Assembly: GCF_012979235.1 (NCBI RefSeq)
Contig: NZ_JAATWC010000006.1
Coordinates: 1 to 64,000, forward strand
Length of the DNA stretch: 64,000 nucleotides
Direction: 5' to 3'
Source of the DNA: Dissulfurirhabdus thermomarina
GTDB lineage: Bacteria; Desulfobacterota; Dissulfuribacteria; Dissulfuribacterales; Dissulfurirhabdaceae
Numbering within the stretch: the stretch's first letter is position 1; every line of letters starts with the position of its first letter. This document shows, in pieces, positions 1 through 64,000 of this stretch. The notes beneath the pieces were generated by a model that made no database searches, was not told where the DNA came from, and saw only the letters and a program-made list of their open reading frames with translations. A program made the position numbers and the translations under genes.

Positions 1-385
1 TGTCCGCCGGGTCGGCGAGGACCACGGGATCCCGGTCGCCCCGCTCGAAGACCTGGGCCCTCAGGGTGTTGAAGGGCGGCAGCAGCAGGAAGGTCTCGGC
101 CCCGGGGCAGGCACAGTGCATGCCGAGGTCGTTGGTGGCGATCACGATGACGTCGCGGCCGGAGGTCGGGCTGCAGCCCTCGTCGATCACGCCGTCGCAG
201 TTGTTGTCCACCCCGTCGCAGACCTCCGTGGCGCCGGGGTTGATGAGGGGATCGTTGTCGTTGCAGTCATCCTTGGTGGTGTAGCCGTCCTTGTCGTTGT
301 CCACGGGCTTTCCGGCGTGGACGGGGACGGCCGCGAAACAGGCCGCGAGGCTCAAAACTCCCAGTAGTGAAAGAAATCTTCGCAT
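1..385 (-). CDS. Secreted or lipid-anchored protein with MopE-type metal-binding repeat (partial)
   Basis: Only the first 128 codons are in the window; the gene runs off the left edge. Translation starts at ATG 383-385, eight bases after AAGGAG. The N-terminus is a signal sequence: LAAC at residues 13-16 could be a lipobox, or signal peptidase I could cut after the VHA near residue 28. Residues about 32-70 form the acidic cysteine motif DNDKDGY..DCND..P..NPGA..CDG.DNNCDG..DEGC, known as the putative metal-binding motif of MopE-like and myxobacterial/deltaproteobacterial surface proteins. It is followed by NDLGMHC, a motif I associate with secreted proteins of these bacteria. Calcium or copper binding is a family-level inference. 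The function of the full protein cannot be judged from this fragment. Confidence 0.8.
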   Translation of the reverse strand, partial: MRRFLSLLGVLSLAACFAAVPVHAGKPVDNDKDGYTTKDDCNDNDPLINPGATEVCDGVDNNCDGVIDEGCSPTSGRDVIVIATNDLGMHCACPGAETFLLLPPFNTLRAQVFERGDRDPVVLADPAD

Positions 386-794
386 CACTCTCTCTCCTTC
401 TTGGCAAGTGTTCTCACGGAAAGACCAACCTGGATGTCAGCCGCGGGGGCCTTCCTTCCATCACCTCCTTTCTCCAAGGGCGCACCACCGCGGGATGCCG
501 TCCACCCGGACGGCCCCGTCATCCTCGGCGGCCGGGGCCGCCGTGCTGCCTGCCCGGACCCCGGCGGGCCCGGTATGCCTCATGCCGGACAAGGTCAAGA
601 CTTCGTGCCGCCGGCCGGCGGCCATGGTGGAAGGGTCTCGGTCACGGCCCCAATTAGTTTGGAATTGCTCTAATAAAAATCGATTATGGTCAAACTAATT
701 AATATATTAAAATTTGTCAAATTAAAATTCCAGCATCCCAAGAACAGGGAAATGCTTTTTTCCCCGAGGCGGGCCCGGGCGGACCCGATCGGGG
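386..794. promoter_or_regulatory. 409-bp gene-free spacer with AT-rich promoter/operator-like segment
   Basis: This gap lies upstream of the secreted-protein gene and downstream of the antiporter gene, and I find no gene in it. Bases about 650-760 are strikingly AT-rich against very GC-rich surroundings. They contain a perfect 10-bp inverted repeat, AATTAGTTTG at 652-661 and CAAACTAATT at 691-700, and a 6-1-6 palindrome AATTTG-T-CAAATT at 711-723. On the minus strand a TTGACA hexamer (plus 715-720) could be a -35 element, although no good -10 lies at the ideal distance. The segment is about 270 bp upstream of the minus-strand start codon at 385, so a long leader is implied if it is the promoter. 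Confidence 0.45.
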
Positions 795-2000
795 TCAGGC
801 CCCGGTACGCCCCCGGCGGGCGGCCCACTTCAAGGTGAGCGGGGCAAGGAAGGTGGTGACGAAGGCCATGAGGACCAGACCGGAGAACTGGGGCGCGGTG
901 AGGAGCGGCTCGGCGATCCGGCCCTCGGCGAGGAGCCGCCGGCTCACCTCCAGCACCACCGAGGCCACCACCAGCTCCACGGCGCCCCGGCCGTTCATCC
1001 CGAAGCCCACCACGGCGGCCTGGTGCCGGTCGAGGCCGGCGGCGAGGGCGCCGGCCCCGCTGCCGAGGAACTTGCCCGCCACGGCGGCGATGAGGATGGC
1101 GCCGGTGAAGAGGGCGAAGGACCAGGAGGCCTCGAAATGGAGGTGAAAGGCCAGCGAGGCGAAGAAGACCGGGGTGAGGAAGCCGTAGCTGATGGCGAAG
1201 AAGCGGTCGCCGATGAGAGCCACGATCCCCTCGTCCATGATCTCCTTCCGGACGAACTGCCCGGCGAGAAAGGCCCCGATGACGAGGTGGAGGCCCGCCA
1301 GCTCCGCCAGCTCCGCCATGACCAGGGCGGAGACGATGGCGAAGGTGAAGGCCTTGCCGCCCTGGTCCGTGAGCCGCCGGGCGACCCGCGGGACGAGGAG
1401 CTCCCCCGCCAGGGCGGTGAACCCGAAGAAGGCCGCCACCTTGAGGAGCACGAGGCCCAGGGCCTGCCACTGGAAGGTCCCCGCCTCGGCGAGGCCGATA
1501 AGGATCGACAGGGTCACCAGGGAGAAGACGTCGTCGGCGATGGCGGCCCCGATGATGACGTGGCCCACCCGCGTCCGGTGGATCCCGAGGTCCTGGAGGA
1601 TGACGGCCTGGACGGCGATGGCCGTCACCGACAGCCCCATCCCCACGAAGAGCGACTGGAACACGGTGCCCCCGAACCACCGGGAGACGAGGTAGCCCAG
1701 GCCGAAGGGGAGGAGGAAACCGCCCGCCGCCACCAGGAGCGAGGGCCAGAAGTGCCGGAGGAGCAGCTTGGGGTCCATCTCCATGCCCGCGTGGAACATG
1801 GCGAAGAAGATGCCCAGCTCCGCCAGGAATTCGAGGGGCTCCGAGGCGGAGACGGCCCCGAGGAGCGCCGGGCCGAGCACCACCCCGGCCAGCAGCTCCC
1901 CGAGCATCACCGGGAGCCCGAAGCGCTGGAAGATCGCCCCCAGGAGCCAGGCCGCGGCCAGGATCTCGAGGAGGCTCAGGATGAGGTGCTGCGAGAGCAC
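795..2000 (-). CDS. CPA2-family cation:proton antiporter (Kef/NapA type)
   Basis: The 401-residue protein is almost entirely hydrophobic, with roughly 12 membrane segments, and matches the Na+(K+)/H+ exchanger domain of the CPA2 family. The paired aspartates of the ion site are visible in AIADD near residue 150. GELLAGVVLGP near residue 33 and the MNGRGAVEL segment near residue 345 are also family-typical. No C-terminal TrkA-N/RCK domain is present, so it is the short, NapA/GerN-like form rather than a full Kef channel. The start is GTG at 1998-2000, 10 bp after the HAD gene stop, so it is probably the last gene of a three-gene operon. Expected role: pH and cation homeostasis in the inner membrane. 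Na+ versus K+ preference cannot be decided here. Confidence 0.88.
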   Translation of the reverse strand: MLSQHLILSLLEILAAAWLLGAIFQRFGLPVMLGELLAGVVLGPALLGAVSASEPLEFLAELGIFFAMFHAGMEMDPKLLLRHFWPSLLVAAGGFLLPFGLGYLVSRWFGGTVFQSLFVGMGLSVTAIAVQAVILQDLGIHRTRVGHVIIGAAIADDVFSLVTLSILIGLAEAGTFQWQALGLVLLKVAAFFGFTALAGELLVPRVARRLTDQGGKAFTFAIVSALVMAELAELAGLHLVIGAFLAGQFVRKEIMDEGIVALIGDRFFAISYGFLTPVFFASLAFHLHFEASWSFALFTGAILIAAVAGKFLGSGAGALAAGLDRHQAAVVGFGMNGRGAVELVVASVVLEVSRRLLAEGRIAEPLLTAPQFSGLVLMAFVTTFLAPLTLKWAARRGRTGA

Positions 2001-2009
2001 GGCCCGCCC

Positions 2010-3116
2010 CTAGCCCAGGGCGCCCACGGCGAGTCCCCGGACCGCCCGGCGGACCCGCTCGCTCTCGGGGATGACCCGTGGCCGGATCCCGTCGTCGAGG
2101 CGCCAGAGCCGGGGGGGCAGACCGCCCGGGGGATCCCGGAGCGGCGCGAGAAGATCCGCCGGGACCCCGGCCGCCTCCAGGGCCCCCAGCAAGGCGGCCC
2201 CCTCCAGGGGCGCCCCTCCCTCGGGCCAGGGAAGGGCCTCGAGGGCCTCCCGGCCGGCGGCGGCCGAAAGGCGCACCAGGGCCGCCACGATCCCGGCATG
2301 CCCGGAGGTGCAGGCCCAACCCGCGGCCCGCACGGCGTAGGCGTTCCCGTTGAAGGAGATCCCCGCGCCGCCGCCCTCCTCCACCAGGCGCAGGGCCTCG
2401 ACGTCGGTGATGCTGTCGCCCACGTAGGTCACGCCGGAGACCGGGTTCCCGGTCCGCCGGAGGCTGTCCGCCACGGCCCGGGCCTTCTCGGGCCCGCCCA
2501 CCGGGTTCACTCCCTCGAGGATCCGGCCCGCCGCCATGGCCGGGATCTCCTCCCAGAAGATCTCGTCGAGCCGCCGGACGACGGCCCCCATCCCCGGCGG
2601 GAGATCCTCCGGCCGGGCGGCGCCGTCGGGCCAGGAAAGGAGCGGCATGGCGGCGATCTCGGCGGCCAGGGCCGAAAGGCGCCCCTTCTCCGCCGGCGGG
2701 ACCGGGCACGCGTCCGGGTCCACCTCGGTGCAGTAGACGTTCTCCGGCGGAAAGCCCGTGGCGGCGCACAGGGCGTCGAGGTAGGGCCGGTAGCTCGTGC
2801 TGACGATGAAGGTGGGCAGCTCCGCCGCCAGGCGGGCGAGCATCTCCCGCGCCCCGGGAAGGAGCGCCAGCGTCCGGCGCGAGAAGTCCTCCATGGCGGC
2901 CCGGGTGGCGCCGAAGGCGGCGAGGAAGGGAAGGACCAGCTTCAGGGTGTCGCCGGCCTTGTACCCCGGCCGCCGTTCCACGTCGGCCAGGTAGTCGTCG
3001 TAGCGGCTGACCCGGGCGAAAAAGTCACCGCCCCCGGGGATCAGCGCCTCGCACAGCTCGAAGGCGTTGTCGTTCTGGGTGATGGGACCCTCGCAGTCGA
3101 TGTTGAGCTGGGACAT
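2010..3116 (-). CDS. HAD-superfamily hydrolase, EhaR-like
   Basis: The 368-residue protein starts with NIDCEGPITQNDNAFE, a HAD motif I variant, and has STSYRPY (motif II) near residue 107 and YVGDSITDVEAL (motif III/IV) near residue 235. The GPITKND-like start and the SRYDDYLADV..RPGYKAGDTLKL block match proteins annotated as energy-converting hydrogenase A subunit R in methanogens and many deltaproteobacteria, which are phosphatase-like HAD proteins. No hydrogenase genes are nearby, so a hydrogenase role is not supported. The DCE in place of the usual DxD leaves catalysis uncertain. It sits between the NYN-protein gene (20 bp upstream) and the antiporter gene (9 bp downstream), so the three are probably co-transcribed. 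The substrate is unknown. Confidence 0.75.
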   Translation of the reverse strand: MSQLNIDCEGPITQNDNAFELCEALIPGGGDFFARVSRYDDYLADVERRPGYKAGDTLKLVLPFLAAFGATRAAMEDFSRRTLALLPGAREMLARLAAELPTFIVSTSYRPYLDALCAATGFPPENVYCTEVDPDACPVPPAEKGRLSALAAEIAAMPLLSWPDGAARPEDLPPGMGAVVRRLDEIFWEEIPAMAAGRILEGVNPVGGPEKARAVADSLRRTGNPVSGVTYVGDSITDVEALRLVEEGGGAGISFNGNAYAVRAAGWACTSGHAGIVAALVRLSAAAGREALEALPWPEGGAPLEGAALLGALEAAGVPADLLAPLRDPPGGLPPRLWRLDDGIRPRVIPESERVRRAVRGLAVGALG

Positions 3117-3136
3117 GGCCGGACCACCCCCCGCCC

Positions 3137-3904
3137 TCAGATGAGGACCCGCTCCTGGAAGACGCTGATGTTCACCGCCTGTACCTCGCCCGGCCGGGAG
3201 GCGCTGGGGGCGAGCTCGAACTCGAAGACGTTGTCCCCCCGGCCGAGAACGGCCTCGTCCACCGGCTCCCGGAACTGGGAGACGTGGAAGAAGACGTCCT
3301 TCTCCACCAGCCCGGGCTCCGCCGGGTCGTAGTAGTGGAAGAAGCCGTAGCCCTTGTCACCGTCGTACCAGGCGCTCCAACCCCGGATCCGCTCGCCGTC
3401 CTCCACGGGCAAAAGCCCCGGCACCAGGAAGCCGTTGACGAAGCGGTCCGCCGTCTCCTTGAGTTCCCGGCTGACGTTGCGGAAACCGAGCACCTCCACG
3501 CGGATCCCCTTGTTCTGGAGGGCCGTCACCAGGCGGACGAAGTCGCCGTCGCCGGAGCAGAGCACCACCCAGTCGAGGTTCTCCGACTGGACCAAGGCGT
3601 CCACGGCGAGGTCGAGATCGGCGTTGGCCTTGCGGCAGTCCAGCCCTTCCTCGTCTCGGAAGTGCCGGATCTGCTTCTTGATCACCTTGAACCCGGCGCG
3701 GCGGAGGCTCTCGAAATAGGAGTAGAGCTTGGAACGGTACTCGGACTCGGCGTCGAGGCGCTGGGGATCCTCCACCACGTAGGAGTTGGCGCGGAGGATG
3801 TGGGCCCCGCCGCCCAGGCGGCGCCGGAGGACATCGTAGCGCATGCCGTACCCGCCGGAAAGCCGGATGTTTTCGGCGTCCACGTAGATGCCGAGCTTGA
3901 GCAT
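3137..3904 (-). CDS. NYN-domain (LabA/DUF88-like) putative RNase with C-terminal cold-shock-like domain
   Basis: Residues 1-165 are a NYN/PIN-like domain: GIYVDAENIR at the start carries the first acidic residue, KANADLDLAVDAL and CSGDGDFVRL the others. These acidic residues normally bind metal for single-strand RNA cleavage. Residues about 180-255 (GWSAWYDGDKGYGFFHYYD, KDVFFHVSQF, GDNVFEFEL) look like a cold-shock/OB fold, suggesting binding to single-stranded nucleic acid. I chose ATG 3902-3904 because AAGGAG lies just before it; an upstream in-frame start at 3952 lacks one. It is probably the first gene of the operon with the HAD protein and the antiporter. A role in RNA turnover is inferred from the domains only. 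Confidence 0.82.
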   Translation of the reverse strand: MLKLGIYVDAENIRLSGGYGMRYDVLRRRLGGGAHILRANSYVVEDPQRLDAESEYRSKLYSYFESLRRAGFKVIKKQIRHFRDEEGLDCRKANADLDLAVDALVQSENLDWVVLCSGDGDFVRLVTALQNKGIRVEVLGFRNVSRELKETADRFVNGFLVPGLLPVEDGERIRGWSAWYDGDKGYGFFHYYDPAEPGLVEKDVFFHVSQFREPVDEAVLGRGDNVFEFELAPSASRPGEVQAVNISVFQERVLI

Positions 3905-4102
3905 GATCTGACTCCTTGGACCGATGTGCCGGCGGGGAGGAGACCCCCGCACGAGAGGGCCACCTTACCGGATTTTCGGCTCCAGGCAAGCCCCGGGGCC
4001 GCGGCCCCGGGCTAAATCTTCCGGCCGCCTGGACCGATAAGGAAGAGAAGCCGCCCCGGGGCCGAACCGCCCGGGCGAGACCTCCAGGTCGCCGACGCCG
4101 CC

Positions 4103-7057
<2,955 letters not shown>

Positions 7058-7104
7058 GGCCCGGCCCCGGCCACCGCCCGAACCTGGAAGAAAGCGACAC
7101 CGCC

Positions 7105-9156
7105 ATGCACCACACCGGCACCCGCCACGAGCGCGCCGCCCGCCCCCTGCTCGGGGTGGTCGCCGCCGCGTGCCTCGCGCTCTGCGCGTGGCCCTCCGCG
7201 GGCCGGGGAACGGCCCCGGCCGGGGATCTCACGGCCATCAGCCTGGAAGATCTCTTGCACGCCGAGGTGATCTCGGCGGCCCGGTCCCCCCGGCCGCTCC
7301 CGGACACCCCCGCCGCCGTCTTCGTCCTCACCCGGGACGACATCCTTCGTTCCGGCGCCGAGACCCTGCCCGAGGCCCTCCGGGCGGTCCCCGGCCTCCA
7401 GGTGGCCCGCATCGACGCCAACAAGTGGGCCGTCTCGGCCAGGGGCTTCAACGGGCGATTCGCCAACAAGCTCCTCGTCCTCGTGGACGGCCGCACCGTC
7501 TATACCCCCCTCTTCTCCGGGGTCTACTGGGAGGTCCAGGACATCCCCCTGGACGACATCGACCGGGTGGAGGTCGTCCGGGGCCCGGGCGCCGCCCTCT
7601 GGGGGGGCAACGCCGTCAACGGCGTCATCAACATCATCACCCGGCGGGCCTCGGAGACCCCCGGCACCCGCATCGCCCTGCGATCCGGAACGGAGACCTC
7701 CGGGCTGGACATGCGGCAGGGAGGCGCCCTCGGCCCGACCGCCGAATGGCGCCTGTCGGCCCGCTACTCGGACACCGGAGAGGGGGTGAACCGCCAAGGA
7801 GACCCGGCCTTCGACGGATGGACGATCCTCCAGCTGGGCGGCCGCCTGGACTGGCACCCCGCCCGGGCGGGAGAGGTCACCCTCCAGGGGGACGTCTACG
7901 GCGGGGAAGCCGGGCAGACGTACCGGGTGGCCGTACCGCCCCCGGCCTTCATCCGGCTCCAGGACGACCAGGTAAGCCTGAGCGGCGGGAACATCCTCTG
8001 CCGCTGGCGGACGGGCCGCGAGGACGGCCCCGGGACCGTCCTCCAGGCCTACTTCGACCGCATCGAGCGCCACGACCTCCTCACCGGGGAACGCCGCCAC
8101 ACCCTGGACATCGACTTCCAGCACCGCTCCTTCGCGGGCGCCCGCCACGACGTGGTCTGGGGCCTGGGCTACCGCTACACCCGGGACCGCCTGGACGATT
8201 CCGCCGTGGTGTCTTTCGACCCCGACGCCGAGGACGACAACCTCCTGAGCGGCTTCATCCAGGACCGGATCACCCTCCTGCCGGATCGGCTCTTCCTGGT
8301 CCTCGGCGCCAAGGTGGAACGCAACGACGTGACCGACTTCGAGTTCCAACCCAACGCGCGGATCCTCTGGCGCCCGGAGCCCCGGGCCGCCCTCTGGGCC
8401 GCGGTCTCCCGGGCCGCCCGGACCCCGAGCCGGGCCGAGCGGACGGTCCGCTACGACAGCGCCTGGCTCCCGGCCGGCGCCCTCGGCCCCGGCACCCCGC
8501 CCGCCCTGGTGGCCCTGGTGGGAAACCCGGACTACGACTCGGAAAGGCTCACCGCCTGGGAGGCCGGCGCCCGGTACGCCCCCGCGCCGATGCTGGCCCT
8601 CGACGCCGCCGTCTTCCTGAACCGGTACCACAATCTCCGGAGCTTCGAGCCCCTCCCCGCCCGCGCCGAGGCCACCCCCCTCCCCGCCCACCTCCTGGCG
8701 CCCATCACGGCCGAGAACCGTTTCAAGGGCCGGGCCTGGGGCGCGGAAATCTCGGCCACGTGGGAGGCCGCCCCGTGGTGGCGTCTCACCGGCACCTACA
8801 CCTACCTCGAACTGGACCTCGAACCCCGGCACGGCAGCCTGGACACGGTCACGGAGACCGCCGAGGGCGACTCCCCCCGGCACCAGGCCTCGCTCCGCTC
8901 CTCCATGGACCTGCCCGGGAGGGTCTCACTGGATACCTGGCTTCGCTACGTGGACGAACTCCCCTCGCAGGGAATCGCCGCCTACCTCGAGCTGGACCTC
9001 AGGCTGGCCTGGCGGCCGCGGCAGGGTCTGGAGGTCTCCGTCACCGGGCGGAACCTCCTGGATCCGCACCACCCCGAGTTCGCCCCGGACATCCTGGACA
9101 CGGTCCCCACCGAGGTGGAAAGATCCGTCTACGGCCGGGTCGAGTGGCACTTCTAG
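7105..9156 (+). CDS. TonB-dependent outer-membrane receptor
   Basis: 683 residues. An N-terminal signal sequence is followed by a plug domain (about 60-180: TPAAVFVLTRDDILRSGA, LPEALRAVPGLQVARID, LVLVDGRTVYTPLF, VEVVRGPGAALWGGNAVNGVINIITR) and a long beta-barrel ending in the typical C-terminal aromatic residue (EWHF). The start ATG 7105 lies 47 bp after the kinase stop and gives a proper signal peptide. The next gene, 13 bp downstream, encodes YfiR. Receptor plus YfiR plus membrane sensor kinase or GGDEF protein is a recurring arrangement in proteobacteria, in which the receptor may act in signalling as much as in uptake. The ligand is unknown; nothing nearby points to a specific siderophore or corrinoid. 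Confidence 0.93.
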   Translation: MHHTGTRHERAARPLLGVVAAACLALCAWPSAGRGTAPAGDLTAISLEDLLHAEVISAARSPRPLPDTPAAVFVLTRDDILRSGAETLPEALRAVPGLQVARIDANKWAVSARGFNGRFANKLLVLVDGRTVYTPLFSGVYWEVQDIPLDDIDRVEVVRGPGAALWGGNAVNGVINIITRRASETPGTRIALRSGTETSGLDMRQGGALGPTAEWRLSARYSDTGEGVNRQGDPAFDGWTILQLGGRLDWHPARAGEVTLQGDVYGGEAGQTYRVAVPPPAFIRLQDDQVSLSGGNILCRWRTGREDGPGTVLQAYFDRIERHDLLTGERRHTLDIDFQHRSFAGARHDVVWGLGYRYTRDRLDDSAVVSFDPDAEDDNLLSGFIQDRITLLPDRLFLVLGAKVERNDVTDFEFQPNARILWRPEPRAALWAAVSRAARTPSRAERTVRYDSAWLPAGALGPGTPPALVALVGNPDYDSERLTAWEAGARYAPAPMLALDAAVFLNRYHNLRSFEPLPARAEATPLPAHLLAPITAENRFKGRAWGAEISATWEAAPWWRLTGTYTYLELDLEPRHGSLDTVTETAEGDSPRHQASLRSSMDLPGRVSLDTWLRYVDELPSQGIAAYLELDLRLAWRPRQGLEVSVTGRNLLDPHHPEFAPDILDTVPTEVERSVYGRVEWHF

Positions 9157-9169
9157 AGAGGACGGCGCC

Positions 9170-9751
9170 ATGAACGCACCGCCACCGATGCCCCCGGACC
9201 GGACCCGGACGTGCCTCGCCCTGGCACTGCTCCTGGCGCTCGGGTGCACGGTGGCGACCGCCGCGCCCCCGGTCCTGGAGGAGCCCCGGGCGAAGGCCGC
9301 CTTCCTCTACAACTTCGCCCGGTTCGTCCGGTGGCCGGAAACGCACCGGCCGGAGGCCGGCGGGACCATCCGCCTGTGCGTCGTGGGGGCCGACCCGGTG
9401 GGCGAGGCCCTCGGGGAACTCGACGGGAAGCCCATCGGGGACCGCCGGATCACCGTCCGGACGGGGTTGACGCCCGCCGAGGCCGCCGCGTGCCACGTGG
9501 TCTTCGTCCCCCGCTCCCAGGAGGACCGCCTGGATGCGGTACTCGCGGCCCTCGAGGGCCGGGGGGTCCTTACGGTGAGCGACATTCCCGGCTTCGCCCG
9601 CCGGGGCGGCGTCATCGGCCTCCGAAAGGTGAACCGGCATCTCCGGTTCGAGATCGACGCGGCGGCGGCCCGCCGCCAGGGTCTCGCCGTGAGCGCCAGA
9701 TTGCTGGAGATCGCCCGTCGTTATGCCGAAGAATCTGAGAAGGAAGAGTGA
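9170..9751 (+). CDS. YfiR-family periplasmic protein (DUF4154)
   Basis: 193 residues with a signal peptide (to about residue 32, ending VATAA). The mature part has family hallmarks: KAAFLYNFARFVRWPE, IRLCVVGADPVGEAL, HVVFV, VLTVSDIPGFARRGGVIGL and RFEID near the end. In Pseudomonas, YfiR represses the membrane diguanylate cyclase YfiN from the periplasm. Here the likely partners are the membrane sensors encoded next to it, especially the kinase 175 bp downstream, whose periplasmic domain is CHASE8-like as in YfiN, and the GGDEF-EAL protein after it. The gene follows the TonB receptor gene by 13 bp. Which of the three sensors it controls is inference. Confidence 0.9.
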   Translation: MNAPPPMPPDRTRTCLALALLLALGCTVATAAPPVLEEPRAKAAFLYNFARFVRWPETHRPEAGGTIRLCVVGADPVGEALGELDGKPIGDRRITVRTGLTPAEAAACHVVFVPRSQEDRLDAVLAALEGRGVLTVSDIPGFARRGGVIGLRKVNRHLRFEIDAAAARRQGLAVSARLLEIARRYAEESEKEE

Positions 9752-9926
9752 TGACGTCGCACGCATGCGCCGACCGCCACGGTGCATCGGATGCCCGCGT
9801 CACCGAGGCGCATCCCATGCCGCCCCGGGCCGCGGCGGCCTTGCGCCTTGCATCCGGTGATCTTGGCCGGGCCCTCCTTTCCGATGGCCGCCGGCGACGT
9901 CGTCAAGGACAAAGGAGCATCACCCC

Positions 9927-12398
9927 ATGGTCGCCTTCCGGGACCTGTCCCTGAAAAAAAAGCTCACCCTCCTCATGGTGGGCACGAGCTGCCTCGTCCT
10001 CCTGGTGGCCGCCGCGGCCTTCACCGCCACCCGGTGGTTCACCTTCGAGCGGGAGCTGGCCGAGAACCTGTCGGGCCTGGCCCGGTTGACCGCCCTGAAC
10101 AGCGCCCCCGCCCTGGTCTTCGACGACCCCAAGACCGCCCGCGAAAACCTGGCCGCCTTCTCCGCCGATCCCCACGTCACCGCGGCCGCCCTCTACGACG
10201 CCGACGGTGCCCCGTTCGCCACCTACCTCCGCTCCGGGGAGACACCGGACATCCTGCCCCGGCGCATGACGCCGTCCAACGCGGAGGGCGACCTGCGCCC
10301 CTACCTGGTGCGGGAGGGCCGGATGGAACTCGCGCTCCCCGTGACCCTCGACGGGGAACGGGTGGGAACCGTCTGGATCCAGTCGGACCTCGGCCGGCTC
10401 ACCTCGGGTCTCTGGTGGTTCGGCGGCGTGGCCCTCGCCATCCTCCTCGCCTCCGCCTTCCTGGCCTATCTCCTCTCGGCCCGGCTCCAGGAGGTGATCT
10501 CCCGCCCCATTCTCGGGCTCCTGCACACCATGAAGGCGGTCCAGGAAAGCGGCGACTTCTCCATCCGAATGGAAAAGGCCGGCGGCGACGAGCTGGGCAC
10601 CCTGGTGGAGGGCTTCAACGACATGCTCATGGAACTCGAGCGCAGGGACCGGGAACTCCAGCGCCACCGGGAAGAGCTGGAGAAGCAGGTGGCCGTCCGC
10701 ACCGCCGAGCTCACCATGGCCAACCAGGAGCTGGAGCAGGTGATCATGGAGCTGCGGGAGGCCAAGGAGGCCGCCGAGGAGGCGAGCCGGGCCAAGTCGC
10801 GGTTCCTCGCCAACATGAGCCACGAGATCCGGACCCCCATGAACGGGGTGCTCGGCATGACGGAACTCCTCCTGGACACCCGCCTGACACCGGAACAGGC
10901 GGACTTCGCCCGAACCGTCAAGGAATCCGCGGAGAGCCTCCTCCGGGTCATCAACGACATCCTCGACTTCTCCAAGATCGAGGCGGGGCGGCTGGAACTG
11001 GAGCACCGCCCCTTCGAGCTCCGCGCCCACCTGGACCGGGTGGTCCGCCTCTTCTCCGAGCGGGCCAAGGAGAAGGGACTGGTCCTCAGGGCCTCCGTGG
11101 CCCCCGACGTCCCCGACCGCCTCGTGGGCGACGCGGGCCGGCTCCGCCAGGTCCTGGTCAACCTCGTGGGCAACGCCGTGAAGTTCACCGACCGCGGCGC
11201 CGTGGACATCGAGGTCAAGACCATCCAGTCGCCAGGCGGCGGGGCGAACACCGTGCACCTGTACGTCGCCGTCACCGACACGGGGATCGGCATCCCGCCC
11301 CACGCGCGCAAGAACCTCTTCCACCCCTTCACCCAGGCGGACGATTCCGCCACCCGAGAGCACGGGGGCACGGGCCTCGGCCTCGCCATCGCCAAGCAAC
11401 TGGTGGAGATGATGGGCGGAGAGATCGGGGTGGAAAGCCAGTACGGCAAGGGGTCCACCTTCTGGTTCACGCTCCGGCTCCAGGAGCCGGCCCAGGCCGG
11501 ACAGGAGCCGGCGCCCGACGAGCCGGACCGGGAACCGCCCCCGGCGGCGGGCCCCCGCACCCAGTTCCAGGCCCGGGTGCTCCTGGCGGAGGACAACCCC
11601 ATAAACCAGGAGGTGGCCCGCCTGATCCTGGAGAAGCTGGGCTGCACGGTGGACGTGGCCACCAACGGGCTCGAGGCCCTGAAGGCGGTCCGGGAACGGC
11701 GCTACGACCTCATCTTCATGGACTGCCAGATGCCGGAGCTCGACGGCTACGAGGCCGCCCGGGTCCTCCGGGAGAGGGAACGGGTCGAGGCCGCCCGGGC
11801 GGGCGGGCCGGACCGACCGCCCCGCATCCCGGTGATCGCCCTCACGGCCCACGCCCTGGACGGCGACCGGGAGCGGTGCCTGGCCGCCGGCATGGACGAC
11901 TACCTGAGCAAGCCCTTCGGCATGGACCAGCTCCGCGAGATCCTGGAACGCTGGCTCGCCCCGGGGACGGCGGCCGACGCCGGGCCCCGCCCCGCCCCCG
12001 CCGAGCAGGAAGAGACGAGGGAGGAAGAAGACGTGGTACTCGACCAAACGGCCCTGGAGAACATCCGTTCCCTCCAGCGCGAGGGGGAGCCGGACGTGCT
12101 CACCAAGGTCATCGACATCTACCTGGACAACACCCCCAAGCTCCTCGAGGACCTCCGGGCGGCCGTGGAGGCCGGAGACCCCCCGGCCATGACCCGGGCC
12201 GCCCACACCTTGAAGTCGAGCAGCGCGAACCTGGGGGCCACCCGCCTGGCCGCGCTGTGCAAGGAGCTGGAAGAAACCGGCCGGCAAGGTTCCCTGGGGG
12301 ACGCCCGCCGGCGGCTGGGCGAGATCGAGGCGGAGGCCGGCCGGGTGGCCGAGGCCCTCGCCCGCCTCCGGCGGCCCGGAGAGGAGGCGGCTGGATGA
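9927..12398 (+). CDS. Hybrid sensor histidine kinase, CHASE8-like sensor, one receiver and HPt
   Basis: 823 residues. Membrane segment 13-34, periplasmic CHASE8-like domain about 40-155 ([29 protein letters not shown]), second segment about 161-183, HAMP, HisKA with H299, HATPase (DTGIGIP, GGTGLGL), REC with D599 and HPt with H760 (AAHTLKSSS). It lacks the degenerate first receiver of the kinase at 4103, but the kinase core and receiver are so alike, including a run of over 40 identical bases around the receiver aspartate, that the two are recent paralogues or have undergone gene conversion. ATG 9927 follows AAAGGAG. Its last codon overlaps the GGDEF-EAL start (ATGA), so the two are translationally coupled. 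Confidence 0.92.
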
Positions 12399-14863
12399 AC
12401 CGCCGGCGCCGGCGTTTGGGTCTGGCGGCCCGGATGACCCTCCCGGCCCTCGTCCTGGTCATCGCCAACACCCTTGCCGTGGGCACCTACGTGGTCCACG
12501 AGGTGAAACGGACGGGCGGCCAGCGGCTGCTGGCCATGGGCCTTGAGACCGCCCGGGCGGCGGCCCGCGAGGCCGCCGGTCTCCGGGAGACTCCCCCGGA
12601 CGCCGTGGTGGCGCGCATCGCCGCGCGGCTGGCCGTGAACGACGACCTCCTCTACGTGGCGCTCCTCGACGCGAGGGGAAAGACCCTGGGCCGTGCCTCC
12701 CGGTCGGGGGCGCCGCTGCCGCCCCCGCTGCCCGGGGAGATTTCCCGTTCGGGGCCTGGGGGCCCGGTCCACCGGCAACTGGCCGCGCCCGGGACCGGGA
12801 CCCGCTACCTCGACATCGCGGCCCCGGTCCAAGGCCCCGGAGAGACCCGCCTGGGCTTCGTCCAGGTGGGAGTGAGCCGGGAAGGCCTCCACCGCCAGGT
12901 CCGGAACATCCTCCTGTCCACGGCCGGGGTCACCCTGGCGCTCCTGGTGCTCGGGGGCCTCGTGCTGCTGCACCTCGGCCGGCGCCTCGCCGCCCCCCTC
13001 CAGGCCCTCATGGACGCCACCCGGGAGGCCGCCGAGGGGCGGTTCGACCGGTCGGTGGCCGTCACGGGCGACGACGAGGTGGGGGAACTCGCCAAGGCCT
13101 TCACGTCCATGCAGGCCCGCCTCCGGAAGACCTTCTCCGAGCTCACCGCCAGCCAGCGCCGCCTGCGCAAGGCCCAGCGCATGGCCCGGATGGGAGACTG
13201 GACATGGATCCCCGAAAACGGCGTTGTCACCTGCTCCGAGAACCTGGCCCGGATGCTGGGACTGCCCCCGGGCGACGCCGTCCTCCCCTACGCCGCCTTC
13301 CTGGAGGCCGTGGCCCCGGAAGACCGGGAGCGGGTGGCGGGCATCCTGGCCGCGGTGGCGCGGGACGGAACCCCCCAGGCCGTCGAGCACCGGCTGAAGG
13401 GCCCGGACGGCCGCTCCTTCCACGTCTTGAACACCGTGGAACCCACGGGCGGCGGCGACGGCCTTCCGCCCGGGGTCATGGGGACCGTCCAGGACATCTC
13501 GGACCGGAAGGCGGCCGAGCGAAAGATACGCCACCTCGCCTACCACGACAACCTCACGGGGCTCGCCAACCGCGCCCTCTTCATGGAGATCCTCGAGACC
13601 TCCGTGGCCCAGGCGAAGCGGAAGGAAGCCCTCTTGGCCGTCCTCTTCGTGGACATCGACAACTTCAAGCGGATCAACGACTCCCTGGGGCCCGAAATCG
13701 GCGACCGCCTGCTGGCCGAGGCGGGCCGCCGCCTGAACGCCTGCGTCCGCACCACCGACCGGATCGCCCGGCCCGAAGCCGAGGAAGACCCGGAACCCTC
13801 GGCGGCCCGCCTCGCCGGGGACGAGTTCACCATCCTCCTGGTGGACCTCGCCTCACCCCAGTCGGCGGCCATCGTGGCCCGGCGGATCCAGGAGGCCCTG
13901 GCGCCCCCCTTCCAGGTGGAGGGACACGAGGTCTACCTCACCGCCAGCATCGGGATCTCGGTCTTCCCCTTCGACGGCCAGGACGCCGCCACGCTCCTCA
14001 AGAACGCCGACACGGCCATGTACGCCGCCAAGGACCAGGGCAAGAACACCTACCAGTACTACACCACGTCCATGACCGCCGACGCCTTCCGGCGGCTCTC
14101 CCTGGAAAACAGCCTTCGCCGGGCCCTGGAACGGGGGGAATTCCTGCTCTACTACCAGCCTCAGGTGGAGCTGGAGACCGAGCGCATCGTGGGGGGCGAG
14201 GCCCTGGTCCGGTGGCGGCACCCGGACATGGGCCTGGTCTCGCCCGCGGAGTTCATCCCGCTGGCCGAGGAGACGGGCCTCATCGTCCCGCTGGGGGCGT
14301 GGGTGCTGGCGGAGGCGGCCCGGCAGGCCAAGGCCTGGATCGACGCGGGGCTCCCGCCGATCCGGGTGGCGGTGAACCTCTCGTCGCGCCAGTTCCGGGA
14401 ACGGGACCTCCGAAAGACCGTCCTCGGGGCCCTGGAGGCGGCCGGCCTGGAGAGCCGCTGGCTGGAGATCGAGATCACCGAGTCCATCCTCATGGAGCGG
14501 GGTGAGGCCGCCGTGGCGCTCCTCCGGGAATTCCGGGAAGCCGGCATCGACGTGGCCATCGACGACTTCGGGACAGGATATTCCTCCCTGGGCTACCTCA
14601 AACACTTCCCGGTCACGTCCCTCAAGATCGACCGGTCCTTCGTGCAGGACATCCCGGCCGATGCCGACGACGCCGCCATCACGGCGGCCATCATCGCCAT
14701 GGCCCACCAGCTGCACCTCAAGGTGGTGGCCGAGGGGGTGGAAGACGCGGCGCAACTCGACTTCCTGCGCCGCCAGGGATGCGACGCCGTCCAGGGCTAC
14801 TACTTCAGCCCGCCGGTTCCCGCCGACGAATTCGCGGGGCTCCTGGCCCGGGAAGCGGCGTGA
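12395..14863 (+). CDS. Membrane GGDEF-EAL protein with HAMP and PAS domains
   Basis: 822 residues. Membrane segments at about 15-35 and 173-195 bracket a periplasmic sensor that shares the [10 protein letters not shown] block with the kinase encoded at 4103. HAMP (195-250) and PAS (262-370) follow, then GGDEF and EAL domains. The cyclase signature is AGDEF at 474-478, acceptable for activity, but an insertion ([12 protein letters not shown]) sits just before it. The EAL site is well kept: EALVRW at 602, NLSSRQF, the [10 protein letters not shown] loop, LKIDR, EGVE. So c-di-GMP synthesis and breakdown are both possible. It overlaps the upstream hybrid kinase by four bases and is the natural output of the YfiR/TonB module. 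The separate frame gives a spurious long reading frame starting further upstream; ATG 12395 is the real start. Confidence 0.92.
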
Positions 14864-14884
14864 AGGGACGGGGCCGCGGGGGGA

Positions 14885-15988
14885 TCAGTCCCGGCGCTCG
14901 CCCCGGATGAAGGCCTCCACCATGCGGTAGGCCTCGTCGTCGGGAAACTGCCGGGGCGGGTGCTTCATGAGGTAGGCCGAGGCGGAGACCAGGGGGCCGC
15001 CGATGCCGCGGTCGAGGGCGAGCCGGCAGCAGCGGACGGCGTCGATGGCCACCCCGGCGGAGTTGGGGGAATCCTCCACGGAGAGCCTGAGCTCGAGGTT
15101 CATGGGCACGTCCCCGAAGAGCCGGCCCTCCATCCGGATGAAGCAGACCTTGTTGTCGTTCTGCCAGGCCACGTAGTCACTGGGGCCCACGTGGATGTTC
15201 TCGTCGGCCAGCCGGTGGGCCGCCACGGCCTGGACCGCCTCCGTCTTGGACTCCTTCTTGGAGGCCAGGCGCGCCCGGTTGAGCATGTTGAGAAAATCCG
15301 TGTTGCCCCCGGTATTCAGCTGGTACGTCCGGTCCAGGCGGACGCCCCGCTTGCGGAAGAGGTCGGTGAGGGTCCGGTGGGTGATGGTGGCCCCGAGCTG
15401 CGCCTTGATGTCGTCGCCCACGATGGGGAGCCCTGCGGCCTCGAACCGCCGGGCCCACTCCGGGTCGCTGGCGATGAAGACGGGCATGTTGTTCACGAAG
15501 GCCACCCCCGCCTCGAGGGCGCACTCGGCATAGAACCGCACCGCCTGCTCGGAGCCCACCGGGAGGTAGTTCAAGAGGATCTCCGCCCCGGACTCCCGGA
15601 GGACCCGGACGACCTCGTCCCTGTCGGGCTCGGGCGCCTCGGCCAGGAGGAAGGTCCGCTCGGGGGGATAATCCTTCATGTGCTCGGAAAAGCCGTCGAG
15701 CACGCGGCCCATGCGGACGGTGACGCCGGTCTTGGGAAGGTCGGGGCAGAAGACGGCGGTGCAGTTCGGCGGCGCGAAGACGGCCTCGGCGACGTCGCGG
15801 CCCACCTTGCGGGCGTCGATGTCGAAGGCGGCCACCACCTCGATGTCGCCGGGGGCATAGCCCCCGATCTCCCAGTGCATGAGCCCGATGGCCCGGCCGG
15901 GATCGGCGTTCCGGTAGTAGTGGATGCCCTGGATCAAGGAGCTGGCGCAGTTACCCACGCCGGCCACGGCTATCCGGATCGGCTTCAT
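14885..15988 (-). CDS. ino1: Inositol-3-phosphate synthase
   Basis: 367 residues, matching the compact archaeal/actinobacterial form of myo-inositol-1-phosphate synthase (eukaryotic enzymes are over 500). It begins [20 protein letters not shown], the NAD-binding loop, and later has [17 protein letters not shown] and [14 protein letters not shown], which are family signatures around the active site. It converts glucose 6-phosphate to inositol 3-phosphate using bound NAD. Products could feed phosphatidylinositol lipids or the compatible solute di-myo-inositol phosphate of thermophiles; no partner gene in the window decides between them. The gene converges with the GGDEF-EAL gene, 21 bp apart, and is probably transcribed alone from the 285-bp spacer upstream. 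Confidence 0.93.
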
Positions 15989-16070
15989 TCGAGCGGTACC
16001 TCCGAAGCGGCTGGCGGCCCGAGACGACAGGGCGCCCTCCTCTGGGGCCCCGCCGGGCGGCCGGGGCCGC

Positions 16071-16099
16071 GGCGGCCTTCACCGGAGATGAAGGCCGCC
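16071..16099. repeat. 11-bp perfect inverted repeat upstream of ino1
   Basis: GGCGGCCTTCA (16071-16081) and TGAAGGCCGCC (16089-16099) can form a hairpin with a 7-nt loop. It lies 83 bp upstream of the ino1 start and downstream of the FeoB-associated gene, both on the minus strand. No T-run follows on either strand, so it is not a classical terminator; an operator or leader hairpin is possible. Confidence 0.4.
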
Positions 16100-16273
16100 A
16101 CGAGACAAGCCTGGGTGGAAACTCGGCACAGACCGCCGGGGGCACGGCATCCGCATTCCACGGCGGCGCGACCGGCCGCCCCCGCACCGTCCCTCGACGA
16201 TCGAGCTCAATAGATAGCACCTGGGGCGACGTCCGCCAAGGGGGCGGCCCGATTTTCCCGGCCCCGGCGCCCC

Positions 16274-16474
16274 TCAGGCATCCGGGGGAGACGGCCCGCC
16301 GCCCGGGCCGGGGCACTGGGGGGCGTCGTCTCCCTCGGGATGGCCGGCATAGGTGCAGCCCTGGCATGAGTCGGCGCACCCGCAGGCCCCGCCCCGGAGC
16401 GACCGGTAGATCCGCACGGCCAGCCAGGCCGCGCACAACCCGAAGAGGGTCCAGACCACCACTTCCTGCCACAT
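16274..16474 (-). CDS. FeoB-associated Cys-rich membrane peptide
   Basis: 66 residues: one N-terminal membrane segment (about 4-24, VVVWTLFGLCAAWLAVRIY) and a cytoplasmic tail rich in cysteine (GACGCADSCQGCTYAG). This matches the FeoB_associated family (also called FeoC-like or virus-attachment p12 annotations), normally found behind feoB in ferrous-iron uptake operons. Here there is no feoA-feoB pair, but a Fur-FeoA fusion and another Fur are encoded 3-4 kb away. The start is ATG 16472-16474. It may be an orphan working with a FeoB encoded elsewhere. Confidence 0.8.
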   Translation of the reverse strand: MWQEVVVWTLFGLCAAWLAVRIYRSLRGGACGCADSCQGCTYAGHPEGDDAPQCPGPGGGPSPPDA

Positions 16475-16585
16475 GACTCGGGCCTCCCGGCGGGGCCGGG
16501 CCCGGACGGCGGGACCGGCCCCGTGTTCATACCAAGATTATGGGCCGCCCGGGGTCCCAAGGGAACCCCCGCCGCCGCATCCAGG

Positions 16586-17932
16586 TCAGAAATCGACCTG
16601 CCCGCGCAGCCCGAAGATCCAGACGTTGTCCGCCGCGAAGGACCCGCCGGGGTTCTCGATCCACTGGAGATCCGCCGTGGTGGCCAGGTGGGCGTTCCAG
16701 GCGTACCGGTAGTAGGCCTCCACGTACCGCTCGTCGGCCGGGTTGCGGGTGGATTGCGCGAAGTCCCGGGTGAGAAGCGCCTGGCCCCAGGCCACGCCGA
16801 GGGCGTCGCCGGGCCGGTTCCAGGGGGTGCCGGAGAGGCTCAGCCCCGCGGAATAGACCTCCTCCACGGGGATGGGCGCCCACATGGCGGCATCGGCGTC
16901 CCAGGCGGCGAGATCGTCCAGGGTCCGGCTGTAGCGGGCGAAGAGCACCAGGCCATCGGCCAGCTCCTGGTCGAGGCTCACCCCCCAGCCGTAGAGGGGC
17001 TCGTCCGCCCGCTGGTCCGCCCGGGTGGGGGCGGCGTTGACCAGCGGCAGGAGGCGGTTCTTGACGTGGCGGCGCTCGTCCCACCACCCGTAGAGGCGGT
17101 AGGTGCCCTTGCGACCGAAGGGGGCGGCGCTCACGGCGGCCTGGGCCGCCACGAACCCCTTGCTGAAGATGTCTTCCCAGAGGTGGCCGTGCTCGTTGTT
17201 GGCCGAGGCGCCGATGAGGCGGAACTCCAGAAAATCCGCCGGGGCCAGGGCCACCATGGCCGCCGGGGCGTAGAAGTCGTCGGGTTCCGGGACGGTGAGC
17301 CCCATGCTCTTCACGAAGATGTTGGAGAGGAACTGGGTGGTCTCGTCGCCGGCCGCCGCGTTCTGGTCGAAGAGGGTGCTCACGTCCATCTTGCCGACGT
17401 CGAAGGTGAGGCGGCCGCCGAGGAGCCGGGCCTCGTAGTAGGCCTCGGAGATGGTGAGGTCCGCCTGGTTGGCGTTGTTCAGGGTGGCGTAGGCGTCGTA
17501 GTTCGGGACGCTGAAGGAAGGGACGTTGTCGTTGACTCCCTCGCCGTCGCCCCCCTCGAGGTGCACCACGACGGTGCCGAGGCCGTCGAGGTCGGCCTCG
17601 AGCCCGAGGTCCAGGGTATAGGTCCCGTCGGCATGGTTGCCGCCGTCGGGGTTGTTGTCGGCGTTTCCGGCCGTCGCCTGCACCACCGTGGTGACGCCTC
17701 CGCTCAGGCGGATCCGGTCCGTCCAGGCGGGCCCCGCCTCCGCCGCGTCTCCGGCGGGCGCCTCCCGCCGCTCCAGCCTTTCCACCCGGTCGAGCAACTC
17801 ACGGTTGCGCTCCTCGAGGCGCCGGACGTCCCGGGAAAGCTCGTCCACCGTGGCGGCCCGGACCACCGCCGGCCCGAGGGCGAGCAGCACCGCGGCCGCC
17901 GCCCAGAAGATTCCCCTCGTTGCACGTCTCAT
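16586..17932 (-). CDS. Outer-membrane porin, OprB/carbohydrate-porin-like
   Basis: 448 residues from ATG 17930-17932, which follows GGGAG; an upstream in-frame start is less likely. A signal peptide ends near AAT, then a short coiled coil (VDELSRDVRRLEERNRELLDRVERLERR) precedes a beta-barrel of alternating residues ending in phenylalanine (GQVDF). The pattern IRLSGGVTTVVQATAGN, GDGEGVNDNVPSF, DVGKMDVSTLFDQNAAAGDETTQFLSN fits OprB-type porins, which also occur in metal and corrinoid contexts. The gene lies 105 bp downstream of cbiK on the same strand and probably shares its riboswitch-controlled transcript. Substrate unknown; cobalt, corrinoid or precursor passage is only suggested by the location. 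Confidence 0.82.
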   Translation of the reverse strand: MRRATRGIFWAAAAVLLALGPAVVRAATVDELSRDVRRLEERNRELLDRVERLERREAPAGDAAEAGPAWTDRIRLSGGVTTVVQATAGNADNNPDGGNHADGTYTLDLGLEADLDGLGTVVVHLEGGDGEGVNDNVPSFSVPNYDAYATLNNANQADLTISEAYYEARLLGGRLTFDVGKMDVSTLFDQNAAAGDETTQFLSNIFVKSMGLTVPEPDDFYAPAAMVALAPADFLEFRLIGASANNEHGHLWEDIFSKGFVAAQAAVSAAPFGRKGTYRLYGWWDERRHVKNRLLPLVNAAPTRADQRADEPLYGWGVSLDQELADGLVLFARYSRTLDDLAAWDADAAMWAPIPVEEVYSAGLSLSGTPWNRPGDALGVAWGQALLTRDFAQSTRNPADERYVEAYYRYAWNAHLATTADLQWIENPGGSFAADNVWIFGLRGQVDF

Positions 17933-17953
17933 CGCTCCCTTTCCTCCCTGCAT

Positions 17954-17976
17954 CCCGCGGGACGGGGTCCCGCGGG
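17954..17976 (-). repeat. Intercistronic GC hairpin between cbiK and porin gene
   Basis: CCCGCGGGAC (17954-17963) and GTCCCGCGGG (17967-17976) form a perfect 10-bp stem with a 3-nt loop. It ends 21 bp before the porin start codon and has no T-run, so it is not an intrinsic terminator. It could protect an mRNA end, mark processing between cbiK and porin, or influence porin translation. Confidence 0.4.
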
Positions 17977-18037
17977 TCTTCCGGCGCGGGTGGCGCCGCC
18001 GTTTTCGCCGAATCCGGCCAAGCCCCGGGCCCGCCGC

Positions 18038-18991
18038 CTACCAGCGGGGGAAGTCCCGGAGCGCCTGCCGGATGTGTTCCACGAGGATCTCGGCGGTGAC
18101 GTCGTAGAGCCCGAGGCCCTTGTAGAGGACCTTCCCGCCCAGCTTCACGGTGGGACAGTCGACGACCTTCCCGGCCCGGCGAAGTTCCTCGGCCCAGGAG
18201 GCTTCCTCTCCTTCCCCGGCGGCCTCTCCCATGATGTCGTTCATGACGTGGTCGCCGGCGACGAGCATGAAGGGGACGATCCGGACGCGCCGGCCGGGAT
18301 GGGCCTTGGCGCGGTCCAGGGCGTCCTTCCGATCCGGAACGCCCTCCACGCTCCCGAGGTAGACGTTGGGGTAGCGGGCATGGATCCAGCGGTCCAGGGC
18401 CAGGTAGACCGCCGTGGACGGGGCGTAGTAGGTGTTCGGCGTCCCGTGGCCGGCCAGGACCACGCACCCCTCGTCGGGTGCCGGAAACTCCCGCTCCAGC
18501 ACGGCGAACACCCGCGCCGCGTCCTCCCACGTGGCGAGCAGCGGCTCCCCGACGGCCACCTGGAGCCCCTCCATCCGGGCCTGGCGCTGCATGTGGACGT
18601 ATTCACCCCCCGGAAAGACGTGCATGGACTGCACCACCACCTGGCGGACCCCCTCGGCCTGGAGGGCCGCGAGGACCTCGGGGAGGCTCCTGAGCCGATC
18701 GGCGTCCGCCCGCCGGCGGTTCACCTTCTCGCGGATGATCCGGGAGGTGAAGGCCCAGCGGACCTCGTGGCCCGGAAAGGCCGCCCGGATCCGGCGGTCC
18801 AGGACGTCGAAGGTGGCTCGGGCCGTGGTGCTGGTCCCGAAGGCGGCGAGCACGATGGCGGGCTTGACGGGCGCGTACCGGGGCTTGAGAAAACGCACCA
18901 CCCCGCCGGTCTCCCCCCGGGCGGCCCCGCCCGCCGCGGCCAGGAGCAGCACCGCCGTCGCCATGGCCAAGATACCCTTTGCGGTCCTCAT
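18038..18991 (-). CDS. cbiK: Periplasmic CbiK-type sirohydrochlorin cobaltochelatase
   Basis: 317 residues. A clear signal peptide (about 1-28) shows export, as for the periplasmic CbiK of Desulfovibrio. The chelatase core has IVLAAFGTSTTARATFD, SMHVFPGGEYVHM, VVLAGHGTPNTYY (catalytic His) and FMLVAGDHVMNDIMG (second His). The family inserts Co2+ (or Fe2+) into sirohydrochlorin in the anaerobic B12 or siroheme routes; exported members have been proposed to act in metal or heme transport instead. The start is ATG 18989-18991, eight bases after AAAGGAG; an upstream in-frame start would hide the signal peptide. It lies directly below a cobalamin riboswitch and terminator, so expression should fall when cobalamin is plentiful. 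Confidence 0.93.
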   Translation of the reverse strand: MRTAKGILAMATAVLLLAAAGGAARGETGGVVRFLKPRYAPVKPAIVLAAFGTSTTARATFDVLDRRIRAAFPGHEVRWAFTSRIIREKVNRRRADADRLRSLPEVLAALQAEGVRQVVVQSMHVFPGGEYVHMQRQARMEGLQVAVGEPLLATWEDAARVFAVLEREFPAPDEGCVVLAGHGTPNTYYAPSTAVYLALDRWIHARYPNVYLGSVEGVPDRKDALDRAKAHPGRRVRIVPFMLVAGDHVMNDIMGEAAGEGEEASWAEELRRAGKVVDCPTVKLGGKVLYKGLGLYDVTAEILVEHIRQALRDFPRW

Positions 18992-19052
18992 CTCGTGGAC
19001 TCCTTTCTCCTCCGGCCCCGGGAGACCCCACCCGGCCGACCCGCTTGGCACG

Positions 19053-19085
19053 AAAAAACCCCGAGTCCCTCGTCAGGACCCGGGG
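19053..19085 (-). terminator. Intrinsic terminator, expression platform of the cobalamin riboswitch
   Basis: Read on the minus strand, CCCCGGGTCC and GGACTCGGGG (plus 76-85 and 59-68 of 19000) form a 10-bp stem with one G-U pair and a 7-nt loop, followed by six T (plus 19053-19058). It sits between the aptamer and the cbiK start codon, 62 bp upstream of that codon. This is the position expected for transcription attenuation. Confidence 0.85.
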
Positions 19086-19109
19086 CGTGCCCGCTCGCGC
19101 CGTCCAGGT

Positions 19110-19330
19110 GTCTCACCGCGGCGCCGGGGGCCTCGCCGGCGCCGCCGCGTGGCCGCTTCCGGGTATCCTGGCTCGTGGATCACCCGACCGGCCGCGCCTT
19201 CCCATCCCTTCACCCGGACAGTGGCATCCGCGGCCGTCGTCCCCACTCACAGTGGCGGGCCCGCTCCGGATTTGCACCGGATTCCCCGGCGGCCCCGAAG
19301 GGCCGAAGGCGGCATACGAATTTTCAAATG
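19110..19330 (-). ncRNA. Cobalamin riboswitch aptamer upstream of cbiK
   Basis: On the minus strand, in order, are the conserved blocks of the adenosylcobalamin aptamer: GGGGAATCCGGTGCAAATCC, GAGCGGGCCCGCCACTGTGA (B12 box), GATGCCACTGTCC, GGGAAGGCGC and GAGCCAGGATACC. The block order and spacing fit the Rfam cobalamin class; the limits given are approximate. A terminator follows at 19053-19085 and cbiK begins at 18991. Ligand binding should favour the terminator and shut off cbiK and, by read-through, the porin gene. Confidence 0.95.
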
Positions 19331-19359
19331 GTGTTACCATGGCCGGGCCGGTGGGTCAA
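19331..19359 (-). promoter_or_regulatory. Candidate sigma-70 promoter of the riboswitch transcript
   Basis: On the minus strand TTGACC (plus 19354-19359) and TAACAC (plus 19331-19336) are 17 bp apart. Transcription would start just before the aptamer. The -35 box overlaps the stop codon of the upstream fur-feoA gene. Only the hexamers are seen; read-through from fur-feoA is an alternative because no terminator separates the two. Confidence 0.5.
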
Positions 19360-20156
19360 CCCCCCTGCCCGGTCCCGGCACCGGAACCCCTGGGGACCTC
19401 GGGCCGGGCCGGGGCGACGTGGACCTTCTCGGCGAGACCGAGCCCCACGGCCAGCCGCACGCCACCGCGGCTCACGATGACCGGGCCGGCGTTGTTGACC
19501 ACCTCCACCTCGTCGCCGACGGACAGCCCCATGGCCGCGAGCCGCCCCTGGACGTTGGCGCCCCCGGCGAAGCCCACCACCCGGACCTTCTCGCCGCAGG
19601 CGGCCTCGTGGAGGGGAAGCGTACCCGCCGCCAGGCCGGCGGCGCACCGGCGGCAGAGGCCGTAGATCACCAGGCGGTGCCGGAAGGGCAGGAAGGCGTA
19701 GCGGCGGGTCACGTCCTCCTGGCAGGCCTCGAGCCGGGGCTCGAAGAACTCCTCCACGGCCCCGCACCGGGTGCACATGAGGTGGTCGTGGTGGCTGCCC
19801 ACGTGGAGGTGCTCGTAGTAGACCTTCTTGCCGTTGAGCTTGATCTTCTGGGCGATGCCGAACCGGCAGAAGCGCTCCAGGGCGCAGGTCACCGTGGCCA
19901 GATCGATCCGGACGCCCCGCTCGGCCAGCCTGGCCTGCACCTCCTCGGCCGCGAGATGCCCCTCGGTGTCGAGAAAGAGGTCCAGCACGAGGCGCCCCTC
20001 CCGGGAGAGGTCCTCGCCCATCTCGCCGAGCAGGCGGAGGAATTCCTCCCGCTCGTTCTCGTGGAGGCTGCCGTCCCGCCGGCCGGGGCCGCCGCCGGAA
20101 CGACACGCCCTCCCCCCGCCGCCGCGGAACATGTGTCGAAGCCAGCCTGGCACCAT
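19356..20156 (-). CDS. Fur-family regulator fused to a FeoA domain
   Basis: 266 residues. After a 35-residue glycine-rich start comes a Fur-type domain (about 35-172): winged helix, VYYEHLHVGSHHDHLMCTRC metal site, and CxxC pairs at 128-131 and 168-171. Residues about 183-250 (CGEKVRVVGFAGGANVQGRLAAMGLSVGDEVEV..GPVIVSRGGVRLAVG..LAEKVHV) are a complete FeoA/SH3-like domain, normally a separate small protein of ferrous-iron uptake. ATG 20156 follows GGGAGG. It is divergent from a second fur gene and upstream of the riboswitch/cbiK unit. The fusion suggests an iron or metal sensor that also contacts FeoB or uses FeoA as a dimer or corepressor domain, as in DtxR-family C-termini. That role is inference; the metal is unknown. 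Confidence 0.88.
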   Translation of the reverse strand: MVPGWLRHMFRGGGGRACRSGGGPGRRDGSLHENEREEFLRLLGEMGEDLSREGRLVLDLFLDTEGHLAAEEVQARLAERGVRIDLATVTCALERFCRFGIAQKIKLNGKKVYYEHLHVGSHHDHLMCTRCGAVEEFFEPRLEACQEDVTRRYAFLPFRHRLVIYGLCRRCAAGLAAGTLPLHEAACGEKVRVVGFAGGANVQGRLAAMGLSVGDEVEVVNNAGPVIVSRGGVRLAVGLGLAEKVHVAPARPEVPRGSGAGTGQGG

Positions 20157-20193
20157 GGCCGCATCCTCCCGTGACTATCGCTATTGAGTTTCA

Positions 20194-20213
20194 GGAATAT
20201 TTCGAACCATTCC
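20194..20213. promoter_or_regulatory. Operator-like palindrome between divergent fur genes
   Basis: GGAAT (20194-20198) and ATTCC (20209-20213) are symmetric around a central TTCGAA (20201-20206), giving a 20-bp dyad with 8 of 10 pairs matched. It lies 37 bp above the fur-feoA start and is AT-rich relative to its surroundings. An autoregulatory site for one of the two Fur proteins is plausible, although it does not match the classical Fur box. Confidence 0.4.
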
Positions 20214-20269
20214 CACTTTAAGGAGATTCACCGCCCCGCGCAAGGGCGAGGGGAGCCTTCAAACCGGTA

Positions 20270-20299
20270 TTGACCGCACCGGAGCCCACCTGCTAAAAA
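20270..20299 (+). promoter_or_regulatory. Candidate promoter of the second fur gene
   Basis: TTGACC at 20270-20275 and TAAAAA at 20294-20299 with 18 bp between them, 44 bp upstream of the ATG at 20343. Hexamer match only. Confidence 0.4.
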
Positions 20300-20342
20300 G
20301 CAATCGAGATCCTTTTTCAACAAACACCGCGCCCGCACCCCC

Positions 20343-20807
20343 ATGGACGAACTCGAGATCTTCCGGGACTTCATCCGCCGAAAGGGCCTCCGCTACACCC
20401 CGGAGCGGGAGCGGATCATCCGGGAGATCTTCGCCACCCACGACCACTTCGATGTCGAGACCCTCTACCTCGGCATGCGGCGCAAGGGCCACCGGGTCTC
20501 CAAGGCCTCCATCTACCGCCTGCTCCCCTTGCTCATCGAGGCCGGGCTCGTCCAGGAGGTCTTCTTCGAAGACGGCCACATGCACTACGAGCACATCTAC
20601 GGGCACGACCACCACTGCCACCTCCGGTGCACGCAGTGCCGGCGCATCGAGGAATTCACCGATCCGGCCCTCGAGGATGTGGAGCGGCGGCTCGCGGAGC
20701 GTTTCGGCTACCGGGTCCAGGGACACAAGCTGGAGGTGCTGGGGCTCTGCCCGGCCTGCCGCGAGCGCCAAAGACGCCGGAGCGGCACCGGAACGCCGGC
20801 GCCGTGA
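20343..20807 (+). CDS. Fur-family transcriptional regulator
   Basis: 154 residues: N-terminal winged helix (LRYTPERERIIREIF, VSKASIYRLLPLLIEAGLV), the histidine-rich GHDHHCHLRCTQC segment and CxxC pairs at 96-99 and 136-139 for structural zinc. These identify a Fur/Zur/PerR-type metal-dependent repressor; the sensed metal cannot be told from sequence alone. It is divergent from the Fur-FeoA gene across 186 bp, so the two regulators probably cross- or autoregulate. Its stop overlaps the trmL start (GTGA), so trmL is translationally coupled to it. Confidence 0.92.
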   Translation: MDELEIFRDFIRRKGLRYTPERERIIREIFATHDHFDVETLYLGMRRKGHRVSKASIYRLLPLLIEAGLVQEVFFEDGHMHYEHIYGHDHHCHLRCTQCRRIEEFTDPALEDVERRLAERFGYRVQGHKLEVLGLCPACRERQRRRSGTGTPAP

Positions 20808-21283
20808 ACCCCGCCGCCCCCCGCCTGAACGTCGTCCTGGTCGAACCGGAGATCCCGCCCAACACCGGAAACGTCGCCCGGCTGTGCGCCGCCACGGGGT
20901 CGGTCCTCCACCTGGTCCACCCCCTCGGCTTCCGGATCGACGACCGCCACCTCCGGCGGGCGGGCCTCGACTACTGGCCCCACGTGGCGGTCCGGGAACA
21001 CGAGAGCCTGGCGGCCTTTTTCCGCGTGACCGCCCCGGGCCCCCACCTCTTCTTCTCCGCCAGGGGCGGGCGGCCCTACACCGAGGCCCCGGTGGCGGAC
21101 GGTGCCTTCCTGGTCTTCGGGAAGGAGGCCACGGGTCTTCCGGCCGACCTGCTCTCGGCCCACCGGGAGCGGACCTTCCGCGTTCCCATCTGGGGCCGGG
21201 TCCGGAGCCTCAACCTGGCCACCGCGGTGGGCATCGTGGTCTACGACGCCTACCGGCGCCTGGGCTTCCCCGCCGGGGCCTGA
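20804..21283 (+). CDS. trmL: tRNA (cytidine/uridine-34-2'-O)-methyltransferase, SPOUT family
   Basis: 159 residues from a GTG that overlaps the fur stop by four bases. The protein has the SPOUT motifs NVVLVEPEIPPNTGNVARLCAA at the start, FGKEATGLP in the middle and VPIWGRVRSLNLATAVGIVVYD at the end, the knotted S-adenosylmethionine site. It matches TrmL, which methylates the wobble ribose of tRNA-Leu. Length is usual for the family. It converges with the YqeY gene, whose stop codon begins two bases after the trmL stop. Confidence 0.92.
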   Translation: MNPAAPRLNVVLVEPEIPPNTGNVARLCAATGSVLHLVHPLGFRIDDRHLRRAGLDYWPHVAVREHESLAAFFRVTAPGPHLFFSARGGRPYTEAPVADGAFLVFGKEATGLPADLLSAHRERTFRVPIWGRVRSLNLATAVGIVVYDAYRRLGFPAGA

Positions 21284-21284
21284 G

Positions 21285-21680
21285 TCACATCCCGGACAGG
21301 ACCCGCTTCACCAGGGCGCCGTCGGCCTGGCCCGAGAGGGCCTCCATGATGGGCCGCATGGCCTGGAGGCGGTTGGGGTAGGCCGAAAGGTCGACGTTGG
21401 CCTCGATCCAGGCCCGGATCTCGGCCTCGTCCATCATCCGGGGCAGAAACTCCTCCACGAAGTCGAGGAAACCGGAGCGCTCCTCGCCCCGGGCCTTGAG
21501 CATCTCCCGCTCGGAGGCCGCCAGGGCCCGGAGGATCTTCACCGCCCGGGCGTCGTCCACCTCCTTGGTGGGCAGTCGCTGGAACTCGGCCAGCACCACG
21601 CGGGCGTGGTCCCGCCGTTCCGTCTCCCCCGCCTTCATGGCCGCCTTCATGGCGGCCCGGATGTCGTCCACGATGGCCAT
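21285..21680 (-). CDS. GatB/YqeY domain protein
   Basis: 131 residues, all helical. VDDIRAAMKAAMKAGETERRDHARVVLAEF is the usual start of YqeY proteins, and the C-terminal part resembles the tRNA-binding tail of GatB, the amidotransferase subunit. The exact function of free YqeY is unsettled; a link to tRNA charging fits the neighbours dtd and trmL. The start ATG 21680 follows GAAGGAGG. It may be co-transcribed with dtd, which ends 31 bp upstream. Confidence 0.85.
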   Translation of the reverse strand: MAIVDDIRAAMKAAMKAGETERRDHARVVLAEFQRLPTKEVDDARAVKILRALAASEREMLKARGEERSGFLDFVEEFLPRMMDEAEIRAWIEANVDLSAYPNRLQAMRPIMEALSGQADGALVKRVLSGM

Positions 21681-21711
21681 CTCGTGCCTCCTTCTTCGGT
21701 CGCGCGGCCGG

Positions 21712-22161
21712 CTAGAACCGCCTCCGGCTGTCGAGGAGCAGCGTCACCGGCCCGTCGTTGACGAGGCGGACGGCCATCCGGGCCCGGAACCGCCCCGTGG
21801 CCACGGGGACCCCGAACCCGCGGGCCAGCTCCGCCACCCGGAGGTAGAGCCGCTCCGCCTCCTCCGGCGGGGCCGCCCCGGCAAACGACGGCCGGCGCCC
21901 CTTCCGGCAGTCGCCGGCCAGGGTGAACTGGGAGACCAGGAGGAGGCCGCCGCCGATGTCCGCCACGGAGCGGTTCATCCGCCCCTCCGCGTCCTCGAAG
22001 GCCCGGAGGGAGACGATCTTCTCCGCCAGGTACCGGGCGTCCGCCTCCCCGTCGCCCCGTTCCACCCCGAGGAGCACCAGGGCCCCCCGGCCGATCCGGG
22101 CGACCTCCTCGCCGTCGACCTTCACCCCGGCCTCGCTGACCCGCTGCCAGACCGCCCGCAT
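21712..22161 (-). CDS. dtd: D-aminoacyl-tRNA deacylase
   Basis: 149 residues. [18 protein letters not shown] at the start, [12 protein letters not shown], the catalytic-pocket SQFTL motif, KGRRPSF and [11 protein letters not shown] with the Gly-Pro motif at the end identify DTD, which frees tRNA from D-amino acids and glycine. The start is ATG 22159-22161; a longer frame from 22227 would add a tail not seen in the family. The second residue block has W in place of the common V in VVQRV, which is harmless. A neighbour of yqeY on the same strand. Confidence 0.93.
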
Positions 22162-22265
22162 CGTGACCTCCCCGCGCCCTCGCCCGGGCGCCGCAGCGAA
22201 TATAGCCCGGGGGGGCCGCGGGATCAAACCGCCCGCCCCCTCCCCCGGAAGGCCGCCCGCGGGGT

Positions 22266-22988
22266 ATGATGGCGGCGGAAGAGACGATGGACGCGCGGGA
22301 GCTCACCGAAGACCACCTGGCCGCCGACGGCCTCCGGCTCCTCCAGCCGAGGCGGGGCTACCGGTTCTCCCTGGACGCCCTGCTGCTCGCGGACTTCGCC
22401 CGGCTCCGGCCCGGCGACCGCGTGGCCGACCTCGGCACCGGCTGCGGCGTGGTGGCCCTGGTCCTGGCCCGGCGGCACCCGCGGATCACCGTCACCGCTG
22501 TGGAGATCCAGCCCCGGCTGGCCGCCCTGGCCCGGGAGAACGCCCGGAGAAACGGCCTCGACCGGCGCGTCTCGGTCGTCGAGGCCGACATGGCCGGCCT
22601 GCCCGCCGAGGTCCCGGCCGGGACCTTCGACCACGTGGTGGCCAACCCCCCCTTCCGGCCGCCGGGGGCCGGGCGGCTGTGTCCCGACCCCGAGGAGGCC
22701 CAGGCCCGCCACGAGATACGGGTGGATCTCGGGGGCCTGGTGGCCGCGGCCCGGCGCCTGCTCCGGCCCGGCGGGCGCCTCACCCTGGTCTACGCGGCGG
22801 AGCGGGCGGTGGACCTCCTGACCGCCCTGCGGGGGGCCCGCATCGAGCCCAAGCGCCTCCGGTGGGTCCATCCCGGGCCCGGGGCCCCGGCCCGGCTGCT
22901 CCTGGTGGAAGCCTGCCGGGACGCCGGCGTGGAACTGGCGGTGCTGCCGCCGCTCGTCCTCTCCCCCCCGGAGAACGACCCCGGCTGA
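22266..22988 (+). CDS. Class I methyltransferase, TrmN6/YfiC-like
   Basis: About 240 residues. Motif I is [16 protein letters not shown], the acidic loop is VEIQ, and the NPPF motif typical of N6-adenine or amino-nitrogen methylation is at [10 protein letters not shown]. The start [20 protein letters not shown] matches the TrmN6 family, which methylates A37 of tRNA1-Val. Two start codons are possible, 22266 and 22287; the latter has GGAAGAG just upstream. It converges with the DUF721 gene. Confidence 0.85.
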
Positions 22989-22993
22989 GCCCT

Positions 22994-23497
22994 TCAGGCC
23001 CCGCCCTCCTCGCCCTCCCGGCCGGCCCGGTGCGCCCGCCGGTCCAGAAGGAAGAGCTCCCGGAAGGCCCGGCGCAGGTCCCCGTCGGGGAGCTCCGCCA
23101 CCAGCCGCTCCGCCGCCTCGAGATCCTCGCGCGAAGGCGGCGGCAACGCCGCCGGCCGACGGGCGGCCGTGCCGGCCCGGCGCGTCCACTTGCGCCGTTC
23201 CCCCTCCACGTCCCCGAGCCGGAACCGGATCTCCCGGATGGGGGCCTCCTCGAGGTGCGCGTTGAGCCGCTGGAGGACGAGGAGGCGCTGGAGGTGGAGC
23301 TGCTGCATCCAGACCGAGTCCGAGACCACCACCACGAGGACATCCCGCTCCCGGAACCCCTCGGGCCAGGCGTGGGCCGCGACCCCGGGGCCCACGGCCG
23401 CCTCCCAGACCTCCCACACGCGCCCCCGCTGGAGCCGCTCCCGCCACGCCCGCTCGGCGCCGAGCGAGTGCCGGAGCACCTCGGACAGCGCCGACAT
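22994..23497 (-). CDS. DUF721 (DciA-like) protein
   Basis: 167 residues. LSEVLRHSLGAERAWRERLQ, VWEAAVGPGVAAHAWPEGFRERDVLVVVVSDSVWMQQLHLQR matches the DUF721/DciA family, KH-like proteins of which DciA loads the replicative helicase. The C-terminal half, basic and then acidic, has no assignment. It starts at ATG 23495-23497, 17 bp after hemY, and so is the last gene of the heme operon. A replication role is known for some DciA proteins but not shown for this one. Confidence 0.75.
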   Translation of the reverse strand: MSALSEVLRHSLGAERAWRERLQRGRVWEVWEAAVGPGVAAHAWPEGFRERDVLVVVVSDSVWMQQLHLQRLLVLQRLNAHLEEAPIREIRFRLGDVEGERRKWTRRAGTAARRPAALPPPSREDLEAAERLVAELPDGDLRRAFRELFLLDRRAHRAGREGEEGGA

Positions 23498-23514
23498 GGA
23501 CCGGTACCGGCCCC

Positions 23515-24900
23515 TCACGCCCCCTCCCCCCGCCCGGGAGCCCCGGCGATCCGGTCCGCCAGGACTTCGGCGTTGGCCACGCAGTCGTTCAGGCTGACGC
23601 CGCCGACCCAGTTGCACCGGACGTAGAGCCCGGGGTGGCGGGCGAGGATCTCCTCCAGCCGGCGCACCAGGGCCAGGTGTCCCACCTCGTACTGCGGGAT
23701 GGCCCGGCGCCAGCGGATCACCTTCTCGAAGACGGGAAGCGCCGTGATCCCCATGAGCTCGCGGAGTTCCGCCCGGACCACGTCCACCAGGGGGCCATCG
23801 GGGAGGAGGGCCCGCTCCGGGTCCCGGGCGCCGCCCACCAGGACCCGCAGGAGCGCGTGCCCCTCCGGGGCCCGGCCGGGGAATATGGCGGAATCCCAGA
23901 GGCTGCCCAGGATGCGCCGCCCCTCCGGGCCCGGGGCGAGGAACCCGAAGCCGTCCAGGGGCCGCGGCAACTCCGCGGCCCGGTAGCCGAGGCAGACCAC
24001 CGAGACCGGGGGATAGGGGACCTGGTCGGCCAGCGCGGCCAGCTCCGGCACCGACCGGCGCACCACACGGGCCGCCGCTTCGGCCGGGCAGGCGAGCACC
24101 ACGTGGTCCGCCGGGATGACCTCCTCGCCGGCCGCCACCTCCCAGCCCGCCGCGGAGGGCGACACCGCCGCCACCGGCCGGCCGGTGCGGACGACCTCCG
24201 GCCCGAGGGCCTCGGCCACCCGGGCGGCCAACTCCCCCATGCCACCGGCGAAGGAGGTGAGGGTCCCGCCCGGCCCGGCGCCGGGGCCGGCCCGGCCGGC
24301 CCGCCGGGCCTCGCGCTTGAGGCGGATCATGGCCCGGATGAGGCTGCCGTGGTCGCGCTCGAGCTCGTGGATGCGGGGAAAGCAGGCCTTGAGCGAGAGC
24401 CGCTCCGGGTCCCCGGCGTAGATCCCGGTGGCCATGGGATCGATGAGCCGCTCGAAGGCCTCGCGCCCGAGCCGGCGGCGGGCGAAGTCGGCCAGGGACT
24501 CGTCGGCGGCCATGTCGCCCCGGGGCACGAAGGGTTCGAGCAGCACCCGGAGGCGGCCGGCCGGGGACAGGAGCGGCGAGGTCAGGAAGGCACCCGGCGA
24601 CTCGGGGAGCGGGACGAGCCGCCCCCGCCGCACCACGAAGCGCCGCTTGGCCGCCGCGTCGGCGGGCAGCGGCGCCAGCCCCAGCCGGCGGGCAAGCCCC
24701 AGGGTGGAGGGCTTGTTGTCCAGGACCCCGTTCACCCCGGCCTCGCAGAGGAAGCCGTCCTCGCGGAGGGTCCAGGCCTTGCCCCCGGGCCGATCCGCCG
24801 CCTCCAGGACCTGGACCTCCCACCCGGGCCGCCGCTCCCGCAGGAACCACGCCAGGGAAAGCCCGCTCATCCCCCCGCCGACTACGACGACCCTCGCCAT
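23515..24900 (-). CDS. hemY: Protoporphyrinogen/coproporphyrinogen oxidase, HemY/HemG (CgoX) type
   Basis: 461 residues of a flavoprotein oxidase. The FAD-binding VVVVGGGMSGLSLAWFL opens the chain, GGKAWTL follows at about 45, SFAGGMGELA near 240, and the second FAD motif VGGVSLNDCVANAEVLADRI near the C-terminus. The enzyme oxidises a porphyrinogen to the porphyrin before iron insertion. Sequence alone does not tell protoporphyrinogen from coproporphyrinogen specificity. It overlaps the hemH stop by 19 bases, so translation is tightly linked, and sits between hemH and the DUF721 gene in the operon. Confidence 0.9.
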   Translation of the reverse strand: MARVVVVGGGMSGLSLAWFLRERRPGWEVQVLEAADRPGGKAWTLREDGFLCEAGVNGVLDNKPSTLGLARRLGLAPLPADAAAKRRFVVRRGRLVPLPESPGAFLTSPLLSPAGRLRVLLEPFVPRGDMAADESLADFARRRLGREAFERLIDPMATGIYAGDPERLSLKACFPRIHELERDHGSLIRAMIRLKREARRAGRAGPGAGPGGTLTSFAGGMGELAARVAEALGPEVVRTGRPVAAVSPSAAGWEVAAGEEVIPADHVVLACPAEAAARVVRRSVPELAALADQVPYPPVSVVCLGYRAAELPRPLDGFGFLAPGPEGRRILGSLWDSAIFPGRAPEGHALLRVLVGGARDPERALLPDGPLVDVVRAELRELMGITALPVFEKVIRWRRAIPQYEVGHLALVRRLEEILARHPGLYVRCNWVGGVSLNDCVANAEVLADRIAGAPGRGEGA

Positions 24901-25865
24901 CCCTCCGCCTCCAGGCGCCGCCCGGCGATCCCCGCCAGGGCCTCGATGAACCGCAGCCGGTCGTTGAGGGACGGGGTCCGGAAGAGCCGCCCCCCGGCCT
25001 CGGTCACCATGTCCGCGTAGAGCATGTCGATCTCGTACAGGGTCTCGATGTGGTCCGAGACGAAGCTGATGGGCAGCACCAGAACGCGGCGGGCACCCTC
25101 CCGCACCAGCTCCAGGAGGCGCACGTCCGTGGCGGGCTCCAACCACCGGACGGGCCCGCTCCGGCTCTGGTAGGCCAAGTGTCCCCGGATGCCGGAGCGG
25201 GCCTCGAGGGCCCGGATGGTCCGCTCGAGGTGCGCCACGTAGGGGTCGCCCCGCTCCACCATGCGCCGGGGCAGGCTGTGGGCGCTGTAGAGGAGGGCCG
25301 CATCGCCCGGGAGCCGCCCCTCCGCCCCGCCCAGGAGCGACAGGCCCTCCCGGAGGACCTCCAGGAGCGCCTCGATGTAGCCGGGATCGTCCGGCCAGGC
25401 CTCCACCGCCGCGGCCTCGAGGCCGAGGCGCCGCGCCTCCCGGAAGAACTCGTCCAGGGAGGTCCCGGAAGTGGCCCCGCTGAAGTGGGGATAGAGCGAC
25501 AGGCCCAGCACCCGCCGCACGCCGGCGGCCGCGAGCTCGCGGAGGACGTCCGGCGTCCTCGGGTGCCAGTACCGCATCCCCGCGCGGCAGGTCACGGGCG
25601 CCCCGCCGCCGGCGTTCAAGGCCCTTTCCAGGGCCGCCGCCTGGGCGGCGGTGATGCGGGCGAGGGGGCTCGCCCCGCCGATGCGCAGATAGGCGGCCCG
25701 GCTCTTCGGGGCCCGGCGGCGGGAGATCCACCACGCCAGGGGCCGCTGGAGGAACGGTGGACCGAGGCGGATGATGCGCCGGTCGGAGAACAGGTTGAAG
25801 AGAAAGGGCCGGACCGCCTCCGGCCCGTCCGGCCCGCCCATGTTGAGGAGGACCACCCCGGTCAT
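24882..25865 (-). CDS. hemH: Ferrochelatase
   Basis: 327 residues. VVLLNMGGPDGPEAVRPFLFNLFSD is the N-terminal lip, IGGASPLARITAAQA the following block, LLYSAHSLPRRM carries the catalytic histidine and FVSDHIETLYEID the conserved glutamate. The NMGGP lip with methionine and the FLFNLFSDRRII loop resemble protoporphyrin ferrochelatases of Proteobacteria and eukaryotes rather than the coproporphyrin enzymes of Gram-positives. ATG 25865 overlaps the hemE stop (ATGA) and hemY overlaps its end, so hemE-hemH-hemY are coupled. Confidence 0.93.
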   Translation of the reverse strand: MTGVVLLNMGGPDGPEAVRPFLFNLFSDRRIIRLGPPFLQRPLAWWISRRRAPKSRAAYLRIGGASPLARITAAQAAALERALNAGGGAPVTCRAGMRYWHPRTPDVLRELAAAGVRRVLGLSLYPHFSGATSGTSLDEFFREARRLGLEAAAVEAWPDDPGYIEALLEVLREGLSLLGGAEGRLPGDAALLYSAHSLPRRMVERGDPYVAHLERTIRALEARSGIRGHLAYQSRSGPVRWLEPATDVRLLELVREGARRVLVLPISFVSDHIETLYEIDMLYADMVTEAGGRLFRTPSLNDRLRFIEALAGIAGRRLEAEGWRGSS

Positions 25866-26887
25866 GCGGAGAGCTCGTGGACCAGGTCCACCACCAGCTT
25901 CGCCTTCTCGGGCGGGATCTCCGGGAGCACCCCGTGCCCCAGGTTGAAGACGTGGCCCCGGGCCCGGCGGCCCTCTTCCAGGATGCCCCGGACCCGCTCC
26001 CTGAGCCGGTCCTCCGGAAGGAACAGGGCGCAGGGGTCGAGGTTGCCCTGGACCACCGCGTCGGCGCCCAGCCTCTGCAGCGCCGCGGAGATGTCGGTGC
26101 GCCAGTCGAGCCCCACCACGTCGGCGCCGGCCGTCCGGATGTCCTCGAGGAGATGGCCGCCGTCGTGGACGAAGTAGATGCGCGGGACCCCGGTATCGGC
26201 CAGGGCCTCCATGACCCGGCGGGCGTGGGGCAGGGCGTGGGCGCGGTAGTCCCCGGGGGAGAGGATCCCCGCCCAGGTGTCGAAGACCTGGATGGCCTGC
26301 GCCCCCGCCGCCGCCTGGGCCCGGAGGTAGGCCACGGTGACGTCGGTGATGCGGCGCATGAGCTCCTCGAAGACCTCCGGTGCCTCGAACATCATCCGCT
26401 TGGTGTGGAGAAAGCCCCGGGAGGTGCCCCCCTCCACCAGGTAGGTGGCCAGGGTGAAGGGCGCCCCGGAGAAACCGATGAGGGGCACCCGGCCGGCCAG
26501 CTCCCGCCGCAGCCGCCGGATGGTCTCCAGCACGAAGGGCACGTCCCGTTCCGGGTCGATGCCCCGGAGGGAGCGGACCTGATCCTCGGTCCGGACGGGG
26601 GGATCGAGCACCGGCCCCCGCCCCTCGTGAAAGGCGAGCCCGACCCCCATGGGCTCGAGGGGGATCAGGATGTCCGAGAACAGGATGGCCGCGTCCACCC
26701 CGAGGATGTCCACCGGCTGGAGGGTGACCTCCACGGCCAGCTCGGGGGTCTTGCACAGGGTGAGAAAATCGGTGGTCCCCCGGACGGCCTGGTAGGCGGG
26801 GAGATACCGCCCCGCCTGGCGCATGAGCCAGACCGGGGTGAAGGGCGTCGGCTCCCCCCGGCAGGCCCGAAGGAAGGTGTCGTTCAT
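25862..26887 (-). CDS. hemE: Uroporphyrinogen decarboxylase
   Basis: 341 residues, the usual length. PVWLMRQAGRYLPAYQ near the start, ILFSDILIPLEPMG, GFSGAPFTLATYLVEGG, and FNLGHGVLPEIPPE at the end are clear signatures. The enzyme decarboxylates the four acetate chains of uroporphyrinogen III to give coproporphyrinogen III in the cytoplasm. The start chosen is ATG 26885-26887, 52 bp after the radical SAM gene; a longer reading frame upstream overlaps that gene without family sequence. Confidence 0.95.
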   Translation of the reverse strand: MNDTFLRACRGEPTPFTPVWLMRQAGRYLPAYQAVRGTTDFLTLCKTPELAVEVTLQPVDILGVDAAILFSDILIPLEPMGVGLAFHEGRGPVLDPPVRTEDQVRSLRGIDPERDVPFVLETIRRLRRELAGRVPLIGFSGAPFTLATYLVEGGTSRGFLHTKRMMFEAPEVFEELMRRITDVTVAYLRAQAAAGAQAIQVFDTWAGILSPGDYRAHALPHARRVMEALADTGVPRIYFVHDGGHLLEDIRTAGADVVGLDWRTDISAALQRLGADAVVQGNLDPCALFLPEDRLRERVRGILEEGRRARGHVFNLGHGVLPEIPPEKAKLVVDLVHELSA

Positions 26888-26939
26888 CGGGCTGCGCTCC
26901 TCTCGTCCAGATGTCGGAAACGGCGGGGGCGGAGCGGGG

Positions 26940-28028
26940 TCAGCCGCCCGGCTTCGAGGCCCCCTCCCCGGCCCTGAGCCGGCGGGGGACGTAGCCGCAG
27001 AAGGGCTCCTCATCGAGGTAGTCGCCGGTCACCGCGTAGGCCCGGGCCCGGCATCCGCCGCACACCGCCACGTACTCGCACGAACCGCAGCGCCCCTTGT
27101 ACTTCGAGAAGTCGCGAAGCTCCTTGAAGAGGGGGCTCTCATTCCAGATCTCCCGGAGGGACTGCTTCCGGATGTTGCCGGCCGCCTTGGGGAAGTAGCT
27201 GCAGGGAAGGACGTTGCCGTCCACGTCGATGAGGGCGATGAGCTGGCCGGCCAGGCACCCCTTGGCCCCGCCCGTGGAGAACTTGAGGGTCCGGTGCCGG
27301 ACCCGCTCTCCGGCCTCCTTGGCCCGCTGGAGACGCACCCGGTAGTAGTGCGGCGCGCAGGTGGGCCGGACCAGGAGCTCGTCCTCGCCCCTTTCCATCT
27401 CGTAGTGCCAGTTGAGGATCTCCTCGTAGTCCTCCGGGGAGATGAGCTCCTCGAGGATGTCCTCGCCCCGGCCCGTGGGGACGATCATGAACATGTACCA
27501 GGCGGTGGCCCCGAGCTCCTTGGCGAGCCGGTACACCTTGGGGATCTGGTCCTGGTTGCGCTTGGTGAAGGAGGAGTTGACGAGGAAGGGGATGCCGTGC
27601 TCCCGGAAGAGCCGGGCGGCGTTCAGGGTGCCGTCGAAGGCCCCGGGCTGCTGGCGGAAATCGTCGTGGACCCCGGCGTCGGCCCCGTCGAGGCTGAGGG
27701 AGACCATCCGAATGCCCGCCGCCTTCATGCGCTCGCAGGTCTCCGGGGTCACCAGGGTCCCGTTGGTGGCCAGGCACATGCGGAACCCCTTCTCCGTCCC
27801 GTAGGCGGCGATGTCGAAGACGTCGGCCCGGAGCAACGGCTCGCCGCCCGAGAGGACGATGACCGGCTTGGCGAAGGTGGCGATGTCGTCGAGGACCCGG
27901 TAGGCCTCCTCGGTGGGAAAATCCGGGTGGCCCGCCACCTCCAGCTCGGAGGACGAGCGGCAGTGGACGCAGTGGAGGTTGCACCGTCGGGTGATCTCCC
28001 AGGCCACCCACTTGAGTTCGAATTCCAT
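26940..28028 (-). CDS. Radical SAM/SPASM protein, AhbD/NirJ-like (heme synthase-type)
   Basis: 362 residues. The radical SAM cluster motif is C16-x3-C20-x2-C23 ([10 protein letters not shown]), followed by [22 protein letters not shown], and a C-terminal cysteine-rich SPASM-like part ([29 protein letters not shown]) that binds auxiliary iron-sulfur. The arrangement and C-terminal block resemble AhbD, which decarboxylates iron-coproporphyrin III to heme b, and NirJ of heme d1 synthesis. It heads an operon with hemE, hemH, hemY and DUF721. In the alternative siroheme route AhbD replaces hemE and hemH, so its presence with them is notable. The exact reaction is inferred. Confidence 0.8.
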
Positions 28029-28035
28029 GGTTTCG

Positions 28036-28064
28036 ACCCTAACATCTTCAAAAGCCCCTGACAA
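28036..28064 (-). promoter_or_regulatory. Candidate promoter for a leaderless radical SAM/heme operon mRNA
   Basis: On the minus strand TTGTCA (plus 28059-28064) and TAGGGT (plus 28036-28041) are separated by 17 bp. The -10 box ends eight bases before the ATG at 28028, so transcription would begin at or next to the start codon. No Shine-Dalgarno sequence precedes this ATG, which agrees with a leaderless message. Confidence 0.4.
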
Positions 28065-28117
28065 CGGGCAAGAGCGCCCGGTCGCCCCCCGTCGGACCGC
28101 CCGGTCCGGGGCCGCGG

Positions 28118-28147
28118 TTGACAACCCCTGGGGCCGGGGGCTAGAAA
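28118..28147 (+). promoter_or_regulatory. Candidate sigma-70 promoter of proC
   Basis: TTGACA at 28118-28123 is followed after 18 bp by TAGAAA at 28142-28147, with the proC ATG at 28214. It is divergent from the heme operon promoter. Hexamer match only. Confidence 0.5.
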
Positions 28148-28213
28148 TCCAGCCGTGACGGCCGCGCCCGCCGCCCCCCCGGGGGCGGGCAATCCGGCCG
28201 AGGGAGCGACCCC

Positions 28214-29032
28214 ATGACGGCAGCCCCACTCGACCTCCACATCGGCTTCATCGGCGGCGGCATGATGGCCGAGGCCCTGGTGAAGGGCCTTCTCGCAAGC
28301 GGCGCCGCGGCGCCCGGGCGCATCCTCGTCTTCGACCCCTCGCCGGAGCGGAGCACCCACCTCCGCGCCGCCTACGGGGTCACCGCGGCCGCCTCCAACG
28401 CCGAGGTCCTGGCCGGGGCCGACGTGGCGGTGCTCGCGGTGAAGCCCCAGGTGATCGCCCCGGTCCTCGCCGAGATCGCCCCGGCCGTCACCGACCGCCA
28501 CCTGGTGATCTCCATCGCCGCCGGGGTGCGGCTGGCCGCCCTCGAGGCCGCCCTCCCCCCGGGCACCCGGGTGGTCCGGGTCATGCCCAACACCCCCGCC
28601 CTGGTCCAGAAGGGCGCGGCGGCCCTGTGCGCGGGCTCGGCGGCGCGTCCCGGCGACCTGGACACCGCCCGGGCCGTCCTCGGGGCCGTGGGGACCACGG
28701 TGGTGGTGGAAGAACGCCTCATGGACGCCGTGACCGGCCTCAGCGGGAGCGGCCCGGCCTACGTCTTCGCCTTCGTGGAGGGCCTGGTGAACGCCGGGGT
28801 CCGCGAGGGGCTCCCCCGCCCCGTGGCGGAGGAACTCGTCCTCCAGACCCTGGAGGGCGCGGTGCGCCTCTGCCGCGAGACGGGCAAGGGGACAGGCGAG
28901 CTCACCGCCATGGTGACGAGCCCGGGCGGCACCACCATCGCCGGCCTCCACGTCCTGGAGCGAGGGGGCTTCAAGGGGCTCCTCATGGACTGCGTGCAGG
29001 CCGCGGCCCGGCGGTCCCGCGAGCTCGGCTAG
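28214..29032 (+). CDS. proC: Pyrroline-5-carboxylate reductase
   Basis: 272 residues. [18 protein letters not shown] is the NAD(P)-binding start, AVKPQVI and [11 protein letters not shown] follow, and the signature [24 protein letters not shown] lies near residue 175, with [12 protein letters not shown] at the end. The enzyme performs the last step of proline synthesis. It stands alone downstream of its own promoter and its stop codon overlaps that of the convergent glycosyltransferase gene (CTAG shared). Confidence 0.96.
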
Positions 29033-29721
29033 GCCCCGTCCGTCCGCCCCGCCGTCCCGTAGAGCCGCGCCAGCCGCTCCGGGGCGACCCCGGCCCGGTA
29101 GGCCAGGACCAGCGCCCGGTTCCACAGGGTGGTCCGCCAGAGGCCCAGCCGCTCCCACCGGCGGGCGGAGGTCACCACCGGGTCGTCCGCAAGGCCGATG
29201 CGGCCCATCCGCCGCAGCCGCCGCACCATCTCGTAGTCTTCCATGATCGGCAGGTCCGGGAATCCGCCCGCGGCCGCGAAGACCTCCCGGCGAAGGAAGA
29301 GGGCCTGGTCCCCGTAGGGAGTCTCGAGCCGGCGGGAGCGCCAGTCCACCAGCCGCTCGATGAGCCGGTAGCCCCGCCGGCCCCCGTCGATCCGGAGCGG
29401 AAAGGCCCCGGCCGCCACCCCGGGCGCGGCCAGCACCCGGCGCACCTGGTCGGGGTAGCCCGGCGGCAGGCGGGTGTCGGCGTGGAGGAAGAGCAGGACG
29501 TCGCCGCCGGCGGCCGCGGCCCCGGCGTTCATCTGGCGGGCGCGCCCCGGGGGGGACTCCAGCACCCGGGCCCCGGCCCGCGCCGCCGCCTCCACGGCGG
29601 CGCGGCCGCTGCCCCCGTCCACCACCAGCACCTCCACACCCGGCGCCGCGGCGCTGGCCACGGCCCGTTCCACCAGCCCGGGCCGGGTCTCGAGCATGGG
29701 GATGACGACGGAGATCGACAC
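29029..29721 (-). CDS. Family 2 glycosyltransferase, TIGR04283-like
   Basis: 230 residues from a GTG at 29719-29721; this start gives the normal SISVVIPMLE beginning. The GT-A fold shows VLVVDGGSGR (nucleotide loop), RARQMNAGAAAAGGDVLLFLHADTRLP with the metal-binding aspartate, and GDQALFLRREVFAAAGGFPDLPIMEDYEMVRR. This is the rSAM/selenodomain-associated transferase group (TIGR04283). Acceptor sugar or lipid is unknown. It ends convergent with proC and begins at the border of the AT-rich island. The upstream in-frame extension to 29832 has no family sequence. Confidence 0.82.
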   Translation of the reverse strand: MSISVVIPMLETRPGLVERAVASAAAPGVEVLVVDGGSGRAAVEAAARAGARVLESPPGRARQMNAGAAAAGGDVLLFLHADTRLPPGYPDQVRRVLAAPGVAAGAFPLRIDGGRRGYRLIERLVDWRSRRLETPYGDQALFLRREVFAAAGGFPDLPIMEDYEMVRRLRRMGRIGLADDPVVTSARRWERLGLWRTTLWNRALVLAYRAGVAPERLARLYGTAGRTDGA

Positions 29722-29979
29722 GGCGGCGCCCTCAGTGTCTTGTCGGCAATGGTCCTCCCGCCAAGCCCGGCCTCTTCGCACGGAACCGACCGTCCAGACC
29801 CACCGCCGCCGGTGCACCACAGCCGACGGCACGACTCTGCCTATCTCCCCGGGAATGGAAATGCACCGACCCAGCGCAAATATCGGTAGCCTGCGGACCG
29901 GGAATTTCTCTGAGAGACATTCCCCCGTTCAGGAAATGGAGACCACCTCAACCATTTCACGGAGAGTGCATCAAACCTC

Positions 29980-31005
29980 TCAAAAATCTACATGGCCTCT
30001 TACAGCTTCCAAGGCGGGCCCAATCCTCCTCAAAAGACAATTCCGTGGCGATGGCAACTCATTTATCCCACACCTGAACACGAGGACTCCGTCCAGATTT
30101 TTCCCCAGATCGATAGATGGTTGTTCTCCAACTGCTTGGTGTTCATCAAAAACCCATTCAAGGTCATGCTGAAGTATACAGTTGACCGCCAAAATGTTTG
30201 GATGATGCTTGCTGAGCTTGTTCGAATTTTGCTTGTTTTTAATGAGTTCATGAAGAACGTTTTTTAAATATAAATCAGGTCCTCCAGTTGCGTTACAACT
30301 TGGAACATATTTAGATGGGTCATCTCCCTCAACATAGAGATGAAAAGCTGCATCAGGGACAGGTAATTCTACTGGCTGACAAGTTTTTGACTCCCTTATT
30401 TTCTCTCTCAAGAACTCAGGCTTAATATATGGACGAAACAACTCATCCAAGAATCTATTGAGACCATTCTTGTCATCTGGAATAGATAATTTTGTGCAAG
30501 CCCTATAATCAACTCTTATTCTTGGGTCTATCTTTAAAAACAATTCTTCTATAAAAGAAAGTATTCTAAAAGATTTTCTATAAGTATAACACTCGACAAA
30601 AAAATAAGACTCTCCGGCCGTAACTCTCAAGTCAGGGGCAGGAGAGTTCATCCACGTCACTGTATGCCCTTGGTCGCAAAAAAATTTGGCTACCTGTAAC
30701 TGCCATAAGAGCCCCCAAAAAACATCATAATCGCAGCTCTTGAGTAAATTCTTATTATTTTCCCAGCCTTCCAGCTTGACACCAATCTTAAGCAAATCGT
30801 TAAAAAACTCAAAAAATTCATCTCTCTTCCATGTTCCGAGGCGCCATGCGAGATAATGACAGTAATATGGAGCCGTTTCAGAACAACAGAGAAGGTCTTT
30901 AATGGGATATACCGCTTTTATGAACTCGTAACTATCAAGCCTTTTCTCAACATCCTCCCAGTTGAGATAGTTATGGATCAATTTTTTGTGGGCGGCGGAA
31001 TTCAT
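29980..31005 (-). CDS. Unrecognised protein with possible PD-(D/E)xK nuclease-like core, in AT-rich island
   Basis: 341 residues, not matched to any family I know. Base composition and codons are far more AT-rich than the neighbours, suggesting recent transfer. Residues about 95-145 read as helix, turn, PDLRV, beta strand and VECYTYRK, the layout of a PD-(D/E)xK nuclease: D125 and E138 fit, but the usual lysine two residues after the glutamate is tyrosine, with K144 further on. So it may be a degenerate or variant nuclease; many standalone phage-defence or repair proteins have such cores. No signal peptide or membrane segment. The start is ATG 31003-31005 with only a weak GGGG upstream. It stands alone between the glycosyltransferase and a repeat module. 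Confidence 0.6.
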   Translation of the reverse strand: MNSAAHKKLIHNYLNWEDVEKRLDSYEFIKAVYPIKDLLCCSETAPYYCHYLAWRLGTWKRDEFFEFFNDLLKIGVKLEGWENNKNLLKSCDYDVFWGLLWQLQVAKFFCDQGHTVTWMNSPAPDLRVTAGESYFFVECYTYRKSFRILSFIEELFLKIDPRIRVDYRACTKLSIPDDKNGLNRFLDELFRPYIKPEFLREKIRESKTCQPVELPVPDAAFHLYVEGDDPSKYVPSCNATGGPDLYLKNVLHELIKNKQNSNKLSKHHPNILAVNCILQHDLEWVFDEHQAVGEQPSIDLGKNLDGVLVFRCGINELPSPRNCLLRRIGPALEAVRGHVDF

Positions 31006-31039
31006 TGCCCGATACCCCTAACGCCGCGGGACATGTAAA

Positions 31040-31420
31040 CTATTGAGCTTGGCCCTCTTCCAACCCCGAACCCGCACAACGAATCCAGACTCGACAACTT
31101 TGCTGAGGCATGGAACCGTCGCCGCCTGCGGCGGGCGTTACTTTTCTTTGCGTGCCCAAAGAAAAGTAACCAAAAGAAAAGGCAGCCCACTGTGGAGCCC
31201 CGTCCCCCCGCCAAGGCGGGGCGGAACGGGGTCCCCTCGGCGTCTCGGCGGAGCCGGGCGCGACGAGAACTCGCCCCGCTTCGCGGGGCTCAAACAGTTC
31301 GTCGCGCTTTTTCCGGCTCCGCCATCGACGCCTTCGGCTCCACAGAGGGCAGGGGGCGGCAATAGGCCGAAGGTGTCACGCCTTCCATTCGAGGCCTCTA
31401 CGCAAGAAAACCATCGATCT
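31040..31420. repeat. Palindrome-rich repeat module with TTACTTTTCTTTG hairpin
   Basis: This gene-free stretch holds a perfect 14-bp inverted repeat, GTTACTTTTCTTTG (31137-31150) and CAAAGAAAAGTAAC (31157-31170) with a 6-nt loop, then CAAAAGAAAAGG. Next come a GC hairpin CCCCGCC/GGCGGGG (31206 region), AACTCGCC, a second hairpin GCCCCGC/GCGGGGC (31273-31289) and CTCAAACAGTTCG. I recall the same order, TTACTTTTCTTTG hairpin then AACTCGC..GGCTCAAACA, from intergenic DNA of other GC-rich Proteobacteria, where it produces spurious small ORFs with TFLWARKEK-like ends, as it does here on the minus strand. No transposase is nearby. It is probably a dispersed non-coding repeat; the borders are approximate. 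Confidence 0.55.
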
Positions 31421-31522
31421 CCAGATGGCATACCGAGGGGGAAGTATCTCTCTCCATGAAAGGTTTAATAATTTTAAAATAAAACAAATTCCTTCTCGGC
31501 ACAACCGACGCCGGGGGCACAC

Positions 31523-31553
31523 AAAAGGGACCGGGCCGCGGCGGCCCGGTCCC
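31523..31553 (-). terminator. Intrinsic terminator of the VWA operon
   Basis: GGGACCGGGCCG (31527-31538) and CGGCCCGGTCCC (31542-31553) form a perfect 12-bp stem with a 3-nt loop. On the minus strand TTTT follows (plus 31523-31526). It lies 24 bp past the stop of the VWA gene. Confidence 0.85.
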
Positions 31554-31576
31554 CTGCGTCGCCGGCACAGGCGGCG

Positions 31577-32242
31577 TCAGTCGGCCAGGATCTTCTCCAG
31601 CCGCTCGAGGTCGTTGATGACCCGGAACTCCCCGCCGCCCTTCTCCACCCGCTCGCGCCAGTAGTCCAGGCGGTTGAGGTAGCGGCGCGGATCGATGTTG
31701 TCGGTGCGGAGCTTGGTGACGTTGAGGGCCACCACGCGGAAGCCCTTGAGCTGGAGGGGGATGTCCCGGACCTGGCCCTTGACGAGGTCCTCCTCGAGGT
31801 CGGAGTAGATCAGGATGTACTTCCGCCCCGCGCCGGTCTCGTTCAGCCATTCCACGGCCTGGAGGAGACCGCCGGTGATGTCGGTGTGGGCCGAGCCCCT
31901 CACGCTTTTCACGAAGTCGTCCACCTTCTGGGCGAAGGCCCGCTTCTGGGCATTGGAGGCGGAGGGCCGCCGGTCGAAGGTCACCTTGGCCACGATGTCC
32001 TTCTCGCTGAAGCTGCCGCTGTCGATCCGGGCCACGGCCAGGGAGTCGCCGGGCTGGAGGGTCCCGAGCAGGTAGTTCAGGATGGCCTGGGCCTTCCGAA
32101 GCTCCCGGGCGTAGGTCCCCGAGGTGTCCAGCAGCATGTAGACCCCCGTGGAATGGCTGGTGGTGTCGGCGCACCCGGCAAGCGGGAGCCAGAGGCACAC
32201 GGCCGCCGCCAGGAACAGGACGAGTCTCTTGCAGGTCTTCAT
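31577..32242 (-). CDS. VWA-domain lipoprotein
   Basis: 221 residues. The signal peptide ends in the lipobox LAGC (about residues 21-24), so it is a lipoprotein. The mature part is a von Willebrand A fold with MIDAS-like residues: LLDTSGTYAREL (DxSGT), the threonine of HTDITGGLLQAVEWL and the aspartate of YSDLEEDL. The chain is just one domain, with no extension. ATG 32240-32242 overlaps the stop of the upstream membrane protein by four bases, so they are coupled and likely act together. The Mg-dependent partner binding is inferred from the fold; the role is unknown. Confidence 0.82.
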   Translation of the reverse strand: MKTCKRLVLFLAAAVCLWLPLAGCADTTSHSTGVYMLLDTSGTYARELRKAQAILNYLLGTLQPGDSLAVARIDSGSFSEKDIVAKVTFDRRPSASNAQKRAFAQKVDDFVKSVRGSAHTDITGGLLQAVEWLNETGAGRKYILIYSDLEEDLVKGQVRDIPLQLKGFRVVALNVTKLRTDNIDPRRYLNRLDYWRERVEKGGGEFRVINDLERLEKILAD

Positions 32243-33705
32243 TTCGTGCTCACCTCCTCCACGGCGATCTTCGCCGCCTTGCGGGCCGCCGGCCGGCCGC
32301 CGGACTTGGCGGCCTCGGCGCCCCGCGACTGGACGTAGTTCTCGATCCAGAGCGGCGGGAAGATCAGGAGATCGTAGATGGCCACCAGGGCGGCGCCGGT
32401 GTAGTAGGCCACGTTCCCGACGAAACGGAGCCCGAAGGCCACGAACCGGAGAAAGGCCGCCAGGGCCGACCCCATCACCGTCCGACCCGAGTGGACGAAG
32501 GACTCCAGGGGGATGGCCACGAAGGTCAGGGCGAAGGGAAAGATGAAACCCATGACCATCTGGCCGATCATGGGGATCTTGCTCGGCGAGGCGGCCACCT
32601 CCTCGCCGCTGCCCAGCGAGGCGCGCAGGGCATGGATGTCCGCGGCGATCATGTCGCGCATGAAGGCCAGGGACGACTCCACCCCGGCCAGGATCACCAG
32701 GATGGAGAGGCTGATCCAGATCATCCGCACCCGGAGCTTGTCGTCGAGGCTCCCGATCACCGGGAAGAGCCGGGTGATACGGAGCGATTCCATGAGGTAG
32801 AGCCCCATGGCCGTCTCCACCAGGATGATGACCATGGCCGCCACGTCGGCGGTGCGGAAGCCGCCGATGTAGCTGCCGCCCCCCACCATCTCGGACATGG
32901 GCAGGGCGATGAGGTTGAAGTTGATCACCGCGCCGCCGATGGCGATGAGCAGCACGAAGCCCGAGATGAAGAACTGGGTCATGGCGGAGGAGGACAGCAT
33001 CCGGATGGCCCGGTCGGTGCCCCGCTGGATCTCCTCGTACTCCTGCATCCGGGCGTCGATGGCCTTGGCCCGCTCCTGGAGGCCGGAGATGCTCTTTCCG
33101 ACGTCCTCGAGGGTCTGCGACATCCGGCGCCAGTAGGGCATCATCTTGTTGAGGAGGGCGTGGCGCTTCTTGGTGGCCTCCCGGTACTCGGCCAGCGCCT
33201 GCTTCTGCTGCTTGACCAGGGTCTTGTGGATGTCCCCCAGCATGGAGGCCACCATGTTGTTGCCCGGGTCGGGGATCTTGGCCACGGCCTCCACGGCGTT
33301 CACCCAGGTGGGGGGCAGCGGCGGCGCGTCGGTGCTCTCGCGGTAGTCCTCGTCGATCTTGGCGATCTGCTCCGACAGCTTCCGGTGGAGTGCCGGGTAG
33401 CCCTGGAGATCGCGCTCCACCACCGCGTCCACCCGGTGGAACTCCCGCTCCACGAACCGTTCCACGTTCTCGAGCCCGGCGGCAAGCAGCACCTCGCGGT
33501 TCCGCTCCACCACGTTCCGCTCGGCGATCAAGACCGACCGGGCCGCCACCCGCATGGCGTTTCGAACCACGCGGAAGACGGAGCGGATGGCCTGGTGGGC
33601 GTAACTCCGGGCGAAGTACAGGGCCACGATGCCCACCACGACCCATATGAGGATCGACAGCACCGGGTGGCCGGGGACCACGCTCAAAAAGATGGACGAC
33701 GTCAT
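32239..33705 (-). CDS. Polytopic membrane protein with long coiled-coil/cytoplasmic segment, partner of VWA lipoprotein
   Basis: 488 residues from ATG 33703-33705, preceded by AGGAGG. One N-terminal membrane segment (about 13-35), then some 200 residues rich in charged helices (coiled-coil-like: VVERNREVLLAAGLENVERFVEREFHRV; KTLVKQQKQALAEYREATKK), then about five membrane segments between 245 and 470, and a basic tail. No known family recognised. The overlap with the VWA lipoprotein gene and a shared terminator define a two-gene unit. The layout, a membrane anchor with large soluble helical domain plus a surface VWA sensor, suggests an envelope assembly or stress device, but no evidence fixes it. 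Confidence 0.7.
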   Translation of the reverse strand: MTSSIFLSVVPGHPVLSILIWVVVGIVALYFARSYAHQAIRSVFRVVRNAMRVAARSVLIAERNVVERNREVLLAAGLENVERFVEREFHRVDAVVERDLQGYPALHRKLSEQIAKIDEDYRESTDAPPLPPTWVNAVEAVAKIPDPGNNMVASMLGDIHKTLVKQQKQALAEYREATKKRHALLNKMMPYWRRMSQTLEDVGKSISGLQERAKAIDARMQEYEEIQRGTDRAIRMLSSSAMTQFFISGFVLLIAIGGAVINFNLIALPMSEMVGGGSYIGGFRTADVAAMVIILVETAMGLYLMESLRITRLFPVIGSLDDKLRVRMIWISLSILVILAGVESSLAFMRDMIAADIHALRASLGSGEEVAASPSKIPMIGQMVMGFIFPFALTFVAIPLESFVHSGRTVMGSALAAFLRFVAFGLRFVGNVAYYTGAALVAIYDLLIFPPLWIENYVQSRGAEAAKSGGRPAARKAAKIAVEEVSTK

Positions 33706-33940
33706 GGCAACCTCCTGGTGGATGTTGTCCCGGGGTTCAGATCCGCGAGGGCACAGCGGCGGAAGGGCCCGCCGCGGCGGGACCACGGCCCGAGGATCCG
33801 GGACGCGGGGAGGATCCGGGCGGGGCCGCCGGCCGGCCGGTTCCGGCCCGGAAGACGGCGCCCGGGGCGCAAAGCCCGGCGCCGGGTGTCGAGGAAACCC
33901 ACTCCATATGCCTCTCTGATCGGCATCCGGGCGGCCGCGC

Positions 33941-34612
33941 TTAAACCCGCGCCGCCGGGTGCCCGGGGGCGGCCGAAAGGCCGGCCCGGAGCCCCCCGGC
34001 GAGAACCACCACCGCGGCGGCCTGCACCAGGTGGTAGAGCCCGTTGTGATCGAAGGTCCAGGCCAGGGTCAGCTCGGCGCCGCCCGCCTGGACCACCGCC
34101 GCCGCCCCGCTGAGGACCACGGCCGCCGCCACCGCCCCGGCCCCCGGCAACCGCCGCCGCAGCCACAACCACGTGTAGGCGGCCAGGACGAAGGCCATGA
34201 CCGCCGCCTCGAAGGCGAGAAAGGCCGAGAAGTCGCCGCCCGCCGCCTCGGTGAGCGCGAGCGAGACCCCGCCCGCCGCCGCGGCGGCCGCGGCCCCGAT
34301 CCGCCCCGCCCGTTCCCCCCGGAGGTCGAGCGCCGCCCCGGCGCCGAAGAGCCCCACCGCCACGCCCAGGCAGAGGTAGATGCCCCGCCACAGCCAGGCC
34401 GACACCACCCCGGGGAGCACGACGCCGTGGACCAAGGCCCCCGCCAGGGCGGCGGCACCGGACAAGGCGAAGACCCATGTCCAGAGGGTCGACTTGAAGG
34501 GATGGCGGCGGCGAAACGCCCGGACCCGGACCAGGGCCCAGAGGGTGACGGCCGCCAGGAGGAGGTCCGTGGCGGCGGTGGTGCGTTCGGCGGGGACGTC
34601 GACGAGGATCAT
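33941..34612 (-). CDS. Seven-transmembrane protein, DUF6962/ceramidase-superfamily-like
   Basis: 223 residues with about seven hydrophobic segments. Features are HGVVLP, a WLWRGIYL segment and the C-terminal WTFDHNGLYHLVQAAAVVVL. The histidine pattern H..D.N.LYH.VQ resembles the DUF6962 group and, more distantly, ceramidase-like metallohydrolases, which use paired histidines and an aspartate in the membrane. No catalysis is shown. It is divergent from the sensor kinase gene at 34825 across a 212-bp spacer. Strongly GC-rich; no Shine-Dalgarno seen before ATG 34612. Confidence 0.6.
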   Translation of the reverse strand: MILVDVPAERTTAATDLLLAAVTLWALVRVRAFRRRHPFKSTLWTWVFALSGAAALAGALVHGVVLPGVVSAWLWRGIYLCLGVAVGLFGAGAALDLRGERAGRIGAAAAAAAGGVSLALTEAAGGDFSAFLAFEAAVMAFVLAAYTWLWLRRRLPGAGAVAAAVVLSGAAAVVQAGGAELTLAWTFDHNGLYHLVQAAAVVVLAGGLRAGLSAAPGHPAARV

Positions 34613-34824
34613 GGCCGGGTGGCGCCCGCCGGGCCGGGCCGGATGGGCGGGCGCACGGGTCGATGATAGGGGCGGGCCGCCCCGGAGTCAAACCCGGAAC
34701 GGACGTCGAGACTTCGCGGGCGCCGGGGAGGAGGCGCCCCTCCTTGACAGGCCCCGCCCGGTATGAATGAGTAGATGAGGAGAGACGAGGGGCACGGGGC
34801 CCCGCCGCCCGAGGAGACGAGACG

Positions 34825-36669
34825 ATGGCCAAGCACAAGGCGCCACAAAGGACCGGCCCGGAAGCAGCAGAGGATATGCCGGGCCCCCGGGCGGAGGTGA
34901 CGGAGCTCCAGCGCCGCCGCGCCAACCTCGAGGCCGCGGTGGCGGAGCTCCGGGGCACCGTGACCCGCCTCCAGGATCAGAACCGGGTGTTGGCCCTCCT
35001 GGGAGAGGTCAACCGGGCCGCGGCCACCTGCGCCGACCGGGGGGAACTCTGCCGCCAGGTCTGCCGCCTCCTCACCCTGGAGGGCCGCTGCGTCCTGGCC
35101 TGGATCGCCCTCTCGGACCCCCGGGGCGGCGTACTACGTACCGAGGCCGCGGCGGGGCCGGCGGCCGCCCACCTTCCCGAGCTCCACCCGGACGGCGCCG
35201 CCCCCGCCCCGGGCGAGCCCCTGGCCGACGCCCTGGCACAGGACCGGGTGGTGGTGGTGCACGACCTCCGGACGCATCCGGGGCCGGCGCCGTGGCGCGA
35301 CCGCGCCGTCGCCCTGGGGCTCCGGGCCTTGGCGGCCTTTCCGCTCAGGGTGCAGGGGGCCCCCGCCGGTGTCCTGGCTCTCTATACCGGCCGCACGGGC
35401 CGCTTCCAGGCCGAGATCGTCTCCATCCTGGAAGACATGGCGGCGGCGGTCTCCCTGGGCATCGAGAACCTGCGCCGGGAGGCGGAGCGAAACCGGGCCG
35501 AGCAGGCCCTTCGCGAGTCGGAGGCCCGGTATCGGACCATGGTGGAGCAGTCCCTCCAGGGCCTCATCGTGGTGCAGGACCTCCGAATCGTCTTCGTCAA
35601 CCCCGCCTATGCCCGTATCGCCGGCTACTCGGTGGAGGAGCTCCTCTCCCTCACTGCGGAGGAGGCCGTGGCCCTGATCCACCCCGAGGACCGCGACGAG
35701 GTCCTGCGCCGTGTCCGGGCCCGTCTTTCGGGCGAGGACGTCCCGCCCAAATACGAGTTCCGCGGCATCCGCCGGGACGGCACGGTGCGATGGGTGGAGG
35801 TCTCCTCGAGCCGCATCGAGTTCAACGGGCGCCCCGCCATCCAGGCCGCCTTCGTGGACATCACCGAGCGGAAGCGGGCCGAGGAGGAACTCCGCCGCCT
35901 CGCCGGGGAACTGGAGCGGCGCGTGGCCGAGCGGACCGCCGAACTCGAGGCGGCCAACCGAGAGCTGGAGGCCTTCACCTACTCGGTCTCCCACGACCTT
36001 CGGGCCCCGCTCCGGTCCATGGACGGCTTCTCCCGGATCCTCGAGGAAGACTACGCCGAGGCCCTTCCGGCGGAGGCTCGGCGCCACCTCGCCCGCATCC
36101 GGGACGGGGCCCGCCGCATGGGACGGCTCATCGACGACCTGCTGGAGCTCTCCCGCCTCTCCCGGGGGCCCGTCCCGAAGGCCCGCACGGTGGACATGGG
36201 GGCCCTCGCCCGCCGGGTCTGGGAAGAACTCGGCTCCGAGCGGGAAGGCCGGCGGGTGGAATTCTCCCTGGGGGAGCTCCCCCCCGCCCAAGGGGACCCC
36301 GACCTCCTCCGCCAGGTCCTCGCCAACCTCCTCGGCAATGCCCTCAAGTTCTCGCGGGGGCGGGACCCGGCCCACGTGGCGGTGGGCTTCGACCCCTCGC
36401 CTCCGCCGCCCCCGGGCGGGCCCCTTCCCCCGGGCCGGGGCGCCTACAGGGTGACGGACGACGGCGTGGGCTTCGACATGCGCCACGCCGGCATGCTCTT
36501 CCAGGCCTTCCAGCGCCTTCACCGGCCGGAAGACTTCGAGGGATCGGGCCTCGGCCTCGCCATCGTCCACCGGATCGTCGCCCGGCACGGCGGCCGCGTC
36601 TGGGCCCGGTCCGAGCCCGGCCGGGGCGCCGCCTTCTACTTCACACTGGGAGAACGAACCGATGCCTGA
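34825..36669 (+). CDS. Soluble GAF-PAS sensor histidine kinase
   Basis: 614 residues without membrane segments. A coiled coil (25-60) leads to a GAF-like domain (about 60-215), a PAS domain (230-350, ITERKRAEEELRRLA linker), HisKA with H390 (FTYSVSHDLRAPLRSMDGF) and HATPase (LLGNALKFSRG, VTDDGVGFDM, GSGLGLAIV). The HisKA type is that of bacteriophytochrome-like kinases (SVSHDLRAPL). It overlaps the receiver gene by eight bases; that Rcp1-type receiver is its clear partner. No chromophore-binding cysteine context was identified, so the signal is unknown. The start follows GAGGAGACGAGACG. Confidence 0.9.
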   Translation: MAKHKAPQRTGPEAAEDMPGPRAEVTELQRRRANLEAAVAELRGTVTRLQDQNRVLALLGEVNRAAATCADRGELCRQVCRLLTLEGRCVLAWIALSDPRGGVLRTEAAAGPAAAHLPELHPDGAAPAPGEPLADALAQDRVVVVHDLRTHPGPAPWRDRAVALGLRALAAFPLRVQGAPAGVLALYTGRTGRFQAEIVSILEDMAAAVSLGIENLRREAERNRAEQALRESEARYRTMVEQSLQGLIVVQDLRIVFVNPAYARIAGYSVEELLSLTAEEAVALIHPEDRDEVLRRVRARLSGEDVPPKYEFRGIRRDGTVRWVEVSSSRIEFNGRPAIQAAFVDITERKRAEEELRRLAGELERRVAERTAELEAANRELEAFTYSVSHDLRAPLRSMDGFSRILEEDYAEALPAEARRHLARIRDGARRMGRLIDDLLELSRLSRGPVPKARTVDMGALARRVWEELGSEREGRRVEFSLGELPPAQGDPDLLRQVLANLLGNALKFSRGRDPAHVAVGFDPSPPPPPGGPLPPGRGAYRVTDDGVGFDMRHAGMLFQAFQRLHRPEDFEGSGLGLAIVHRIVARHGGRVWARSEPGRGAAFYFTLGERTDA

Positions 36670-37093
36670 ATCCGCCCCCGAGATCCTCCTCGTGGAAGAC
36701 AACCCGGACGACGTGGAACTCACCCTCCACGCCTTCCGCAAGTACCGGCTCGCCAACCGGGTCCACGTGGTCCGCGACGGGCAGGAGGCCCTGGACCGCC
36801 TCCTGGGCGACGGGGACGCGGCGGGCCCGCTTCCGAAGGTCGTCCTCCTCGACCTCAACCTTCCCAAGGTGCACGGGCTCGAGGTGCTGCGCCGCCTCCG
36901 GGCCGACCCCCGGACGGCCCTGATCCCGGTGGTGGTGCTCACCACCTCGGCCCTGGACCGGGACCTGGAAGAGAGCTACCGCCTCGGTGCCAACAGCTAC
37001 ATCGTGAAACCCGTGGACTTCCAGCGCTTCGTGGAGGTCTGCCGCGTCCTGGGTCTCTACTGGCTCCTCTACAACACCCCGCCCAAGGCCTGA
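36662..37093 (+). CDS. Single-domain response regulator (Rcp1/CheY-like)
   Basis: 143 residues, a lone receiver. Acidic pocket EDNPDD near residue 13, phospho-acceptor D64 (VLLDLNLPKV), T of VVLTTSALD and K of YIVKPVDF. The form with VEDNPDD and LNLPKVHG is typical of small receivers paired with phytochrome-like kinases. The gene begins eight bases before the kinase stop (ATG 36662), so it is co-translated. No output domain; it would act by protein contact. Confidence 0.92.
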   Translation: MPESAPEILLVEDNPDDVELTLHAFRKYRLANRVHVVRDGQEALDRLLGDGDAAGPLPKVVLLDLNLPKVHGLEVLRRLRADPRTALIPVVVLTTSALDRDLEESYRLGANSYIVKPVDFQRFVEVCRVLGLYWLLYNTPPKA

Positions 37094-37245
37094 GGGCCCC
37101 GCCGGCCGGAAGGAGCGGCTGGCGCCGGCCCGGCGCATCTGGTAAATACCGTCCCGGGAAACCCGACGGCGCCGCCGGGGCCTCTTCCCGCCGGCGCGGA
37201 CGTCCCCGGTGGAGCCGCCGGGGGCGTCCATCGGCACCCGCCGCC

Positions 37246-38088
37246 ATGAAGCCCGTCACGGTCCAGAAATCCACCGGCGACGTCGAGGCCTTCGACGCCG
37301 AAAAGCTCCGCGCCTCGCTCCTCCGCTCGGGCGCGGACCCGGCCACCGCCGACGAGATCGTCCGGCGCGTCCTTCGCGAGGTCCCCCCCGAGACCAGCAC
37401 CAAGCGGATCTATCGCCTCGCCCGCCGACACCTCAACCGGCTCCACCACGCCTCCGGGCTCCGCTATTCCTTGAAGCGTGCCCTCTTTCGCCTGGGGCCC
37501 ACGGGGTATCCCTTCGAGCGCTACGTGGGCGAGATATTCCGCAACTACGGCTACAGCGTGGAGGTGGGGGCCCTCGTGGAGGGCCGGTGCGTCACCCACG
37601 AGGTGGACGTGGTGGCGGTGGACGAGACCCGCGTCTACGCCATGGAGTGCAAGTACCACAACACCGCGGCCCGTACCTCGGACGTCAAGGTGGCCCTCTA
37701 CGTCCACTCCCGGATGCGGGACCTCGAACCCGTCCTCGCCGCCCGTCACCCGGGGCGGGCCTTCTCCGGGTGGCTGGTGACCAACACCCGGTGCACCGGG
37801 GACGCGGTCCGCTACGCCGAGTGCGCGGGGCTCAAGATCATGGGGTGGCGCCACCCCCGGAACGGGAGCCTCGAACGCATGATCGAGGCCAAGCGCCTCT
37901 ACCCGGTGACCATCGTCTCCGGGATCCAGCGCGGCCTCGTGGACCGGCTCGTCCAGCGCCGGATCATCCTCCTGCGGGACCTCATGGAGCTCGGCGTCAC
38001 AGACCTCATGGCCACCCTCTCCCTGGACGAGCGAAAGGCCAAGGCCCTCCACCGCCAGGTGAACGAGCTCTGCCGCTGCGACGACTGA
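37246..38088 (+). CDS. ATP-cone domain fused to Mrr-like PD-(D/E)xK nuclease domain
   Basis: 280 residues. Residues about 3-85 are an ATP-cone (VTVQKSTGDVEAFDAEKLRASLLRSGADPATADEIVRRV), a nucleotide-binding regulator usually found in ribonucleotide reductases and NrdR. Residues about 86-200 (YPFERYVGEIFRNYGYSVEVG, HEVDVVAVD, YAMECKYH) form an Mrr-like restriction endonuclease core with D121, E134 and K136 all kept. The last 60 residues are helical. Such fusions are known as an uncharacterised bacterial and archaeal group, but no partner gene is visible here. A nucleotide-gated nuclease in repair or defence is inference. The gene ends 15 bp before the shared terminator hairpin. Confidence 0.82.
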   Translation: MKPVTVQKSTGDVEAFDAEKLRASLLRSGADPATADEIVRRVLREVPPETSTKRIYRLARRHLNRLHHASGLRYSLKRALFRLGPTGYPFERYVGEIFRNYGYSVEVGALVEGRCVTHEVDVVAVDETRVYAMECKYHNTAARTSDVKVALYVHSRMRDLEPVLAARHPGRAFSGWLVTNTRCTGDAVRYAECAGLKIMGWRHPRNGSLERMIEAKRLYPVTIVSGIQRGLVDRLVQRRIILLRDLMELGVTDLMATLSLDERKAKALHRQVNELCRCDD

Positions 38089-38102
38089 CGCGCCGCCCGA
38101 CG

Positions 38103-38137
38103 AAAAAGGGGACGGCCCGCCGCGGCGGGCCGTCCCC
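38103..38137 (-). terminator. Strong intrinsic terminator of the hcp/octaheme operon
   Basis: GGGGACGGCCCGCC (38108-38121) and GGCGGGCCGTCCCC (38124-38137) form a perfect 14-bp stem. On the minus strand TTTTT follows (plus 38103-38107). It is 37 bp past the octaheme gene stop and may also slow read-through from the plus-strand nuclease gene. Confidence 0.9.
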
Positions 38138-38173
38138 CGACGGGAACCCGGGTGGTCTTTCCGGGCCCCGCCG

Positions 38174-39430
38174 CTAGGGCGTGGCGGCGTGCTCGCGGCG
38201 CATCTTCGCCGCCAGTTCCCGGATCTCCACGAGGTCCTTCTTCATCTTGGCGAACCCGTACCAGGTGGCGTAGTCGGGGTTCATGTGGAAGCCCGCCTGG
38301 AAGGCCTTCATCCGGTGGTCCATGAACATCTCGTAGAGGACCTCCTCGATCTTGGTGTTCACGTCGTAGAAGGTGAGGAGATCCGGGTAGGCGGGGGCGC
38401 CCTCCCGGCGCTCGATGACGCCGTCCTTGTAGAGCCCGGCCACAATCTCGATGGCCTCGGCCAGCATCTTGTCCGCCTCCTTCACCATGAGGTCCGCGTT
38501 CTTGAAGTTCTCGCGGACGAAGTTGGGGGAGTGGCACTTTTCGCACACCTTGACGAACCGGGCGCGCTCCTCGTCGAAGGCCGCCTTGGTGAGCCGGGCC
38601 ACCTTGCCCGCCTTCACGATGTCGAGCCGGGCCGTGGGGTTGCCCTCCGGGTCGAGGACGCCGAGCCCCTTCAGGATGGTGGCCCGGTAGCCCATCCACT
38701 CCGCGTCGTCCTCCGGCAGCCGCACCGCCAGGAAGCCCCACGCCGAGAAGACCCGGTGGTCACCGCCGGGCATGTGGCAGGTCTGGCACTTGGGGGCGCG
38801 GTCGCGCCGGTCGGGAGCGATGGCGCGGTTCATGAGGTAGGTGACGCCGTGCTTCGAACCGGACCACATCTCCCACTGCGCGTGGTCGAAGCCCATGTGG
38901 CAGGTCTGGCAGGCCTCGGGCTCAAGGGCCTCGGCCTTGGAAAAGGCGTGGCGGGTGTGGCAGTTCTGGCAATCCATGCCGTACTTGTAGTACCTTCGGC
39001 CTTCGGTCTCCCGCTGCTCGGGCCCGGTGAGCCCCAGGGTGTGGCAGCCGCCGCAGCCCTTCTGCCCCTCCACGAAGGCCTTCGGCTGCATGTGGGTCCG
39101 GGGCATGGCCTGGACCGCGACGAGGCCCAGGGCGTGCTTGCCCGAAAGGTACTGCTCGGCCTGCTTCTTGTGGCAACGCTTGCAGGTGGCGATGGTGGGC
39201 AGCTGGGCCTTGGCCACGTCCTTCTCGCTGGTGTGGGCGGTCCCGTGGCAGCTCTTGCAGGTCAGCACCCGGGACATCTTCCCCCGGTTGAAGTCCTCCA
39301 CCATCTTGGGCGAGATCTTCTTGTGGCAGTCCTCGCAGGGCGAGGGCCGAGCCATGGCCGTCCCCGCGGCGAGGGCGAGCACCGCCGCGGCGGCCGAAGC
39401 GATCCAGAGCATCCGTCTTCCCTTCTTCAT
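38174..39430 (-). CDS. Octaheme cytochrome c, hydroxylamine oxidoreductase (HAO)-like
   Basis: 418 residues with a signal peptide (1-27), so periplasmic. Eight CxxCH heme sites start at C32, C58, C83, C126, C154, C174, C215 and C296. The blocks EMWSGSKHG, APKCQTCHMPGGDH, CEKCHSPNFVRE..ADLMVKEADKMLAEA and the tail MDHRMKAFQAGFHMNPDYATWYG match the HAO family, whose non-nitrifier members (as in Epsilonproteobacteria) reduce nitrite or hydroxylamine. Whether the P460 cross-linking tyrosine exists needs alignment. RBS GGAGGAGG precedes ATG 39430. It is the last gene of the operon with Hcp, before a strong terminator, which supports a nitrogen-oxide role. Confidence 0.88.
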   Translation of the reverse strand: MKKGRRMLWIASAAAAVLALAAGTAMARPSPCEDCHKKISPKMVEDFNRGKMSRVLTCKSCHGTAHTSEKDVAKAQLPTIATCKRCHKKQAEQYLSGKHALGLVAVQAMPRTHMQPKAFVEGQKGCGGCHTLGLTGPEQRETEGRRYYKYGMDCQNCHTRHAFSKAEALEPEACQTCHMGFDHAQWEMWSGSKHGVTYLMNRAIAPDRRDRAPKCQTCHMPGGDHRVFSAWGFLAVRLPEDDAEWMGYRATILKGLGVLDPEGNPTARLDIVKAGKVARLTKAAFDEERARFVKVCEKCHSPNFVRENFKNADLMVKEADKMLAEAIEIVAGLYKDGVIERREGAPAYPDLLTFYDVNTKIEEVLYEMFMDHRMKAFQAGFHMNPDYATWYGFAKMKKDLVEIRELAAKMRREHAATP

Positions 39431-39471
39431 GATGACCTCCTCCTTTTCCTGTCCCCCGTGGGCCGGGGGCG

Positions 39472-40230
39472 TCATTCGGCCCGGAGCACCTCGCCCCGGG
39501 TGCCGATCACCACTTCGCGCACCGGGATCGGGCGGCCGGCGGCCTCCACGGCCTTGCGGACGATGGCCGGCAGTCCCCCGCAGCACGGCACCTCCATGCG
39601 GGCCACGGTGACCGACCGGACCGGGGCCGTGCGGAAGATCTCCGTGAACCGCGCCACGTAGGCCGCCGCGTCGTCGAACTTGGGACACCCGAGCAGCACC
39701 ACCTTCCCGGGGAGCAGCGTCCCGTGGAAGTCCGGGTGGGCCGCCGGCACGCAGTCGGCCGTAACCAGCAGGTCGGCGTCCTTGAGGAACGGGGCGGTGG
39801 GCGGCACCAGCCGGATCTGGACCGGCCAGTGGGTGAGCGCGGAGGCCCGGGGCGCATCGAGGCGCACCGGCCGGTTGGCGGCCTGGCAGGCCCCGGCCGC
39901 GCCGAAGTCCTGGACCTGGGCCGAGGGGCACCCGCAGGGCAGCGACGCCGCCGGTTCGGAGGCGGGGCCCGCCGCCCCGCCCGGGGCCGCCAGCATGGCC
40001 TCCACGGCGGCCTCGTCGAAGGGGTCCGCCTCGCGTTCCACGATGCGGAGCGCCCCGGTGGGACAATGGCCGAGGCAGGCCCCGAGGCCGTCGCAGAGAT
40101 TCTCGGCCACGAGCCGGGCCTTGCCGTCCACGATGCGGAGCGAGCCCTCGGCGCAGTTGGGGACGCACTCCCCGCACCCGTTGCACAGCTCCTCGTCGAT
40201 CTCGATGATCTGGCGTTTTATCTTGGTCAT
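39472..40230 (-). CDS. 4Fe-4S ferredoxin-type protein of the hcp operon
   Basis: 252 residues, cytoplasmic. N-terminal ferredoxin domain: C16-x2-C19-x2-C22-x3-C26 and a second, looser set C46-x5-C52-x3-C56 (two clusters possible). The middle is a Cys-rich link (LPCGCPSAQ), then a domain with TADCVPAAHPDFH, VVLLGCPKFDD and VPCCGG, which also could bind a cluster. Iron-sulfur proteins of this kind sit next to hcp in sulfate reducers and probably pass electrons to it. It overlaps the zinc-ribbon gene by four bases (ATGA) and lies 41 bp upstream of the octaheme gene. Confidence 0.85.
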   Translation of the reverse strand: MTKIKRQIIEIDEELCNGCGECVPNCAEGSLRIVDGKARLVAENLCDGLGACLGHCPTGALRIVEREADPFDEAAVEAMLAAPGGAAGPASEPAASLPCGCPSAQVQDFGAAGACQAANRPVRLDAPRASALTHWPVQIRLVPPTAPFLKDADLLVTADCVPAAHPDFHGTLLPGKVVLLGCPKFDDAAAYVARFTEIFRTAPVRSVTVARMEVPCCGGLPAIVRKAVEAAGRPIPVREVVIGTRGEVLRAE

Positions 40231-40907
40231 GGTGTCTCCTTGCCGGGGGCCTCGCCCGGTATCGTTTCGGTCAGCTCGGCGGCCGCGGCCCGGCCGGACG
40301 GGGTCAAAAGCTCCGCCGCCGGCGGCCGGCCGCCCCTTCGGCCCGCAGCCTCCAGGGCGGCCAGGATCTCGGCGTCGTGCACCACCCGGGCCTCGAGGCC
40401 GGCCGGGGAACCGGTGCCCAACTCCGCGAGGATGCCCGCCGCGGCCCCGGCCAGCGCCTCCTCCGCCCCGAGCTCCCGGAGAAAGGCCGAGGCGTCGGCC
40501 GGGGCAAGTCCCAGAACGGCGAGGTGGGCGGCGGCCAGCACCGCCCCGGTGTCGGCCCCCTCGGCCCGGGCCAGGGTCTCGGCATGGCGCGCCGCCCGGG
40601 AAAGGTGCCCGATCCGGCCGAAATCCGTCCCGAGGGCCTGCTTGGCCGCCCGGGAGAGCCGGTCCCGAAAGGCCCCGCGGCGCTCCCGGACGGCCGGCGC
40701 CAGGGCGCCGAGGCACTGCTCCGCGTAGGGGCAGTAGGCGGCGCAGCCGAAGTCCATGCCCGGGTTGGCCATGCGGTGGCCGCACCCCGGGCACCGGCGG
40801 GTGGCGTCGTCCTTGAAGAACTCCACCTGGGTCCCGCACTTCGGGCACGCCACCTCGAAGATGGCGTCGCCCTTCCAGTACCGGCTGTCCTGTCCCGGGC
40901 ACTTCAT
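40227..40907 (-). CDS. Zinc-ribbon protein with HD-like helical domain
   Basis: 226 residues. Two CxxC pairs, C21-C24 and C39-C42, form a zinc ribbon (ACPKCGTQVEF..RRCPGCGHRM), followed by FGCAAYCPYAEQC, three cysteines that may hold another metal. Residues about 95-210 are helices with HLSRAARHAETLARAE and AAAHLAVLGL, resembling an HD hydrolase core although not all of its histidine/aspartate set is evident. The gene lies between hcp (25 bp) and the ferredoxin gene (overlap of four bases) in the operon. HD-like proteins appear with hcp in other deltaproteobacteria. Function unknown; a redox or NO-sensing accessory is inferred. Confidence 0.65.
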   Translation of the reverse strand: MKCPGQDSRYWKGDAIFEVACPKCGTQVEFFKDDATRRCPGCGHRMANPGMDFGCAAYCPYAEQCLGALAPAVRERRGAFRDRLSRAAKQALGTDFGRIGHLSRAARHAETLARAEGADTGAVLAAAHLAVLGLAPADASAFLRELGAEEALAGAAAGILAELGTGSPAGLEARVVHDAEILAALEAAGRRGGRPPAAELLTPSGRAAAAELTETIPGEAPGKETP

Positions 40908-40932
40908 GGCCGCCGCCCCACCGCCGCGGGCC

Positions 40933-42555
40933 TCATCCCAGGATGGCCCGGAGGTCGTCCTCGGGCGTGGTGATGGGCCGGATGCCGAACCGCTGCACCA
41001 ACACGTCCAGGACGCCCGGGGAGAGGAAGGCCGGCAGGGTCGGCCCCAGCCGGATGTCCTTGATCCCGAGGTAGAGGAGCGTGAGGAGGATGGCCACCGC
41101 CTTCTGCTCGTACCAGGAGAGTACCAGGGAGAGCGGGAGATCGTTCACCGAGCAGCCGAAGGCGTCGGCCAGGGCCCCCGCGATCCGGATGGCGGAGTAG
41201 GCGTCGTTGCACTGTCCCACGTCCATGAGGCGCGGCAGCCCCCCGATCTCCCCCAGGTCCTTGTCGAAGAACCGGAACTTGCCGCAGGCCAGGGTGAGGA
41301 CCACGCAGTCGGCGGGCACCTTCTCCACGAATTCCGTGTAGTAGTTGCGCCCCGGCTTGGCCCCGTCGCAGCCGGCCACCAGGAAGAAGTGCCGGATGGC
41401 CTTCCCCTTGACGGCCGCCACCACCTTGTCCGCCACGGAGAGCACGGTGTTGCGGGCGAAGCCCACCATCACCGACCCCTTGTCCGTGTCCTCGGGAAAG
41501 CCCGGCATCTCGAGGGCCTTGGCGATCACCGGGGTGAAGTCCAGGTCGGGGATGTGCCGGACTCCCGGCCAGCCCACGAGCCCCCGGGTGAAGATGCGGT
41601 CCTGGTAGCTCTCCATGGGCCGCTGGATGCAGTTGGTGGTCATGACGATGGGACCGGGGAAGAGGGGGAACTCCTTCGCCTGGTTCTGCCAGGCCGTCCC
41701 GTAGTGTCCGTAAAAGTGGGGATACTTCTTGAGCCCCGGGTAGCCGTGGCAGGGGAGCATCTCCCCGTGGGTGTAGACGTAGATCCCCTTCCCCTCGCTC
41801 TGGCGAAGGATCTCCTCGAGATCCTTGAGGTCGTGGCCCGAGACGAGGATGGCCTTCCCCTTCCGGGCGCCGAGGGGCACCCGGGTGGGCACGGGGTGCC
41901 CGTAGGTCCCGGTGTTGGCCTCGTCCAGGAGTTCCATGGCCCGGAGGTTGGTCTTCCCGGTCCGGAGCACGAGGTCGAGCCAGTCGTCGAGGCCGCGTTC
42001 GGCGTCGAGGGTGGCGGCCAGCGCCTCGTGGACGAAGGCGTAGACCTCGTCGTCCTCGCGGCCGAGGATCCGGGCGTGGTCCGCGTAGGCGGACAGTCCC
42101 TTGATGCCGTAGACCACCGCCTCGCGGAGGCTCAGGATGTCGGGGTCGATCTCCGGATCCGCCTTGATGCCCACCCGCTCGCCCTGGGCCACGAGGCCCT
42201 CCAGGGTCTCGGCCGGCACCACGGCCTCGGCGTCGTCACCCGGGTCCCCGCCGGCGGCCCGGACCTTCTCCGCCAGGGCCCGCCGGAGCGCCGCCCCCTT
42301 CCGGATGAGGGCCACGAAGCGCTCGGGGTCGAAGTCCACGTTGGTCAGGGTGGAGAAGGCGGCCTCCACGGTGAAGGCGTTCACCTCGGGGTCCGTCACC
42401 CCGGCCTTCCGGCCGGCCACGGCCACCCGGGACAGGTCCTTGAGGACGTGGAGGAGGAGGTCCTGAAGGGCCGCCACGTCGGGCCGCTTGCCGCAGACCC
42501 CCACCTGGGTGCACCCGGTTCCCTTGGCCGTCTGTTCGCACTGGAAACAAAACAT
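40933..42555 (-). CDS. hcp: Hybrid-cluster protein (hydroxylamine reductase/NO-related)
   Basis: 540 residues. The N-terminal cluster ligands are C3, C6, C15 and C21 (C-x2-C-x8-C-x5-C), the class I form with a 4Fe-4S cluster as in Desulfovibrio, not the E. coli spacing. Hybrid-cluster ligand blocks THGEMLP, TTNCIQRP, GCDGAK, LACGKFRF, VGQCNDAY and WYEQKAV are all present. Start ATG 42555 follows GGAGG; an in-frame start at 42588 is not supported. Hcp removes nitric oxide or hydroxylamine and acts in S-nitrosylation. It is second in a five-gene operon with an FNR-type promoter. Confidence 0.97.
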   Translation of the reverse strand: MFCFQCEQTAKGTGCTQVGVCGKRPDVAALQDLLLHVLKDLSRVAVAGRKAGVTDPEVNAFTVEAAFSTLTNVDFDPERFVALIRKGAALRRALAEKVRAAGGDPGDDAEAVVPAETLEGLVAQGERVGIKADPEIDPDILSLREAVVYGIKGLSAYADHARILGREDDEVYAFVHEALAATLDAERGLDDWLDLVLRTGKTNLRAMELLDEANTGTYGHPVPTRVPLGARKGKAILVSGHDLKDLEEILRQSEGKGIYVYTHGEMLPCHGYPGLKKYPHFYGHYGTAWQNQAKEFPLFPGPIVMTTNCIQRPMESYQDRIFTRGLVGWPGVRHIPDLDFTPVIAKALEMPGFPEDTDKGSVMVGFARNTVLSVADKVVAAVKGKAIRHFFLVAGCDGAKPGRNYYTEFVEKVPADCVVLTLACGKFRFFDKDLGEIGGLPRLMDVGQCNDAYSAIRIAGALADAFGCSVNDLPLSLVLSWYEQKAVAILLTLLYLGIKDIRLGPTLPAFLSPGVLDVLVQRFGIRPITTPEDDLRAILG

Positions 42556-42580
42556 GTCGTCGCCTCCTTTTTTAAGAGTT

Positions 42581-43405
42581 TCAGGCATTAGGGTTCGATG
42601 TCAAATCCGGCTCCGCCGCCGGCAGCAGGGGCCGAAGCCCCGTCCGCTCCAGGATGTCGGCGAAGCGCTCGCCGCCGCGGTTGTCGCCCGTGAAGAGGTC
42701 CAAGGCCCGGTCCAGCAGGGCCGCGGCCGCCTCCGGCGGGTGGATCCCCGGCAGCTCCTCGGCGAGCCGGGGGTGGCGGCCGAGGCGCCCGCCGACGAGC
42801 ACCCGGAAGCCGCTCTCGCCGGCGGCCAGGGCGCCCGTGGGGCACGCCCGGATGCAGGCGCCGCACGCGAGACACCGGTCCGGGTCCACGGCGGGGGCCT
42901 CTTTCTCCCCGCCCGGCCGGACCGCCGCCTCGCGGCAGGCCGCCTCGCAGGCCCCGCACCCGATACAGGGCTCGCCGGTGACCCGGGGCCGAACGGCCCC
43001 GATGAACCCCGCATCCACGATCTGGGGCCGGGAACAGGCATTGGGGCAGTCGGAGACGGCCACGCGGAACTCGTGGTGCATCTTGAGCGGCCCGCGGACC
43101 GTGGCCCGGAGGAACCCCTTGAGGTCCCGGGCCTCGAGGCGCCGCTCCAGCTCGTCCGCGAATCCCTCGAAGGCCACGGCCCGGTTGGGGCACCCGGCGG
43201 GCCCGAAGCAGGTCTCCACCTGGAAACCCCGGACCTCGTCGGACATGTCCGCGAGGAAGCGCCGGCGGCAGGCCTCGAGGTGCGCCAGGGTGACCCGCCG
43301 GGCCCCGGCGGCCCGGGCCGCGTCCTCCACCCGGCGGCGCACCCGCCCCCGAACGAAGAAGGGCACCCTTCTCAGGGTCTCCCGGGCATCGTTCTCCCAT
43401 TCCAC
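42581..43405 (-). CDS. PCP-reductase domain + siroheme/4Fe-4S sulfite-nitrite reductase half + ferredoxin
   Basis: About 274 residues from GTG 43403-43405 (AGGAG lies ten bases upstream). Residues 1-50 (WENDARETLRRVPFFVRGRVRR..ARRVTLAHLEACRRRF) match the PCP_red domain. Then comes the siroheme/4Fe-4S motif of sulfite and nitrite reductases: C66-x5-C72 and C120-x3-C124. Two ferredoxin clusters follow (C147-C157 and C178-C188). The whole is smaller than normal sulfite reductase and is like the short AsrC-type proteins of strict anaerobes. First gene of the operon, 25 bp before hcp, so nitrite, NO or sulfite reduction fits. Confidence in the domain call is good; in the substrate, low. Confidence 0.82.
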   Translation of the reverse strand: MEWENDARETLRRVPFFVRGRVRRRVEDAARAAGARRVTLAHLEACRRRFLADMSDEVRGFQVETCFGPAGCPNRAVAFEGFADELERRLEARDLKGFLRATVRGPLKMHHEFRVAVSDCPNACSRPQIVDAGFIGAVRPRVTGEPCIGCGACEAACREAAVRPGGEKEAPAVDPDRCLACGACIRACPTGALAAGESGFRVLVGGRLGRHPRLAEELPGIHPPEAAAALLDRALDLFTGDNRGGERFADILERTGLRPLLPAAEPDLTSNPNA

Positions 43406-43484
43406 GTCGCGTCGTCTCCTCGGTTCCGGGGGGAAGGCCTCCGGGGCACCGGCCCGGTGCCGGCCCCCGCCGCATCGTGTCCCC

Positions 43485-43527
43485 ATCCTAGACGCCCGGG
43501 GGGGCCGGCGCCTTGACCTGGATCAAG
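43485..43527 (-). promoter_or_regulatory. FNR/HcpR-type dyad with class II promoter for the hcp operon
   Basis: TTGA-CCTGGA-TCAA at 43513-43526, flanked to a 16-bp dyad C..G (43512-43527), matches the TTGA-N6-TCAA consensus of FNR, Dnr and HcpR sites. On the minus strand a -10 box TAGGAT (plus 43485-43490) lies 22 bp after it, placing the site centre at about -41.5 from a start near 43478, the class II activator geometry. There is no good -35 box, as expected for activator dependence. An A-tract (plus TTTTTT at 43534-43539) lies just above it. The operon start codon at 43405 is about 73 bp downstream. Confidence 0.8.
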
Positions 43528-43565
43528 CCCGTGTTTTTTCTCCGGGGGGTCCCGGCGCGGCCGGT

Positions 43566-44285
43566 TCAGCCCGCCGCCACGTACCAGGCCAGCCGCCCCT
43601 CGGGGCGGAGCATGGCCGCCGGGTAACGGCGCGCGGCGGCCGGGTCGTCGAGGATCTCGCCGACCAGGGCCGCCTTTTCCGGGCCGGCGGCGAGGACGCA
43701 CACCTCCCGGGCCCGGTTCAGGACGGGAAAGGTCAGGGTGACGCGGGGGAGCCGGGGCTCGGCGTCGGGGGCCGGCACGGCCGCCGCCCAGCGCCCGGGC
43801 GGGGCCGGCGGCGCCCCGGGAAAGAGGGAGGCGGTGTGCCCGTCGGGGCCGAGGCCGAGGAGCACGAGGTCGAAGGCGGGCAGGCCGCCCCCCTCCGGCT
43901 TGAAGAAGGCCCGCAGCCGGGCCTCGTAGGCCGCCGCAGCGCGGGCGGGGTCCGGGTCGAAGGGCACGGGGTGGACGTTCCCCGGCGGGATCGGCACCCG
44001 GGAGAGGAAGAGGCCCCGGGCCCGGCCGAAGTTGCTCGCCGGGTCCTCCGGCGGCACGAGGCGCTCGTCCCCCCAGAACACGTGGACCGCCTCCCAGGGA
44101 ACCCGGGCCCGCCACGGGTCGGCGGCCAGCCGGAGGTAGAGTCCCTCCGGCGTCCGCCCCCCGGCGAGCACCAGGGTGAACCGGCCCCGCTCGGCCGCCG
44201 CCCGGCGCGCCGCCGCCGCCACGCGCCCCGCCGCCGCCTCGGCCATGGCATCGGCGTCTCGGAACCTGTTGATCTCCACGCCCAT
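43566..44285 (-). CDS. pgl: 6-phosphogluconolactonase
   Basis: 239 residues. LVLAGGRTPEGLYLRLA, WEAVHVFWGDERLVPPEDPASNFG and LVLLGLGPDGHTASLFPG are the family signatures of the DevB/SOL type (NagB-like fold), with the catalytic histidine in DGHT. It hydrolyses 6-phosphogluconolactone to 6-phosphogluconate. ATG 44285 follows GAGG. Six residues upstream a GTG is possible, but it lacks a ribosome site. It lies seven bases downstream of zwf, so the genes form one operon with gnd and a ferredoxin. Confidence 0.95.
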   Translation of the reverse strand: MGVEINRFRDADAMAEAAAGRVAAAARRAAAERGRFTLVLAGGRTPEGLYLRLAADPWRARVPWEAVHVFWGDERLVPPEDPASNFGRARGLFLSRVPIPPGNVHPVPFDPDPARAAAAYEARLRAFFKPEGGGLPAFDLVLLGLGPDGHTASLFPGAPPAPPGRWAAAVPAPDAEPRLPRVTLTFPVLNRAREVCVLAAGPEKAALVGEILDDPAAARRYPAAMLRPEGRLAWYVAAG

Positions 44286-44292
44286 GCGCACC

Positions 44293-45846
44293 TCAGGGTC
44301 GCCGCCAGCCCCGCCCGTCCGCGCCGGGCAGGCCGTCGGCCGCCGCCGGCCCCCACGAGCCGGGCTCGTACGGGTACACCTCGCCCACCCCCGGCCGCTC
44401 CTCGGCCCAGGCCTCCAGCACCGGGGTGAGCAGCGACCAGGCCACCTCCATGTCGTCGTGCCGGAGGAAGAGGGTCTGGTCGCCGAGCATGCAGTCGAGG
44501 AGGAGGCGCTCGTAGGCCTCCGGCATCTCCACGCCGAAGACGTCCCGGTAGGAAAAGTCCATGGAGAGGATGGTGAGGCAGGACTTCGGCCCCGGCTTCT
44601 TGGTCTGGATGGACAGCGCCACGCCCTCCTCGGGCTGGACGTTCAGCACCAGGACGTTGGGGGCCGGCTCCGCCGGGACCAGCCCCTCGAACATGGAGTG
44701 GGGCACCTCCTTGAAGGTGATGGCGATCTCGCTGACGCGCCGGGCGAGCCGCTTGCCGGAACGGAGGTAGAAGGGGACCCCTTTCCACCGCCAGTTGTCC
44801 ACGAGGAGCCGCGCGGCCACGAAGGTCTCCACCCGGGAGTCGGGGGCCACCCCGGGCTCCTCCCGGTAGCCCGCCACCCGGTCGTCTCCGGTGCCGCCGG
44901 GCCCGTACTGCCCCCGGACCAGCCAGCGGCCGAGTTCCTCCGGGGGGAAGGGGCGGACGGCCCGGAGCAGCTTCACCTTCTCGTCCCGCACCCGGTCCGC
45001 CCCGAAGGAGGCCGGCGGCTCCATGGCCACCAGGGAGAGCATCTGGAGCATGTGGTTCTGGAACATGTCCCGCAGGCACCCCGCCCCCTCGTAGTAGCCC
45101 GCCCGGTGTTCCACCCCGGCGGCCTCGGCCACGGTGATCTGGACGTGGTCCACGTAGCGCCGGTTCCAGACGGGCTCGAAGATGGCGTTGGCGAACCGGA
45201 ACATGAGGATGTTCTGGACCGTCTCCTTGCCCAGGTAGTGGTCGATCCGGTAGATCTGGCGCTCGGAGAGGACACGGTGGAGCCTTTCGTCCAGGGCCAG
45301 GGCGCTGGCGAGGTCGCGCCCGAAGGGCTTTTCCGCCACCACGCGGGCCCAGGCGCCGCCCCGGCCCTCCTCCCGGGCGAGGCCCGCGGCGCCGAGGCCC
45401 TCGATGATGCGGGGCGCCACGCCGGGCGGCACCGCGAGGTAGAAGAGCCGGTTGCCCCCGGTTCCGGCCTCGGCCTCGAGCCCGGCCAGGCGTTCCCCGA
45501 GCCGCCGGTAGAAGGCCGGGTCGTCGTAGTCGCCGCTGAGATAGGCGTGCCTGTCGGCGAAGGCCCGCACGGCGCCGGCCGGCCGGTCCGGGAATCGGGC
45601 CCGCAGGGTGGCCCGGACCCGCTCCCGGAACCCATCGTCGCCCAGGGGGGAGCGGGCGCACCCCAAGACGAAGAAGGCCGGCGGCAAAAGTCCCCGCCGG
45701 TGGAGGGCGAAGAGGGCCGGAAGGAGCTTCCGGTGGGCGAGATCCCCGGAGGCGCCGAAGATCACCACCCCGCAGGGCGGCGGCCGGTCCTCGAGGCAGA
45801 AGGGCCCCTCGCGGAGGACCCGGGCGCGGGCGTGCCCGCCGGTCAT
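44293..45846 (-). CDS. zwf: Glucose-6-phosphate 1-dehydrogenase
   Basis: 517 residues. [25 protein letters not shown] is the NADP-binding start and [15 protein letters not shown] contains the catalytic lysine and histidine. The rest, [10 protein letters not shown] and FYLRSGKRL, agrees with the family. A start is at ATG 45844-45846, overlapping the gnd stop (ATGA). It makes NADPH and 6-phosphogluconolactone. Placed just above the nitrogen-oxide operon, the pentose-phosphate genes may help supply reductant, but they have their own promoter region above the ferredoxin. Confidence 0.96.
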
Positions 45847-46760
45847 CTGCCTCCCCCGCCGGCCCGGCGCACCTCGTGCCCGCCGAAGGCCCGGCGGAGC
45901 GCCGCCACCACCCGGTCGGAGAAGAGGTCCTCCCGCTGGGAGGCGAACCGCTTGAAGAGGGCGTGGGCCATGGCGTCGGCCGGCACGCCGAGCCGGACCG
46001 CCTCCCGCACCGTCCACCGGCCCTCCCCGGAATCGGCCACCACGCCCCGGACCTCCTCGAGGCCCGGGTCCTCCCGGAAGACGTCTTCGAGGAGCTCGAG
46101 GAGCCACGACCGGATGACGCTCCCCCGGTTCCAGAGGGCCGCCAGCGCCCCGAAGTCGAGATGGGGCCCGTAGGGGGAGGCCCGTAGGAGCTCGAAGCCC
46201 TCCCCGTAGGCCTCCATGAGGGCGTACTCGATGCCGTTGTGGACCATCTTGACGAAGTGGCCGGCCCCCACCGGCCCGCAGTGCATGTGCCCGCCCGGCG
46301 GGGCCAGGGTGTCGAGGACGGGCCCGAGGCGGCGATAGTCGTCGGCCCCGCCTCCCAGCATGAGGCAGTAGCCCTTCTCGAGGCCCCAGACGCCCCCCGA
46401 CACCCCGGCGTCCACGTACCGGATGCCCTCGGCCCCGAGGGCCTCGGCCCGCCGGAGGTCGTCCCGGAAGTCGCTGTTGCCGCCGTCCACCACGAGGTCC
46501 CCCGGCCCGAGGTGGGGGCGCAGGCGCTCGATGTGCTCGTCCACCGGCGGCCCCACCGGCAACATGAGCCACACCACCCGGGGCGGGTCGAGGAGTCGGA
46601 CCAGGGCCTCCGGGGAGTCGGCCCCCGCGGCGCCCTCCGCCTCGATCCGGCGGACCTTCTCCGCCGTCCGGTTGTAGGCGGCCACCTCGTGCCCCCCGCG
46701 CAGCAGCCGCCGGGCCATGTTCATGCCCATCCGCCCGAGGCCGATCATCCCGATCTGCAT
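45843..46760 (-). CDS. gnd: 6-phosphogluconate dehydrogenase, short type
   Basis: 305 residues, the short (YqeC/GntZ-like) form rather than the 470-residue enzyme. [18 protein letters not shown] is the nucleotide fold, [11 protein letters not shown] and [22 protein letters not shown] the substrate loops, and [28 protein letters not shown] the catalytic helix with the lysine. It decarboxylates 6-phosphogluconate to ribulose 5-phosphate. In such short forms NAD rather than NADP can be preferred; sequence does not settle this. It overlaps zwf by four bases and follows the ferredoxin gene by 26 bp. Confidence 0.95.
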
Positions 46761-46786
46761 CCGCCGTCCTCCTTCCCGGCCCAGGA

Positions 46787-46999
46787 TCAGGCCAGCGAGA
46801 TGGCGTCCTGCGGGCACATGACCACCGCCCGGCCGCAATCGCAGGCCCCGCAACCCGCCGGGTCCACCACCCAGGCCTTGTCGTCGCGGAGTTCGAAGAC
46901 CCCGGGGCAGAGCTCCACGCAGGCCCCGCACCCGTTGCAGCGGCCGTAGTCCACGACGGGTTCCGCGCCCCGCCCGCCGCTGCCGCGTTCCCGGTCCAT
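46787..46999 (-). CDS. 4Fe-4S ferredoxin
   Basis: 70 residues. Four-cysteine set C-x2-C-x2-C-x3-C ([17 protein letters not shown]) for one 4Fe-4S cluster. The second half ([18 protein letters not shown]) holds four more cysteines in irregular spacing, so a second cluster is possible. It is the first gene of the gnd-zwf-pgl operon. A role moving electrons between NADPH made here and iron-sulfur enzymes is only suggested by the location. Confidence 0.88.
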
Positions 47000-47113
47000 G
47001 TCCCTCTTCTACCACGAAGCCGGGCGGCGGCGCAAAACGCGGCGGCACGTGGCGGGCCCCGGCCGGATCCGTTACCATGACGCCACCGATCCCCGTCGAG
47101 GAGCTTTCCGCCC

Positions 47114-47791
47114 GTGCCGCGCCGCCTCGCCGCCATCCCCTTCTTCGAGGGGCTCCCGGAGGACGACCTCCGGGAGCTCGCCATGATCGCCGTGGAGCAT
47201 TCGGTGCCCGCCGGCGCGGCCGTCTTCTCGGAAGGGGACGAGGGCACCGGCTTCTACGTGGTGCTGGAGGGCCGGGTGAAGATCTTCAAGCTCTCGGCCG
47301 AGGGCCGGGAGCAGATCCTCCACCTCTTCGGCCCCGGAGACCCCTTCGGCGAGGCGGCGGTCTTCGCCGGGCGGCACTTTCCCGCCAACGCCGTGGCGCT
47401 GGCACCCTCGCGGCTCCTCTTCTTCCCCAGGGCCGCCTTCGTGGACCTCGTGACGCGGCGCCCGTCCCTGGCGCTGGGCATGCTGGCGGTCCTCTCCCGC
47501 CGGCTCCACCGCTTCGCCCGGCTCATCGAGGACCTGTCCCTCCGGGAGGTGCCGGGGCGGCTGGCGGCCTACCTGCTGGCGCTGCCGGGGGCCGGGAGCG
47601 CCGCGCCGGTGGTCCTCGAGATCCCCAAGGCCCAGATCGCCGGCCTCCTCGGGACCACGCCCGAGACCCTCTCCCGCATCCTCCGGAAGATGTCGGACCG
47701 CGGCCTCGTCCGCGTGGACGGCCCCCGGATCCGGATCCTGGACCGGCCGGCCCTCGAGGACCTCGCCGCCGGCGAGACCCGGCTCGCCTGA
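47114..47791 (+). CDS. Crp/Fnr-family transcriptional regulator (HcpR/Dnr-like candidate)
   Basis: 225 residues starting at GTG 47114 (GAGGAG ten bases before). N-terminal cyclic-nucleotide/effector fold ([32 protein letters not shown]), a long dimer helix, and a C-terminal helix-turn-helix ([24 protein letters not shown]). The recognition helix has E-x-x-S-R, the residues that read TTGA half-sites in FNR. There is no cysteine at all, so it is not an iron-sulfur FNR; NO sensing through heme, as in HcpR and Dnr, is possible. The TTGA-N6-TCAA site of the hcp operon is 3.6 kb away. The link is inferred. Confidence 0.85.
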
Positions 47792-47795
47792 AACC

Positions 47796-48617
47796 GTGGC
47801 GGCCGGCCCCGACGCCGACACCGCCCTGCGGCGCCGCATGGAGGCCCTCTACCGGCGCCGCAACCGCCGCGCCCTGGTCCACCCCGATCCCCTCGAGTTC
47901 CTCTACCGGTACCCGGACGTCCGGGACCGGGAAGTGGCCGGGCTCGTGGCCTCCGCCCTGGCCTACGGGCGGGTCCGGCAGATCCTGGCCGCCGTGGGCC
48001 GGGTCCTGGATCTCCTGGGCCCCGCCCCGGCGGCCCGCGTGAGCGCCGCGGGGCCGGCGGAGCTCGCCTGCCTCCTGTCCGGTTTCCGCCACCGCTTCAG
48101 CGGCGGGGGCGAGGTGGCGGCCCTGCTGGCCGCCGCCGGCCGGGCCATCCACCGCCACGGGTCCCTGGAGGCCTGCTTCCGGGCCGGCCTCCGGCCGGGC
48201 CACGAAACCACGGCGGCCGCCGTGGAGGCCTTCGCCCGGGAGCTCCGGGGCCTCGCCCCCGGTCCCGTGGCGACGCTGCTGCCGGACCCGGCAAAGGGGA
48301 GCGCCTCGAAGCGCCTCCACCTCTACCTCCGGTGGATGGTGCGCCGGGACGACGTGGACCCCGGTGGCTGGGCCGTGGCCCCGTCGCTGCTCCTGGTGCC
48401 CCTGGACACCCACCTCCACCGGATGGTCCGCGGGCTCGGCTTCACTCGGCGCCCGCGGCCGGACCTCAAGGCCGTCCTGGAGGTGACGGCGGCCTTCCGG
48501 CGGATCCGCACCGACGACCCGGTCCGCTACGACTTCGCCCTCACCCGGCCCGGCATCCGGGGCGGCTCCGGCCGCCCGCCCGGTTCATGCCCGGGGGGCG
48601 ACCGGCCGACAAGGTGA
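47796..48617 (+). CDS. TIGR02757/DUF2400 family protein
   Basis: 273 residues from a GTG at 47796, four bases after the regulator gene stop. HPDPLEFLYRYPDVRDREVAGLVASALAYGRVRQI, RHRFSGG, KRLHLYLRWMVRRDDVDPGGW and VPLDTHLHRM match TIGR02757. The VPLDTH block resembles helix-hairpin DNA glycosylases (HhH-GPD-like), so a DNA repair role has been proposed for the family, but none is proven. Co-transcribed with the Crp/Fnr gene upstream and possibly with the GGDEF-EAL gene downstream (20 bp). Confidence 0.85.
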   Translation: MAAGPDADTALRRRMEALYRRRNRRALVHPDPLEFLYRYPDVRDREVAGLVASALAYGRVRQILAAVGRVLDLLGPAPAARVSAAGPAELACLLSGFRHRFSGGGEVAALLAAAGRAIHRHGSLEACFRAGLRPGHETTAAAVEAFARELRGLAPGPVATLLPDPAKGSASKRLHLYLRWMVRRDDVDPGGWAVAPSLLLVPLDTHLHRMVRGLGFTRRPRPDLKAVLEVTAAFRRIRTDDPVRYDFALTRPGIRGGSGRPPGSCPGGDRPTR

Positions 48618-48636
48618 GGAGGGAGCCCGAAGACCC

Positions 48637-51600
48637 GTGCACCGCACCCGCACCCGACGACACCCCGCCGCCTGGAGACGCCCGTCCCGCCGGTTCTGGG
48701 GGTGGTTCATCGGCGGCGTCCTCCTCTACCTCCTCGTGGAGAGCCTCGGGCACCTCGTCTTCTTCCCCGGGACCCCGCTCTCCCGGGCCCTCTTCCCCAC
48801 CGCCCCCCACGAGCTCTGGATGCGGGGGGTCGCCCTCGCCGCCCTCGCCGCCTCGGCCCTCCTCTACCGGCGGGCCCTCCTTCGGGAGGTCCGGGCCCTC
48901 AAGGTCCACCGCATGAACCGCCTCCTCGCCCTCCTGGGCGAGGTGGTGACCACCACCCTCCGGGCCGGAGACCGCGACACCCTCTTCCGGGAGGCCTGCC
49001 GGATCGCCGTGGAGACCGGCGGCCTCCGGATGGCATGGATCGGCCTCGTGGCCCCGGACGGCGCCGTGGAGCCGGCGGCCGCCCACGGCCACGGCCTGGA
49101 CTACCTGGAGGGGCTCCGGGTGAGCGTGGACGAGGCCGACCCGCGCAGCCGGGGGCCCACGGGGCGGGCCATCCTGGAGGGCCGGCCCCAGGTCATGAAC
49201 GACATCGCCGCCGACGGCGCCATGCGCCCGTGGCGCGAGGCGGCCCTCCGCCGGGGCTTCCGCTCGTCCGCGGCCTTCCCCCTGGTGGCCCGGGGGCGGA
49301 TCCTCGGGGCCTTGAACGTCTACGCGGACGTCCCGAACTACTTCGAGGCGGACGAGGTGGAGATCCTGGACCGCGCCGCCCAGGGCGTCTCCTTCGCCCT
49401 GGAACTTCTCCGTCACCGGCTCGACACCGTGGCCTACCAATACCGCCTCCGGGAGAAGGAACGGGAGGTCCGCCTCCTCCTCGACTCCACCGCCGAGGGC
49501 CTCCTCGGCCTGGACCCGGCGGGCCGGTGCACCTTCGCCAACGACGCCGCCCTGCGCCTGCTGGGCTACGAGGCCGCCTCGGACCTCCTCGGCCAGAACC
49601 TCCACGCCCTGGTCCACCACACCCGGGAAGACGGCACCCCCCACATCCAGCAAGACTGCCGCATCTGCCGGGCGGTGGTGGGGGGCGAGATCGTCCACGC
49701 CGACGACGACCTCTTCTGGCGATGCGACGGGACGTCCTTCCCCGTGGAGTACTGGGCCCGGCCCGTGGTCCGCGACGGGCACACCGTGGGCGTCGTGCTC
49801 ACCTTCCTCGACATCACCGAGCGCCGGGCCATGGAGCGCGACCTCCGCCGCCGGCTCGACATGGAGGCCCGGTTGAACCGCCTCGCCCAGCTCCTCATCA
49901 CCCACCGGGAGGCGGCCCCGGGTGAGGCCCTCGCCATCTTGTCCGAGGCCGCCGGGGCCGAACGTGCCGGCATCTACCGCTGGTCCGCCTCCGAGGGCTT
50001 CGCCCGGGTCGCCTCCTGGCACGCCCGCGGCGCCCCGGCCCCCGAGGCGGGCCCCGTGGCCCCCGACCCGGCCGCCGCCGCATGGCTCCGGGAGGCCATG
50101 GCCGGCGGCGACGCCGCCGTGGTGATGGACGTCTCGGCGCTCCCCCCCGGAGCGGGCGGGTTGCGCATCTCGCCGCCGGGAGGAAAGACCGGGGCGCTTC
50201 TCGCCGTGCCCCTCGACCTCCCGGGCGGGGCCCCCTTCGGCTTCCTCGCCTTCTCGGGCCGGGCCCGGCCCGACGCCTGGCACCCGGAAGACGTTCGGGC
50301 CGTCCGAACCGCGGCGGCCATGCTGGCCGGCTACTACGCCCGGCGAGAGGCCGAGGTCCGCCTCGACTACCTCTCCCGGCACGACCCGGTCACCGGGCTG
50401 CCCAACATCGCCGCCTTCCGTGACCACCTCCGGCGGCACCTCGCCGTGGCGAAGCGCCAGGAGGCGGGTGCCGCGGTCCTCCTGGTGGAGCTCGCCAACT
50501 TCGCCGACGTGGTGGAATCCCGGGGCCACGAGACCGCGGAACGGGTGCTGCGCAAGGCCGCGGGCCTCTTCACGCGGTGCCTTCGAGAGGAAGACACCGT
50601 GGCCCGGACCGGGGCCCACCAGTTCGGGGTCCTGCTCCCCGAGGTGGACGACCCGGAGGGAGCGGTCGCCGTGGGTCTCAAGCTGGTCCAGGCCCTCACC
50701 CCCACCCTCCGGCTCAAGGACGGGGCGGAGGTCTACCTCGAGGTCCAGGTGGGCGCGGCCCTCTTCCCCGAAAACGGCGCGGACCCGGAGGCCCTGATCC
50801 GGAGCGCCAACGTGGCCTTAAACCGCGCCCGCTGCGAGGGGCCGAACAACGTGCGGCTCTGCACCGCGGAGATGAACCGCCAGGTGATGGACCGCCTGCG
50901 GCTGGAGGGTGAACTCCGTGCCGCAGTGGAACGCCGGGAGTTCACCGTCCACTTCCAGCCCAAGGTGGACGTGGCCGAGGGACGCGCCACGGGGGTGGAG
51001 GCCCTCGTGCGGTGGCAGCGGCCGGGCGGCCGCCTGGAGCCCCCCGGCGCCTTCATCCCCATGCTGGAGAAGACGGGGCTCATCGTGCCCGCCGGGCGGT
51101 GGGTGCTCGAGGAGGCCTGCCGGCGGATGATGGAGTGGCGGCGGCGGGGGCTGCCCCCGCTCGCCCTGTCGGTGAATCTGTCGGGGCGGCAGTTCGCGGC
51201 TCGCAACCTGGTGGAGATGGTCGCCGATTGCCTGCAGGCCACGGGTTTCCCGCCCGGCGAGCTCGTGCTCGAGGTCACCGAGACCATGGCCATCCGGAAC
51301 CTGGAGGCCAACCTCCAGGTCTTCAACCGCCTCCGGGGCCTGGGCGTGCGGATCGCCCTGGACGACTTCGGGAAGGAGTATTCCTCCTTCGGTTACCTCA
51401 AGCAGCTCCCGGTGGACGAGCTCAAGATCGACCGGGCCTTCCTGGCCAACGTCCCCGCCGACCGGGAAGGCGCCGCCATCCTCCGGGCCATGGTGGCCAT
51501 GGCCCACGCCTTGAACCTCAAGATCACGGCGGAGGGCGTCGAGACGGGAGAGCAGTGGGCCTTCCTCAAAGAGGTGGGCTGCGACGAGGCCCAGGGGTTC

Positions 51601-51711
51601 CTCTTCGGTCACCCCGAGCCGCCGGAGGCCCTGGAGGCCGTCCTGGTGCGGTCCGCCGCCCCGCCGGGCGAACCGTCCGCCGCCCCGGCAGGCAAGGCCC
51701 CCCTCCACTGA
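48637..51711 (+). CDS. Large GAF-PAS-GAF-degenerate GGDEF-EAL phosphodiesterase
   Basis: 1024 residues from GTG 48637 with two N-terminal membrane segments (about 20-43 and 62-77). A GAF domain (about 110-260), PAS (285-400), second GAF (about 410-560), GGDEF (about 570-730) and EAL (about 745-1000) follow. The cyclase site is GAHQF in place of GGDEF, so it is probably inactive and may bind GTP or c-di-GMP. The EAL site is complete: EALVRW, NLSGRQF, VTET, LDDFG, LKIDR, AEGVETGEQ. One EAL loop has DDFGKEYSSF where [10 protein letters not shown] is usual. So it should be a c-di-GMP phosphodiesterase. The GTG start is weakly supported; a GGAGG lies some 15-20 bases before it. Confidence 0.9.
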   Translation: MHRTRTRRHPAAWRRPSRRFWGWFIGGVLLYLLVESLGHLVFFPGTPLSRALFPTAPHELWMRGVALAALAASALLYRRALLREVRALKVHRMNRLLALLGEVVTTTLRAGDRDTLFREACRIAVETGGLRMAWIGLVAPDGAVEPAAAHGHGLDYLEGLRVSVDEADPRSRGPTGRAILEGRPQVMNDIAADGAMRPWREAALRRGFRSSAAFPLVARGRILGALNVYADVPNYFEADEVEILDRAAQGVSFALELLRHRLDTVAYQYRLREKEREVRLLLDSTAEGLLGLDPAGRCTFANDAALRLLGYEAASDLLGQNLHALVHHTREDGTPHIQQDCRICRAVVGGEIVHADDDLFWRCDGTSFPVEYWARPVVRDGHTVGVVLTFLDITERRAMERDLRRRLDMEARLNRLAQLLITHREAAPGEALAILSEAAGAERAGIYRWSASEGFARVASWHARGAPAPEAGPVAPDPAAAAWLREAMAGGDAAVVMDVSALPPGAGGLRISPPGGKTGALLAVPLDLPGGAPFGFLAFSGRARPDAWHPEDVRAVRTAAAMLAGYYARREAEVRLDYLSRHDPVTGLPNIAAFRDHLRRHLAVAKRQEAGAAVLLVELANFADVVESRGHETAERVLRKAAGLFTRCLREEDTVARTGAHQFGVLLPEVDDPEGAVAVGLKLVQALTPTLRLKDGAEVYLEVQVGAALFPENGADPEALIRSANVALNRARCEGPNNVRLCTAEMNRQVMDRLRLEGELRAAVERREFTVHFQPKVDVAEGRATGVEALVRWQRPGGRLEPPGAFIPMLEKTGLIVPAGRWVLEEACRRMMEWRRRGLPPLALSVNLSGRQFAARNLVEMVADCLQATGFPPGELVLEVTETMAIRNLEANLQVFNRLRGLGVRIALDDFGKEYSSFGYLKQLPVDELKIDRAFLANVPADREGAAILRAMVAMAHALNLKITAEGVETGEQWAFLKEVGCDEAQGFLFGHPEPPEALEAVLVRSAAPPGEPSAAPAGKAPLH

Positions 51712-51979
51712 CCCCGGCGGGCCCGAGCCGGCAAAGGCGCCCCGGCGACACCGCCTCTCTTCCTCTTTCCGTTTTACCGCCTGGATCCGTGGCGGCTTTC
51801 AGCTGGCATTGGGCCGAACCGCCGGGGCTTCAGCGCCTGTCTCCCCCCCCTTCTGCCGGAGGCCGCAAGGATGCCCCAGCTTGACCGGGAGGACATCTCA
51901 CATCGGCGTCTTGGGACAAACGGCATCGGTGCTGAAAAGGCCGGACAACCCGCCCGGCCTCCCACTCCGCGTGAAAAAT

Positions 51980-52450
51980 TTAGAGTGAGTCACGGTTCGA
52001 TCGGCCCGTGCCAAGTCCATCCGCGCGGTCATGCGCACCACCATCGACGAACCTGATCGCCACCCCGTGAAACGATCCCTCCGCACTTGATAATAGCGAC
52101 CCGGTCATGACCACCGCGTCTGCGCCGAACTCACCGGCCTTCTCCTTGATCTTTTTCATGTAGTTCGGCTTGATGGAACCTACGGGGATCTCCGGCAGGT
52201 GATAATAAACCTCTAGCCTTGGGGATACGGGGCCGCCCACCCTCCCCGGATCCACAGATACCCGCGCCATAAGAAAATCTGCCTCTACTGTGGCTATTTT
52301 TTTATAAGGTACCTCCGGAAACGCGGGCAAGATCTGCACCTGCTCCTTGCGGTTATATTTTGCATCTGGATCAACTGGATATACATAGACGCGCGTGCAG
52401 GAACACAACAAGAAGACCATCATGATCCCAAAAACACATGTCTTTTTCAT
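51980..52450 (-). CDS. Unrecognised lipoprotein
   Basis: 156 residues. Signal peptide with lipobox LLCSC (cysteine about residue 18) and lipid anchor. Base composition is noticeably lower in GC than the flanking genes. The mature part has alternating strands (KIATVEADFLMARVSVDPG, LEVYYHLPEIPVG) and a segment KEKAGEFGADAVVM that looks like the YajG/UspA-like small lipoproteins, but I cannot name a family. It stands alone between the EAL gene and phoR. The C-terminus (DGGAHDRADGLGTGRSNRDSL) has no similarity and may be a frame-changed extension. Confidence 0.6.
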   Translation of the reverse strand: MKKTCVFGIMMVFLLCSCTRVYVYPVDPDAKYNRKEQVQILPAFPEVPYKKIATVEADFLMARVSVDPGRVGGPVSPRLEVYYHLPEIPVGSIKPNYMKKIKEKAGEFGADAVVMTGSLLSSAEGSFHGVAIRFVDGGAHDRADGLGTGRSNRDSL

Positions 52451-52771
52451 ACTGATCCCTCAAATTCGTTCGACGGTCCCCTTGCGACACTGCCGGCACC
52501 CCATTGGCCTTGAATTCAGGGAAAGGGGTTCTCCGTCTTTCGCTCCTCTTTGCTCCAGAGTTTAGCAGAAGATTTCACGTAGAATCGCGGGGCCGGATAA
52601 CGCGCGCAACACTTCACAGACAACTCCACCCAAATGACTCGTGTTTGCAACCTTTGTTTTCTTTGAGCCTGTTCAACAGACGATCTGCCGACCGTCAAGC
52701 CACCACCCGCCGGGTCCGGCCACCTGTTGGAAACGACGGGCGACGCGGCCGAGGTCGTGCCGGCCGGCCCC
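52451..52771. other. 321-bp gene-free spacer of mixed composition
   Basis: This gap lies above the lipoprotein gene start (52450) and after the phoR stop (52772). It is richer in A+T than the surrounding genes, with runs such as GTTTTCTTTG near 52655. I see no convincing gene, RNA or terminator. A minus-strand ORF of 60 codons (52516-52698) has the segment VKCCARYPAPRFYVKSSAKLW and no ribosome-binding site. It may be a repeat remnant. Confidence 0.4.
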
Positions 52772-54532
52772 TCACCCCGGAAGGTGCAGCGCGAAGACGC
52801 TCCCCTTGCCCGGTTCGCTCTCCACGGTGACGCGGCCCCCGTGGGCCTGCATCACGTGTTTCACGATGGCGAGCCCCAGACCGGTGCCTCCGAGCTCCCG
52901 GCTTCGAGCCTTGTCCACCCGGTAGAAGCGCTCGAAGATGCGCGGGAGGTGTTCCCGGGGGATCCCCGGGCCCTGGTCCCGGACCCGGACGACCACCTCG
53001 CCGCCCTCCCGGGCGGCCGTCACCTCCACCTCGCCGCCCTCCGGCGAATACTTCACCGCGTTGTCCAGGAGGTTCACCAGGGCCTGCTCGAGGAGCCGCG
53101 GCTCCATGGACGCCTCGAGGTCCGCCGGACATTCCGCCGAAAGGCGCACCCGCCGGCGTTTCGCGGCCGGCCGGCAGGCCTCCACGGCCCCCTGCACCAC
53201 GGCCGCCACCGGTCCGGGCTCCAGTCGGACCGCCTCGGCCTCCACCTCGCGCTCGATCCGCGAGAGGGCCAGGAGGTCCTCCACCAGGTCGCCCAGGCGC
53301 TCGGCCTGGCGGTGGACGATCTCCAGGAACCGCCGCCGCTCGGCCGGGTCGAGTTCCTCGTCCAGCAGGGTCTCGGCGAACCCCCGTATGGAGGTCACCG
53401 GCGTCCGGAGCTCGTGGGAGACGTTGGCCACGAAGTCGCGCCGAAGATGCTCGAGGCGGCGGAGCCGGGTCACGTCGTGGAGCACCGCCACCGCCCCGAT
53501 CTTCCGGCCCGCGGCATCGCGGAGGATCGTTCCGTTGAGATGCAGGTTGCGCTCCGTGCCCCCCACCCGCAGCACCATCTCCCCCTCCCGCGGGGCGCCG
53601 TCGTGGAGGACGTCTCCGAGGAAGCGCTGGAGGTAGGGATTGCGGAGCACCTCCTGGATGGGACGGCCGCACACGTCCTCGGCCCTGCGCCGGAACAGCC
53701 GCAACGCCGCCTCGTTCACCGTGATGACGCGCCGGTCGGCGTCCACGGCCACCACCCCCTCCCGCATGCTGGAGAGGATGGCCTCGGTCTGGTTGCGCTG
53801 GCGCCGGATGGTCTCGAGCCGATCGCCCAGCTGCGCCGCCATGGCGTTCATGGCCGCGGCAAGCCCGCGGGTCTCCTCCGAGTCCGGCACGTGGAGGCGG
53901 TAGTCGAGGGCCCCCTCGGCGAAGAGCTGGGCGCCGAGCCTGAGGTTCTCCAGCGGGCGGCTGATCCGCCGCGCGACCAGGAAGCTCGCTCCCAGGGCCA
54001 GGGCCAGGACGGCCAGCGCCACCGCCAGGAGCCGCCCTCTAAGCCCCGCCAGGGCGGCCCGGACGGAGGTCTCCGGCAGCGCCGCCCGCACCACCACGGC
54101 GCCCTCCGGCGCCGCCACGGCCACGTAGAGCATCTCGGTGCGCAGGGTGTGGCTGTAGCGCTCGGCCACCCCCCTCCCGCTCGCCAGGGCGGCCATGACC
54201 TCGGGCCGGTCGGCGTGGTTGTCCATGGTGGCCGGATCCCGCTCCGAGTCGGCCGCCACGCGCCCGCCGGGCAGGATGACCGTGATGCGGACCCCGGCCT
54301 CGCGGCCGGCGCGCCGGCAGAGGGCACGAAGCGCCGCCAGGCGCCCGGCGGCCACCAGGGGTCGGATCTCCGGCAAGAGCCCCCGGGCCACCTGCTCGAG
54401 GCCGGCCGCCGCCTGATCGCGGTGAAAACCGCGCATGGCGTCCACGTATTGCCAGGTGAGCCCGGAGAAGACCAGGAGGGAGACCCCCGCGAAGGCGGCG
54501 AAGAGCTGCCACTGAAGCCGCCGCCCCTTCAC
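52772..54532 (-). CDS. phoR: PhoR-like membrane sensor histidine kinase
   Basis: 586 residues. Two membrane segments (about 8-28 and 165-187) enclose a periplasmic region of about 135 residues. HAMP (188-240), PAS (245-355), HisKA with H373 (VANVSHELRTPVTSI) and HATPase ([35 protein letters not shown]) follow. HisKA and gene order match PhoR, partner of PhoB. Start ATG 54532 overlaps the phoB stop (ATGA). No pst transport genes lie near, so the phosphate link rests on family similarity. Confidence 0.9.
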   Translation of the reverse strand: MKGRRLQWQLFAAFAGVSLLVFSGLTWQYVDAMRGFHRDQAAAGLEQVARGLLPEIRPLVAAGRLAALRALCRRAGREAGVRITVILPGGRVAADSERDPATMDNHADRPEVMAALASGRGVAERYSHTLRTEMLYVAVAAPEGAVVVRAALPETSVRAALAGLRGRLLAVALAVLALALGASFLVARRISRPLENLRLGAQLFAEGALDYRLHVPDSEETRGLAAAMNAMAAQLGDRLETIRRQRNQTEAILSSMREGVVAVDADRRVITVNEAALRLFRRRAEDVCGRPIQEVLRNPYLQRFLGDVLHDGAPREGEMVLRVGGTERNLHLNGTILRDAAGRKIGAVAVLHDVTRLRRLEHLRRDFVANVSHELRTPVTSIRGFAETLLDEELDPAERRRFLEIVHRQAERLGDLVEDLLALSRIEREVEAEAVRLEPGPVAAVVQGAVEACRPAAKRRRVRLSAECPADLEASMEPRLLEQALVNLLDNAVKYSPEGGEVEVTAAREGGEVVVRVRDQGPGIPREHLPRIFERFYRVDKARSRELGGTGLGLAIVKHVMQAHGGRVTVESEPGKGSVFALHLPG

Positions 54533-55221
54533 GCCTCCTCCCGGAACCGGTATCCCACGCCCCGAACCGTCTCGATGACCCCGCCGGCCGGGCCGAGCTT
54601 CTTCCGGAGGCCCACCACCTGGACGTCCACCGACCGCTCCGTGACCGGGTAGTCCTCTCCGTGCACCGCCCGGACGATCTGGCCGCGGGTGAAGACCCAG
54701 CCGGGCCGCGCGGCCAGGTACCGGAGCAGGCGGAACTCGGTGGGAGTGAGGTCCACGGGCCGGCCAGCCACGGTGACCTCGTGGCGGCCTGAGTGGATGA
54801 CGATGCCGTGGGCACGGATCACCTCACCCGCCGCCGGGGCGGGAGCCGCCCGGCGCCGGAGGACGGCGCGCACCCGGGCCACCAAGACCCGCGGGCTGAA
54901 GGGCTTCGTGACGTAGTCGTCGGCCCCGAGCTCGAGGCCGGCCACGATATCGGCCTCCTCCCCCCGGGCCGTCAGCATGACCACGGAGACACCGCGGGTG
55001 GCCGGATCGCCCTTCAGGACCCGGCAGACGTCGAGCCCCTCCATGCCCGGGAGCATGAGATCCAGGACCACGAGGTCCGGGGGGGCGGCACGGACCGCCC
55101 GGAGCGCCTCCTCGCCCGTGGCCGCCGCCTCGACATGGTAGCCGTTGCGGGTGAAATGGTGGACGAGCAGTTGCCGGATGTCGGCCTCGTCGTCCACCAC
55201 CAGGATGCGGGCCCGGCCCAT
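54529..55221 (-). CDS. phoB: PhoB-like OmpR-family response regulator
   Basis: 230 residues. Receiver: ILVVDDEADIRQLL with the acidic pair, D54 (VVLDLMLPGMEG), T of MLTARGEE, K of YVTKPFSP. Winged-helix C-terminus (HEVTVAGRPVDLTPTEFRLLRYLAARPGWVFTRGQIV..VTERSVDVQVVGLRKKLG) binds tandem boxes. ATG 55219-55221 starts it. It is the first gene of the phoB-phoR pair and would activate genes of phosphate starvation; no target in the window is evident. Confidence 0.92.
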   Translation of the reverse strand: MGRARILVVDDEADIRQLLVHHFTRNGYHVEAAATGEEALRAVRAAPPDLVVLDLMLPGMEGLDVCRVLKGDPATRGVSVVMLTARGEEADIVAGLELGADDYVTKPFSPRVLVARVRAVLRRRAAPAPAAGEVIRAHGIVIHSGRHEVTVAGRPVDLTPTEFRLLRYLAARPGWVFTRGQIVRAVHGEDYPVTERSVDVQVVGLRKKLGPAGGVIETVRGVGYRFREEA

Positions 55222-55352
55222 GCCGCCTCGTCCTCCCGTGAACACGCCGCCCGGTCGGCGGGGAATCGGGGCCCCGCGGGGCCCTGGAGACTTTCTACCA
55301 CGGGTGCCGGCGGATGGGAAAGGCGCGCTCGTGGCGAGGCGGCGCCGCCCCG

Positions 55353-56699
55353 TCAGGAGAAGAGCCGCTCCGGGTGCGCCATGGTCTCTCGGGTGAGCCG
55401 GGCCACGAGGCCCGACAGCCCCAGCAGCCCCACCAGGTTGGGGATGGCCATGGCGCCGTTCATGGTGTCGGCGAGGTTCCAGACGACGTCCACCCTCTGG
55501 AAGGCCCCGAGGGCGATGGCCGCGCAGAAGACGAAGCGGTAGGGCATCCGGGCCCGGAGGCCCAGGAGGTACTCGATGCACTCCTCGCCGTAGTAGGACC
55601 AGCCGATCATGGTGGAATAGGCGAAGACGGCAAGCCCCAGGCTGACGATGACCCCCCCGCCCCGGGGAAGCCCCTGCTCGAAGGCCAGCCGGGTGAGGGT
55701 GCTGGTGGTCTCCCCGGTAGTCCAGGCCCCGGTGGTGAGGATCACGAGGGCGGTCATGGTGCAGATGACCATGGTGTCGAAAAAGACCCCGGTCATGGCG
55801 ACGAGGCCCTGGCGGACGGGGCTCTCCGTCCGGGCCGCGGCGTGGGCGATGGGGGCGCTGCCGAGGCCCGCCTCGTTGGAGAAGACCCCCCGTGCCACCC
55901 CGTAGCGGACGGCCGCGGCCACGGTGGCCCCCGCCGCGCCCCCGGCGGCGGCCGTTCCGTGAAAGGCCCCCTGGAAGATCAGGGCGAGGGCCCCGGGCAG
56001 CCGGTCGAGGTGGAGCAGCAGGACGAGGAGGGAACCGGCCACGTAGAAGACGGCCATGACGGGCACGAGGCGCTCCGTCACCCGCCCGATGCGCCGGATG
56101 CCGCCGATGATCACCACCCCGGTCATCACCGCCAGCACCCCCCCGGTGACCGCGACGGGCACTCCCCATTCCTCGCGGAGGACCACCGCCACGGAGTTCG
56201 ACTGGACCATGCTCCCGATGCCGAAGGCCGCCACGGCCCCCATCAGGGCGAAGATCCAGCCGAGCCAGGGCAGGCCGAGGCCGTCGGCGATGTAGCGCAT
56301 GGGGCCGCCCTGCATGGTGCCGTCCGGGAGTGTCCGGCGGAAGCGGACGGCCAGGACCGCCTCGGCGAACTTGGTGGCCATGCCGAAGAAGGCGCACACC
56401 CACATCCAGAAGACGGCCCCGGGGCCGCCCATGGCGATGGCGGTGGCGACGCCGGCGATGTTGCCCGTGCCGATGGTGGCCGAGAGCGCCGTGGTGAGGG
56501 CCTGAAACGGCGAGATGTCGCCGGGCGCCTCCCCGTCCTGGGGCCGGCAGAGCACGAGGCGCAGGGCCCGGGGCAGGTGGAAGACCTGGAGGAACCGGCA
56601 CCGAAGGGTGAGCAAGACACCGGTGAACACCAGGGCATAGAGCATGAATCCGCCCCAGACGAAATGGTTCACGCGATCGAGCAGCTGGGAAAGGTCCAT
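55353..56699 (-). CDS. Sodium:alanine symporter (AGCS family)
   Basis: 448 residues with about ten membrane segments. The signature NEAGLGSAPIAHAAA near residue 275 and the N-terminal GGFMLYALVFTGVLLTL, TALSATIGTGNIAGVATAI are typical. It takes up alanine or glycine with sodium. It begins at ATG 56699 and stands 132 bp above the phoB gene and 82 bp below the hybrid kinase, all on the minus strand, probably a separate unit. Confidence 0.93.
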   Translation of the reverse strand: MDLSQLLDRVNHFVWGGFMLYALVFTGVLLTLRCRFLQVFHLPRALRLVLCRPQDGEAPGDISPFQALTTALSATIGTGNIAGVATAIAMGGPGAVFWMWVCAFFGMATKFAEAVLAVRFRRTLPDGTMQGGPMRYIADGLGLPWLGWIFALMGAVAAFGIGSMVQSNSVAVVLREEWGVPVAVTGGVLAVMTGVVIIGGIRRIGRVTERLVPVMAVFYVAGSLLVLLLHLDRLPGALALIFQGAFHGTAAAGGAAGATVAAAVRYGVARGVFSNEAGLGSAPIAHAAARTESPVRQGLVAMTGVFFDTMVICTMTALVILTTGAWTTGETTSTLTRLAFEQGLPRGGGVIVSLGLAVFAYSTMIGWSYYGEECIEYLLGLRARMPYRFVFCAAIALGAFQRVDVVWNLADTMNGAMAIPNLVGLLGLSGLVARLTRETMAHPERLFS

Positions 56700-56780
56700 G
56701 GCTTCAGGTTCTCCTCGTCGTCTCGACCCGGCCCGGGCGGGTATGGACGGCGACAGGGCCCTCGGCCCGCCGCGCCGTCC

Positions 56781-58823
<2,043 letters not shown>

Positions 58824-59087
58824 GAGGACACCCGTGCGGGACCCGGCCACGGACGGCCCGGGACGCCGCCGCGGAGGGCGGCGGAGACGGACGGCGGGGG
58901 ATGCGGCGGGGGCGGGCACGCCCAATGGAGAAATCGATGCGCGGGGCCCCCGCGGGCGGCCCTTCGAGACGCCATGGCGAACCCTCCCGGAAAGACGCGG
59001 GGCCGCACGCGGGGGCCGCCCCTCGTCACCTGGCCTCCGGTCAGGTTATCGGCACGCGGGCCGGATCCCGAAAACGCCGCCGGGACG

Positions 59088-61142
59088 TCAGGTCTCGTCC
59101 ACGGGCCCGGCCTCTTCCTTGACCACGTCCTTGTCGAGGACGAAGAGGAGCTGGCCTTCCTGGACCGTGTCGTTGAGCTGGACGGCGATCTCCACGATCT
59201 GGCCGTCGAAGGGAGCGAGGATGGCGTTCTCCATCTTCATGGCCTCGAGGTTGGCGATCTCCTCGCCCTTGTGGACGATGTCACCCACCTTGAGGGCGCC
59301 GCGCTCGGGGTTGCCGATGCGCCAGACGTTGCCGTTGATGGGGGCCCCCACCTGGCCCGGCCCCTTGGCCATCCGGATCTCCACCTTCTTGGCCCTCGGG
59401 GTCTCCACCGTGTAGACCCGGGTCTTGTTGTTGACGCGCATGACCACGTGGATGACCCCCTCGTGTTCCTCGCCCACCGAGACCAGCTCGATGCAATAGG
59501 GCTTGCCCCAGAGTTCGAACTCCACCTTGTCGCCGGAGCGCTTGAGCCCCTCCCGCCAGACGTCGGTGGGCAGCACCAGGGGTGTCTCGCCGTAGATCTC
59601 CCGGAAGTCGATCATGGAGAGGGCGTCCTTGGGATGCATGAGGTAGAGGATGAACTCCTCCTCGGTGGGGGCCCGGCCCAGGGTCTCGGCGAGGTCGGCC
59701 CGGATCCGGTCGAGGTCGTCCTCTTCCAGGGTCTCCAGGGGGGAGAGTTCCTTGCGCTCCTTGACCCGCTCCTTCCACTCGTCGCCGAAGGCGCTCTGGT
59801 AGACCCAGTCGGCGGGCCACCCCATGGGCAGCCGGCCGTAGCCGCCGAGGAGCAGGTTCTTGAAGTCGCCGGGGGCGGAGGCGAAGAGGGCGAGCAGCTC
59901 CTCGCGCTCGGCCTTGGTCATGGCCTTGAGGTTCTGGCCCTTCTCCTCCACGAACTTCTCGAGCAGCCGGATCACGTGGTCCACCCCGGCGGTGCCCCGT
60001 TCCTTGGCGTACTTGTTCACGATGCCGCTGCAGGTGACCCAGGTGATCTGGGAGCCCGGGGTCACGTCGAAGTACCGGACGATCCGGTTGTAGAGGGACA
60101 TCACCCGGAGGATGGCGGGCATGAGGTGGAGGAAGCCGCCCTTCTCCGCCTGCTCGAAGGAGCTCGGGAAGGCCCCGCCCGGCATCCGGTGGACCGTGAC
60201 CATGTGATCGAAGCCCTTGAAGGGGGACTCGGCCCACTCGTAGTGGCCGATCCAGTCGCGCACCTTCTGGACCGCGGCCTCGGCGGCCGCCCGGTTGAGG
60301 TGTACGGGCACCCCGGACTCCTCGAAGTAGGCCTGCACGCCGAGGATTGGGGCCTGGCCGTAGAAGCGGGTGAGGGAATCCTCCTCCACGTCCACGATCT
60401 TGGCCCCGGCCCGGGCGGCGGCGAGCAGCGCCGGGAGCGCCAGGCCGTCGGTGGCGTGCCGGTGGTACTGGACCACGAGGTCCGGGTAGGCCTGCTTGAT
60501 GGCGTCGACGAGGCTGTGGATGCGCCCGGGGCTCCCCACCCCCGCCATGTCCTTGATGCAGAGGATGATCTCGTCGGTGCCGCCGCACAGATCCACGATC
60601 TCCCGCACCACGCCGAGGTAGTAGTCGTTGGTGGTCCAGTCGGCCTGGGTGAAGGAGATGGCGGGCTGGAAGAGGCGGCCGCGCTTCATGACCACCTCGG
60701 CCACCGCGCGCATGTTGCGGATGTCGTTCAGGAACGAGAAGCACCGCCAGACGTCGATGTCCACCCGGGCCACCACGTACTCGATGACGTTTCTCGGGTA
60801 GGGACGGTAGCCCCAGAGGTTGGTCTCGCGGATGAGGGTCTGGAGCAGGACGCCCGGCATCCGCTCGCGCAGGATCCGGATCTCCTCGAAGGGGCTCTCC
60901 CGGCGGTTCATGATGCCCACGTGCCACCGGGCCCCGCCGTGACACTCGGCGCTGAAGAGCCCCATCTCCTGGTAGTAGGGCGCCAGGGTGGCGAGGTCGT
61001 AGATCCGGTGCCGGTTCTTGAAGTCGGACTGGCCCGCGTCCCGCATGCCCGTGGAGGTCAGCGCCACCCCCTCGAGCTCGCGGACCCGCCGGACGATCTC
61101 CGCCGGGGACATGCCGGGCCTGACGAAGTTGAATGCTTGCAT
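59088..61142 (-). CDS. pycB: Pyruvate carboxylase subunit B-like / oxaloacetate decarboxylase alpha family
   Basis: 684 residues, longer than the usual 570-640. N-terminal carboxyltransferase barrel (GMRDAGQSDFKNR, LNDIRNMRAVAEVVMKRG, KDMAGVGSPG, QYHRHATDGLAL with the metal-binding HxH), a conserved middle domain (GQITWVTCSG-like, DFKNLLLGGYGRLPMGWP) and a C-terminal biotinyl domain with the EAMKMEN site near residue 640. It takes CO2 from carboxybiotin to form oxaloacetate from pyruvate. Several positions differ from typical PycB (RETNLWGYRPYP for RGQNLLGYRHY; DVWRCFSFLND for DVFRIFD.LND), so substrate should be treated with care. The pycA gene lies 80 bp upstream on the same strand. Confidence 0.85.
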   Translation of the reverse strand: MQAFNFVRPGMSPAEIVRRVRELEGVALTSTGMRDAGQSDFKNRHRIYDLATLAPYYQEMGLFSAECHGGARWHVGIMNRRESPFEEIRILRERMPGVLLQTLIRETNLWGYRPYPRNVIEYVVARVDIDVWRCFSFLNDIRNMRAVAEVVMKRGRLFQPAISFTQADWTTNDYYLGVVREIVDLCGGTDEIILCIKDMAGVGSPGRIHSLVDAIKQAYPDLVVQYHRHATDGLALPALLAAARAGAKIVDVEEDSLTRFYGQAPILGVQAYFEESGVPVHLNRAAAEAAVQKVRDWIGHYEWAESPFKGFDHMVTVHRMPGGAFPSSFEQAEKGGFLHLMPAILRVMSLYNRIVRYFDVTPGSQITWVTCSGIVNKYAKERGTAGVDHVIRLLEKFVEEKGQNLKAMTKAEREELLALFASAPGDFKNLLLGGYGRLPMGWPADWVYQSAFGDEWKERVKERKELSPLETLEEDDLDRIRADLAETLGRAPTEEEFILYLMHPKDALSMIDFREIYGETPLVLPTDVWREGLKRSGDKVEFELWGKPYCIELVSVGEEHEGVIHVVMRVNNKTRVYTVETPRAKKVEIRMAKGPGQVGAPINGNVWRIGNPERGALKVGDIVHKGEEIANLEAMKMENAILAPFDGQIVEIAVQLNDTVQEGQLLFVLDKDVVKEEAGPVDET

Positions 61143-61222
61143 CTGATGGCCTCGCGAAGGGTTCCGAGGCGGGACGGCCGGGCCCGCGGGGTGTCTCCCC
61201 CGCGGCGCCGTCCTCCTCGCGG

Positions 61223-62683
61223 TCACATCCAGTCCTGCGGCCCCAGGGCCGAGATCTCCGCCACGTACTTGGCGATCTTGAGGACCTCGTCCTCGCTGTC
61301 GCGCTCCTTGAACATGGAGATCAGCTCGTCCATGTGCTCCTCGATGAACCGGGTGGAGAAGTTCCCCTCCCGGAAGGCCCGGTGGCGGATGATGCTCAGC
61401 AAGAGCGGCGCCAGGGTCTTCACCCCTTCCACCCGGAGGTTCCGGCTCAGCGTCCGGTCCATGGCCCGGATGGCGTTTTCGCGGTCGGGCCCGGCGGTCA
61501 TGAGGAGCATGAGGAGGGAGTCGTAGTAGGGCGGGATGTCGGCCCCCTCGTAGACCCCCTGGGCGATCCGGACCCCCGGCCCCTGGGGTACCTGGAGCCG
61601 GGTGATGGTGCCGAAGGAGGGGCTGAAGGTCTTCGGGTCCTCGGCGTTGACCCGCACCTCGAGGGCCCAGCGGTTGGGATGGATGTCCGCCTGCCGGAAG
61701 GGGAGCGGCGCGCCCTGGGCCACGTCGATCATGATGCCCACGATGTCGAGCCCGGTGATGAGCTCCGTCACGCCGTGCTCCACCTGGAGCCGGGTGTTGA
61801 CCTCGAGGAAGTAGAACTTGCGCGTGGCGGAGTCGAAGATGAACTCCACGGTGCCCGCGGAGGTGTAGCCGATCTCGCGCATGAGGCGCGTGGCGGTGAA
61901 GCAGATCTCGTTCCGGATGTCCTCGTCGAGGCTCGGCGAGGGCGCCTCCTCGATGATCTTCTGGTTGCGGCGCTGGAGGGTGCACTCGCGCTCGTAGAGG
62001 TGCACCACGTTGCCGTGGGTGTCCGCCACCACCTGGACCTCGATATGCCGGCCCCGCTCGATGTACTTCTCGGCCAGCAGCGTGTCGTCGCCGAAGGACT
62101 TCTTGGCCTCGGAGCGTGCCTGTTCCAGGGCGCCCGGGAGCTCCTCGTCGGAGGAGACCTTCAGCATGCCCTTTCCGCCGCCGCCCGAGGCGGCCTTGAT
62201 CATCACGGGGAAGGCGACGTCCTCCTCCCGCATCCAGCGCCGGACGTCCTCCACGCCCTCCACCCGGTCGATGCCGGGGATGGTGGGCACGTTGGCCCGG
62301 ATCGCCAGGCGCTTGGCCTCGATCTTGTCCCCCATGGCCCGGATGACCTCGGGGGACGGCCCGATCCAGGTGAGCCCGGCGTCCATGACCATCCGGGCGA
62401 AGTCGGCGTTCTCCGCCAGAAAACCCCAGCCCGGGTGGATGGCGTCGGCCCCGCTCTCCTTGGCCGCCCGGATCATCCGCTCCATGTTGAGGTAGGATTC
62501 GGCGGGAGGGGCCTCCCCGATGTGCACCGCCGAATCGGCCATGAAGACGTGGGCGGAGAGCCGGTCCGGGGTGCTGTAGACCGCGGTGACGGGGATCTTC
62601 CGGTCCCGGCAGGTGTGCATGATACGCACCGCGGGGACGCTCCGGTTGGCGATGAGGATCTTTCGGATCTCTTTCTGCGTCAT
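61223..62683 (-). CDS. pycA: Biotin carboxylase subunit (pyruvate carboxylase A)
   Basis: 486 residues. IRKILIANRSVPAVRIMHTCRD opens the biotin-carboxylase domain; GGGGKGML is the ATP loop, YIERGRHIEVQVVAD the ATP-grasp core and FLEVNTRLQVEHGVTE the catalytic loop. It carboxylates biotin of the PycB subunit using ATP and bicarbonate. The C-terminal part (YDSLLMLLMTAGPDRENAIRAMDRTL) fits the AccC/PycA family. The start is ATG 62681-62683. It is the first gene of the two-gene unit with pycB. Acetyl-CoA carboxylase use is possible, but pycB pairing makes pyruvate carboxylation more likely. Confidence 0.9.
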   Translation of the reverse strand: MTQKEIRKILIANRSVPAVRIMHTCRDRKIPVTAVYSTPDRLSAHVFMADSAVHIGEAPPAESYLNMERMIRAAKESGADAIHPGWGFLAENADFARMVMDAGLTWIGPSPEVIRAMGDKIEAKRLAIRANVPTIPGIDRVEGVEDVRRWMREEDVAFPVMIKAASGGGGKGMLKVSSDEELPGALEQARSEAKKSFGDDTLLAEKYIERGRHIEVQVVADTHGNVVHLYERECTLQRRNQKIIEEAPSPSLDEDIRNEICFTATRLMREIGYTSAGTVEFIFDSATRKFYFLEVNTRLQVEHGVTELITGLDIVGIMIDVAQGAPLPFRQADIHPNRWALEVRVNAEDPKTFSPSFGTITRLQVPQGPGVRIAQGVYEGADIPPYYDSLLMLLMTAGPDRENAIRAMDRTLSRNLRVEGVKTLAPLLLSIIRHRAFREGNFSTRFIEEHMDELISMFKERDSEDEVLKIAKYVAEISALGPQDWM

Positions 62684-62884
62684 CTCTCTCTCCCGGCGCC
62701 GCGAGGGCGCAGGTTCTCCCGGCCGGTCCGCCGGGCGCGGCGCCCGGGACCCCGCCCGGCGGAATCCGTGGGCGATGCCGTGGGAAAGAACGGGGGTCGC
62801 GGTGGGGGGGAGCGCGACCCCGCCGAGGGTCGGGGCCGGTCCCTGAGCCTTCCCGTAAATCATAGTTTTTAAAACGCGGAGACG

Positions 62885-62916
62885 AAAAAGGCAAGCCCCG
62901 CCCCCGGGGCCTTGCC
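62885..62916 (-). terminator. Intrinsic terminator after the REC-PAS gene
   Basis: On the minus strand GGCAAGGCCCC and GGGGCTTGCC (plus 62916 down to 62890) form a stem with one bulged G, followed by TTTTT (plus 62885-62889). It lies 41 bp past the REC-PAS stop and separates that gene from the pycA-pycB unit. Confidence 0.8.
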
Positions 62917-62957
62917 GGAGGCGGGGAGGACGGGAGCGGAGAAAGGCCGCCGCCGGT

Positions 62958-63719
62958 TCAGTCCGCCGGGGTGTAGGTCTCGAGGAAGCCCACCGGGGCC
63001 GAGGCCTCACAGGGGAGCGGCACCACGTTCCGGTGGACCGCTACAGGCCCCCGCGCCCCCTTGAGGTGCCAGGAGCAGCCCGCCCCGTCCTCCTCGCCCC
63101 CGGCCACCAGGAAGTCTTCCAGGGACCGGCCGAGGATCTCGGAGCGGTTCAGCCCCGTCAAGGCCTCGAAGGCCTTGTTGGCGAAGTAGATGACCCCGTC
63201 CCGGTCGGCCACCAGGATCCCCTCCCCCACGTGGTCGAGGATGCCCTGCACCTTCCGGAGCTCGGCGATGAGGGCGTACTGGGTCCGGGACAGGGCCTCC
63301 CGCTGCTCGAGGAGGCGGCGGAACAGGACCTTGTGCCGGAGGAGGAGATCGTACTTCGCCCTGGCCTCCCGGGCGATGGCGAGCATCTCGTCGTTGTCCC
63401 AGGGCTTCACGACGTACCGGTACACTTCGCCCTTGTTGATGGCCTCCCGGCAGACCGCCTCGTCGGAATACCCGGTGACGAGGACGCGGAGGGTGTCGGG
63501 GCTCGCGCGCCGGCACTCCTGGAGGAAATCGATCCCCGTCATCCCGGGCATCCGCTGGTCCGAGATCACGAGGAAGCATTCCCTCTCCCGGAGGCGCCGG
63601 AGGGCCGTCTCGCCGTCGGTGGCGGTCTCGGTCTCGAACCCACCGCGCCCGAAGAGCCGCTCGAGGGCCTCCAAAACGCCCGGTTCGTCGTCCACGATCA
63701 GGATGGCGGGTTCCGTCAT
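62958..63719 (-). CDS. Response regulator with C-terminal PAS domain
   Basis: 253 residues. Receiver domain (1-125): VDDEPGVLEAL, D54 (ISDQRMPGMTG), T of VTGYSDEA and K of VKPWDND, the form seen in RpfG-like receivers. A helical linker (about 125-160) leads to a PAS domain (about 160-240: LDHVGEGILVADRDGVIYFANKAFEALTGL). No catalytic output follows, so it could relay to another protein. The gene is divergent from an unknown gene at the right edge and is followed by a terminator. Confidence 0.88.
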   Translation of the reverse strand: MTEPAILIVDDEPGVLEALERLFGRGGFETETATDGETALRRLRERECFLVISDQRMPGMTGIDFLQECRRASPDTLRVLVTGYSDEAVCREAINKGEVYRYVVKPWDNDEMLAIAREARAKYDLLLRHKVLFRRLLEQREALSRTQYALIAELRKVQGILDHVGEGILVADRDGVIYFANKAFEALTGLNRSEILGRSLEDFLVAGGEEDGAGCSWHLKGARGPVAVHRNVVPLPCEASAPVGFLETYTPAD

Positions 63720-63766
63720 GGGGACCTCCCTCCCTCAGGGATCGGCCCGGCCGGGGCCTAACCTGC

Positions 63767-63810
63767 TTTTCGTCACCGGGGGCGCCGGTGTTTAACACCG
63801 GGGGCGAAAA
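63767..63810. promoter_or_regulatory. Nested inverted repeats between divergent genes
   Basis: A 17-bp palindrome CCGGTGTT-T-AACACCGG lies at 63785-63801. An outer pair, TTTTCG (63767-63772) and CGAAAA (63805-63810), surrounds it, and CACCGGGGGCG occurs twice (63774-63784 and 63796-63806). It sits 66 bp above the REC-PAS start and about 90 bp above the plus-strand gene, so it is well placed as a shared operator or attenuator hairpin. No regulator family is recognised. Confidence 0.45.
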
Positions 63811-63891
63811 TCACGGATCTCCGCCCCGATCCGATCAGGTTAAGAGAAACAGGAGCCCAGGTGCCGCCCCCCGGGGCGGCCCACGTCCGCC

Positions 63892-64000
63892 ATGCCCGAG
63901 AAACCGCCACGCCCCCCCGACACCGGCGCCGCCCCCGTCCTCCGGGAGGTGGACGAGGTGCTCGGCCGCCACCTCGATCGCGCCCTGGGCGGCCGGACCG
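63892..64000 (+). CDS. Unknown protein, 5' end only
   Basis: Thirty-six codons from ATG 63892 are in the window, in an open frame that runs off the right edge. The start is proline-rich (PEKPPRPPDTGAAP) and then helical (VLREVDEVLGRHLDRALGG). No family can be named. A GC-rich stretch precedes the ATG without a good ribosome site, so the start may be another codon. It is divergent from the REC-PAS gene and shares the palindrome-rich spacer. Confidence 0.45.
   Translation, partial: MPEKPPRPPDTGAAPVLREVDEVLGRHLDRALGGRT

Follow-up and report, generated by a model that had tools for sequence, protein, structure and literature searches.

The window (the whole 64,000-nucleotide stretch of Dissulfurirhabdus thermomarina DNA analysed here) contains a structured repeat module, well conserved over approximately 31116-31350, next to an AT-rich orphan gene of 341 aa (29980..31005, minus strand; ~38% GC, versus ~70% in the surrounding DNA). 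An earlier, sequence-only reading had placed a hairpin repeat module at 31040-31420. Its central part was retained, whereas 31040-31115 is weakly conserved between the copies in this genome, and 31350-31420 hardly at all. Two open frames on the minus strand, at 31002..31214 and 31138..31431 in the ORF list, read through the module and are, as had been proposed, spurious. The window copy stands alone, as one end within GC-rich DNA; no second end was found. The orphan gene resembles in composition the cassette cargo described below but is located on the module's outer side, and no AT-rich gene was found near the nine other copies in the D. thermomarina genome. Searches of Pfam, PADLOC and the plasmid collection identified no relatives of its product, the predicted structure of which had a pLDDT of 38, too low for interpretation. 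A short PDLRV..FVECY stretch in this protein recalls PD-(D/E)XK nucleases, by eye only.

All parts of the module are given on the plus strand. A 5' G/C hairpin (P0, 31116..31134), defined by the consensus fold of six own-genome copies, precedes an A/T-rich stem, GTTACTTTTCTTTG / CAAAGAAAAGTAAC (31137..31170), the arms of which (31137-31150 and 31157-31170) form 14 bp with 100% complementarity around a 6-nt loop, CGTGCC, in agreement with the perfect stem originally reported. On the basis of sequence and covariation, TGCC in this loop (31153..31156) is the 5' half of a predicted pseudoknot, the 3' half of which is GGCA (31181..31184). The linker CAAAAGAAA (31171..31179) includes AAAAGAAA (31172-31179), which mirrors the purine arm and is predicted from the triad test described below to lie as a third strand along TTTTCTTT (31142-31149); the three predicted triplex strands are 31142-31149, 31158-31165 and 31172-31179. 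The large domain that follows is closed by an outer stem (31185..31199 with 31336..31350, 14 of 15 positions paired), with a compensatory A-T/C-G change among own-genome copies; its 3' arm marks the approximate end of the conserved module. Inside it lie a G/C hairpin (31200..31231) that varies in sequence from copy to copy, with pairing mostly kept, and a long imperfect inner hairpin (31237..31335) that includes the AACTCGCCCCGCTTCGCGGGGCTCAAACA segment and is cleanly missing from own-genome copy L008. The G/C hairpins and an AACTCGC..CTCAAACA segment, with the outer stem, were found in the order originally described. In L029, L040, L041 and other gammaproteobacterial modules, loops of the ATCCATG type are frequent in the large-domain hairpins, corresponding to a CsrA-site-like GGA in a loop on the other (minus) strand; such loops were not seen in own-genome copies.

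BLAST identified 10 places, full or partial, in the 2.46-Mb D. thermomarina genome, and similar cores occur in other taxa, so that a single copy with nothing similar elsewhere is excluded. Six of these places, the window copy included, are nearly complete, the other five being 86-91% identical to it. A covariance model returned 11 copies, and a stem pattern allowing up to three mismatches returned six places, with none for the reversed-pattern control. A second intergenic repeat family (GATGGCCTCGTAAAAAG...CGCCAAATGCAAGGCGCGAGGATGTCGAGGAATGAGGCGTAC) adjoins the own-genome copies L002, L005, L006, L008 and L010, in their flanks. No match to the module was found in 59 relatives of the same order or phylum, and the core is carried by four of 247 genomes of the phylum, D. 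thermomarina included (reversed control pattern, 0 hits). The core is also present in Burkholderia, Aeromonas, Pseudoalteromonas and Ilyobacter (Fusobacteriota) records, and an exact scan of one-per-species genomes yielded at least 120 stretches containing it. Carriers among the matches listed include Paraburkholderia, Xanthomonadaceae, Comamonadaceae, Methylomonas, Stutzerimonas, Aeromonas and Pasteurella among the Proteobacteria, as well as Desulfobacterales, Desulfobulbus, Selenomonas and a Clostridia MAG; the number of copies per genome in 28 carriers ranged from 4 to at least 150. The core therefore has a patchy spread over several phyla, being present in Proteobacteria and sulfate-reducer MAGs as well as in Firmicutes and Fusobacteriota, which bears out and extends the similarity to unrelated Proteobacteria first suggested. 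The phage and E. coli collections contained no match, and viral contigs are nearly module-free (four contigs in IMG/VR). No match was obtained in Rfam 15, with either gathering or loose thresholds, no flanking protein common to unrelated taxa was found beside the modules, and the copies have no strong orientation bias with respect to neighbouring genes. A search for the core letters or the module family retrieved nothing relevant from the open-access literature, which is no proof that the family is undescribed.

The folding energy of the window element, compared with 200 dinucleotide shuffles, gave z values of -6.5 for RNA and of -7.5 and -8.4 for the two DNA strands. The covariance test proposed for the hairpins was performed on 36 diverse cores: the A/T stem covaries, and all four pairs of the pseudoknot show changes on both sides. 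Over 125 cores, and through many different sequence pairs, the stem loop pairs with the bases just 3' of the A-rich linker over a mean of 4.67 bp, versus 3.35 (sd 0.08) when the downstream parts are shuffled among cores, a difference that, as in the other shuffle tests, is inflated by related sequences. P0 is a plain hairpin in D. thermomarina, whereas in most other taxa the loop of this upstream hairpin pairs with bases 3' of it to form a second pseudoknot (4.16 bp versus 3.10, sd 0.075; 159 sequences).

The linker mirrors the purine arm in six stem types: CTTTTCTTTG with CAAAAGAAA, CTTTCTTTTG with CAAAGAAAA, CTTTCTTTG with CAAAGAAA, CTTCTCTTTG with CAAGAGAAA, CTTTCTCTTG with CAAAGAGAA, and CTTTCTTTCG with CAAAGAAAG. 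In 33 aligned cores representing these types, the A.A-T / G.G-C rule was obeyed in 263 of 264 triads, versus 231 (sd 4.4) for shuffled sequences and 189 for a direct repeat. The pattern used to collect the CTTTTCTTTG cores fixed their linker; the variant stems were found free of this constraint, and it is therefore they that carry the weight of the mirror rule. The sequence has the class II purine-motif order, with a pyrimidine arm, a purine arm and a mirror-image purine third strand connected by short loops. Pairing between two ends was considered as the source of the mirror rule; it fits CTTTTCTTTG with CTTTCTTTTG, but neither the 15 pairs with CTTTCTTTG nor the 12 identical pairs, and a triplex within each end is therefore preferred. 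The module thus appears able to fold into a pseudoknot and a three-stranded helix.

A hairpin, a loop pairing downstream and an A-rich third loop of stem length are also the topology of an RNA pseudoknot, and the predicted RNA fold is strong. The module might accordingly be a structured non-coding RNA acting in the transcript as an H-type pseudoknot, with the A-rich third loop packed along the first stem; a conserved RNA was one of the two possibilities originally raised. In every stem variant, however, linker G lies opposite C-G and linker A opposite T-A, in conformity with the rule for purine-motif triplexes; RNA is reported to be unable to form these (Holder et al. 2015, PMC4666352), and this favours a DNA element. 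Given these linker rules, the lack of strong orientation relative to genes and the lack of an Rfam match, the RNA interpretation is disfavoured; the organisation in inverted pairs with gene cargo is also at odds with it, and we consider it unlikely.

Adjacent cores in other genomes are convergent in 49 cases, divergent in six and tandem in one. Forty-three convergent pairs are spaced by 0.3-0.7 kb, and the stems of the two ends differ in 31 of these 43, at loci retrieved by means of a single stem type. Pairs in Burkholderia sp. Ac-20365 and its relatives make up palindromic elements, the outer inverted repeat of which is TCGCTGGCATCCGCG. A MITE-like feature, terminal inverted repeats that enclose no transposase gene, is present in other genomes. 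One Paraburkholderia element occupies the identical site in five genomes, indicating that movement is infrequent there. An exact search for two core types in four Methylomonas genomes gave, by our count, 28 convergent versus ~3 divergent pairs within 4 kb. The intervals of more than 0.9 kb between convergent Methylomonas ends (n = 23, one of them counted on two overlapping loci) have an interior GC content of 0.415, versus 0.526 outside (P = 2e-7), and mostly contain one ORF each, of no known family. The recognised cargo comprises a PDC-S19 candidate defence protein (DUF3644), Schlafen AlbA_2, DUF4062, DUF3825 and NA37 proteins, and an ATPase related to GajA/Old; a few intervals contain ordinary host genes (the nif region, L249) or IS200-type transposases. 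Nearly all Methylomonas ends (48 of 50) have a tip in common, GTGTCGCT..GCGAC, versus a rate of 4% in shuffled sequence. Judged from their sequence, the convergent module pairs of Methylomonas delimit cassettes, most of which hold one AT-rich gene. Of the two possibilities originally raised, that of a mobile element is the best match, but the non-coding part of that suggestion does not hold throughout, given these gene-carrying cassettes.

The ureC-ureE site differs between genomes, with cargo absent from one and different in three others. In G310, it contains a 2.1-kb segment consisting of tip, module, a 437-aa gene, module and tip; this segment is lacking in G319 (M. koyamae), whereas G328 has a 579-aa ORF between ends of the same kind and G308 the start of a third cargo. 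The G319 site may be a deletion scar, because it retains one tip hairpin. Between ureA and ureB, one genome has a gap of 10 bp, and others have ~350-370 bp containing a single module. Instead of a mobile end, the module might be a triplex-forming replication staller provoking local rearrangement, with the flanked genes brought in by ordinary recombination at unstable sites. In E. coli, the TM/BoxC motifs, which belong to this triplex class, have been linked to instability of the genome around them, and none was found within a mobile element (PMC4666352); the own-genome copies L008 and L010 display a clean, slippage-like internal loss of hairpins. Undirected repair would nevertheless not readily generate a common tip at nearly all Methylomonas ends, nor the fixed convergent geometry and single-gene intervals, and this explanation seems to us improbable.

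No transposase or recombinase linked to the module ends was found, and neither a target-site duplication nor a related autonomous element was detected. We considered the RAYTs, IS200-type tyrosine transposases, as partners that might mobilise the module in trans as a REP/TIR repeat. RAYT genes lie between convergent modules at several Methylomonas loci, inverted module pairs resemble REPINs, and TIR-flanked RAYTs are known (PMC3733652). However, the RAYTs near Methylomonas modules have canonical GTAG repeats of their own at four of five loci, and 19 PF01797 genes from 14 other carriers all lack a module within 1.5 kb. PF01797 is missing from seven of 21 carriers and no such gene was found in D. 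thermomarina. A GT[AG]G foot beside an imperfect palindrome is absent from the window and consensus sequences, and no cognate RAYT flanked by the module was identified. RAYTs were therefore rejected as partners, and mobilisation by them is very unlikely. IS200-type (Y1_Tnp) genes were observed between Methylomonas module pairs at L080, L147, L198, L217 and L262; most have their own GTAG repeats and correspond to REPtrons nested in or beside cassettes.

Like REP and REPIN elements and REPtrons, the module is a short intergenic palindromic DNA with many copies and inverted doublets, and is probably non-autonomous (PMC3733652, PMC6006769, PMC2817692). It differs from REP/REPIN elements in having neither a GTAG foot nor a cognate RAYT, in its predicted pseudoknot and triplex, in its larger unit and in the gene cargo between its ends; unlike the TIRs of TIRtrons (PMC3733652), it does not, as a rule, flank a TIRYT gene. 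The closest known kind is that of the BoxC/PIT intrastrand-triplex repeats (BoxC, PIT or TM_ECO; PMC4666352), and we call the module an A/T-rich, pseudoknotted, cargo-bearing form that is new here. Shared features are the class II purine-motif order given above, an intergenic location with no strand bias and a patchy spread, and close inverted pairs combining type A with type B (PMC4666352). TM_ECO is, however, G/C-rich (CCCTCNCCC...), ~36 nt long and found in proteobacterial genomes with no link to mobile elements (PMC4666352), whereas the module has an A/T-rich predicted triplex, a covarying pseudoknot, a second hairpin or pseudoknot, a domain of 150-200 nt, a common tip (in Methylomonas), a wider range of phyla and gene cargo. 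The window sequence does not match the TM_ECO/BoxC consensus, CCCTCNCCC N3-6 GGGNGAGGG N3 GGGNGAGGG. In six of eight occurrences within 0.9 Mb of module loci, a BoxC/TM_ECO motif precedes the module core by 106-203 bp, with both on one strand (L041, L099, L105, L132, L146 and L152), which suggests linked insertion of two triplex-repeat families.

Overall, we regard the module as probably one end of a non-autonomous mobile DNA element. Judged from its sequence, the single strand of an end can form a hairpin with its loop paired downstream as a pseudoknot, while the linker lines up with the stem, in register, to serve as a purine-motif third strand; the large hairpin domain comes next. In other genomes, two inverted, facing ends bound a gene-free element of 0.3-0.7 kb or a cassette of 1-4 kb, usually with one AT-rich gene. 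An enzyme supplied in trans would recognise the folded single strand of the ends and move the segment, its action on single-stranded DNA being suggested by the fold. Solo ends, such as the window copy, may be remnants, or may have arisen through one-ended insertion or internal deletion. The covariation of the pseudoknot, the mirror linker, the patchy occurrence in several phyla, the convergent pairs, the AT-rich interiors, the common tip and the differences at the ure sites make such a mobile end the likely reading; the lack of a linked transposase or recombinase, of a detected target-site duplication and of a second end at the window copy weighs against it. We propose, more tentatively, a distinct class of mobile gene cassettes, present in several phyla, in which two inverted ends, recognised by a trans-acting enzyme as single strands folded into a pseudoknot and a purine-motif triplex, would carry single AT-rich genes, including candidate anti-phage genes. 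Integron gene cassettes, too, are single AT-rich, mostly unknown ORFs at sites folding as single-stranded DNA. The module cassettes share with them this type of ORF and sites foldable as a single strand, but their gene lies between two inverted ends, and they are dispersed in the genome and form no direct-repeat arrays.

The module thus looks to mark a little-known kind of mobile DNA. Covarying DNA triplexes in combination with a pseudoknot would be an unusual example of non-B DNA that is visibly selected, and the paired ends would provide a handle for finding single-gene cassettes and their mobilising enzyme. The same logic, a mirror-repeat third strand and end pairs that mix types A and B, may account for the BoxC/PIT repeats, the role of which has so far been open. 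Elsewhere in the window, a cobalamin riboswitch (E = 1e-20) was identified at 19161-19287 on the minus strand.
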